In this document: piece by piece, positions 1 to 31,111 of the stretch
Layout of the letters: every line of letters begins with the position of its first letter
How positions within the stretch are numbered: the first letter of the stretch is position 1
DNA from: a virus
Length of the DNA stretch: 31,111 nucleotides
Virus record (IMG/VR): IMGVR_UViG_3300024262_000159
Coordinates: 1-31,111 of that record
Strand: one strand, 5' to 3'
The notes under the pieces: generated by a model
Database searches by the model: none
Told to the model about the DNA's origin: nothing
The model's input: the letters and a program-made list of their open reading frames with translations, nothing else
Made by a program: the position numbers and the translations under genes

Positions 1-944
1 CCGGCTACAGCAGGTACGTTCATGTCGTACGGGTTTCCGGTTGTGAACAATTTCCAGAACGAAGGGTCTGCTGTCGCTCTGTGGCCAACGTTCATACCTA
101 GCCCGGCCCCAGCTCCGGCAAGAAGACCGCGGATGGCTCCCTTACCGGCGTCGCTGTCGTCAGACAGGTGGCCGCCCAGAGCACCGATACCGCTACCTAA
201 AGCCGCAGGGATTGCCATATCCGCGGCGGTTCCAGCAAGTTCTTGAGGCCAGCGATCCGTGTTGAAGTGAAACGACGCTTCCTTCTGCGACAAAACACCC
301 TGCTCAATAAGGATATCACGAAGTTCTTGTGCCTGCGGTCCCTCCATGTCGTAGCCGCCCGGGGGGATACCCATGCTGTGCATCGAATCACCTACGATGG
401 CACGGCGAGCAGCGTTGGTTGCGAAGTCGTTACCAACCTGGTACCCGCCGTAACCGCCTAAACCAGCACCTGCGAGCGCGCCGAGGATACCACCTACGCC
501 AGTAGACTTCTTTTCGTCCCAGCCCATAGCGTTGGCCAGCCCCATACCGCCTAGCCCTCCCAGGATACCACCGCCCGCACCGCCACCTAGTGCCCCGAGA
601 GCCGCTGTAGGTACGCCCAACGGTAACTTATACTCCTGCTCTGTACCAGTCAGTGCCGATATCTTTTTGCGCCACACACTGGCTGTTGTTTGTTTCCCAC
701 TTTCAGCGCCCAGTTGATTACCGCCCATGCCGGTAGATGCGGCACTAGGTGTTGCGGGAGATTCCGAAGGCTTCAAAGATGCAGGATTGACAGAATTTCC
801 TGCGAGCCTAGTAGGGCTCAGCGGAGATGGAGTGAGCGACGGCACAGGAGGTGTAAGCTTGGCGGCGGGAGCACCCACCGTTCCGGATGAGATAGCATCA
901 ATCATCGCCTGCTTCACACCTGCTTCGTAGGCTTGTTTAAGCAT
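1..944 (-). CDS. Leader-tagged glycine-rich virion protein candidate (C-terminus outside window)
   Basis: An open frame starts at the ATG at 944-942 and stays open to the left edge (314 codons seen), so the gene is partial. A purine-rich GGAAGGG lies about 7 bases before the start. Residues 1-17 are the shared leader (MLKQAYEAGVKQAMIDA), but the GLxKE that ends it in the three sister genes is missing. A Pro/Ser/Ala/Thr-rich disordered stretch follows (about 20-70). Then come three glycine-zipper segments full of GGxGG and AGAGLG patterns, typical of small-residue helix packing in or on membranes. I infer an internal or pilot-type virion protein that may help DNA cross the host envelope, from the tag, the zippers and the position downstream of the RNA polymerase and two tagged genes. 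I do not recognise a family. A tape-measure-like or minor capsid role is also possible. Confidence 0.75.
   Translation of the reverse strand, partial: MLKQAYEAGVKQAMIDAISSGTVGAPAAKLTPPVPSLTPSPLSPTRLAGNSVNPASLKPSESPATPSAASTGMGGNQLGAESGKQTTASVWRKKISALTGTEQEYKLPLGVPTAALGALGGGAGGGILGGLGGMGLANAMGWDEKKSTGVGGILGALAGAGLGGYGGYQVGNDFATNAARRAIVGDSMHSMGIPPGGYDMEGPQAQELRDILIEQGVLSQKEASFHFNTDRWPQELAGTAADMAIPAALGSGIGALGGHLSDDSDAGKGAIRGLLAGAGAGLGMNVGHRATADPSFWKLFTTGNPYDMNVPAVA
894..944 (-). repeat. Shared N-terminal leader module, copy 1 (truncated form)
   Basis: Codons 1-17 repeat, nearly base for base, the leader found at 1982-2038, 2384-2440 and 29015-29071. This copy diverges after Met-Ile-Asp-Ala and lacks Gly-Leu-x-Lys-Glu. 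Confidence 0.85.
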
Positions 945-958
945 GTCTGTCCCTTCCT

Positions 959-2038
959 TCATAGAAGAGTTTTAAGGTCTGGTAAGTACTTCGCTAAAAA
1001 TTCTATTGCGGCCCGGCGTTCGTGCATTGGTAAGGAAAATATGGCTGGGATGAGTTCTGCCGCAGTATTAGGGCTGCGGGTACTTAGGTTTCTAACCATA
1101 CGCGCCACTGCCTCGGGGGATTCCTTACCAACCAACCCAAGTATACGCTTCAGATCATGCGCGCCCATAGCACTCTTCTCCAAAGACGCTGCTTTTTGTT
1201 GCAGACCAGGAAGCGCCCCCGTTTGACGGTAGTGCTGCATCTGCGACCGGTACTCACCCAGCTGTGGACGTAGCATCTGTTGCTGAGAAGGCGTTGCAAA
1301 GCGGTTGATGGCATTGTCGTACTTACCTAAGTTTTTTTGAGCGACGTTCCATGTCTGTGCGGGGGTTTCTTTGAACTTATTGGCCATTGCAACTGTACGC
1401 TCTGCCCCTGTTCTGCCCAGACCTTGCGTCTTATCAGCCAAGTATGTAGCTGCGGTAGCGGGGTCCTGTGAGACTCGCTTTTCCAGCCAAGGATACGCGC
1501 CCCACGCGTCGGTGTCGTGGGCACGGACGGTGCCAGACAGGCGACCCTTGTTCATCCCTGGTACGTTACGCGCGTACGCCTTATTGCGCTGCAAAAATTG
1601 CTTAGTGTAGCGTCCGCCCAGCTCTGAGTGCCAAGCACTCGGTGTTTGGTTGAAGAGGTCTTTTCCCATGCGCTTTTGTATTACACCCTCTGTTTCGCGT
1701 CCAACGTCGTGTAGAAGAGACCCTAGTGTTGCCCGCTGTCTTACCGCTTGCGGCATATCTTTCGTAAATTTCTGGGCCGTTCGTGTTACGTCAAAAATGT
1801 GCTGCGCACCGTGACCCCCTGCGTTAGAGACTCTGGCAGCCGATCCCGCAGCTTCGCGCCCAAGCAGTTTATAAGACGCGTTGCTGCGCAAGTGAGCGGG
1901 CAGCTTTTTAACCGCTGCGGCGCGCGCTTCCGGTGCCAGCTTTAATAGCTCTTTCATTATACGTGAGGAGGATTCCTTCACCAAGCCAGCGTCAATCATC
2001 GCCTGCTTCACGCCGGCTTCGTAGGCTTGTTTGAGCAT
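959..2038 (-). CDS. Leader-tagged HD-domain phosphohydrolase
   Basis: 359 residues. Residues 1-19 are the shared leader, followed by LVKES. The HD metal site is complete: H76 or H80 in the first helix, H110-D111 in LLHDVGRE, H137 in WHSELGG, H174-D175, and D202 in YLADKTQGLGRTGAER, the last Asp helix of HD enzymes. The HD family hydrolyses phosphomonoesters or diesters such as dNTPs, nucleotides or (p)ppGpp with bound divalent metal. The substrate cannot be read from the sequence. The C-terminal 150 residues are helical with no motif I recognise. The start is the ATG 3 bases after the upstream stop, with GGAG 6 bases before it. The leader shared with putative virion proteins suggests the enzyme is packaged in the head and delivered with the DNA, which is an inference. 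Confidence 0.8.
   Translation of the reverse strand: MLKQAYEAGVKQAMIDAGLVKESSSRIMKELLKLAPEARAAAVKKLPAHLRSNASYKLLGREAAGSAARVSNAGGHGAQHIFDVTRTAQKFTKDMPQAVRQRATLGSLLHDVGRETEGVIQKRMGKDLFNQTPSAWHSELGGRYTKQFLQRNKAYARNVPGMNKGRLSGTVRAHDTDAWGAYPWLEKRVSQDPATAATYLADKTQGLGRTGAERTVAMANKFKETPAQTWNVAQKNLGKYDNAINRFATPSQQQMLRPQLGEYRSQMQHYRQTGALPGLQQKAASLEKSAMGAHDLKRILGLVGKESPEAVARMVRNLSTRSPNTAAELIPAIFSLPMHERRAAIEFLAKYLPDLKTLL
1982..2038 (-). repeat. Shared N-terminal leader module, copy 2
   Basis: Encodes MLKQAYEAGVKQAMIDAGL at the start of the HD-domain gene. It matches the other copies at most bases, including synonymous sites. Confidence 0.9.
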
Positions 2039-2041
2039 TGT

Positions 2042-2440
2042 TTACTCCTCCGGGCTGAGTAATGACCCGAGGCCTAAACCAGCTGCGCCCCCAGCTGCGC
2101 CGCCACCAATACCGCCCAATAGCTCTCGGAGTTTGTTTCGCTTTAGTGCTGCTTCTGACACTCCCTCTGCTCCAGACAGCAGGTCGCCCAGAAATTGTTT
2201 CTTGTAAGCCTTCCCACTAGTAAGTAGTTCCGGGAGGTAATGCACGCCGGCACCAGCTGCGCCGCCGGAAAGTGCTCCTTGAAACGCAGACCCCAAGTCG
2301 CCGCCAGCTATGCCGCTTAAGATTCCGCCGCCTGCTGCACCTGCGCCCATGTACTTTGCGAGCGGGCTGATAGCTTCTTTTGTAAGCCCTGCGTCGATCA
2401 TCGCCTGCTTCACACCTGCTTCGTAAGCTTGTTTGATCAT
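2042..2440 (-). CDS. Leader-tagged small glycine-zipper protein
   Basis: 132 residues. Residues 1-19 are the leader (MIKQAYEAGVKQAMIDAGL), followed by TKEA. Two glycine/alanine-zipper segments follow: about residues 32-66 (GAGAAGGGILSGIAGG and on) and about 108-128 (LLGGIGGGAAGGAAGLGLG). Between them lies a short charged helix (KRNKLRELL). The protein is small, tagged and probably membrane-interacting, like known phage ejection or pilot proteins in general character, but I cannot assign a family. The ATG overlaps the RNA polymerase stop by four bases (ATGA), and GTGGAG precedes it by about 9 bases, so translation is probably coupled to the polymerase gene. Confidence 0.75.
   Translation of the reverse strand: MIKQAYEAGVKQAMIDAGLTKEAISPLAKYMGAGAAGGGILSGIAGGDLGSAFQGALSGGAAGAGVHYLPELLTSGKAYKKQFLGDLLSGAEGVSEAALKRNKLRELLGGIGGGAAGGAAGLGLGSLLSPEE
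2384..2440 (-). repeat. Shared N-terminal leader module, copy 3
   Basis: Encodes MIKQAYEAGVKQAMIDAGL at the start of the glycine-zipper gene. The only change from copy 2 is Leu2 to Ile. Confidence 0.9.
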
Positions 2441-5400
2441 TTCTTTATCTCCACTGGGGTTCCAAGAGTAATGTCACCGCGGTTGTACGCCGCCCACGCG
2501 TCAGCTTTGTTTGCAAAGGTCTGCTTCTTTCCAGTCTTTTTGGCTGTGGTGGCGGCGTACACCCCGGCGATGGCTTCTTGTTGCGGAGCGGCCTTGGAAA
2601 GCGTGAACTTCTCCTGGTCGCTCAGCAGCATGTTGGGCAGTGTCATCTTTCGGGCATCTTCTGCAGCTTCTTGGGTCGCTGGAAGGTGGATCTGGACAGC
2701 ATCGCCATCAAAGTCACCCGACATAATAGGTGCCAGCATCTCGTGAACCCGAATAGTCTTCCCAGGAACCATCTTCGGATACGCTGCCAGCATGTTGTAC
2801 CGGTACAGTGACGGAGCACGATTGACCAAAACAGGCCTTGTCCTGATTTCGTTGGTAAGCACGTTCAGGGCCACGGGTTGTCGGTCGTCAATCATCTTCC
2901 GCGCGTCCATTGCCTTGTACCCGCGCTGTACGAGACCCCGAGTGATGTGTGGACGGTACATACTCCAGGCCATGTCTTCAGGCAAACCAATCTCATCCAT
3001 GCCCAGTGTAGGGTCAGGAGCAATCGTACCGCGTCCTGACAAGTCCTGGCGCTTGGCTAAGAGCTTACTGTGAACAAACCCGTACTTGGGGCCAGAACCT
3101 GTGCCGGCCAGGCGGCTCAAGAACCCCTGGACTCCACGTGCTTTCAGCTGCGGGCTTACTGGGTCGGCGTCGCCATACAGTGCTCGCATGGAGTCGTACA
3201 GGTGCGCTCGTGCCTCACCCTGGACGGCAGTGGGCATGTCCTTGGACTTCTTAAGCATGTCGTTGGCTAGCATAGCGTCACGATATAGATAGTTGGCGTC
3301 GTTGATCTGCAGGTCACCCTGTTTTCCAGGAAGAATGGGGCGAAAAGACGGAGGCACCACCGGTACCTTTTTCACGATAAAAGCCGTTTCTGGTCGCACC
3401 TGGTTAGCGTTCAAGTTCCTGATGACCTTGAGTTTCTTGACAGCACTGTCCCGTGCGGTACCCTGGAGCTTCTTCATGCGCTCAAGGAGGCTATCCTCTT
3501 CTTTCTTCATGTCCAGCTTCGAAAGGCGTTTCTTGAATCCCGTGCCGCCTTCATCGCGCATCGTCTGGTCGAACTCGGACTGCTTCATCCCCAGGAGCCA
3601 CTTTACCGGCCGCTCCATAGTCGGGCTGACAATAGGCTCATGTAGGTCAAAGTGAGACCACTTAGTGCCGCTGGTGCCGCCGGTGATGACAGGGTCAAAC
3701 AAGCCGCCCTTCTCGGGACGCAGGTCTTTCGCGCGTACGAACAGCGGGTTACGCACCGTACCAGATGACATCTTAGTAGTGTCCAAGTCAGTAAGCGGCC
3801 CCACAGATATCTGGTTGGCGTTCTTGTCCATTTTGACGCCGGCACCAGCAAGCATGGCACCAAACTTGTCGTACGCAAACGTGGTCTTCAGCGGCGGTAG
3901 TGGCAGTCCTAGCTGGTACGCGCGCCACCACTCATCGTTCTTCTGGCTCTTGAGTGCCGCGGACTCTCGCAGAATGTTCCTGGAGTCGTGGGCCAGGAGC
4001 GCGTTGAATACAAGGCGCCCTACGCTTTTGGCGCCGGTCGGGCCGCCTGAAGACGGCTGCTGATTCACATCATAGTCTTCTACGCCACGCGCTGAAAAGT
4101 TGGTGTCCGTTGATTTGAACAGCTTGTACATGTAACGCGGTCCCACTAGAACTTTGGGGATCTTCTTGCCGGATACCGGGTCAAAGATAGTCTCTGTGTC
4201 CTTCAGGCCGTTTTTCTTGAGCTCGTCCTTCACCCACTGAACGTTGTTCTTCCCGGAAAAGTTATCCACCAGGATGGGGTTGCCAGTCTTACGGGCTACG
4301 CGTCCAAGGGCTGCTTCGAGTACCTGACCTGGGTTGATGCGCGACACAACGGTTGCTGGGGAGATGGCAACGTCTATGGGGTTTCCGTTTTCGTCCTGAA
4401 TCATTTGGTTGTCAGGGACGATAGCCGACACGACACCCTTGTCTCCCATTCTCCCACTTATTTTATCTCCGATACCAAGAGGCGCGTTCATTTTTACAGT
4501 CAGGCGAATCTTACGCCCAGACTTAGCAACGTCGACTACTTCTCCTGGGTAGTCTTTGTCCCAGGTAGTACCAGCATCCCTGAACGGCTTGACTAGGCTT
4601 TTGTGGAGCTTGCCCAGCATCTGTGCTTCGGGGGACAGCTCAGTCTTTCGCACCGATGCGATGAGCAGGTCACCTTTGTTTACTTGCATGCCCGGCTTGA
4701 TAATGCCGCCGTCGTCAAGTTTGGCGTACATGTCTTTTGAATATTTGCTCCCAAAGTAAGACTTGTGTTTGGACGTGTCGGCGGCCATGTTGGCGTCGAG
4801 GTCTTCGCCTATTCTGTACATATGCTGAGAGGTTAGCTTTTTTGCCGCACCTTCAGAAACAACGATAGCGTCGTTGGAATTCATCCCACGCATGGGGATG
4901 TAGGCCACGTTCAGGTTTGTGCCCAGGGTCAGAGAACCATCCTTGGTATACGCCGAATCAGCGAGTGTCTGGCCAGCTTTGACCTCGTCGCCAGCCTTCA
5001 CTAGCAAGTTGTGGTGCAGAAACGTCTTGGACGCCAGCGGAAAATTCTCGTGGAAAGGAACTTTGAGGCTATCTCCGACTGCCGCAGTTTTGTCGTTGGG
5101 ACGAATGTGAATGTACCCATCTCGAATAGAGCTGACTACGCCGCTGACAGGAGCTCTTGGAGAAACAAGAGCACCTATCTCGCGCTCCATCGAATCAGAC
5201 CTGCCACCCATGTGGCCCTGGACCTGGATAAGGGGCGTCTCACTGTGAACAAGGGGGAGCGCCTGGGTATTCATCTTAGACGCCATGGTTTGCCGGTTCC
5301 CATCGATGCTGTCCATGAATGGAATGAGGTTCGACGCTGGACTGTACATGGACGCCATATTTGGAATCTTGTAGCGGACCTGAGACGCCGGCATTGACTG

Positions 5401-6801
5401 GATCGCGTTGTTGTGGATTACGTCTACTTTGCCCCGGGCGCCCGTAACGTGCTGCTGCGGAAAAGCAATGGCGTTGCTGACCGCTTTTTCTACGGGTACC
5501 CACGCAAGGCGTTTGTGTTTTGTATCCCAGAGTCTAGTAAACAAACTGCCGTCCTCACCGCGACCAGTGTACAGAGTCGTACGCAGATCGATACCAGATC
5601 TGCTGCTTTCTGGAGTTCGGATGGGATCCAACACAGCGGCATGGGACGTGTGCAGCCTGCGCGCTTCCATAGGGATGGCGCGCTCAGAAGAGATCCCGCC
5701 CTCCCCCAGAGAGGTCACGCGTACAGATGAGTCCAGGATCTCTACGGGGTTTATCTGATCTGGGCTAGAAGACAGTGCTGACGTTGATAAAAAGCTTCTG
5801 ACAGATTTGGTAAACGGAGACGCCGGGACTGCTTCCAGCTGCTGCTTCCCGCGCTCAATCTTAGACAGCACTTTGTTCTTCAGACCGCGAGCTTCGAGCT
5901 TGATACGTTCTGCGATGAAGTCATCAGACGACTTTAGGTGTTTGTAGGCCAGGTCGTCGCGCTCGTCGAAATCGACGTCATCTTTGTAAGCACGAAGTAA
6001 CTTATCAGACGCTGACAACATCGCTTCGGGGGTAACGCTGCTAAAGCGCTTGCCCAGCGTGCGTTCTGTGACATGGGGATCCATGGACGTGCCGGCGTAC
6101 ACGTTTTTTATGGCAGCTACGCGGTCCTCGTTGTCTACGCGGTACGCAGGCCGGATCATTTTATTGTACAGGCGGCTTATGTGCCTGTCCGCACTGCTAC
6201 CGAATGCACGGCGGTTTACGTCAACAAGCTCTGGTTTCCAGTACTTAGACATTTCTTTGTCAGAAACGCCTAGCTTGTTCAGTACAGGATAAAGAGGTAT
6301 CTTGGTCGTACCGTACTCTAAATTGAACAGACCCTTTTCCTGGTCCATGCTCATCTTGAAGTTGTCGCCCTTGGACAGGTTGAATGCAGCTTCCAGGGCC
6401 TCGTTCTTTCGTTTGCGCGTGTATATCCCTGGTTTCATGCGCAGCTGGTTACTGACGTTGTACGAGTTGCCGTTGATGACAAACGTATGGTGACCAGTAA
6501 AGTACGGCAGTTGCAGGAGGTTGAACTTGGGGAGTTCCTGAACGACCTTACCAGTGGAATTATCCTTCAAGACCAGCGTTCCCCGCACCGGTTCAGAAAG
6601 AGTCCTGGCGTGCAACAGAGCATTCTTGTGCGCCACGGGGCTCACGTCGATAGGGTGTACTTTTACGTTTTTGACGTCAACTGTGAACCGGTTACCTACG
6701 AATGGGAACGCATTCTTTATACCTTCGACGGCTTTGTTTCTGATCTGTTCTCGTTTGACGTCTGCCTCGACAAAGACTGGCTCTGTTTTCATAGCACTCA
6801 T
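2437..6801 (-). CDS. Phage multisubunit-type RNA polymerase: beta fused to N-terminal part of beta'
   Basis: 1454 residues, DNA-dependent RNA polymerase. Beta hallmarks in order: FVINGNSYNVSNQLRMKPG (107-125), DPIRTPESSRSG (392-403, counterpart of PIETPEGxNIG), NVAYIPMRGMNSNDAIVVSE (631-650), the double-psi barrel with both catalytic-site lysines in GDKISGRMGDKGVVS (778-792), SRINPGQVLE (820-829) and the PSSGGPTGAKSVGRL clamp (916-930). Beta' then begins: LRPEKGGLFDP (1027-1037), VPVVPPSFRPILPG (1146-1159), KRQDLSGRG (1250-1258), PVLVNRAPSLYR (1323-1334) and the Mg-binding DFDGD (1363-1367). The chain stops 87 residues later. The beta' zinc ribbon is missing, and the bridge helix and trigger loop would have to come from another gene. 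In E. coli beta and beta' are separate; phiKZ-like phages split them into several chains. The gene lies among virion genes, so a packaged polymerase is possible. The start is ATG 6801 (ATG 6792 is also possible); neither has a good ribosome-binding site. Confidence 0.97.
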   Translation of the reverse strand: MSAMKTEPVFVEADVKREQIRNKAVEGIKNAFPFVGNRFTVDVKNVKVHPIDVSPVAHKNALLHARTLSEPVRGTLVLKDNSTGKVVQELPKFNLLQLPYFTGHHTFVINGNSYNVSNQLRMKPGIYTRKRKNEALEAAFNLSKGDNFKMSMDQEKGLFNLEYGTTKIPLYPVLNKLGVSDKEMSKYWKPELVDVNRRAFGSSADRHISRLYNKMIRPAYRVDNEDRVAAIKNVYAGTSMDPHVTERTLGKRFSSVTPEAMLSASDKLLRAYKDDVDFDERDDLAYKHLKSSDDFIAERIKLEARGLKNKVLSKIERGKQQLEAVPASPFTKSVRSFLSTSALSSSPDQINPVEILDSSVRVTSLGEGGISSERAIPMEARRLHTSHAAVLDPIRTPESSRSGIDLRTTLYTGRGEDGSLFTRLWDTKHKRLAWVPVEKAVSNAIAFPQQHVTGARGKVDVIHNNAIQSMPASQVRYKIPNMASMYSPASNLIPFMDSIDGNRQTMASKMNTQALPLVHSETPLIQVQGHMGGRSDSMEREIGALVSPRAPVSGVVSSIRDGYIHIRPNDKTAAVGDSLKVPFHENFPLASKTFLHHNLLVKAGDEVKAGQTLADSAYTKDGSLTLGTNLNVAYIPMRGMNSNDAIVVSEGAAKKLTSQHMYRIGEDLDANMAADTSKHKSYFGSKYSKDMYAKLDDGGIIKPGMQVNKGDLLIASVRKTELSPEAQMLGKLHKSLVKPFRDAGTTWDKDYPGEVVDVAKSGRKIRLTVKMNAPLGIGDKISGRMGDKGVVSAIVPDNQMIQDENGNPIDVAISPATVVSRINPGQVLEAALGRVARKTGNPILVDNFSGKNNVQWVKDELKKNGLKDTETIFDPVSGKKIPKVLVGPRYMYKLFKSTDTNFSARGVEDYDVNQQPSSGGPTGAKSVGRLVFNALLAHDSRNILRESAALKSQKNDEWWRAYQLGLPLPPLKTTFAYDKFGAMLAGAGVKMDKNANQISVGPLTDLDTTKMSSGTVRNPLFVRAKDLRPEKGGLFDPVITGGTSGTKWSHFDLHEPIVSPTMERPVKWLLGMKQSEFDQTMRDEGGTGFKKRLSKLDMKKEEDSLLERMKKLQGTARDSAVKKLKVIRNLNANQVRPETAFIVKKVPVVPPSFRPILPGKQGDLQINDANYLYRDAMLANDMLKKSKDMPTAVQGEARAHLYDSMRALYGDADPVSPQLKARGVQGFLSRLAGTGSGPKYGFVHSKLLAKRQDLSGRGTIAPDPTLGMDEIGLPEDMAWSMYRPHITRGLVQRGYKAMDARKMIDDRQPVALNVLTNEIRTRPVLVNRAPSLYRYNMLAAYPKMVPGKTIRVHEMLAPIMSGDFDGDAVQIHLPATQEAAEDARKMTLPNMLLSDQEKFTLSKAAPQQEAIAGVYAATTAKKTGKKQTFANKADAWAAYNRGDITLGTPVEIKK

Positions 6802-6806
6802 GCCCG

Positions 6807-6818
6807 AAATAATAGGTC
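6807..6818 (-). promoter_or_regulatory. Putative promoter -10 element for the RNA polymerase gene
   Basis: On the minus strand GACCTATTATTT precedes the polymerase start; the -10 hexamer TATTAT lies at 6809-6814. The same CCTAYTAT core precedes the portal, the 333-residue gene and the 16417 gene. No good -35 lies 17 bases upstream here, so this copy is weaker than the others. Confidence 0.4.
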
Positions 6819-6892
6819 AATTCTGGTAAAAGAGAGTAGAAGAAAACCAAATTTACGTCAACCGATAACCCAAACCCCCCGCGGAGGGAACC

Positions 6893-7477
6893 ATGACGCT
6901 AACAGTGACCGGGCAAGAATACACAGAGAAAACCCATACAAGCAAGAAAGGAGAGACCTCTTTCGAAGTAAAGCTGTTGCGCAGCGCACTGGGTGAGCAA
7001 ATCGCCGACGTGCGCCGGCGTCGCGATGAACACATCATCACAACCCTGGCAAACGGGCGTGGTAGCAACTTGACGCGCGACCAGGTCATCCAACGTGCGT
7101 CGATGGAGCGCACGTTCAAAGACCGGCGCATCTGGGTGCGCACAAAAACAACCGATCGAGAGATCGGGGAGTTTTTCTGTCTGGGGTTTGACGCCCCGGA
7201 CATGCATGCGCGGTGTGTGGACCGGAGCAAAAAGCTCCGGGTGTTCGACCCAAACGAGGTCGAGTTCGAAACCAGATCGGAGCGCACCCTGCGGTTTGCA
7301 AAGGAACGCTCCAAGCGGCTCGACCAGGATGTGCGCAACATCCAGCTGGCCTTGGCCAAAGTAGTTGAGGAGAAGGACCGGATCGACAAGATGATCCGGC
7401 GAACGGACAATGAAGTCGCAAGGGAAAAGAAGAGGTCCCATCTGGACCGATTCATCAAACAAGGAATGGAGGAGTAA
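6893..7477 (+). CDS. Hypothetical protein with C-terminal coiled coil
   Basis: 194 residues. I do not recognise a family. The start is supported by GGAGGG 6 bases upstream. The N-terminal half is a mixed alpha/beta stretch with two cysteines (FFCLGFDAPDMHARCVDR, about residues 94-111). From about residue 120 the sequence is a long, highly charged helix with heptad spacing (RTLRFAKERSKRLDQDVRNIQLALAKVVEEKDRID), so a coiled coil is likely. It is the only plus-strand gene in a minus-strand virion block, divergent from the RNA polymerase and convergent with the 7532 gene, so it belongs to a different transcription unit. The opposite strand is also open through much of this stretch, but that reading is Arg/Ser/Cys-rich and lacks ribosome-binding sites. 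Confidence 0.7.
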   Translation: MTLTVTGQEYTEKTHTSKKGETSFEVKLLRSALGEQIADVRRRRDEHIITTLANGRGSNLTRDQVIQRASMERTFKDRRIWVRTKTTDREIGEFFCLGFDAPDMHARCVDRSKKLRVFDPNEVEFETRSERTLRFAKERSKRLDQDVRNIQLALAKVVEEKDRIDKMIRRTDNEVAREKKRSHLDRFIKQGMEE

Positions 7478-7531
7478 AAAGGTGGAGATTGAACGACTAG
7501 ACGATCCAGACAACGACGAGTAGACGAGTAG

Positions 7532-7912
7532 CTACTCGTCAATCGCCGGGGGCTCCAGTCTCAGGGGTTCGATGCCCTCGACTGGCGCCTCTGGCGTAGC
7601 AGGAACAGCAGCAGGAACAGCAGCAGGAACAGCAGCAGGAGGGGTGGTGGCGTTGCGCAACAGCGCCAACACCTCTTCTTTAGCTAGCTCCTCTACACCA
7701 ATTGGAGGAGGGGGCGCGGGCGGTTCATGTTTAGGCAGAACTATATTCTTAGGTAGCACACCGTGGGCCGCAGCTATTTCTGGGTCGATAACTCCGTGTT
7801 CCAGGCCCAGGCGGTTCAGCGCAGCTATCACTTGTGGCAAGTGCAGCCGGCCACCAGCAGTTTTTACCCGGTGGGCCCCTATGTGCCGAAAGAATACTGC
7901 CAGAGAACTCAT
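7532..7912 (-). CDS. Hypothetical proline/alanine-rich protein downstream of portal
   Basis: 126 residues from the ATG at 7912, which overlaps the previous stop as ATGA; GGAG lies about 11 bases before it. A longer frame starting at 7957 would overlap the neighbour by 49 bases and is less likely. Residues 1-65 could form a small helical domain (MSSLAVFFRHIGAH, LPQVIAALNRLGLEHGVIDPEIAAAHGVLP). The rest is low-complexity, with PPAPPPP and three tandem AAVP units before a Pro/Glu tail. I do not recognise it. Its place after the portal fits a small virion or packaging accessory protein, an inference from context only. Confidence 0.65.
   Translation of the reverse strand: MSSLAVFFRHIGAHRVKTAGGRLHLPQVIAALNRLGLEHGVIDPEIAAAHGVLPKNIVLPKHEPPAPPPPIGVEELAKEEVLALLRNATTPPAAVPAAVPAAVPATPEAPVEGIEPLRLEPPAIDE
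7599..7634. repeat. Three tandem 12-bp units inside the 7532 gene
   Basis: Three perfect copies of GCAGGAACAGCA encode the repeating Ala-Val-Pro-Ala linker of the minus-strand gene. A partial fourth copy follows. This is a slippage-prone linker. Confidence 0.85.
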
Positions 7913-8304
7913 TTTTCTGGTGCTCCTTTTTTCGGTTTTTCGTCCGGGACGAGGCACTTAACAGATACCATCGTGCGCCCGTCTTGGAGGTGCTGCCATT
8001 CTTCGCGGGCCATGAGCCACTTCTTTTGCAGACAGTTGTTCACCATATTTTCCAGCATCTCGCACTGCTCGGGGTCAGACAGGTCGAATAGCCCGTAAGA
8101 GGCACGGAACTTCTCGCGCATACCAAACATGTTTCGACCAGTCTTACGGTCAATGCTGGTTTGAACCTCTTCATCAGAGATTTCTACGTGCTTACCCGGA
8201 TGGATAGGCGGCATTTCTTGGTCGGTCTGCATGTGTTCCATCAGCTTGGAAAAGTCGGGGTCGTGGCCGAACAGTTCTTGCATCGGATCTCTTGCGTCGC
8301 TCAC
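7909..8304 (-). CDS. Hypothetical small protein between portal and 7532 gene
   Basis: 131 residues starting at GTG 8304, which overlaps the portal stop as GTGA; the stop overlaps the next ATG the same way. Such coupling usually means fixed stoichiometry with the neighbours. The protein is acidic at the N-terminus (ELFGHDPDFSKLMEHMQTDQEMPP), has a helical middle (SDPEQCEMLENMVNNCLQKKWLMAREEWQHL) and ends in a basic KPKKGAPEK tail. There is no recognised domain, signal peptide or membrane segment. Context suggests a head or packaging accessory protein. Confidence 0.7.
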   Translation of the reverse strand: MSDARDPMQELFGHDPDFSKLMEHMQTDQEMPPIHPGKHVEISDEEVQTSIDRKTGRNMFGMREKFRASYGLFDLSDPEQCEMLENMVNNCLQKKWLMAREEWQHLQDGRTMVSVKCLVPDEKPKKGAPEK

Positions 8305-10037
8305 ATCGCACCGCCTTGTTGTTGTTGTGCACGCATATCTTGTCGCATCATGGCCTCATTCTGCGTTTGCAACTCTTCCATGCGCTGGATAACTACGGAG
8401 TACATGACGAAGTCTTCCATCTGGAGGGAGTGCAGGTAACTCTTGCGCGTACCTTCGTCCATGGACATTATCTGCTGCGCAATCTGGTCAGCCTGCGCGA
8501 CTACAGCTTGCTGGTCGTAGCCCTGCGGTTGTTCCGTCTGGGTAGACGCGCGTGCTCGGTCAGCTAGGTTTTGCTGCATTTGCTGCATATCTTGGTCCAC
8601 TTCCCACTGGAACTTCGCTTCGTCCAGCGTCTCCTGCTTTCGAAGCTCGCGCTCCTTGATGATGTCGCGCCCAAACATATTGGCGATGGAAGTAGTCGAC
8701 AGCAGCTGGTTCCCGGAAGCTTGGTTAGCCTGGAGAAGAGCCATCTTTTGCTGGACATCGTCAACAAGCTTGAACGGTTCGAGGTCTAAACGAATCTTTT
8801 TCCACCCCAAGAATTCGGAACACTTGTTGGTAACCCACTGCGCCTGATCAATGAGTTGCGTGGTGTAGTTCAGTAGCTGATTCTCCAGCATCCTGAGAGT
8901 TACGCTAGACCCAGTAGCAGAGAGTCCGCCGTAGATGAACTCGCGAGGGATCCCCATCGCTGCGATGATGCTGTCCTCGGCCTCTTTGATTTCTCCAGTG
9001 ACCATGAGCGCTCGGCCTTGGCCGCCTACGTTGGTCACACCAACAGGAATCGGAGAAAACATAAGGTGCAGTGGGTCTTTTCGCCACGCCTTCAAATTCA
9101 TCTTGGTTTCGTTGATCCAGTTGGACAGGGAGATTGTAATCGTCGGATCCGAATTCTGCGTTGGTTGCGTTGGGTGCATCACCCGAAAAGGTACGATGTG
9201 CTCAAGGGAGATGGCTTCGTTTGCCTTACGAAGAACTGCCGTGTAAAAGAACTGTTTCAGCGTGGACGTAAGGGGCGGGAAGCCCCAGCGAGAATCGATA
9301 CCCGCGGGCGCGTCTGCCTTCATGTGATACAGCTTGTCGTGACCGAATTTGAATATTTTGCGCTCTGCGATGCAGTCAATGAACGCAAGGGGTGTCGTTG
9401 CTAACAGATGTTTGTTGCCGGAGCGCAGTCTGTCTCGAAAGTCAGTCGGGATTCTGTAGAAGTACTCCGATTCTCCGGTGATGGGGTTCTGTTCGATTTC
9501 AATTTGCTTCGGGTCCCAGCGGATAACGTTGATCCCGCGCGGGTGGCGTAGCTTTTCGTCAACAACCTTGGCCGAAACCTCTTTGTTGCAATTGCTGCAG
9601 CGCATAAGGAAGTTGGCGCTCTTGTTTTTGATCTTGAACTTGTACGTAGCGTGCCTAATACTCATGCGTGTTTTGCATGAGGGGCACTCTAAGAACCGTT
9701 TGAATGGGAAGTACACAGAAACGAAGCTGTTCCCGTACACGTGCCGGTCGATGCCAGTCTTGGTCAGAACAGTCTTTAGTTGGATAGTATTCTCGAGTAA
9801 GTTCTTGTACTTTTGTTTGAGCTTTGGGCTGTCTGTCTCGAAAATTAGATCTGTTACAGGGTAGACAGCAAACTTGTTCAGCGCTGCAAAGATCTGCGGG
9901 CTGTTGTAGTACAAGTATTCACAGTACGTGAACAAAGACTTGAGCTGTCGGGGCACAAACGTAGTGAGGTAGTCAAACAGAGGATTCGGGTGCTGAACTC
10001 CGCGGTTTGCGTAGTCGGTATCTGTACTTAGGGGCAT
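8301..10037 (-). CDS. Portal protein with internal zinc ribbon
   Basis: 578 residues. Portal proteins form the dodecameric ring through which terminase pumps DNA into the prohead. Portal-like features are the N-terminal NSPQIFAALNKFAVYPVTDLIF (45-66), GIDRHVYGNSFVSVYFPF (95-112), MKADAPAGIDSRWGFPPL in the middle, IKEAEDSIIAAMGIPREFIYGG and the long helical stem-like part. The C-terminus is Gln/Met-rich (MQQMQQNLAD to QQQQGGAM). An insertion at 118-150 holds CPSC and CSNC, a four-Cys zinc ribbon that is unusual in portals. Start: ATG 10037 with AGGAG 7 bases upstream, 29 bases after a -10 element. It is the first gene of its unit and is translationally coupled to the next. The lack of other portal candidates and the presence of TerL in the same genome support the call. 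Confidence 0.85.
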   Translation of the reverse strand: MPLSTDTDYANRGVQHPNPLFDYLTTFVPRQLKSLFTYCEYLYYNSPQIFAALNKFAVYPVTDLIFETDSPKLKQKYKNLLENTIQLKTVLTKTGIDRHVYGNSFVSVYFPFKRFLECPSCKTRMSIRHATYKFKIKNKSANFLMRCSNCNKEVSAKVVDEKLRHPRGINVIRWDPKQIEIEQNPITGESEYFYRIPTDFRDRLRSGNKHLLATTPLAFIDCIAERKIFKFGHDKLYHMKADAPAGIDSRWGFPPLTSTLKQFFYTAVLRKANEAISLEHIVPFRVMHPTQPTQNSDPTITISLSNWINETKMNLKAWRKDPLHLMFSPIPVGVTNVGGQGRALMVTGEIKEAEDSIIAAMGIPREFIYGGLSATGSSVTLRMLENQLLNYTTQLIDQAQWVTNKCSEFLGWKKIRLDLEPFKLVDDVQQKMALLQANQASGNQLLSTTSIANMFGRDIIKERELRKQETLDEAKFQWEVDQDMQQMQQNLADRARASTQTEQPQGYDQQAVVAQADQIAQQIMSMDEGTRKSYLHSLQMEDFVMYSVVIQRMEELQTQNEAMMRQDMRAQQQQGGAM

Positions 10038-10065
10038 GCGTACGCTCCTGACGAAATGCTAAAAA

Positions 10066-10094
10066 ATAATAGGGTACCCACACCCGCAGTTCAA
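10066..10094 (-). promoter_or_regulatory. Sigma70-like promoter for the portal operon
   Basis: Read on the minus strand: -35 TTGAAC (10094-10089), 17-base spacer, -10 TATTAT (10071-10066). The spacer ends in CCC directly before the -10, as in other promoters of this window. The portal ATG is 29 bases downstream with a good ribosome-binding site. Confidence 0.6.
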
Positions 10095-10118
10095 GGGATT
10101 TGTCTTGCGGGGAATACG

Positions 10119-10131
10119 TTTACCGCGTAAA
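10119..10131. promoter_or_regulatory. Dyad operator TTTACCGCGTAAA, site 1
   Basis: A 13-bp dyad (TTTAC-CGC-GTAAA) immediately before the ribosome-binding site of the helicase gene. It is identical to the site at 15336 and resembles the KorB operator TTTAGCSGCTAAA. It probably controls the 10144 operon or serves as a ParB-type binding site. Confidence 0.5.
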
Positions 10132-10143
10132 AAAGGAGAAACC

Positions 10144-12030
10144 ATGGCTGACACAGCTGAGCCCGTAGTATGTAACGTCACACACTGGAGGGGGACTCCC
10201 GTGTTTGCGCTCCCTTCTTTAGGGCAGTATCTCAATCGCATCTATGGCGCCACTTTCATCCAGGGTAAGGGATTTTGGCTATTTCCAGCATACTACCCCG
10301 TTTTTGAGAACGTTGTCCACGATATTGATCTGGTGGTCCCGGGGGTACGGTACACCGACAAAGCGCTTGAACACATCGCTAGCATGCGTGAGCTGCATGA
10401 GCAAGTAAACAACGGTGAGGTGGTCTACGGGGATGACTTTGAGTTTGTTACGTCACCGTACGCGCACCAGGAGGAGGCTCTAAAGTTCGCACTGGCGCTC
10501 CCGCGGTGTGGCATTTTTTACGACATGGGTCTCGGCAAAACCAAGATCGTAGTGGACCTCATCCGGCACGAACAGAAGAAAACTCTGGTGTTGTCCCCGT
10601 CAGTGGGCGTCGACGTTTGGTTGCGCGAAAGCGAGGTCCATTCTGGAGGAGCACTGAATGCAGTAGCTCTTAAGGGCACGGCTAAAAAGAGAGCGAAGAT
10701 GCTCGATGAACTCTCTAGAGACGCCGACATTATAATTGTTAGCTACGACACGGCCAAGCGGGAACACGACAACCTGGTAGACAAGTTCCCCTACGAAATG
10801 ATCGTAGCCGACGAAAGCCACTTCTTACGTGGCCATAAATCAGCGCGTACCAAGTGTGCCCAGTCGTTAGCGAGCCGGGCCCATCGGAGGGTGATCCTTT
10901 CGGGGACGCCGTCTCTGGGTAACCCACTTCATCTGTGGGGGCAGCTGGCTTTCTTGGCCCCGTACCTACCGGCTAAGGATTTTTGGACGTTTAGAAAAAG
11001 GTACTGCATTACGGGGGAATCGAGCAACTACCGACTCCCGGCAAAGGTACGCAAAAACATGATTGTAGGATTCAAGAACCTGGACCACTTGAATACCAAA
11101 GTACAAAAGATGGCTGTTAGACGAAAAAAGGAAGATTGCTTGGATCTCCCTGAACGTACGATACAAGACATCCATTTTGATATCGTTGGAGACCAGCGCG
11201 GTACGTACAACAAGTTCGTGGATAGCTTATCAGTCGAACTTGAAAACGGTGAGGCGTACGAGGTGGCCAACGCAGCGGTGTCCATCCAGAAACTTCTCCA
11301 AGTTTTGAGTGGCTTCTTTATTGTGCCCCCGCCGAATATCTGTGACGGGTGCAAGCACATTGCTAAGTGTGTTGACGATGGTGTGAAGCCGTACACGAAG
11401 AGATGCCACGTCCAGAAGAAAGCCCCCGACACTAAGATTCAGGACTTGAAGTCCAACCCAAAAATGTTTGCTCTGGAAGAGCAGCTCGACGGTATTTTGG
11501 CGGAGGACAGAAACAAGTGCATCGTCTGGGGGTGGTTTCGGCACGAACTGGATATGATCGAAGCCATGCTTAAGAAAAAAGACATAGGGTATCTCAGAAT
11601 AGACGGCTCGAACAGCACTAAGGGCTCCGAGTATTCTCAGAAATTCAACGAAGACCCGACAATCAAAGTGTGGTTGGCGCAGGTCAGTACGGGTGTCGCG
11701 CTCACACTAACGGCCGCGAGCTACATGATTTACTACAACCTGCCATATGACCTGGGTTCGTATCAACAAGCCATGGACCGTAACTACCGCATTGGGCAGG
11801 AACGTCCTGTGTTCGTTTACCGGTTGGTATGTCGGGATAGCGTCCTGGAGTATGTAGCTGCATCGCTAAGCCAGAAGAAAAACATTGCAGACACACTTAC
11901 GGATGTCATCAACTGCATCACATGTAAGTACGGGCTCATTTGCATGGCTAACGGGGTACAGCCTTTCCAGGAGGGTTGCCGGTACAAAACCAAAACAGCA
12001 CGTGTTCGCATCAAACCCAAAAAACTGTGA
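10144..12030 (+). CDS. SNF2-family (superfamily 2) helicase/translocase with two Cys4 clusters
   Basis: 628 residues. ATP-driven translocase on duplex DNA. Motifs: Q-like YAHQEEAL (106-113), Walker A DMGLGKT (127-133), DESH box (223-226), SGTP motif III (253-256), then the second RecA lobe with IVWGWFRHELDMIE, LRIDGSN, VSTGVALTLTAASYMIYYNLPYDLGSYQQAMDRNYRIGQ (about 514-551), the SNF2 motifs V and VI. Two Cys clusters with the same spacing C-x2-C-x5-C-x11-C lie between the lobes (C400, 403, 409, 421) and at the C-terminus (C591, 594, 600, 612); both contain GVxP. They could bind zinc or Fe-S. The start is ATG 10144, with AAGGAG 6 bases upstream. It is the first gene of the plus-strand operon and likely acts in replication, recombination or fork remodelling. 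Confidence 0.93.
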   Translation: MADTAEPVVCNVTHWRGTPVFALPSLGQYLNRIYGATFIQGKGFWLFPAYYPVFENVVHDIDLVVPGVRYTDKALEHIASMRELHEQVNNGEVVYGDDFEFVTSPYAHQEEALKFALALPRCGIFYDMGLGKTKIVVDLIRHEQKKTLVLSPSVGVDVWLRESEVHSGGALNAVALKGTAKKRAKMLDELSRDADIIIVSYDTAKREHDNLVDKFPYEMIVADESHFLRGHKSARTKCAQSLASRAHRRVILSGTPSLGNPLHLWGQLAFLAPYLPAKDFWTFRKRYCITGESSNYRLPAKVRKNMIVGFKNLDHLNTKVQKMAVRRKKEDCLDLPERTIQDIHFDIVGDQRGTYNKFVDSLSVELENGEAYEVANAAVSIQKLLQVLSGFFIVPPPNICDGCKHIAKCVDDGVKPYTKRCHVQKKAPDTKIQDLKSNPKMFALEEQLDGILAEDRNKCIVWGWFRHELDMIEAMLKKKDIGYLRIDGSNSTKGSEYSQKFNEDPTIKVWLAQVSTGVALTLTAASYMIYYNLPYDLGSYQQAMDRNYRIGQERPVFVYRLVCRDSVLEYVAASLSQKKNIADTLTDVINCITCKYGLICMANGVQPFQEGCRYKTKTARVRIKPKKL

Positions 12031-12065
12031 TTGCGTGGTACAAGGCGCTGGATTGGAGGGTTTAC

Positions 12066-12644
12066 ATGCAAAGTTTGGTAGTAACCATAGACGGTTCTTG
12101 CAGGCGTAAGCGGATGGGCGTGGGTGTGCTGGTGCGTGACACAAATACTGACGAAATAGTACACACGGTGTCCAAAGGAGTGGGGTGGGGGACGTCATGT
12201 CGGGCTGAGTGGCACGCGTTGCTCACAGCGTGCACGCTCATGTGCGACAAATTCCCGTGTGCATCAATTATTATTTACACAGACAGTCAGTTGGTGTACC
12301 GGCAGCTATCCGGAGAATACCAGGTACGCGATAAGCACCTGAAGCCGATGCACCGAAAAGCAGTCGCCCAACTAAAGAAACTGAGGGCAAGAATCAGGTG
12401 GCACAGACGCAATGAAGGCGATGGACCCTTGGCAGATGAACTAGCAAACAAAGGAGGTTGGCGTGGACGTAACCATCGAATGCAAGTGGACAAAGGAACA
12501 CATCGAGGAGATGCTTCTGGAGAAGATGCACAGCGAAGGGTTGAAAGTTATCCCGCAGAAGAAAAAGAAGGAGGGGGACCCGGACAGGATGTTTGTATGG
12601 CCCCGGAGCGGGGGAGCCAGAGTCCGTGCTCGTGCGGTGATTGA
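12066..12644 (+). CDS. rnhA: Ribonuclease HI
   Basis: Cuts RNA in RNA-DNA hybrids, for example to remove replication primers. All four catalytic acids of RNase HI are visible: D9 in VTIDGS, E48 in CRAEWHALLTAC, D73 in YTDSQLVYRQL, D124 in ADELANKGG; H113 in RWHRRNEGDG may be the flexible-loop His. The ATG at 12066 has GGAGG 6 bases upstream. The catalytic domain ends at about residue 131, yet the frame runs another 61 residues across the start of the next gene. That tail is Arg/Gly/Glu-rich and looks like an out-of-frame reading. Either the overlap is real or a frameshift removed the natural stop. It lies in the helicase operon. Confidence 0.88.
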   Translation: MQSLVVTIDGSCRRKRMGVGVLVRDTNTDEIVHTVSKGVGWGTSCRAEWHALLTACTLMCDKFPCASIIIYTDSQLVYRQLSGEYQVRDKHLKPMHRKAVAQLKKLRARIRWHRRNEGDGPLADELANKGGWRGRNHRMQVDKGTHRGDASGEDAQRRVESYPAEEKEGGGPGQDVCMAPERGSQSPCSCGD

Positions 12645-12858
12645 CCCTGACGCACGAGAAGTTCCGATGGACCAGGAAACTGAAGAGGAGGACAGCGAAG
12701 AGGAGGTATCTCCGCCGATGGATCTGTCACTACTCCCAGACGGAGCTAACGTAGCAGCCATACGCGCTATCGAAAACGCAACCAAGGAAGATCCTTTGGA
12801 GAGAGCGGCCAAACAACGTCGCTTGAGCCCCGGGGAATCGAGGGAGCGAGATGAGTGA
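12463..12858 (+). CDS. Hypothetical acidic protein in replication operon
   Basis: 131 residues starting at GTG 12463 with a strong AAAGGAGG four bases upstream, which decides the start despite the 182-base overlap with the RNase H frame. The N-terminus (MDVTIECKWTKEHIEEMLLEKMHSEGLKVIPQKKKK) could be a small DNA- or protein-binding helix pair. A highly acidic segment follows (about 73-87, EETEEEDSEEEV type) and then a helix and an Arg-rich tail. I do not recognise it. The stop lies inside the start of the next gene (8-base overlap), so it is co-translated with the Cas4-like nuclease. Confidence 0.7.
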   Translation: MDVTIECKWTKEHIEEMLLEKMHSEGLKVIPQKKKKEGDPDRMFVWPRSGGARVRARAVIDPDAREVPMDQETEEEDSEEEVSPPMDLSLLPDGANVAAIRAIENATKEDPLERAAKQRRLSPGESRERDE

Positions 12859-13741
12859 GCACAGCGACGAACTCTTTGTCCTTGAGGGGATGCCAGAGCT
12901 GGGCGAGGAAGAGGAGTTCAAAAAGTTAGTCAACGAAGCACAGTTAGAGGAAACGGTTCTCCATCTCCCGCGTGGGTACCTATCGATATCCCAGGTGGGT
13001 ATGTACATGCGCTGCGGGCTTCAGTACAAGTATCGGTACGTAGACGATCTGATTAGAGCACCAGGAGTGGCGATGATTGAGGGGAGTGCGATGCACAAGG
13101 CGCTCGAGGTTGCTCTGAAGGAGAAGATGGATCACGGTACCGTTGCGCCCGTTAGCGTTTTGCTAGATGCGTGGCGCGATTCGTGGACGCAGAAAAAGAC
13201 GGAAGTGCAGGACTGGGGAGATGACGGAAAAACCAAGACCGAACAGACGGTAGAGAACCGGGGACACGCCCTGGTGAAGTTGTACCACGATGACCATCTA
13301 CCTAGCTCCAACCCTTCGGGGGTTGAAAAGCGGTTTTGGACGCTGGTTGGAGAAACGAGATCTCCAGTGTTGGGGTACATCGATTTAATCGACGTGGATA
13401 TTGTAGACGAGATTCCGGGTCCAACGGTGGTTGACCACAAAGTTGTGCGCTCTGCGAAGTCTCAAGCCGACACGGATTCTGACATGCAGCTTACCATGTA
13501 CGCGCACGCGATGGGAACTCCACGCGTACGGTTTGATTCGTTCTGCAAGACCAAAGCGCCGAAGATCAAAACAACGCGTTCCATGCGCACAACGCAAGAC
13601 TACAAGTGGGTGGCGCACATCTTTGACGCGGTGGCTACAAACATCAGCAAAGGTGTGTTCATGCCTGCGGATCCTACAGGGTGGATATGCTCACGAAAGT
13701 TCTGTGGGTACTACGATTCTTGCAGAGGGAAGAAACGATGA
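12851..13741 (+). CDS. Cas4/RecB-like PD-(D/E)XK nuclease with Fe-S cluster (copy 1)
   Basis: 296 residues. Predicted metal-dependent DNA exonuclease. Layout as in Cas4: first cluster Cys C55 (MYMRCGLQYKYRY), active-site His H82 in GSAMHKALE, D178 in GYIDLI, D195-H-K197 in VVDHK, the QxxxY motif Q213/Y217 (DMQLTMYAHA), then three more cluster cysteines C280, C285, C291 (WICSRKFCGYYDSC). Cas4 enzymes use four cysteines for a [4Fe-4S] cluster next to the nuclease core. There is no CRISPR array or cas1 here, so a replication or recombination role like that of other phage Cas4-like proteins is more likely. A second, divergent copy lies at 17328. The upstream gene overlaps it by 8 bases and the next by 4. 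Confidence 0.88.
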   Translation: MSEHSDELFVLEGMPELGEEEEFKKLVNEAQLEETVLHLPRGYLSISQVGMYMRCGLQYKYRYVDDLIRAPGVAMIEGSAMHKALEVALKEKMDHGTVAPVSVLLDAWRDSWTQKKTEVQDWGDDGKTKTEQTVENRGHALVKLYHDDHLPSSNPSGVEKRFWTLVGETRSPVLGYIDLIDVDIVDEIPGPTVVDHKVVRSAKSQADTDSDMQLTMYAHAMGTPRVRFDSFCKTKAPKIKTTRSMRTTQDYKWVAHIFDAVATNISKGVFMPADPTGWICSRKFCGYYDSCRGKKR

Positions 13742-13941
13742 CAGAAAAACTAGACCGGATCGATTGTGACGCTCTCCACGAAATCTACGAACTCGTTGAC
13801 AAAATCAAGGGGGACGAGTTACAAACTGCAGCAAAGGGAACCAAGGTTGGGCTCACAAGAATGCGGGTGAATTTGGCTAAGGTCTCCAAACTATGCAAAG
13901 CAGTGCGTAAGCAGCTGCTGGAGATGCGCGATGGACAATGA
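13738..13941 (+). CDS. Histone H1-like (Hc1-type) small DNA-binding protein
   Basis: 67 residues from ATG 13738, which overlaps the nuclease stop as ATGA. The C-terminal half follows the pattern of bacterial and phage Hc1 proteins: KGTKVGLTRMRVNLAKVSKL then CKAVRKQLLEMR, with a Gly-x-Lys turn, an Arg-x-Arg pair and a basic helix ending in the RK dyad. Such proteins bind and compact DNA without sequence specificity. The N-terminal part is acidic and helical. A longer frame starting at 13681 would overlap the nuclease by 61 bases and has no ribosome-binding site. Family assignment is from pattern only, with no search behind it. Confidence 0.6.
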   Translation: MTEKLDRIDCDALHEIYELVDKIKGDELQTAAKGTKVGLTRMRVNLAKVSKLCKAVRKQLLEMRDGQ

Positions 13942-14101
13942 GGAAATGGAAAAGCTGGGCGTCGATGAGGACGATGACCTGAAAAAAGAAGCACAGGAGG
14001 ACAAAGGTACGTGCTGCCCTGTGTGTGGTAAAGCTGCAACAAAGCACGGCACCGTACTGGTCTGCCCTGACCATGGATCGGAGCCATTCGAACGGAAGTG
14101 A
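13931..14101 (+). CDS. Small zinc-ribbon protein
   Basis: 56 residues, ATG 13931 overlapping the previous gene by 11 bases. An acidic N-terminal helix (MDNEEMEKLGVDEDDDLKKEAQ) is followed by a compact zinc-finger-like segment: CCPVCGKAATKHGT (C28, C29, C32) and VCPDHG (C45, H48). A Cys3-His or Cys4-type knuckle is likely. It is small, lies within the replication operon, and could be a partner of a neighbouring enzyme. The family is unknown. Confidence 0.55.
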   Translation: MDNEEMEKLGVDEDDDLKKEAQEDKGTCCPVCGKAATKHGTVLVCPDHGSEPFERK

Positions 14102-14105
14102 ACGT

Positions 14106-14492
14106 ATGGCCGAAGATAACATGCAGGTGCCGACGCGTCTACTGAACGCGCAGCGAGAAATTCTTGTACGGTATGACCGCATATCAAATCTCTGGGTCGC
14201 GTACCACAACTCAGGAAAATACCCTGATGATTTTGGGCGTGAATTTTACTACGCGATAGGAAAGCTTCTGCAGGGTACCCCGGTGCCGGGGCTTCCGCTG
14301 CACCACCTCGACCCAGAGGAGGTGGCCCCTATTGTAGAACACACCAAACAGTTTGAACGCGCCCTTAGCGGGGCCAACGGAACCATGACCGACGGAAAGG
14401 GGACTACTGGATGGCAGCAAAAGCAAAAACCACTCCCAGTCAAAAGGCGCACCCGAAGCCGCGCCAGGCCAAAACCGGGCAAACCAACATAG
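14106..14492 (+). CDS. Hypothetical protein overlapping the ParB-like gene
   Basis: 128 residues from ATG 14106, five bases after the previous stop. A start at 14025 would overlap the zinc-ribbon gene by 77 bases. Residues 1-95 look like a folded helical domain (LLNAQREILVRYDRISNLWVAYHNSGKYPDDFGREFYYAIGKLL, then LDPEEVAPIVEHTKQFERAL). The last 27 residues are very basic (KRRTRSRARPKPGK) and lie in the region that also encodes the ParB-like N-terminus in another frame (14411-14492). No family recognised. Confidence 0.65.
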   Translation: MAEDNMQVPTRLLNAQREILVRYDRISNLWVAYHNSGKYPDDFGREFYYAIGKLLQGTPVPGLPLHHLDPEEVAPIVEHTKQFERALSGANGTMTDGKGTTGWQQKQKPLPVKRRTRSRARPKPGKPT

Positions 14493-15331
14493 TCAGCATC
14501 AGTATGAAAGACATCTGGGAGGAAGAAAACACCCGGGATCCTGGGTGGGAAAAGAAGGTATCTGACCTCCAAGCGTTGATCAAAGCACAGGGTCTGCTGC
14601 AGCCTGTCGGCGTTACTATACAGGGGGGCCCTAATGGTGAGCCCTTCCGGCTTGTTTTCGGTAGCCGGCGTCGAGAAGCATGCAAGCGTCTTAAGTGGAG
14701 CAAGATCGACGCCAAGGTCGCTCCGAAAAAAGCTACCCAGGTAGAGTTGTTTTTCTGGAAGCTCGGTGAGAACAGCGGGCGCAAAGATCTCACTCCTATG
14801 GAAGAGGCGCGTGCGTTTCGTCGGGCCGTAGACACTTACAAAGTGACGGCCAAGGATCTTGCGCGCCGCCTGGGAAAGACCGACGGATACGTGAGTCAAA
14901 GACTCGCGCTACTAAAACTTCCTGAAGAGGTACAGGAAGCTGTAGAGGAAGGGCGCATTACAGCGACGCACGCTCGGGAAATCTCTCGCGTGACAGACGA
15001 GAAAGAGCAGTGCAAGCTGCTCAAAAAGGCCGAGTCCATGCCGGTCAATGATTTCAAAGAACACGTCGCTGATTTAGACGGTGACAAGCGCAAAAGCTCG
15101 AACCGTGGTCGCAAGCCCCGCGAAGATAAGGTAGAGAAAGACGTCGGTGAAAAGGTTGGCGTGCGGAACGAGAAGGAATCCGTGAAAATGCTTGGGACGC
15201 TGGATACACACATGAAATCCGCAGCGCAGAAAGACACGCCAGAGGCCAAGCTTCAGCGGGAATACTACAAGGGGTGCATCCGGGGGATCATGTGGGCGCG
15301 GAAGATGGGCGGCGCCCAGAAGCTTGTCTGA
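14411..15331 (+). CDS. ParB/KorB-like DNA-binding protein
   Basis: 306 residues. The order matches the ParB/Spo0J/KorB fold: a basic disordered N-terminus, a ParB N-domain (about 27-115) containing GSRRREACKRL (84-94, counterpart of the GERRxxA CTP-binding motif), then a helix-turn-helix (VTAKDLARRLGKTDGYVSQRLALLKLP, about 145-171) and the following EEGRITATHAREIS helix pair. The C-terminus is charged. These proteins bind palindromic sites to segregate DNA or repress promoters, and many bind CTP. No ParA partner is in the window. A KorB-operator-like dyad lies five bases after its stop, with a second copy ahead of its operon. Last gene of the operon. Role inferred: regulator, or nucleoprotein organiser of the phage genome. 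Confidence 0.88.
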   Translation: MAAKAKTTPSQKAHPKPRQAKTGQTNIVSISMKDIWEEENTRDPGWEKKVSDLQALIKAQGLLQPVGVTIQGGPNGEPFRLVFGSRRREACKRLKWSKIDAKVAPKKATQVELFFWKLGENSGRKDLTPMEEARAFRRAVDTYKVTAKDLARRLGKTDGYVSQRLALLKLPEEVQEAVEEGRITATHAREISRVTDEKEQCKLLKKAESMPVNDFKEHVADLDGDKRKSSNRGRKPREDKVEKDVGEKVGVRNEKESVKMLGTLDTHMKSAAQKDTPEAKLQREYYKGCIRGIMWARKMGGAQKLV

Positions 15332-15335
15332 TTCA

Positions 15336-15348
15336 TTTACCGCGTAAA
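15336..15348. promoter_or_regulatory. Dyad operator TTTACCGCGTAAA, site 2
   Basis: The dyad fills most of the 18-base gap between the convergent ParB-like and sigma genes, and with flanks reads ATTTAC-CGC-GTAAAT. It is identical to site 1 at 10119. It has no downstream gene to control directly, so a ParB-type loading site or a roadblock/terminator role is worth considering. Confidence 0.5.
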
Positions 15349-15349
15349 T

Positions 15350-16192
15350 TCAATCCGAGAAAGCAAGGTCCTTTACGCACTCTACGTTTAGCTTTTTGCT
15401 GAACTTCCTCTGTAGCGACGCGAGCGAGTCCATTTTTATCTGGCGCACGCGTTCAGAGCTAACACCCAAAACGCCGGCTATCTGTCGCAACGACCATGGC
15501 TCATCGATGTACCCATAGTACGCGCGCAACACGAAGCCTTCTTTGACGCCAAGTGTTTTCAACGCAGCGTTGAGGAACCCTCTTGTCTCAGCATCGATTG
15601 CGCTCTGGTCGGCTTTTGGTTTTTCATGAGGGGGCGGTACGTTTTCAATCGAAGGAAAACAAAAATGGTCTACACGTAGGCGCTCAATCTGTTCCTTTGA
15701 AAGTTCTGTAGCGGTGCACAGCTCGTCATCGTCTGCCTCGCGCCCACTACGCTCTGCTTCGGACTTGACGCGATTGACTTTTCGGACCGCCTTCTGGCGC
15801 CACCTGGGCATACTGACTAACTCAGAGTCGTATAACTCTTCTCGGATGTACAGCTTAATGTAGTACGTGGCGTAAGACAGGAAGCGGGTTTTTCTATTTG
15901 GGTCGTAGCGGGTGAGTGCGTTGAGCACACCGAGGTTCCCGGCAGAAATCAGATCTTTCACTCTGTCCGGGTCTCGCGAGTACTTCTGCGCTAGTTTGAC
16001 TACCTGGCGCAGGCAGTTGTGCACCAGTGCGTCGCGTGCGTCGATGTCGTTGGTTTTCTTGTACTGCTTGTAGAGTTTGCGCTCTAATTGGGGAGTAAGT
16101 ATTTTAGTCCGACCGACTTCTTTGTAGTAACAGTGGAAATTCTTGTCGGTAGCCAAAGTATTGTGCACCCGTGCAGCCGAAGAAGTTGTCAA
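15350..16192 (-). CDS. Sigma70-family RNA polymerase sigma factor
   Basis: 280 residues from TTG 16192. Region 2 is clear (counting from the start used): ALVHNCLRQVVKLAQKYSRDPDRVKDLISAGNLGVLNALTRYDPNRKTRFLSYATYYIKLYIREEL at about 55-120, including the 2.2-2.4 core. Region 3 follows (MPRWRQKAVRKVNRVKSEAE). Region 4 has the HTH SLRQIAGVLGVSSERVRQIKMDSLASLQRK (about 234-263), which reads the -35. The protein is near full sigma length apart from region 1.1. The TTG has GGGGAGGAG six bases upstream. The ATG at 16228, twelve codons earlier, has no ribosome-binding site, but a 292-residue product cannot be excluded. It probably directs host or phage-encoded polymerase to phage promoters. Divergent from the 16417 gene and convergent with the ParB-like gene. 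Confidence 0.92.
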   Translation of the reverse strand: MTTSSAARVHNTLATDKNFHCYYKEVGRTKILTPQLERKLYKQYKKTNDIDARDALVHNCLRQVVKLAQKYSRDPDRVKDLISAGNLGVLNALTRYDPNRKTRFLSYATYYIKLYIREELYDSELVSMPRWRQKAVRKVNRVKSEAERSGREADDDELCTATELSKEQIERLRVDHFCFPSIENVPPPHEKPKADQSAIDAETRGFLNAALKTLGVKEGFVLRAYYGYIDEPWSLRQIAGVLGVSSERVRQIKMDSLASLQRKFSKKLNVECVKDLAFSD

Positions 16193-16271
16193 TGGTTCTC
16201 CTCCCCATATCTTGCGCCATGATGCCATTGTGGCACAACATGTAGTAGTGTCGCAAGCGTTTTATCCAATC

Positions 16272-16284
16272 TTTACGTAGTAAA
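16272..16284. promoter_or_regulatory. Dyad operator TTTACGTAGTAAA, site 3
   Basis: Same outer half-sites (TTTAC and GTAAA) as sites 1 and 2 with a different 3-base centre. It lies in the divergent region between the sigma gene and the 16417 gene, about 80 bases before the sigma start, where a repressor could control the sigma promoter. Confidence 0.45.
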
Positions 16285-16330
16285 ACACGCAAACAATCGA
16301 TTTACCAAGGTTTTTTCTGCTTGAAAGATC

Positions 16331-16360
16331 TTGACGAAAACAAAGGAGGTGACCTACTAT
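16331..16360 (+). promoter_or_regulatory. Sigma70-like promoter for the 16417 gene
   Basis: -35 TTGACG (16331-16336), 18-base spacer, -10 TACTAT (16355-16360), with GACC directly before the -10 as in the RNA polymerase upstream element. Transcription would start near 16367, leaving a leader of about 50 bases. Confidence 0.6.
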
Positions 16361-16416
16361 CTTTCCACTAACGAACAACACTAATACTGACGAACGCAAA
16401 CCCAAAGGAGAAACGC

Positions 16417-17268
16417 ATGGCGAAGAAAGACACACCCGAAGTGCCGGAAGTAGCCGAGACTGCATTGGTGTCGCAAGAGGACAAGATAGCTGGGGCAATT
16501 GCTAAGCTTCCTGAAGAGAAGCAGGAAGCGGTACTCCAATTGTTCCAGCAGATGCGCCCAAACGTTGAAGACTACGGAGAGATGACGGACATCCGGTGGC
16601 GTCCGACCATCCTCAATCTCAAGCAGCCTACCACCAGAAAAGCACCGGACACCGCGCAGAACGGGGACCTGTATTCGAACGATACCGGTCGGGTGTACGA
16701 TCGCCCCCTGGAGTTTGTACCGCTCTACCCGTTCACCAATCGGGCCCGCTTCCAACCGCAAGCCATGCGGCCGGACTGTCGGTCTGAAGACGAGGTTACT
16801 TCTGTCTACGGCGACATCTGCGCTCAGTGCGCGGACAGACCGTGGAAGGATGGCCAGCGCCAAAAGTGCCAGCGCACGACTAGCATCATGGCAACCACCC
16901 CTGACTTCAACAAGATCTTTCTGCTGCAGTTCCGTGGTTCCAGCTTCAAGCAGGGCGTTGCAATCGTCAACCAAGCAGTGAGTGACGGTGAACGCCTGCA
17001 CCAACGGATATACACGCTCGACACCAAGAAAGAAGACGGGGCGCAGGGCGTCTACTACACGCTCCAAGCCAGCTACAAAGGCGCGGTAGATGACAAGTTC
17101 ATCCCCATCGGACAAGGCATGTACGACGAGCTGAAAGGTCAGCGTGCCGAGTTGATCTCGAAGATCAAACAGAGCATCGCCGAAGGACGCACTCGTGTAG
17201 AGTCCATTGGCGACGACGTGAGTGACGCTGTCGGAGATGAATCCCCGGCTGATTTCTCCGATCTGTAG
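16417..17268 (+). CDS. Candidate single-stranded DNA-binding protein
   Basis: 283 residues. ATG with AAAGGAG six bases upstream. The core (about 85-240) has strand-rich segments, VPLYPFTNRARF (101-112) and KIFLLQFRGSSFKQGVAIV (166-184), around a four-Cys knuckle, C121, C135, C138 and C151 (CAQCADRPWKDGQRQKC), likely zinc. The C-terminus is acidic and ends DESPADFSDL, like the protein-interaction tails of SSBs. These features, its own strong promoter and terminator, and the replication genes that follow suggest an abundant ssDNA-binding or recombination accessory protein. The family is not certain; I see no OB-fold signature I can point to residue by residue. Confidence 0.6.
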   Translation: MAKKDTPEVPEVAETALVSQEDKIAGAIAKLPEEKQEAVLQLFQQMRPNVEDYGEMTDIRWRPTILNLKQPTTRKAPDTAQNGDLYSNDTGRVYDRPLEFVPLYPFTNRARFQPQAMRPDCRSEDEVTSVYGDICAQCADRPWKDGQRQKCQRTTSIMATTPDFNKIFLLQFRGSSFKQGVAIVNQAVSDGERLHQRIYTLDTKKEDGAQGVYYTLQASYKGAVDDKFIPIGQGMYDELKGQRAELISKIKQSIAEGRTRVESIGDDVSDAVGDESPADFSDL

Positions 17269-17281
17269 AGCAACATAAAGA

Positions 17282-17312
17282 CCGGGGGGGTTTCGAGCCC
17301 CCCGGTTTTTTT
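17282..17312 (+). terminator. Rho-independent terminator after the SSB-like gene
   Basis: Perfect 8-bp GC stem (CCGGGGGG with CCCCCCGG), 8-base loop GTTTCGAG, then seven T. It lies 14 bases after the stop and only 16 bases before the next start, so it likely also sets how much transcription reaches the downstream replication operon. Confidence 0.92.
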
Positions 17313-17327
17313 ATCTTCGAGGTGGGC

Positions 17328-18116
17328 ATGCTAGACTATTCTGAATTTACCCTGAAGTACGCGCCTTGGAGCATGTCTAAGGCGAACCTTGCCAAAAATT
17401 GTCCGCTGGCGTTCAACCTGAAATACGTAAACAAAATACGGGGGGATTCTCCCACGAGTAGCCCAGCAGCACGGATTGGTACTGCTGTCCACCAGGTGCT
17501 CGAAACGTACCTTCAAGGTATGGACATCAAAGAGTCTGTCCAGCGGGCTTTGGTGGACAACAAGCTTACGACAGAAGAGATGGACGACGTTGCTTCCTAC
17601 GTACACAACATCGTCAGCTTCAAAAAGCGCTTTACGGCGTACCAAGAGAAGCACAACATCTCCGAGACACACATCGAAGTCCGTTTTGGGATGACCGCCG
17701 ATTTGAGGCCAACCGAATTCTTCGGAAAAGACGTATTCATGCGGGGCGTATGGGATATCGCCATGCGCGCTGGAGATCATGCCATCATCATTGACCACAA
17801 ATCCGGCATGTGCCCCAAGGACGCAGAAGCTGCGTTCGAAAAGCACGGAGACCAGATGCGATTGTACTGTCTCGCCGCGTTACATCGGTTTCCAGGAATG
17901 GTGGGGGCCCAAACGGCGTTCCACTATGTTATGTCCGAAGAAATCTTCTTCGGAAAATCGATCACCGCCGACGCGATTACAAGTAAGTACATCCCGTGGT
18001 ACGTCAAGTATCTAAACGACTGTTCACGCGACGTTGATACAAAGGAGGCGCGTACAGGGTGGCTCTGTCAGTTTTGCGAGTACACACACCTGTGTCCTAA
18101 AAAGAGGAAACCGTGA
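17328..18116 (+). CDS. Cas4/RecB-like PD-(D/E)XK nuclease with Fe-S cluster (copy 2)
   Basis: 262 residues. Same architecture as the gene at 12851 but with little sequence identity: C25 (NLAKNCPLAFNLKYV), H55 in GTAVHQVLE, D143 in RGVWDIAM, D156-H-K158 in IIDHKSG, Q176/Y180 in DQMRLYCLAA, then C247, C250 and C256 (WLCQFCEYTHLC). Predicted [4Fe-4S] DNA exonuclease. The ATG at 17328 fits GAGGTG just upstream; a GTG at 17322 has nothing ahead of it. The stop overlaps the primase GTG start. Two such nucleases in one replication region suggest different partners or polarities, as in AddB/Cas4-type end processing (inference). Confidence 0.87.
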   Translation: MLDYSEFTLKYAPWSMSKANLAKNCPLAFNLKYVNKIRGDSPTSSPAARIGTAVHQVLETYLQGMDIKESVQRALVDNKLTTEEMDDVASYVHNIVSFKKRFTAYQEKHNISETHIEVRFGMTADLRPTEFFGKDVFMRGVWDIAMRAGDHAIIIDHKSGMCPKDAEAAFEKHGDQMRLYCLAALHRFPGMVGAQTAFHYVMSEEIFFGKSITADAITSKYIPWYVKYLNDCSRDVDTKEARTGWLCQFCEYTHLCPKKRKP

Positions 18117-21100
18117 CCGTAAAGAAAAAGTTCCAGGACCTGCCCCCTAAGAAGTTGCGGGAGATTTGGGGCAGTGTTACTCCCGCTGATTGGCTCGCGT
18201 TACTGCAGGAGCACAAACCGGATAACGACTGGGTTCTGTCTGGGAACACAATCAAGGGGTGCTGCCCGTACCACGCAGAGCAGAAACCTTCGTTTGTTAT
18301 TTCACTCGACAAGCGACAAGCAAAGTGTTTTGGGTCGTGTGACAAATACATCTGGAACCCAATCCAATTCTACGCTGATATCTCGGCGTCGTCGTATTCA
18401 CACGCGCTGCAGGACATGCGAAAGCGTTTCAATCTTCGGGTATCTACTGCGTACGCGCAGAATGCCCAGAAGGTAGAAGAAAACGATCGCCTAAAGTCTG
18501 CGTTGTTCAAGGCGATGCACTTAGAATTCACCGAAGCACTGACACAAGACAACAAGCCAGAGTATCAGTACCTTCATAAGTCGAACTTCTTCCAGTGGAT
18601 ACGCCAAAGACAACTACCAGAGGAAACGGCGCATAAGTGGCCACTCGGGGTAGTGCCCACGCGTCAACGACTGATGGCTCGCTTAGATGAAATCGGAGCA
18701 AAGGATCTGAAGGCCGAAGCTAGTGCGTATCTGGGGTCGTACCTGGGAGTTTCTGGGGGCGGCTGTGAAGGATGGGCCGTCTTTCCGTACTACACGTCGC
18801 CGACAACCATTGGTAGACTAAAGATGCGAAAGCCAAAGTCGGGGAAGGACGTGCCGTATTATTTCATAGACGACCCTTACGCAGAACACTTTGGGTGGTT
18901 TGGGCTAAACACGTTTGCCCACCTACGCGGCAAACTACAGCACCACCCACTGTACGTTCTAGAAGGAGAGATGGACGTAGTTGCATTGGTTGCGTACCAA
19001 GAATCCGAAGGTAGAGATGACGTGTTTTCTATCGCTACTAGCGGTAAGGGGGAATTTGATGTAACGCCCGCGTTTGAATTCGGCTTCGATCACATCCGAG
19101 CGATTCCAGACAATGATAACAGCGGACGGTCGTGGGCTGTATCAGTTATGAACGAAAACGAACGAGTCGATCGCGTGTTCCGTTGGTCAGACCCGCAAAT
19201 AAAAGACCCCGACGAGGCATTCCGTGCGTGGGGGTTTGAGATAACCTACGACAGGATAACTGACGAAACCAACTACCCGCGCAACTACGAATGGTGTTCC
19301 GAGCAGTTGGAGCAAGACCTTCTGGGGATAGACAGCACTGACGTGCGCCGACGTAATGAACTCGCTGCCAGGTATGGTCAGTCACTGCACGATGATTCAG
19401 AACGGGCGGCGTTTTTGCTGGAAGCTGTGCAGCAAGATGGAATCGACAAGGAACTTGTCATACAGGACATGTCGATTTCGGAAGACTCTCCCGAGGCGTT
19501 TGCACTGCGCTTAGAAAAGCAGCTGGGCCTCGAGTACTACTTCATGCACGAAGCGCAATCCGGTACAATGCCTATCGCGCGCGCTTGGAGTAACAGAAAA
19601 AGCGTCATGCGTTCTTTCCAGCTCAGCTCTCCGGCAGCTATTCTGTCAACTTTAGAGCTAGACGTTGGGAACATAGAAGCCTACATACGCGCCCACCTGG
19701 GCGAGCCAGACTTCTTGAACTACCGAATGGGCCCAAAAGGAATGCCGATGCACCTTTCCCCTACAGCCAAGTCACAGCAAGTTATGCATATCTGCGGACA
19801 AGCAACGCGTTCGTTAGCATCGAAAGCAACCCCGCGCGAAAAGCTGAAAGAAGTTGGTCAGGGGGTGCATTACATTGATGACTTCGAAGGGCACCCGACG
19901 CTATTTATTGTCAACGGAACTAAGTTCTTCAAAGGCGTAGCCGAGGGTGGGAAGATGACGTACATCCAGTTGGACTCCCCCATCAGCGACGATTTCATAT
20001 TTCGCCTGGCGCCTGACCTTTGGTCCAACAACATCAAAAGCGTTGAAGACATCAATAGCGGAATAGACCACGACCCTAAGTACCTGTTCAACGCGGTGTT
20101 GGAAATGATGCGCATCGGATGGCGTTTCAAGCATCATGAGTTGGAAGCTCAGTTCATGGCCGCGGACATCATGTACACCGCCATCGCCAGTGTGTTCAAC
20201 CACATGGTCATGACGGACCTTACAGGTGAGACGCATTCGGGTAAGACGTCTCTCATGCAACTCATGGGCGGCAACGAATTCGGAGCCTACCGCCTGTGTG
20301 ACGCAGCTATTTTCATCGACGACTTCACCGCTGCAGCGGTCAGGCAGCTAATGTCAGGGCACTGTCTGCGACTACTGTTGGACGAGTTTGAAGACACGGA
20401 CTCTATGGCTGCGCGCACAGACAAGAAAGCTGGCGCGGTGCGTGACATTCTGAACATGATCCGGTCGCTGGTGTCTGGCGCCCGGTCGATTCGTGGAACC
20501 GCTGGCGGAGAACACCAGGACTTCCACATCAAGTTCCCGCTTACAGTTGGTGGTATCTACACCATGCGCGAAGCACGCGACTTGAACCGTTTCGTGCACA
20601 TACGCACACACCACATGGAGGGGTTCAACGATCCCATCGTTCCCATCCGAGAAAAATACTCTGTGAGTGACATCGCAAAAATACGGCGCGGGCTTACTTT
20701 GTGCTGGCTCCCGCGTATTCCTGAACTGCTACAAGCGTACCAGGAGATACAAGACGAGTTTGCAGACAACGCAACCCTTCCTCCCGGAACGTACACGCGG
20801 CTCAAAGACAACCTGATGCCGGCAGCAGCGATTATGAAAATAGTAGGGCACGACTACAAAACGTTCATGACTGAGTTTTGTAAGATAAAAATGGACGAGC
20901 TCCTTGAGCAGGGAGTTACTAAAGAATCCTCTAACATCTGGAGTAACATACTCCATACTCCCGTATCCATGAGTCACGTAGAAAGCGGTCGAACTGGCGT
21001 GTCGGCGGTAGCCAAGATTATCGGTAACCCTAATTTGAACTACCTCCTCAACGACGCTGACTTGGGCGCGTACTACCTGAAAGAACAGAAGTGGTTGGTG

Positions 21101-21427
21101 GTGTTCTGGCAGAAAATCATCAGCGGGGTACTCCAGAGATCCAATACGTACCGTGGGGCGCAGTTCCCACTACGTTTGAAAGCAGTTGCTGACGGAGACC
21201 CGCGTATCATTCCTAAAGAAGTAGTCGGTAAGGCGTCGTTTATGCAGAAGTACATCTGGCCGTTGGTAGGGGCTGCAATCGGACCTGAAGAAATCAGCGT
21301 GCTGGACGTAAGCAAGACGCTTGATATCAAGTCTGGTAGCGGAGACGCCGTCGTCGATTACAATCAAGAACAGCATGCCATTCTGGACGACATTCCTGAT
21401 GAATTACTAGAAGGAGAGGTCGAGTGA
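18113..21427 (+). CDS. Primase-ATPase fusion (DnaG-type zinc and TOPRIM domains plus P-loop helicase-like domain)
   Basis: 1104 residues. Makes RNA primers and probably unwinds the fork. N-terminal zinc-binding domain GCCPYHAEQKPSF (49-61) with CFGSC (72-76): C51, H54, C72 and C76. TOPRIM catalytic core: LEGEMDVVAL (282-291), PDNDNSGRS (331-339) and KDPD (363-366), the three acidic motifs of DnaG. A middle region of unknown fold (about 380-690) follows. The ATPase has Walker A GETHSGKT (704-711) and Walker B LLLDEFED (753-760), then RSIRGTAGG with candidate arginine fingers. The ATPase does not look like the DnaB/T7 gp4 RecA type and is closer in style to AAA+/SF3-like or VirE-type domains; I am unsure. 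GTG start overlaps the nuclease stop, with AGAGGA upstream. The stop overlaps the polymerase start. Confidence 0.9.
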   Translation: MTVKKKFQDLPPKKLREIWGSVTPADWLALLQEHKPDNDWVLSGNTIKGCCPYHAEQKPSFVISLDKRQAKCFGSCDKYIWNPIQFYADISASSYSHALQDMRKRFNLRVSTAYAQNAQKVEENDRLKSALFKAMHLEFTEALTQDNKPEYQYLHKSNFFQWIRQRQLPEETAHKWPLGVVPTRQRLMARLDEIGAKDLKAEASAYLGSYLGVSGGGCEGWAVFPYYTSPTTIGRLKMRKPKSGKDVPYYFIDDPYAEHFGWFGLNTFAHLRGKLQHHPLYVLEGEMDVVALVAYQESEGRDDVFSIATSGKGEFDVTPAFEFGFDHIRAIPDNDNSGRSWAVSVMNENERVDRVFRWSDPQIKDPDEAFRAWGFEITYDRITDETNYPRNYEWCSEQLEQDLLGIDSTDVRRRNELAARYGQSLHDDSERAAFLLEAVQQDGIDKELVIQDMSISEDSPEAFALRLEKQLGLEYYFMHEAQSGTMPIARAWSNRKSVMRSFQLSSPAAILSTLELDVGNIEAYIRAHLGEPDFLNYRMGPKGMPMHLSPTAKSQQVMHICGQATRSLASKATPREKLKEVGQGVHYIDDFEGHPTLFIVNGTKFFKGVAEGGKMTYIQLDSPISDDFIFRLAPDLWSNNIKSVEDINSGIDHDPKYLFNAVLEMMRIGWRFKHHELEAQFMAADIMYTAIASVFNHMVMTDLTGETHSGKTSLMQLMGGNEFGAYRLCDAAIFIDDFTAAAVRQLMSGHCLRLLLDEFEDTDSMAARTDKKAGAVRDILNMIRSLVSGARSIRGTAGGEHQDFHIKFPLTVGGIYTMREARDLNRFVHIRTHHMEGFNDPIVPIREKYSVSDIAKIRRGLTLCWLPRIPELLQAYQEIQDEFADNATLPPGTYTRLKDNLMPAAAIMKIVGHDYKTFMTEFCKIKMDELLEQGVTKESSNIWSNILHTPVSMSHVESGRTGVSAVAKIIGNPNLNYLLNDADLGAYYLKEQKWLVVFWQKIISGVLQRSNTYRGAQFPLRLKAVADGDPRIIPKEVVGKASFMQKYIWPLVGAAIGPEEISVLDVSKTLDIKSGSGDAVVDYNQEQHAILDDIPDELLEGEVE

Positions 21428-24258
21428 AGAAGAAAGGGATTTCGTGTAAAAGCTGCCCCGCCTTTCACGAGCCTTGTCTGGACCACGGGATAGGAGACAA
21501 CCCGGCGCACATCATAGCTGTCGGAGTATCACCGTCCAATTTTTCTATCGGTGAAGATAAGGCGTTCTACGGGCACGCAGGCCGCATGTTTACCAAGCTC
21601 ATGGGGATCATAACGCGGCGCCAGCCCAACCAAAAAGAGGAGATCAAAGTATACAAGACGTACGCCGTGTTAGTCGGCGCACACAAACCTACGATTGAAC
21701 ATGTGCAGAACTGCCAGTCTCACCTGAGACGTGAGCTGGATAAAATACGCGGGATCGAGGGGCGCGAGCCAGTGCTCGTTCCCCTCGGCCCGCTAGCTTT
21801 GAAAGCTGTTGGTATTCAAGCAAAGAAAATCACAGACGTAGTGGGGCGCGTGATGTCCACTACTATACCGACGATGGGTGGTTCACGAAAATTGGTGGTC
21901 GTCCCATGCTTGTCGATGGACCACGTGATAGCCAAACCTGGTACTGCAGCTGTTGCGCTGTCTGCTTTGTCAAAGGCAGTGAGCATCGCATGTGGCGAAC
22001 GTGCTGATGAGAACGCTCCGCTAGCCACGCTTACCAAGGACTACATCTACCCTAAGACAGCCGCAGAGGTAGGCGAACTAGTAGATATGATACTGGGGTA
22101 CAAGGATCAGGGTAATGTGTCTTTCCACAAGAGCGCAGAGTTCTGGCCGATATCGGTAGACACCGAAACCAACACTCTGTACCCGTACTACCACGAAAAC
22201 CCGAAGACGCTCATGTTATCTGTGGCATGGAACGCCGGCAAAGCTGCGACTATTTTGCTAGACCACCCTGACGCAGGGTACGACGACGAGGGTGCGGCTG
22301 CGTGGGAACACGTGCGCAGACTTCTTCAGTCCCCCAAACCCAAGGTATTCCACAACTGGAAGTTCGACCACAAGTTCTTGGAGCTGACTAATGGCATCCA
22401 AGTAAACAACGTCAAGTGGGATACTATGCTGGGGGAGCACTACTTAGAGGAAGACAAGCGGGGGCTGTATTCGTTAAAGCAACTTACCCCCATGTATGCA
22501 CCCGGATACGGTGGGTACGACGATGCGTTGCAGGAGATCTTTCGTGGCGCAAAGAAGGACCCTGAGTTCCTGCATCTGCCTGACGACCAGATACTTACCC
22601 TGGCAACACCTGAAGGACGCGACCCAGAGCAGTGGGAAAAACTGCGGGAGTGGATAGTAATACGCAATAAGCTTCGTAAGATCTCGGCTAAGTTGCGTTC
22701 AGTTATGGAACAGTCGGAGTTTGCTGAGTCGGGTGTGCAGATAAAGGAGTTGCGCGGGGAGCTAAAGATCAAAAAACTCGTGAAGCCAAAAAAGGAGAAG
22801 GGAGCTGACGGAGGGTTCGAAAGTATTCCTCTCGATGTCATTCTGCAGTACGCCGCAGTCGACGCTGACGTTACTTGGGTTATTTTCACCAAGCAGCTCC
22901 GGCGTCTATCTATCACCAAGCTGCGGGAAGAAGGGTCTGAGGTTATGAAGTCCTTGTACCTCCCGGCCAGTCGCACGTTGTCAAGGATGGAGTACCGAGG
23001 GTTTCCGGTAGACCAGGAGCACTTGGCTAACGTAACCGTCGGCGTAGAAGAACGTTTGAGCGCAGCAAAGCAGGTTCTTGCAGATCGGTTCGACCCCAAT
23101 CTGAACGTCAATGCGGCGAAGCAGGTGTCGGACTACATGCAGGCGCTAAACTTTGAGGCGCTACCGGGAGTTGATCCTGGGAGTACAGGCAAGGACGTGC
23201 TGGCTAAGTACAAGGAGCACTACCCTGAAGACGATAACCGGCACGTTTTCTGTGACAAGGTGTTGGAGTATCGGGAGTGCCATAAGACTCTCAATACGTA
23301 CCTCAAGAACATCCGTAAGTTTTCTGCCCACGACGGAAAGATTCATTGCACGTTCCATCTAAATGGGACCGCAACTGGCAGACTTTCGAGTGCCAACCCC
23401 AACCTACAAAATTTGCCGCCTATCACATGCAGACGTGTGCGCAACGGGGAGGTAGAGTTCGAGGGGTTCAACATCAAGAAGCTGTTTGTTCCGTCGCGGC
23501 CAGGGTATTCCATAGCCAACTGCGACATCTCCGGTGCCGAGCTTCGTGTTGTCACGGCCTACTCCGGTGATGAAGACATGATCGCTGCTTTGACCGCAGG
23601 GCTAGACCTTCATAGCGTCACTACGTCTAAGGTCTACGGTATCCCGTACGAAGAAGTGATGCGGCTCAAGGAGCTACACGACCCCGACATAACGAAGAAG
23701 AGGTTGAAATGTAAGCGCGTTGTGTTCGGGGCCCTGTATGGTGCCGGCGCGTACAAGCTCGCTGAGCAGGTGAACTGCAGCTACGAAGAAGCTCAGGAGT
23801 TGCAGCGGTTCTTGTTTGAGGCGTACCCAAAACTGCGTGAGTACATCGACAACACACACGCAGAGTTGCAGCGAGACAACCAACGTGTGCAAACCTTGTT
23901 TGGGCGCGTGCGAAGGTTCAAGCTGGCGGCCCTGACAGAACGTCACGCCGCTGAGGCCCGCCGTGAGGCGGTGAACTTCAAGATCCAGTCTACATCAAGT
24001 GACCTGGTACTGAGTCAGTTGTGTGAGATGGACGATCATCTCCACGAACTCGACGCCAATCTCTTAGTCACAGTCCACGACAGCTACGTGTTAGAGATCC
24101 CGACCGAGAACATTCCGAAGCTCTGGAACTTCTTCGACTACTGGATTGTAGAACGCATCAAAGAACGTTTCCCGTGGTTGCCCGTCCCGTTTGCGTATGA
24201 TCTCGAAGCGGGTCCCAGTTACGGAGAACTGAAGGAGGTTTCTAGAGATGCCGCATAA
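21424..24258 (+). CDS. DNA polymerase I family replicase with N-terminal uracil-DNA-glycosylase-like domain
   Basis: 944 residues. Residues 1-190 match the family 4/5 UDG fold: C8, C11, C18 and C97 for an Fe-S cluster, VGVSPSNFSIGEDKAFYGHAGRMF (33-56) and PVLVPLGPLALKAVG (116-130). The catalytic Glu position of GEAPG is V35 and the HPS motif is replaced near S164, so glycosylase activity is doubtful. 3'-5' exonuclease: D246/E248 (SVDTETN), N311/D315 (HNWKFDHKF), Y476/D480 (YAAVDAD), so the proofreading residues are intact. Polymerase: motif A D701-E706 (CDISGAELR), motif B R760, K764, F768, Y772 (RLKCKRVVFGALYG), motif C H885-D886 (VTVHDS). A basic insert (about 380-465) separates Exo II from Exo III. 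GTG start overlapping the primase stop, with AAGGAGAGG upstream. Likely the phage replicative polymerase. Confidence 0.95.
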   Translation: MKKKGISCKSCPAFHEPCLDHGIGDNPAHIIAVGVSPSNFSIGEDKAFYGHAGRMFTKLMGIITRRQPNQKEEIKVYKTYAVLVGAHKPTIEHVQNCQSHLRRELDKIRGIEGREPVLVPLGPLALKAVGIQAKKITDVVGRVMSTTIPTMGGSRKLVVVPCLSMDHVIAKPGTAAVALSALSKAVSIACGERADENAPLATLTKDYIYPKTAAEVGELVDMILGYKDQGNVSFHKSAEFWPISVDTETNTLYPYYHENPKTLMLSVAWNAGKAATILLDHPDAGYDDEGAAAWEHVRRLLQSPKPKVFHNWKFDHKFLELTNGIQVNNVKWDTMLGEHYLEEDKRGLYSLKQLTPMYAPGYGGYDDALQEIFRGAKKDPEFLHLPDDQILTLATPEGRDPEQWEKLREWIVIRNKLRKISAKLRSVMEQSEFAESGVQIKELRGELKIKKLVKPKKEKGADGGFESIPLDVILQYAAVDADVTWVIFTKQLRRLSITKLREEGSEVMKSLYLPASRTLSRMEYRGFPVDQEHLANVTVGVEERLSAAKQVLADRFDPNLNVNAAKQVSDYMQALNFEALPGVDPGSTGKDVLAKYKEHYPEDDNRHVFCDKVLEYRECHKTLNTYLKNIRKFSAHDGKIHCTFHLNGTATGRLSSANPNLQNLPPITCRRVRNGEVEFEGFNIKKLFVPSRPGYSIANCDISGAELRVVTAYSGDEDMIAALTAGLDLHSVTTSKVYGIPYEEVMRLKELHDPDITKKRLKCKRVVFGALYGAGAYKLAEQVNCSYEEAQELQRFLFEAYPKLREYIDNTHAELQRDNQRVQTLFGRVRRFKLAALTERHAAEARREAVNFKIQSTSSDLVLSQLCEMDDHLHELDANLLVTVHDSYVLEIPTENIPKLWNFFDYWIVERIKERFPWLPVPFAYDLEAGPSYGELKEVSRDAA

Positions 24259-24553
24259 ACAAGAGGGAACTCTGAAAGTGTTCGTCCACGGAGCGTCGGG
24301 GTCAATGATTGCGGCTCGAGAAATGAGCCGGAAAGATGGTATAATATTAGTGAAGTACCCTGCGTTTACAAAGATGCGCGAGGACAAGAGCGGATTCGAA
24401 TTCGAAACGTTCACGTACGTCACGTGCACATTCAATCTCTACAAGGAGGGTTGCCTGGGCGATACAAACATGCCTGCGATTATGGTTCCATTCTTCGAGA
24501 AGTACGAACAGCGCCGCGAGGCGCTTGCTGAATCACTGCCCGACGGGCAGTAG
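24248..24553 (+). CDS. Small hypothetical protein after the polymerase
   Basis: 101 residues. The ATG at 24248 overlaps the end of the polymerase gene by 11 bases, with AAGGAGG nine bases upstream. Pattern: a strand-rich N-terminal half (GTLKVFVHGASGSM, DGIILVKYPAF, FEFETFTYVTCTFNLYKEG) and a helical C-terminus (MVPFFEKYEQRREALAESL). No recognised family, membrane segment or metal site. It is the last gene of the plus-strand replication run and faces the non-coding hairpin region. Confidence 0.7.
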   Translation: MPHKQEGTLKVFVHGASGSMIAAREMSRKDGIILVKYPAFTKMREDKSGFEFETFTYVTCTFNLYKEGCLGDTNMPAIMVPFFEKYEQRREALAESLPDGQ

Positions 24554-24751
24554 TTTGCTTGGTTCTCTTTACACACAGAGAAGGCGACGCAACGCCGCCA
24601 CCATTCTTCTGACTTTCTGATCGTTCCGATCAGAGTCGGAGTACCTTTTGTACCAGCAGCTGAGTGCCCCACTCGTAAGTGCCCGTAATCACTACGGTAC
24701 ACCTACGTATAGCCCGGCGCCGAGTCCCAGTTAGATCAGCTGCAGGTACTA

Positions 24752-24763
24752 AAATACGCAAGC
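24752..24763. repeat. AAATACG repeat, copy 1
   Basis: AAATACGCAAGC, the most divergent of four copies of AAATACGYRAGYG in the non-coding region. Confidence 0.55.
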
Positions 24764-24800
24764 AAACAACTTCACTTAGGAAAGTCATTACAACGACGCC

Positions 24801-24817
24801 GGCGCTGTAACAGCGCC
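24801..24817. repeat. Perfect hairpin GGCGCTG-TAA-CAGCGCC, copy 1
   Basis: 17-base sequence with a 7-bp GC-rich stem and a three-base loop. It is repeated exactly at 24994-25010. Confidence 0.9.
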
Positions 24818-24934
24818 AACAAGTAGTCTCGCGGTCGCACCCGCGAGAAGGTTGGCGACCCAGATCCGGGAGCCATTCTGCCGACGGATCGACTTGGGCA
24901 CCCAACTACGAACTAACGCCGCGGAAGAGCGCCA

Positions 24935-24947
24935 AAATACGTAAGTG
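24935..24947. repeat. AAATACG repeat, copy 2
   Basis: AAATACGTAAGTG, in the same orientation as the other three copies. Confidence 0.6.
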
Positions 24948-24993
24948 AAGTACGAAGTACACAGCATCGCTCAGTCTATTGACCAAAAGGTCA

Positions 24994-25010
24994 GGCGCTG
25001 TAACAGCGCC
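24994..25010. repeat. Perfect hairpin GGCGCTG-TAA-CAGCGCC, copy 2
   Basis: Exact second copy, 193 bases after the first. It abuts another hairpin (24980-24993), forming a double stem-loop. Confidence 0.9.
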
Positions 25011-25072
25011 GCTAACCTGGTCTTTTGCAAGAACCCGCAAAAGGCACGCATCAGAGCTGTTTTAGTAAAGTA

Positions 25073-25085
25073 AAATACGTGAGTG
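25073..25085. repeat. AAATACG repeat, copy 3
   Basis: AAATACGTGAGTG, differing from copy 2 at one base. Confidence 0.6.
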
Positions 25086-25110
25086 ATACCGGCCGGGCTT
25101 AACTAATCGG

Positions 25111-25123
25111 AAATACGTGAGCG
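25111..25123. repeat. AAATACG repeat, copy 4
   Basis: AAATACGTGAGCG, ending one base before the terminase stop codon. Together with copies 1-3 it makes a direct-repeat set with uneven spacing. Confidence 0.6.
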
Positions 25124-25124
25124 G

Positions 25125-26732
25125 TCAATCATCATCATCATCATCAGGGTCACGACGCTCGTAGAACTCGAGGTCACCCTGGAGTACCTTCATCGCTAGC
25201 CACGCGTATATCATTGCGTGCAAACAATCGTCGGGAGCACTTGGTGCGTGGCGCCACACTTTCCGACCTCCCCCATGTCCGCCTTGTGACGTAACCTCCT
25301 CGTACTCGTTCATAACGTCTGCGATAGGTACCGCCATCTGACGTACGTGAGGGAAAACGAGCTCTTTGTTTTTCAGGGACAACATGAAAGAATCGATTGC
25401 ACCAGTGCGGTTTACCAAGTAACGCTTGGCTTGTTTGCTCCAGCGGATTAGCTTGTCGTATCCGGCACCGCCACCGTACTGGCACTGGAACACGCGGTTC
25501 CCGCCTAAGATATCTCGGAGTGCAGAGTTGGCAATAGCCCCGCCGCCAGCGTCACCGATAACCACTTGGCACCCGCAGCTTCCAAAGATTTTGGCTACCT
25601 CTTTCACGTTGTCAATCGGGTTCTCTTCAGTAAATACTTTGAAGTACAGAGTCTTGAGTTTGTAGTCGTGGGTAAGGCCCATCACCCAGGCAACTGTTCG
25701 AGACACTGCTTCCGAAGCGCCGGACCCACCACCCCAATCGACACCGCCTACGATCGCACGCACGTTCTCTTGTACGTGTGCGTTGAGAGGTAGGTCAACA
25801 AAGTAGTCTTCACAGAGGGACACGAGCTCCCCCTGCGATAGAAATCTGAACCCAACTGCGTCGGATACTCCCAGCACCTCGTTCTTGAACTTGGTCTCTG
25901 AGTACGATTCCATCTTCTGAAGAATGCGGTCCCAGCGCATTGTGTTTTCATTGTTCTTCGGCATCATCGGCTGGGATATGTGGAACCCTTTGATCTTTGC
26001 TTTCGGATTGAAGTCGTACCACTGGCCAGTACGCACGTTCAGACGGTGGTCGCAGTTCAGACATACGACGCCGGAGCGCCCGATTGATTTTGGAGTTTCG
26101 ACAAATTGCCACTTGCCGCACCCCTCGCATTTCATGATCCACTCTGACTGGGTGGACTTCTTCCAAATGAACTCTATGGTGTTCTCCATAGACTTGGGAG
26201 TGCCGGCGTAGATGACGTACCCGTAGTCAGAGTTAGCCATGCACTCTTTGACAACGGGGATAACTTCGTCGTAAAGAATGTCCTGGACCTCGTCGATGAG
26301 CTCACGATCAGCAGTGATGCCGCGCACGCGGTCAGGATCTTCGTCAGCGTACGACAAAGACATCTCAGACCCGTTGGCTAAGATCTGCAACAAAACATTG
26401 TTGGGAAGCTTCGGATCTACGTACGTCTGGCGAATCAACGGTGAATAGTGGATAATCTTAGACAACCTGGTGTTCGAAAACTTAGAGGTTTGCTCTCGCG
26501 ATGGCGAGATAAACAGGGTCTTGAAGTGTGGGATCATCATGCTGTCTACCAGCATAAGGTTCGCGCACGTTGTGGATTTTGAGATTTGCCTCCCGGTTTT
26601 TAGAATGATTTCGGGAGCCTCAATGTTGTACACCCCCCGGATAAAGGGGTAGTCGTCGAAACAAAAAGGCTTCCCGTCTAGCCAGACGAGTTTCTCAGCC
26701 ACATGAGATCTGGTAAAACGAGGAAGAGTCAT
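25125..26732 (-). CDS. Terminase large subunit (packaging ATPase/nuclease)
   Basis: 535 residues. Powers DNA translocation through the portal and cuts the concatemer. ATPase: Walker A variant KTGRQISKST (45-54), Walker B ELIDEVQD (144-151) with the catalytic Glu, and motif III-like YAGTPKS (175-181). A four-Cys zinc ribbon (C202, C205, C224, C227) is inserted between ATPase and nuclease. RNase H-like nuclease acids: D332 (GGVDWGGG), D394 (IGDAGGG) and D501-D502 (APDDCLHAMIYAW). The C-terminus is a run of aspartates encoded by an ATC trinucleotide repeat. The start is ATG 26732; an in-frame stop four codons upstream rules out a longer form. No clear ribosome-binding site. It is divergent from the AAA+ ATPase gene. 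No small terminase subunit was recognised nearby. Confidence 0.93.
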   Translation of the reverse strand: MTLPRFTRSHVAEKLVWLDGKPFCFDDYPFIRGVYNIEAPEIILKTGRQISKSTTCANLMLVDSMMIPHFKTLFISPSREQTSKFSNTRLSKIIHYSPLIRQTYVDPKLPNNVLLQILANGSEMSLSYADEDPDRVRGITADRELIDEVQDILYDEVIPVVKECMANSDYGYVIYAGTPKSMENTIEFIWKKSTQSEWIMKCEGCGKWQFVETPKSIGRSGVVCLNCDHRLNVRTGQWYDFNPKAKIKGFHISQPMMPKNNENTMRWDRILQKMESYSETKFKNEVLGVSDAVGFRFLSQGELVSLCEDYFVDLPLNAHVQENVRAIVGGVDWGGGSGASEAVSRTVAWVMGLTHDYKLKTLYFKVFTEENPIDNVKEVAKIFGSCGCQVVIGDAGGGAIANSALRDILGGNRVFQCQYGGGAGYDKLIRWSKQAKRYLVNRTGAIDSFMLSLKNKELVFPHVRQMAVPIADVMNEYEEVTSQGGHGGGRKVWRHAPSAPDDCLHAMIYAWLAMKVLQGDLEFYERRDPDDDDDD

Positions 26733-26761
26733 GTAGTTACATTACCATACGCGGAGGAGTT

Positions 26762-27970
26762 ATGGCAAAGAAGGAAGTGCCTCAAGTCAACCAGTTCGCC
26801 GATAACCTTGGTGTGTTGCAGTGCAGCTTCAAAGAAGCAAAAAAGGTTGCACTCCTTAGTTTTGAGTGTGGTTCCGGCCACGTTCCGGTGTTCATCTCGG
26901 AAGCAGGCACCGGTAAGTCTCAGGTAGCACGCCAGATTGCGCATGAAATTGGCGCACGTGCAGTGTTCTTTTTCCTGGCTCACGTCGAGCGGGAAGACAT
27001 CGGCGGCATCCCTTACCCGGATGAAAAGGGATCTTCGTACAAGTTCCTGTGCGAAGAAACCATCCTTGACGTCATCACCAGTGAAGAACCTACTGTGATT
27101 GTCATGGACGAGTGGAACCGAGGCGACAAAAATGTTATGAACGCGGCGTTCACCATGATGGAAGACCGCCGCTTTGGGAACCACGTTCTTCCAGACCATG
27201 TGAGCATCATGGCGTGCATGAACCCCAGCGAAGGGAATTACTTGGTAAATGAAGCCGAGAAAGATCCGGCGTTCCGTCGGCGCTTGTGCTTCATCGCCAT
27301 CAGAACCGACCCCGCTGTGTGGTTGGAGTACGCCCTCGGAGACGGGAACTTCCATCCACTGGTAACCGGGTTTATCCAGAGTTCGCAGAGTTCGTTGATG
27401 GACGTAAACGCACGCGAAGCTGGGAAAATATACGCCAACCCGGCCAGCTGGGAAAAGGTCAGTCAGACCCTCTTTACCATGGAACGCCTGGGCATGGACT
27501 TCTGGAAACACAAGTCAACATTGAAGTACAAGCTGGCAGGGCATATCGGAGCCGGCATGGCTGAGAACTTCTTGAGGTGGAGCGAGGAAAACTCGGTTCT
27601 CGTAGACCCCGCAGACATTCTGTACAACTACAAGAAGAAGGCAGCCCGCAAGGTCAAGAAGCTCGTCAAAGACGGGCGTACGGACCTGATCAACGAAGCT
27701 TGTGAGGGCGTTGCGTTGACACTGATGACCGCGGAGCCTGACGTCAGCACCATCGTTGACAACATCGGCCTATTCGCAGGGGACTTGTCGGTCGAGTTTG
27801 CGAAGGCACTCTTCCAGAAGTTTGCGAAGTACACCCAAGAGCTGAACAAAGATCAGTACTTTGTACAGCTGTCGACAGCTCTTAGCAAGGTCGACTCGTA
27901 CCGAAAAACGTTGCAGTCGATACATGACTCCGACGCTCGGGTGGAAGAAGAGTCGAACAAGGAGGACTAG
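26762..27970 (+). CDS. MoxR-type AAA+ ATPase
   Basis: 402 residues. Start ATG 26762 with GGAGGAG five bases upstream. AAA+ core: Walker A SEAGTGKS (46-53), Walker B VIVMDEWNR (112-120), sensor I MACMNPSEGN (150-159), arginine-finger region FRRR (171-174) and a helical lid after it. The C-terminus is charged and helical. MoxR ATPases act as chaperones that remodel or load a partner, usually a von Willebrand A or metallopeptidase-like protein encoded next to them. The HExxH protein at 30151 is the likely partner, on the same strand but separated by three minus-strand genes. Convergent with the 27967 gene (4-base overlap of ends). Confidence 0.9.
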   Translation: MAKKEVPQVNQFADNLGVLQCSFKEAKKVALLSFECGSGHVPVFISEAGTGKSQVARQIAHEIGARAVFFFLAHVEREDIGGIPYPDEKGSSYKFLCEETILDVITSEEPTVIVMDEWNRGDKNVMNAAFTMMEDRRFGNHVLPDHVSIMACMNPSEGNYLVNEAEKDPAFRRRLCFIAIRTDPAVWLEYALGDGNFHPLVTGFIQSSQSSLMDVNAREAGKIYANPASWEKVSQTLFTMERLGMDFWKHKSTLKYKLAGHIGAGMAENFLRWSEENSVLVDPADILYNYKKKAARKVKKLVKDGRTDLINEACEGVALTLMTAEPDVSTIVDNIGLFAGDLSVEFAKALFQKFAKYTQELNKDQYFVQLSTALSKVDSYRKTLQSIHDSDARVEEESNKED

Positions 27971-28722
27971 AGTTTCTCTACCTCGTCCTGTAGCCGTTGG
28001 GCGCGTTCGCCTAGATAAAGGTGGATTGAAGCAAGGTACGCCATCTGGATATCTTCGGGAGCTTCTTCAAGCTTCAGGCTTTCCAGCTTAGTTTTGTCCG
28101 CTTTGTTCCACCGACTCATCGTACTTTCCTTGAGGTCGGCAGCTTCATTGTTATTGAAGCCGTCCAGCGCTTCTTGAGCAAACGTCAATAATTCAGGCGC
28201 GACTGCCAGCCCGTCCCGGTGCATTGATAACGCGGTGTACCGGGCGGGCTCGTAATCGTACTCACCTACGTAGCCAGCATACTGAGCAAGTAGCTCAGCT
28301 TCGAACACTCCCCACGCAATCTCACCTGGCGATGCTTCTTGGATGGCGTCGGGTGCGGAGGGGATATTGTTGAACGCCTCTACCGTGTTCTCAAATATTA
28401 GTGCGTCCCAGTGAAACGCGTCGCCCATCATGATAGTCATCACAGCCATGAGCTTGTCGCGGTTTTCGAATGGTAGGTCTACACTCTTGTCTTCAAACTC
28501 CATCCAGATACTCTCTGGCTCCCAAGCTAGGAACGCGTTCCCGAGAGTCTGGTGAGCTGCCAAGAATACAGCGGTTGCAGTGGCGTCTTCGTCTTCCAAG
28601 ATACCCTTGGCGCGTTTCTTCACAGCGTCGTTTTTGCTGTGTTTGCCCTGCTTATACTTCATCAGGACAGACGTAGCTGCGGCAAATACTACCGGAAGGA
28701 ATTGTTCGATGTCTTTGGACAT
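27967..28722 (-). CDS. Hypothetical helical protein, third gene of the 30075 operon
   Basis: 251 residues from ATG 28722, seven bases after the previous stop. A longer frame from 28770 would overlap that gene by 41 bases. The N-terminus resembles a weak amphipathic or signal-like helix (MSKDIEQFLPVVFAAATSVLMKY). The rest is acidic and mostly helical, with several Trp and Phe in the middle (AFLAWEPESIWMEFEDKSVDLPF, GDAFHWDALIF). No recognised motif. Position after a leader-tagged gene suggests a virion or morphogenesis role. Confidence 0.7.
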   Translation of the reverse strand: MSKDIEQFLPVVFAAATSVLMKYKQGKHSKNDAVKKRAKGILEDEDATATAVFLAAHQTLGNAFLAWEPESIWMEFEDKSVDLPFENRDKLMAVMTIMMGDAFHWDALIFENTVEAFNNIPSAPDAIQEASPGEIAWGVFEAELLAQYAGYVGEYDYEPARYTALSMHRDGLAVAPELLTFAQEALDGFNNNEAADLKESTMSRWNKADKTKLESLKLEEAPEDIQMAYLASIHLYLGERAQRLQDEVEKL

Positions 28723-28729
28723 GTGAGCT

Positions 28730-29071
28730 TTAGCTGTTATGCCCAAGAGGAGGCAGCCCCGGCTTTCCACCTACGCCGGTAAAAGGTTTGTTGGCAGCGT
28801 CGATATACCCCTTGCCTGACGTACCGACTGCTCCGGAATACCCGCCGCCGGTGGCTGCAGGCGCGCTGGCTGCCAGTGCTGACTCAGTGTTGTTCATCGG
28901 AACGTTGGGGCTGTATCCTGCAGCGTATCGGTTACCTTCGGCCATAGACGCCTGTCGGTTTGCCTGTATGCCTTGCTGCACGGTCGGATCCATTGTACCG
29001 GCCGACTCCTTCAACAACCCAGCGTCGATCATCGCCCGGCGCACGCCAGCTTCGTAGGCTTGTTTGAGCAT
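28730..29071 (-). CDS. Leader-tagged small low-complexity protein
   Basis: 113 residues. Residues 1-19 are the shared leader in a slightly altered form (MLKQAYEAGVRRAMIDAGL), followed by LKES. The rest is Gly/Ala/Ser/Asn/Pro-rich and probably disordered (QGIQANRQASMAEGNRYAAGYSPN, ASAPAATGGGYSGAVGTSGKGY). There is no enzyme motif. It carries the tag 26 kb from the other three copies, showing the module is not confined to one cluster. It starts two bases after the upstream stop and has only a weak ribosome-binding site, so it depends on coupling. Confidence 0.75.
   Translation of the reverse strand: MLKQAYEAGVRRAMIDAGLLKESAGTMDPTVQQGIQANRQASMAEGNRYAAGYSPNVPMNNTESALAASAPAATGGGYSGAVGTSGKGYIDAANKPFTGVGGKPGLPPLGHNS
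29015..29071 (-). repeat. Shared N-terminal leader module, copy 4
   Basis: Encodes MLKQAYEAGVRRAMIDAGL. The only amino-acid changes from copy 2 are Lys11-Gln12 to Arg-Arg; most other bases match. Confidence 0.9.
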
Positions 29072-29073
29072 GG

Positions 29074-30075
29074 CTAGATTCCCATCTGCGCCATCAGCGC
29101 TTGCAGTAGGTCTCGCGGAACCGTGGGAAGAATCATCGCCAGCTGCTCTTCGTCGACTTCACCTGTGGAGCTGATGAAGTCGTTGGCGAGGTCATCACCC
29201 AGAACGTCCTTGTAGATTTCAGGGTCAACAGCTTGCAGCTGCGACAGGGGAACCTGGCGCCCAGCCAAAGACAACATCTCGTCAGCTATCTTCTCAGTGT
29301 TGAACACGGTACCCAAGGCATCGGGGATCTTTTGATCATAGAAGTAGTCCAGGTCGACAGACTCGTCAAGCTCTTGGATGGTAGCAGCGACTTTGATGAG
29401 TTCTTCGCGGTCACCAACCAGAGCAGGCATCTGGTTGACTTTTTCAGCCAACGTGTCGTACCCCAATTTGATCTGTGCGTCATTGGTAATCGTTGACCGT
29501 GCTTCAAGCCAGTCACGCAACACTCTTGTGTCGCACATCGTGGCGCCAGCCATCTTCAAGATGGTACTCGGAAGAGGCACGCCGAACTCAGCAGCTTTCT
29601 TGGCGAGGTTTACACTGGCAGTCGCTCGCGTGTCCACGTCCATACGGCGTCGGTTTGTCATGATGGCATCGGAAGCCAGCTTGACACCGTCAGCGTCGAT
29701 AACCTTCCAGCGCTTCAACCCGGGGAGCAAGTAGTCCTGACTGTTGTCGACAGGGACTGAGGCTACTTTCGTTTGGAGAGGCATCTCAACCTCGTACAGG
29801 TCGAGTGCTTTGTCACACAGCTCAACAACATGTCCAGGAATAACAGACGCTTGCTTGTGAATGTATAGCCGAGACAGCGCTGCTTGGTCAGCAGAATCAA
29901 TTGGGAACAAACGACGCTCGCTCCAAGCGAACGCAGAGTCCGGGCGCCCCTCGTTCTCATCCATGTCGAGTTCGGCAGTTTTGATGTGCTCTTCAGCATG
30001 CGGGTACTGGGAAATAAGGTGTCCCAGGACACGAAACCCCGGATCTGAGAACTGATCAACGATAGTATTTGCCAC
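29074..30075 (-). CDS. Predicted virion-associated protein with DSAFAW...PI motif
   Basis: 333 residues from GTG 30075, with GGAGG six bases upstream. The segment RPDSAFAWSERRLFPIDSADQAALSRLYIHKQA (about 44-76) resembles a short motif often seen in phage structural or prohead-associated proteins (an Asp-Ser-Ala-Phe-Ala stretch, then a Pro-Ile and an Ala-Leu helix); this is from memory of such proteins, not a search. The remainder is mostly helical (EFGVPLPSTILKMAGATMCDTRVLRDWLEARS, and a C-terminal LAMILPTVPRDLLQALMAQMGI). No catalytic motif. First gene of a three-gene minus-strand unit with its own sigma70-like promoter, followed by a leader-tagged gene. Confidence 0.7.
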   Translation of the reverse strand: MANTIVDQFSDPGFRVLGHLISQYPHAEEHIKTAELDMDENEGRPDSAFAWSERRLFPIDSADQAALSRLYIHKQASVIPGHVVELCDKALDLYEVEMPLQTKVASVPVDNSQDYLLPGLKRWKVIDADGVKLASDAIMTNRRRMDVDTRATASVNLAKKAAEFGVPLPSTILKMAGATMCDTRVLRDWLEARSTITNDAQIKLGYDTLAEKVNQMPALVGDREELIKVAATIQELDESVDLDYFYDQKIPDALGTVFNTEKIADEMLSLAGRQVPLSQLQAVDPEIYKDVLGDDLANDFISSTGEVDEEQLAMILPTVPRDLLQALMAQMGI

Positions 30076-30089
30076 GGTAAACCTCCGTG
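30073..30089 (-). promoter_or_regulatory. Hairpin over the ribosome-binding site and GTG start of the 333-residue gene
   Basis: On the minus strand CACGG-AGGTTTA-CCGTG forms a 5-bp stem. The GGAGG lies in its left arm and loop, and the GTG start codon is the end of its right arm. Folding would hide both, so translation may be regulated. Confidence 0.45.
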
Positions 30090-30112
30090 TGTGTTTGCAA
30101 TTTACGTTTTCA

Positions 30113-30141
30113 ATAGTAGGGCAGTCCTACTAAGAAATCAA
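30113..30141 (-). promoter_or_regulatory. Sigma70-like promoter for the 30075 operon
   Basis: Read on the minus strand: -35 TTGATT (30141-30136), 17-base spacer, -10 TACTAT (30118-30113), with CCC before the -10. It overlaps the leader of the divergent metallopeptidase gene. Confidence 0.55.
30114..30132. promoter_or_regulatory. Inverted repeat TAGTAGG-GCAGT-CCTACTA between divergent genes
   Basis: Perfect 7-bp arms with a five-base centre. One arm is part of the minus-strand -10 element, so the dyad may be an operator or a back-to-back -10 pair serving both strands. Confidence 0.45.
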
Positions 30142-30150
30142 GGAGAAGCG

Positions 30151-31111
30151 ATGGACGAAAACATTGGGTTAGGCGGCGTGATCAGCTGGTTGGTCGATTC
30201 ATCGCGCGCCGATTTCTTTGCCCGTCTCTTAATGGGTATCCCCACGCGCAAAAAGAAGCTTGTCGGAGCCTGCATGGCTCTTGCGCTAACTAAGCGTGGT
30301 TACGTTGTTTATTGGGACCCGGAGTATCTCAAAAAGGCGTCTCTGGAGCACGTAGTGTACGTCATACACCATGAGATGCACCACTTCATTCTGGAACACA
30401 TTCCTCGGCAGCTACGTCTGGGAGCTCTGTACGACAGCATGGGATTGCGCGAAGCCTTCAATCGTATCGCCCCGATTGCTGTAGATCTGGCTTGCGACCA
30501 AGAGACGGCGAAGCACTCTCCTAAGCTGGCGGCTAAGCTACTGAAAGAAGACTTCGCGCCACCAATGATGCCTGGGGTTGCTCCTTTCGAAAAGCTACCG
30601 AAAGAAAAGACTTACGAGTGGTATGCGAACTACTTGGTCGATTCTGTCAAAGACCAGGTTAGCCAGGAAAAGGAGCATCTGAAAAAGATCCTGGATTGGA
30701 TCAAAGAACAGATAGATAGCCTGAAAGGAAAGTCCGAGGACTACCGCCGTGGCTACTCAGACGGTGTAAAGCAGTCCACTGAGGACAAAAAGAAGGAGCA
30801 GGAAAAGAAGGAGCGGGAGGAAGGCCAGGACGGTAAGGAAGGCCAGGACGGTAAGAAAGGCCAGGACGGTAAGGAAGGCCAGGGTCAGGGCCAGGGTCAG
30901 GGCCAGGGTCAGGGCCAGGACGGTAAGGAAGGCCAGGACGGTAAGGAAGGCCAGGACGGTAAGGAACCTGGAGAAGGTAAGGGTCAGGGTCAGGGCCAGG
31001 GTCAGGATCAGGGTCAGGGTCAGGGTCAGGGTCAGGGTCAGGGTCAGGGTCAGGGTAAGGGTCAGGGTCAGGGTAAGGGTAAGGAATCTGGAGAAGGTCA
31101 GGGCCAGGACG
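30151..31111 (+). CDS. Putative HExxH metallopeptidase with Gly-Gln repeat linker (C-terminus outside window)
   Basis: 320 codons are seen, open to the right edge. Start ATG 30151 with AAGGAG five bases upstream. Residues 1-130 resemble the metallopeptidase-like N-terminal domain that precedes a VWA-like domain (DUF2201 type): zinc motif H74-E-M-H-H78 in VIHHEMHHFILEH, and IAVDLACDQE (110-118), whose Asp may be the third ligand. A charged coiled coil follows (about 175-224). From residue 225 the chain is a pure low-complexity linker of GQDGKE and GQ units. A VWA domain with a DxSxS metal site is expected beyond the window. The likely partner is the MoxR ATPase at 26762. Such pairs act as chaperone or maturation machines; the phage role is unknown. 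Confidence 0.8.
   Translation, partial: MDENIGLGGVISWLVDSSRADFFARLLMGIPTRKKKLVGACMALALTKRGYVVYWDPEYLKKASLEHVVYVIHHEMHHFILEHIPRQLRLGALYDSMGLREAFNRIAPIAVDLACDQETAKHSPKLAAKLLKEDFAPPMMPGVAPFEKLPKEKTYEWYANYLVDSVKDQVSQEKEHLKKILDWIKEQIDSLKGKSEDYRRGYSDGVKQSTEDKKKEQEKKEREEGQDGKEGQDGKKGQDGKEGQGQGQGQGQGQGQDGKEGQDGKEGQDGKEPGEGKGQGQGQGQDQGQGQGQGQGQGQGQGKGQGQGKGKESGEGQGQD
30823..31111 (+). repeat. Tandem 18-bp and 6-bp repeats coding for Gly-Gln linker
   Basis: At least six copies of an 18-base unit GGCCAGGACGGTAAGGAA (Gly-Gln-Asp-Gly-Lys-Glu) alternate with long runs of the hexamer GGTCAG or GGCCAG (Gly-Gln). The reading frame is kept throughout, and the repeat continues past the window edge. Confidence 0.95.

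Follow-up and report, generated by a model that had tools for sequence, protein, structure and literature searches.

The polymerase gene of the window (the whole 31,111-nt stretch of viral DNA analysed here) encodes, in one chain, an RNA polymerase beta subunit joined to the N-terminal part of beta' (beta'N), and as judged from its motifs and alignments both halves of the catalytic centre lie in this chain. In relatives with the same kind of chain, the enzyme is not complete with it alone: a separate gene encodes the remaining part of beta' (beta'C). We consider it likely that the gene represents the large subunit of a virion-packaged, injected, sigma-directed, alpha-less phage RNA polymerase with a two-polypeptide core. 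The features on which the argument draws are as follows.

2437..6801, minus strand: beta + beta'N single chain, 1454 aa (ORF, Pfam, PDB profile search, full-length homologues)
3832..6801, minus strand: beta part, residues 1 to ~990 (Rpb2_3, Rpb2_6; alignment with Salmonella and Enterococcus beta; PDB matches)
4426..4470, minus strand: beta active-site loop GDKISGRMGDKGVVS, residues 778-792 (motif search)
3772..3924, minus strand: beta-to-beta' junction, residues ~960-1010 (alignments of 26 relatives and of bacteria)
2440..3804, minus strand: beta'N part, residues ~1000-1454 (Rpb1_1, Rpb1_2, bacterial alignment, AlphaFold2 and Foldseek)
2701..2721, minus strand: beta' catalytic motif SGDFDGD, residues 1361-1367 (motif search, bacterial alignment)
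8301..10037, minus strand: portal protein, 31% identity to gp204 of Salmonella phage Arash (E=9e-109); it neighbours the polymerase region on the upstream side, as does the portal gene in Arash
15350..16228, minus strand: phage sigma-70-like factor with regions 2, 4 and a weak 3 (Pfam, PHROGs; 27% to Arash gp196)

An earlier note on this DNA had claimed a single-chain fusion with collinear beta and beta' hallmarks, and the chain bears this out: the frame opens with ATG, has no internal stop, and carries RpoB-type and then RpoC-type domains, both in Pfam (in the order Rpb2_2, a weak match; Rpb2_3; Rpb2_6, residues 594-919, E=3.1e-48; Rpb1_1; and Rpb1_2, residues 1314-1387, E=2.3e-21) and in PDB profiles. 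In the latter search the query was a profile of the window chain and three homologues (four sequences), of which positions 69-1004 matched beta chains (8gzg_C, E=7.5e-107) and positions 1012-1460 beta' chains (6wvj_D, E=3.7e-75), the top match being a cyanobacterial beta. The two signature motifs lie exactly where the note had placed them, and the residues that mark cellular-type multisubunit (double-psi-barrel) polymerases are retained in both, namely the beta loop lysines K780 and K788 and the beta' DxDxD triad D1363, D1365 and D1367; these catalytic residues are conserved across the clade to which the window belongs.

Beta passes into beta' through a conserved junction without a linker domain, as seen in the alignment of 26 relatives and in that with Salmonella and Enterococcus; the latter alignment also reveals that the beta' zinc-finger cysteines are absent from the window chain, and that the chain retains the beta' clamp-helix region, which in bacteria makes the main contact with sigma. 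The chain ends at the strand that corresponds to 'ARVKVRITE' in Salmonella beta', past the active-site barrel (the note had it end just after the active site, correctly); this is the position of the split between RpoC1 and RpoC2, and also the end of the N-terminal beta' polypeptide of phiKZ-type phages. Changes in the rifampicin pocket (Q513S, H526S and S531T, read from the alignment with bacteria) predict, and only predict, that the window polymerase would be resistant to rifampicin.

Structure prediction of the chain, which the earlier note had called for, gave the same assignment. AlphaFold2 models of residues 320-1454 (pLDDT 76.7) and 1000-1454 (pLDDT 82.7) found their best PDB matches, by Foldseek, in bacterial beta and in bacterial beta' or cyanobacterial gamma, with moderate TM-scores (0.45-0.50 on the query) and, in the second search, a high rmsd; the models thus support the fold assignment, but not details of the domain arrangement.

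Relatives were collected from phage collections and from IMG/VR, where three scans returned 158, 46 and 370 relatives (80, 46 and 80 of them kept). In four phage-collection records, those of Salmonella phage Arash and Vibrio phages D69, D148 and D181, the match covers 80% of the chain or more. Arash gp206, a full-length homologue with 36% identity to the window chain, and D69_0261 are single genes of ~1525 aa each, and the contig L207 of the cultured Desulfovibrio sp. An276 (NZ_NFJC01000017.1) has the same polymerase layout as the window. By its beta+beta'N chain, its full-length similarity and its position in the tree, the window belongs to this Arash-type clade of fused polymerases, its nearest kin being the metagenomic loci L015 (68% identity) and L022.

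The beta-beta'N join is common to the whole clade, within which three layouts can be distinguished (counts include near-copies). Layout A, that of the window, L015 and L022, consists of the beta+beta'N chain and a separate beta'C (79 loci, in 54 of which the same stretch also includes beta'C); in layout B a second break ~70 residues into beta'N yields three polypeptides (11 loci and 4 cut ones); and in layout C beta, beta'N and beta'C form one chain, mostly of ~2,000-2,160 aa (93 loci), whose consensus, read by eye, contains a bridge-helix-like motif, a trigger-loop-like motif and a late cluster of cysteines.

No beta'C was found within the 31-kb window, which extends only 2.4 kb beyond the downstream end of the polymerase gene; because the window is such a fragment, the pairing of its chain with beta'C is taken from relatives. 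Exactly one beta'C frame of ~600 aa is present in each of the 12 layout-A records of 86-198 kb, and it lies downstream of the polymerase by 1.6 kb in the close relative L091 and by 4.4 kb in L124; Arash gp216 and D69_0264 carry the corresponding domain PF04998. In four loci the beta'C gene is much longer, at 975-1397 aa (L014:15059-18391, L042:18489-22679, L119:15215-18427 and L122:6360-9284), and the extra part in L042 has AAA/kinase-like and DUF5661 matches. Each of the 16 long records, which may be incomplete, has exactly one beta gene; a sigma70_r2 domain occurs in 13 of them, with no sigma match in the other three, and the alpha family PF01193 was found in none of the 16 (search controls were positive in 13 of 14). 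In the window, the sigma-70-like factor is a candidate for the promoter-recognition partner.

The enzyme that we propose would have a core of two polypeptides, the beta-beta'N chain and a separate ~600-aa beta'C supplying the bridge helix and trigger loop. It would probably be packaged in the virion and then injected with the DNA, a phage sigma factor would probably direct it to phage promoters, and the covalent link between beta and beta' would probably take over alpha's task of keeping the two together, so that no alpha would be needed. For the phage of the window, we infer polymerase activity, pairing with beta'C, packaging, use of sigma and replacement of alpha: the presence of a clade polymerase in virions is known for Arash only. 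In the virion proteome of Arash, no protein of the purified particles was detected more often than gp206 (3516 spectra), and 1210 spectra were recorded for gp216, its beta'C, and 467 for the sigma factor gp10; the authors of that study relate the virion polymerase to early transcription or, alternatively, to carry-over from infection (PMC10585845). Divided by chain length, the counts come to ~2.3 spectra per residue for gp206 and a nearly equal ~2.0 for gp216, spectral counts being only roughly quantitative.

That carry-over alternative, together with the close similarity of the chain to bacterial beta, cyanobacterial included, would suit a two-polypeptide core that recruits host alpha (and omega) late in infection and is not injected; we regard this as unlikely, given that gp206 tops detection in purified particles (PMC10585845) and that phiKZ-type phage polymerases, of which one form is packaged, function without alpha or omega (PMC7598289). 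Clade phages may have a diverged alpha or use that of the host. It is very unlikely that the chain works alone as a compact polymerase ending just past its active site: bacterial RNA polymerases require the bridge helix and trigger loop, both located in beta'C, a single beta'C gene is kept in all of the 12 long layout-A relatives, and Arash virions hold both gp206 and gp216, even if both barrels lie within the chain and the window is without beta'C. Hardly credible is a mainly structural or internal virion protein that retains a polymerase fold, which could be read into the very high spectral counts in Arash virions (PMC10585845) and the adjacency of the polymerase gene to the portal, since the catalytic residues are conserved clade-wide and the same genomes keep a separate beta'C. 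Finally, the chance of an assembly chimera, frameshift or lost stop between separate beta and beta' genes is negligible, as the same chain with its conserved junction occurs in sequenced phage isolates, in the Desulfovibrio sp. An276 contig and in dozens of independent metagenomes.

The alpha-less two-polypeptide core thus remains our preferred reading, and the joined gene on which it builds holds throughout the clade. The earlier note would have given up the fusion had close relatives encoded beta and beta' separately, with a stop near residue 940-1020; none of the 196 clade loci classified (the window included, near-copies counted) does so, and separate genes were found in outgroups only. 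Apparent exceptions were rejected, being outgroups, Vibrio phage D181 with its intron, or the loci L161 and L185 with in-frame TGA codons. In D181, a group I intron (RF00028, 100.7 bits) and a homing-endonuclease ORF interrupt the polymerase gene (L003:9506-9786 and 9800-10417), the pieces of which are annotated as separate hypothetical proteins; the D69 gene is intact at this site. Single TGA codons stand in otherwise intact layout-C polymerases at L161:10433, 10997 and 12809 and at L185:12179, and these phages may decode TGA as an amino acid.

Inteins are a further kind of insertion in the gene. L015 and L022 have an intein-like insert of ~360 aa in the beta active-site loop, between residues 781 and 782 of the window numbering, which begins with Cys and ends GN|S (the window is without it); in L046 and L048, domains of inteins and homing endonucleases follow directly upon DFDGD, where intein-like inserts were also noted in L054 and L059. 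Insert domains were checked in L015, L020, L046 and L048 only, and a LAGLIDADG domain was found in L015. An intein as the cause of the layout-A break was considered and rejected: the inteins of L046 and L048 lie ~85 residues before the break, with no direct link to it.

In phylogenetic analysis, layouts A and B fall into a joint clade (SH-aLRT 99), inside which B is itself a clade (SH-aLRT 100). Rooted on bacteria, or on bacteria and other phages, three trees place A and B within C, with the layout-C sequence L040_C near A+B in the bacteria-rooted trees; this nesting in the bacteria-rooted trees suggests that full fusion came earlier and breakage later, but a separate clade for C is not rejected by AU tests (p=0.37 and p=0.23), and layout A may instead have come first. 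The break after the barrel occurs in a lineage whose sister lineages stay unbroken there. That phiKZ phages and cyanobacteria break beta' at the same point has been read as pointing to a cyanobacterial origin, although the break may also have arisen independently (PMC7598289); the clade favours independent appearance of the post-barrel break. With somewhat less than even confidence, we tentatively hypothesize an alpha-less, sigma-dependent clade of tailed phages in which the beta-beta' join replaces the alpha platform, and in which a one-chain enzyme would have been broken stepwise, after the active site (A, the window) and then inside beta'N (B), the RpoC1/RpoC2-like split being convergent and no mark of cyanobacterial descent.

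Among known polymerases, those of cyanobacteria and plastids (RpoB, RpoC1 or gamma, and RpoC2) have a beta' that ends at the same place as the window chain, but there RpoB and RpoC1 come from separate genes, and alpha is part of the enzyme. Helicobacter and Wolbachia have a full beta-beta' fusion, the beta C-terminus joined to the beta' N-terminus, and Helicobacter keeps alpha. The same order, with the whole of beta', is found in layout C in a much shorter chain, whereas the window chain stops at residue 1454. The one-chain polymerases of crAss-like phages and YonO also have both barrels in a single chain, but little of RpoB or RpoC is recognisable in them, unlike the strongly RpoB/RpoC-like window chain. 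Yersinia phage YerA41 and Cobetia phage Carin-5 also encode cellular-like beta and beta', and YerA41 beta' is split after the barrel as in the window chain; in both, however, beta is a separate gene, and both lie outside the clade in the tree.

PhiKZ-type jumbo phages likewise encode their own polymerases, with beta' split after the active-site barrel (PMC7598289), but their beta is split and they have two polymerase sets (virion and non-virion), whereas in the clade beta is whole and joined to beta'N, with one set per genome, and a sigma factor is usually present. The metagenomic mReC phages of Weinheimer & Aylward 2020 (PMC7481178), which are tailed phages, resemble the window in their clearly cellular-like beta and beta', but are described with both subunits, fusion being mentioned for crAssphage only; their filter demanded the beta' motif NADxDGD and beta and beta' of at least 800 aa each, and the SGDFDGD of the window does not pass it. 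The mReC phages may overlap with the fused-polymerase clade. Arash (OQ632216; PMC10585845) shares with the window a one-chain homologue, sigma factors and a portal neighbour, and also has its separate beta'C gene, but belongs to a different branch, adjacent to layout B. Its gp206 and gp216 are annotated as plain beta and beta', and the fusion is absent from the text of the paper; in a characterised phage the same protein was already present, under the bare label 'beta'.

The earlier note's view that this is a different topology is supported: a beta+beta'N chain or a three-layout clade is described in none of the open-licence papers searched (an unseen description is possible). The end point by itself is known from RpoC1/RpoC2 and from the phiKZ split site (PMC7598289); what is new is apparently the combination of a post-barrel beta' split with a beta-beta' fusion.

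Other genes of the window add observations of their own. A near-identical N-terminal peptide, M(L/I)KQAYEAGVKQAMIDAGL.KE, stands on different proteins (3-962, 959-2038, 2042-2440 and 28730-29071, all on the minus strand), and in L015 (15394-16523), L022, L091 and L124 similar leaders occur on genes that directly follow the polymerase; 30 of 27,070 ORFs bear the leader, against 0 of 8,000 shuffled ones. Our guess, by analogy with T4 internal proteins, is that it may be a head-targeting signal. The leader-bearing protein at 959-2038, just downstream of the polymerase, has an HD domain (PF01966); a domain of this kind also occurs in Bacillus jumbo phages, there fused to a subunit of a virion polymerase (PMC7598289). 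A family A DNA polymerase at 21424-24258 (plus strand) has an N-terminal uracil-DNA-glycosylase-like domain (PF03167).

Arash, the Vibrio phages and Desulfovibrio sp. An276 allow these proposals to be tested in culture, the An276 isolate being a possible host and laboratory system. The inteins and the group I intron within the gene make it a concrete case for the idea that polymerase genes are broken up by mobile elements. The layout, shared by a large and almost unstudied phage group, adds a form that stands between the cellular polymerase, fusions of the Helicobacter kind and the phiKZ enzymes with their many pieces, and allows fused, once-split and twice-split forms to be compared within one clade; it thereby bears on two questions raised for phage polymerases (PMC7598289), namely what keeps them together in the absence of alpha, and whether phiKZ phages and cyanobacteria have their beta' split site in common through shared descent.

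Follow-up and report, generated by a model that had tools for sequence, protein, structure and literature searches.

The window analysed here is an entire linear IMG/VR fragment of 31,111 nt (31 kb). Its RNA polymerase gene leaves 2436 bp downstream, up to base 1 (Table 1). Using Pfam, the encoded chain was resolved into Rpb2 domains 2, 3 and 6 and, after these, Rpb1 domains 1 and 2. RNA_pol_Rpb2_6 matched with E 3e-48, matches to Rpb2_3, Rpb1_1 and Rpb1_2 were also obtained, and Rpb1 domain 5 was absent from the chain according to Pfam. Sequence matches in the PDB were bacterial and cyanobacterial beta and beta' subunits, and full-length relatives retrieved by protein search supported this assignment of the 1454-aa chain. 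An earlier note on this DNA had reported that half of beta' is missing here. This observation was confirmed, the chain consisting of beta and beta'N only; the interval 2042-2440 to which it had been assigned is the next, leader-tagged gene on the minus strand and not the polymerase. A terminase large subunit is also encoded in the window, and the polymerase has the portal gene upstream of it both here and in Salmonella phage Arash (conserved synteny). A family A DNA polymerase with N-terminal uracil-DNA-glycosylase-like and 3'-5' exonuclease domains is encoded at 21424-24258 on the plus strand.

Table 1. Features of the window, and intein-like insertions in polymerase genes of relatives.
Feature	Position	Strand	Remarks
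Leader-tagged glycine-rich protein	3..962	minus	Open at contig end; beta'C expected beyond, per gaps in relatives
Leader-tagged protein with HD domain (PF01966), 359 aa	959..2038	minus	Between beta'N and expected beta'C
Leader-tagged glycine-rich protein, 132 aa	2042..2440	minus	Start overlaps RNA polymerase stop (ATGA); not part of beta'
Conserved beta'N end (...VEIKK stop), beta' split site	2437..2454	minus	Aligns to E. coli RpoC ∼551
RNA polymerase chain	2437..6801	minus	1454 aa; complete beta fused to beta'N (N-terminal half of beta')
Catalytic DFDGD of beta' (residues 1363-1367)	2701..2715	minus	From translation; aligned with E. coli RpoC 460-464
Portal-like protein	8301..10037	minus	31% identical to Arash gp204 (annotated as portal) over 543 aa; upstream of polymerase
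Sigma-70-like factor, regions 2 and 4	15350..16228	minus	PF04542, E 3e-11; PF04545, E 8e-9
Intein-like insertions (relatives)	After GDK of beta in L021, L028, L029; after RTPE of beta in L026; after DFDGD of beta' in L052, L054, L060, L065		

To locate the split site, the chain was aligned with RpoC of E. coli and with single-chain relatives. As had been claimed, the chain stops 87 residues past DFDGD. The position given for this end in E. coli beta' had been about 545; in the alignment, VEIKK falls on VKVRIT at RpoC ∼551. Among 63 split-type chains (window included, some of them near-duplicates), 55 end 84-91 residues past DxDGD, the usual C-terminus being of the ...P[VI][EK]I type; most of the other eight carry short extensions and one has an insertion inside DFDGD itself. 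In the nearest relative (L021, 68% identity) the chain terminates at the corresponding position, and leader-tagged genes and then the contig end come next. That the window holds a truncated or frameshifted copy of a gene normally encoding one full-length beta-beta' chain, following mutation or assembly error, is extremely improbable. Relatives with a single beta-beta' chain (1993-2662 aa) were found, but the chain end is kept within a few residues across the clade, L021 shares it along with the same kind of tagged genes, separate beta'C genes occur in relatives and the frames downstream encode unrelated genes without a beta'C remnant at 1-2440. Because the end is conserved across relatives, L021 among them, truncation and frameshift are excluded, and judging from these comparisons the half-length beta' is neither damage nor frameshift.

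The polymerase frame is closed by TGA at 2437-2439. This codon shares bases with the ATG that starts the following gene, and beyond it the frame is interrupted by many further stops, so that there is no read-through. A read-through or shifted frame across 2380-2440, for which a check had been proposed, was rejected on the basis of this closed frame and because no beta'C signal was detected in any frame. PF04998, the family containing bridge helix and trigger loop, gave no match in the 31,111-nt window. Neither did beta'C profiles of relatives, for which all six window frames were searched across stop codons (best E = 3.5), in line with the earlier reading that no window gene has bridge-helix or trigger-loop motifs.

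The gene following the polymerase had been described as encoding a leader-tagged glycine-zipper protein; its product (2042-2440) is glycine-rich and carries the shared leader MIKQAYEAGVKQAMIDAGLTKE, and no Pfam or PHROG match was obtained for it. The N-terminal peptide MLKQAYEAGVKQAMIDAGLxKE is common to four window genes (3-962, 959-2038, 2042-2440 and 28730-29071), all on the minus strand. A looser form of this leader (AYxxGxxxAxxxxG) opens many proteins near the polymerase genes of L021, L028, L050, L118, L146, L127 and L154, and counterpart tagged genes after the polymerase are also present in L021, L028 and L146. The leader is possibly a capsid-targeting or processing tag; a DNA search of viral contigs for the peptide gave no match. 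The tagged 359-aa neighbour with an HD domain (959-2038, minus strand) adjoins the polymerase region, and an HD domain fused to a beta fragment has been reported for AR9-type virion RNA polymerases (PMC7598289).

Relatives were obtained by protein search, yielding Arash and three Vibrio phages, and by alignment search, which led to more than 150 IMG/VR contigs; 80 of these were taken. The Arash chain (gp206) shares 36% identity with that of the window over the whole chain. Arash and Vibrio phages D69 and D181 each carry one stand-alone PF04998 gene of 606-609 aa on the same strand as the chain, located 4.7 kb downstream of it in Arash (gp216) and 0.6 kb downstream in D69 and D181. Stand-alone beta'C genes matched Rpb1 domain 5 (PF04998) with E 9e-16 and 5e-21, and beta'C of the Arash/Vibrio type matched Thermus beta' with E 2e-41. 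In the annotations of Arash, D69 and D181 these proteins appear just as 'RNA polymerase subunit beta' or 'hypothetical protein' and are not marked as two beta' halves. Following alignment with E. coli, the last residue of beta'N was placed at RpoC ∼551 and the first residue of beta'C at ∼572, positions which in single-chain relatives are separated merely by a short linker. The two boundaries are thus complementary, with just a loop of ∼20 E. coli residues lost.

When IMG/VR relatives were searched with the beta'C profile, 14/14 records longer than 100 kb carried beta'C, encoded either separately or at the end of a single-chain gene, and it was not found in four shorter records (G001-G004, fragments of 32-87 kb). 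The expectation that a separate beta'C gene exists elsewhere was therefore borne out in relatives, and we infer that the window virus has one as well, its own copy lying beyond the end of the record. A virus without beta'C, whose polymerase is inactive, borrows the host beta'C or works in a non-canonical manner without bridge helix and trigger loop, would agree with the absence of the gene from the 31-kb record and from G001-G004; yet all searched relatives above 100 kb and the isolate genomes carry beta'C and the records without it are partial, making this explanation very unlikely.

The distance between the two genes was determined in two sets. In the first, beta'C was found 606-4705 bp downstream on the same strand in 33/33 fused-type loci with both genes in view. 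In the second, comprising the best 80 beta'C loci, each of the 80 had a beta-beta'N chain on its upstream side, encoded on the same strand and inside the 6 kb taken. The gap between beta'N and beta'C had a median of 1478 bp and a range of 531-5683 bp (76 roughly non-redundant values). It exceeded the 2436 bp left in the window in 16 of these 76, beta'C thus being nearer than this in about four in five relatives. In the nearest relatives showing beta'C, the gap was 4182 bp (L118, 54% identity) and 3442 bp (L146, 52%), and was partly filled by tagged genes; those of L146 are the same as in L050, whose contig stops short of beta'C. With 2.4 kb left and gaps of 3.4 and 4.2 kb in these neighbours, the beta'C gene of the window most likely lies just past base 1, beyond the tagged genes. 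No overlap was found between the fetched loci and the first 400 bases of the window. Of the earlier claim that this half is missing from the locus, the absence stands and its cause is mainly the contig end, as the beta'C of relatives is usually 0.5-5.7 kb downstream. Placement of beta'C tens of kb away, outside the cluster, is unlikely: such an arrangement is seen in L047 (record G007; chain 1 at 70-75 kb, beta'C at 33-34 kb, ∼36 kb apart) and in G012 (parts ∼80 kb apart), but both are divergent and exceptional compared with the fused-type loci of the first set, with which the best 80 beta'C loci agree.

Taken together, the enzyme is very probably a phage RNA polymerase without alpha, composed of two polypeptides of which the window encodes the larger; the gene for the separate beta'C most likely lies slightly past base 1. 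Chain 1 with its conserved end, the separate beta'C of relatives with complementary boundaries and the lack of an alpha match were read directly from sequence. Both double-psi barrels would come from chain 1 (beta-beta'N), which would thereby bring in the catalytic aspartates together with the active-site face that holds the beta lysine. The bridge helix, the trigger loop and the remaining clamp-side modules would be supplied by chain 2 (beta'C, ∼600 aa), whose gene most likely starts past window base 1 and the leader-tagged genes, at a distance of between a few hundred and a few thousand bp. The break between the chains would fall in a surface loop that joins the beta' barrel to the module following it. 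Given the established structure of RNA polymerases, with the barrels on chain 1 and the moving parts on chain 2, both chains would have to associate for a working enzyme. RNA_pol_L (alpha) gave no match in 21/21 records, while matches were obtained in 13/14 control genomes; assembly would therefore have to be alpha-free, as reported for phiKZ-like RNA polymerases (PMC7598289). A sigma-70 region 2 gene is present in 17/21 records searched, window included. The phage sigma-70-like factor would direct the polymerase to promoters; the gene at 15350-16228 is, as a guess, a candidate for this promoter-recognition partner.

Active-site elements of chain 2 were examined in 16 aligned phage beta'C proteins. 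All 16 have the bridge-helix stretch and the histidine of the trigger loop (H936 in E. coli), and the E. coli trigger-loop residues M932 and R933 were not conserved, so that catalysis may differ in detail from that of E. coli. Structure models were built with rows from IMG/VR loci only. In one beta'C model (mean pLDDT 76), the bridge region forms a single 36-residue helix (158-193), and helices 283-304 and 320-329 flank a disordered trigger loop. A Foldseek search with the beta'C model returned bacterial beta' chains. The beta'N model was weak (pTM 0.44; Foldseek TM 0.36 with large rmsd) and, because of this low confidence, was used for family assignment and not for geometry.

Three architectures were observed among the relatives: beta-beta'N plus beta'C, as in the window; a single chain that comprises the whole of beta and beta' and measures 1993-2662 aa, with insertions in the largest; and three genes encoding beta, beta'N (∼390 aa) and beta'C. 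A tree of 65 rows was inferred with E. coli as outgroup, using a quick search without bootstrap and with a single long cellular branch. Single-chain rows were basal, the two- and three-gene rows formed one clade (SH-aLRT 98) and the three-gene rows a single clade within it (100). On this tree, one change is needed for a split of beta' and two for a fusion of beta and beta'. The grouping of two- and three-gene rows was kept in a smaller tree with and without E. coli (support 99); owing to the long E. coli branch, a fully resolved root was not obtained. The tree suggests a single-chain beta-beta' ancestor, one post-barrel split and a later second split between beta and beta'. Somewhat favoured is the fuller account in which that ancestor was cut once in the post-barrel loop, giving beta-beta'N and beta'C, and one subclade underwent a second cut that separated beta from beta'. 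The break region would then have been reused independently of cyanobacteria and phiKZ-like phages. Split positions differ by tens of residues between these groups, which fits independent origins. No description of such a series of fusions and splits was found in the open-access papers searched.

In this lineage, the number of chains making up the enzyme varies from one to three among close relatives, the breaks being at fixed places. If the proposed history is true, these relatives form a living series of these forms for study, relevant to the open question of how phage RNA polymerases came into pieces and what joins the pieces without alpha. Two isolate types (Salmonella phage Arash and Vibrio phage D69) make the two-chain form purifiable. 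A polymerase that seems to be half missing from a fragment needs to be read alongside its relatives, the other half being a separate and usually neighbouring gene.

Among known systems, Arash (gp206 and gp216) and Vibrio phages D69 and D181 share with the window the beta-beta'N fusion, the split, the upstream portal, the separate beta'C and the sigma-like gene, which in Arash is gp196. The mReC phages (Weinheimer and Aylward 2020, PMC7481178) probably represent the lineage to which the window belongs; common to both are beta and beta' of a caudovirus alignable with cellular RNA polymerase, an origin in IMG/VR contigs and a terminase (PF03237, weak match here). Recognisable cellular beta and beta' homologues on a caudovirus contig, a feature of mReC phages, are found here together with a terminase and a portal-like gene. 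The major capsid protein of mReC phages belongs to PF07068; among the window genes, none was identified as a capsid gene. In the tree, which included one cellular row and no published mReC sequences, phage rows were split from E. coli by a long branch. To enter the mReC screen, sequences needed NADxDGD and a match of 800 aa or more (PMC7481178). The window has SGDFDGD and the beta'N of three-gene members is shorter than 800 aa, so that both fall outside this screen, which is a screening rule and not a biological definition. The word 'split' does not occur in the text of PMC7481178 and 'fused' is used only of crAssphage.

The post-barrel region is the place where beta' is split in cyanobacteria and phiKZ-like phages (PMC7598289). 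The RNA polymerases of phiKZ and AR9 (PMC7598289, PMC7824862) likewise have beta' split past the catalytic barrel and lack alpha. However, their beta is itself divided over two or three polypeptides, whereas that of the window is whole and fused to beta'N. Furthermore, phiKZ-like phages have two paralogous sets of polymerase genes, one virion and one non-virion, and reports on them mention no sigma factor of recognisable bacterial type; Arash and D69 have one beta-beta'N and one PF04998 gene each, and the window encodes sigma-70 regions 2 and 4. PHROG matches suggest that beta'N of phiKZ-like phages ends ∼30 residues earlier. The parallel drawn with phiKZ-like phages in the earlier note therefore holds for the region of the split and does not extend to the whole, fused beta or the sigma factor, and the split here appears to have arisen within the window lineage itself.

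Cyanobacterial rpoC1/rpoC2 are also split in the post-barrel region, and beta'C aligns from near the N terminus of cyanobacterial beta'. The gamma subunit (624 aa) reaches ∼70 residues beyond the aligned end of the window chain; cyanobacteria also have alpha and make beta as a protein of its own, in contrast to the fused beta of the window. Single-chain phage RNA polymerases (crAss-like, YonO, P23-45) have two barrels in one chain, as do the single-chain relatives described here, but have diverged too far to be recognised by cellular beta/beta' profiles (PMC7481178, PMC10770324). The window family, in contrast, matches cellular Pfam models directly. PHROG 24349 and 25354 (1191 and 1216 aa), which match beta and unsplit beta', were rejected as whole phage relatives, their sizes being those of B. 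subtilis-type rpoB and rpoC. Many 'phage' records matching these PHROGs are unannotated, with bacterial-looking genes, and were not used as evidence.

Several relatives carry further alterations of the polymerase genes. Intein-like in-frame insertions of ∼350-530 aa occur at three conserved active-site positions (Table 1). In L099 (226-2982, record G012) and L100, beta'C is a 919-aa ORF in which an intein-like C-terminal part is joined right after the DFDGD position; the beta-beta'N ORF of G012, ∼80 kb off, ends before DFDGD, and the DFDGD piece was not found. This polymerase looks as if broken at the intein site. In Vibrio phage D181 (L004, 19974-25488) a homing endonuclease gene interrupts beta-beta'N, which is uninterrupted in D69. 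Insertions of ∼140 aa at the same site of beta (profile position ∼580) are present in L030 (10001-14791) and L045 (9974-14956) and are not intein-like. Finally, in L020 (15059-18394) and L048 (18489-22682) the C-terminus of beta'C is lengthened by ∼500-800 aa of unrelated sequence.
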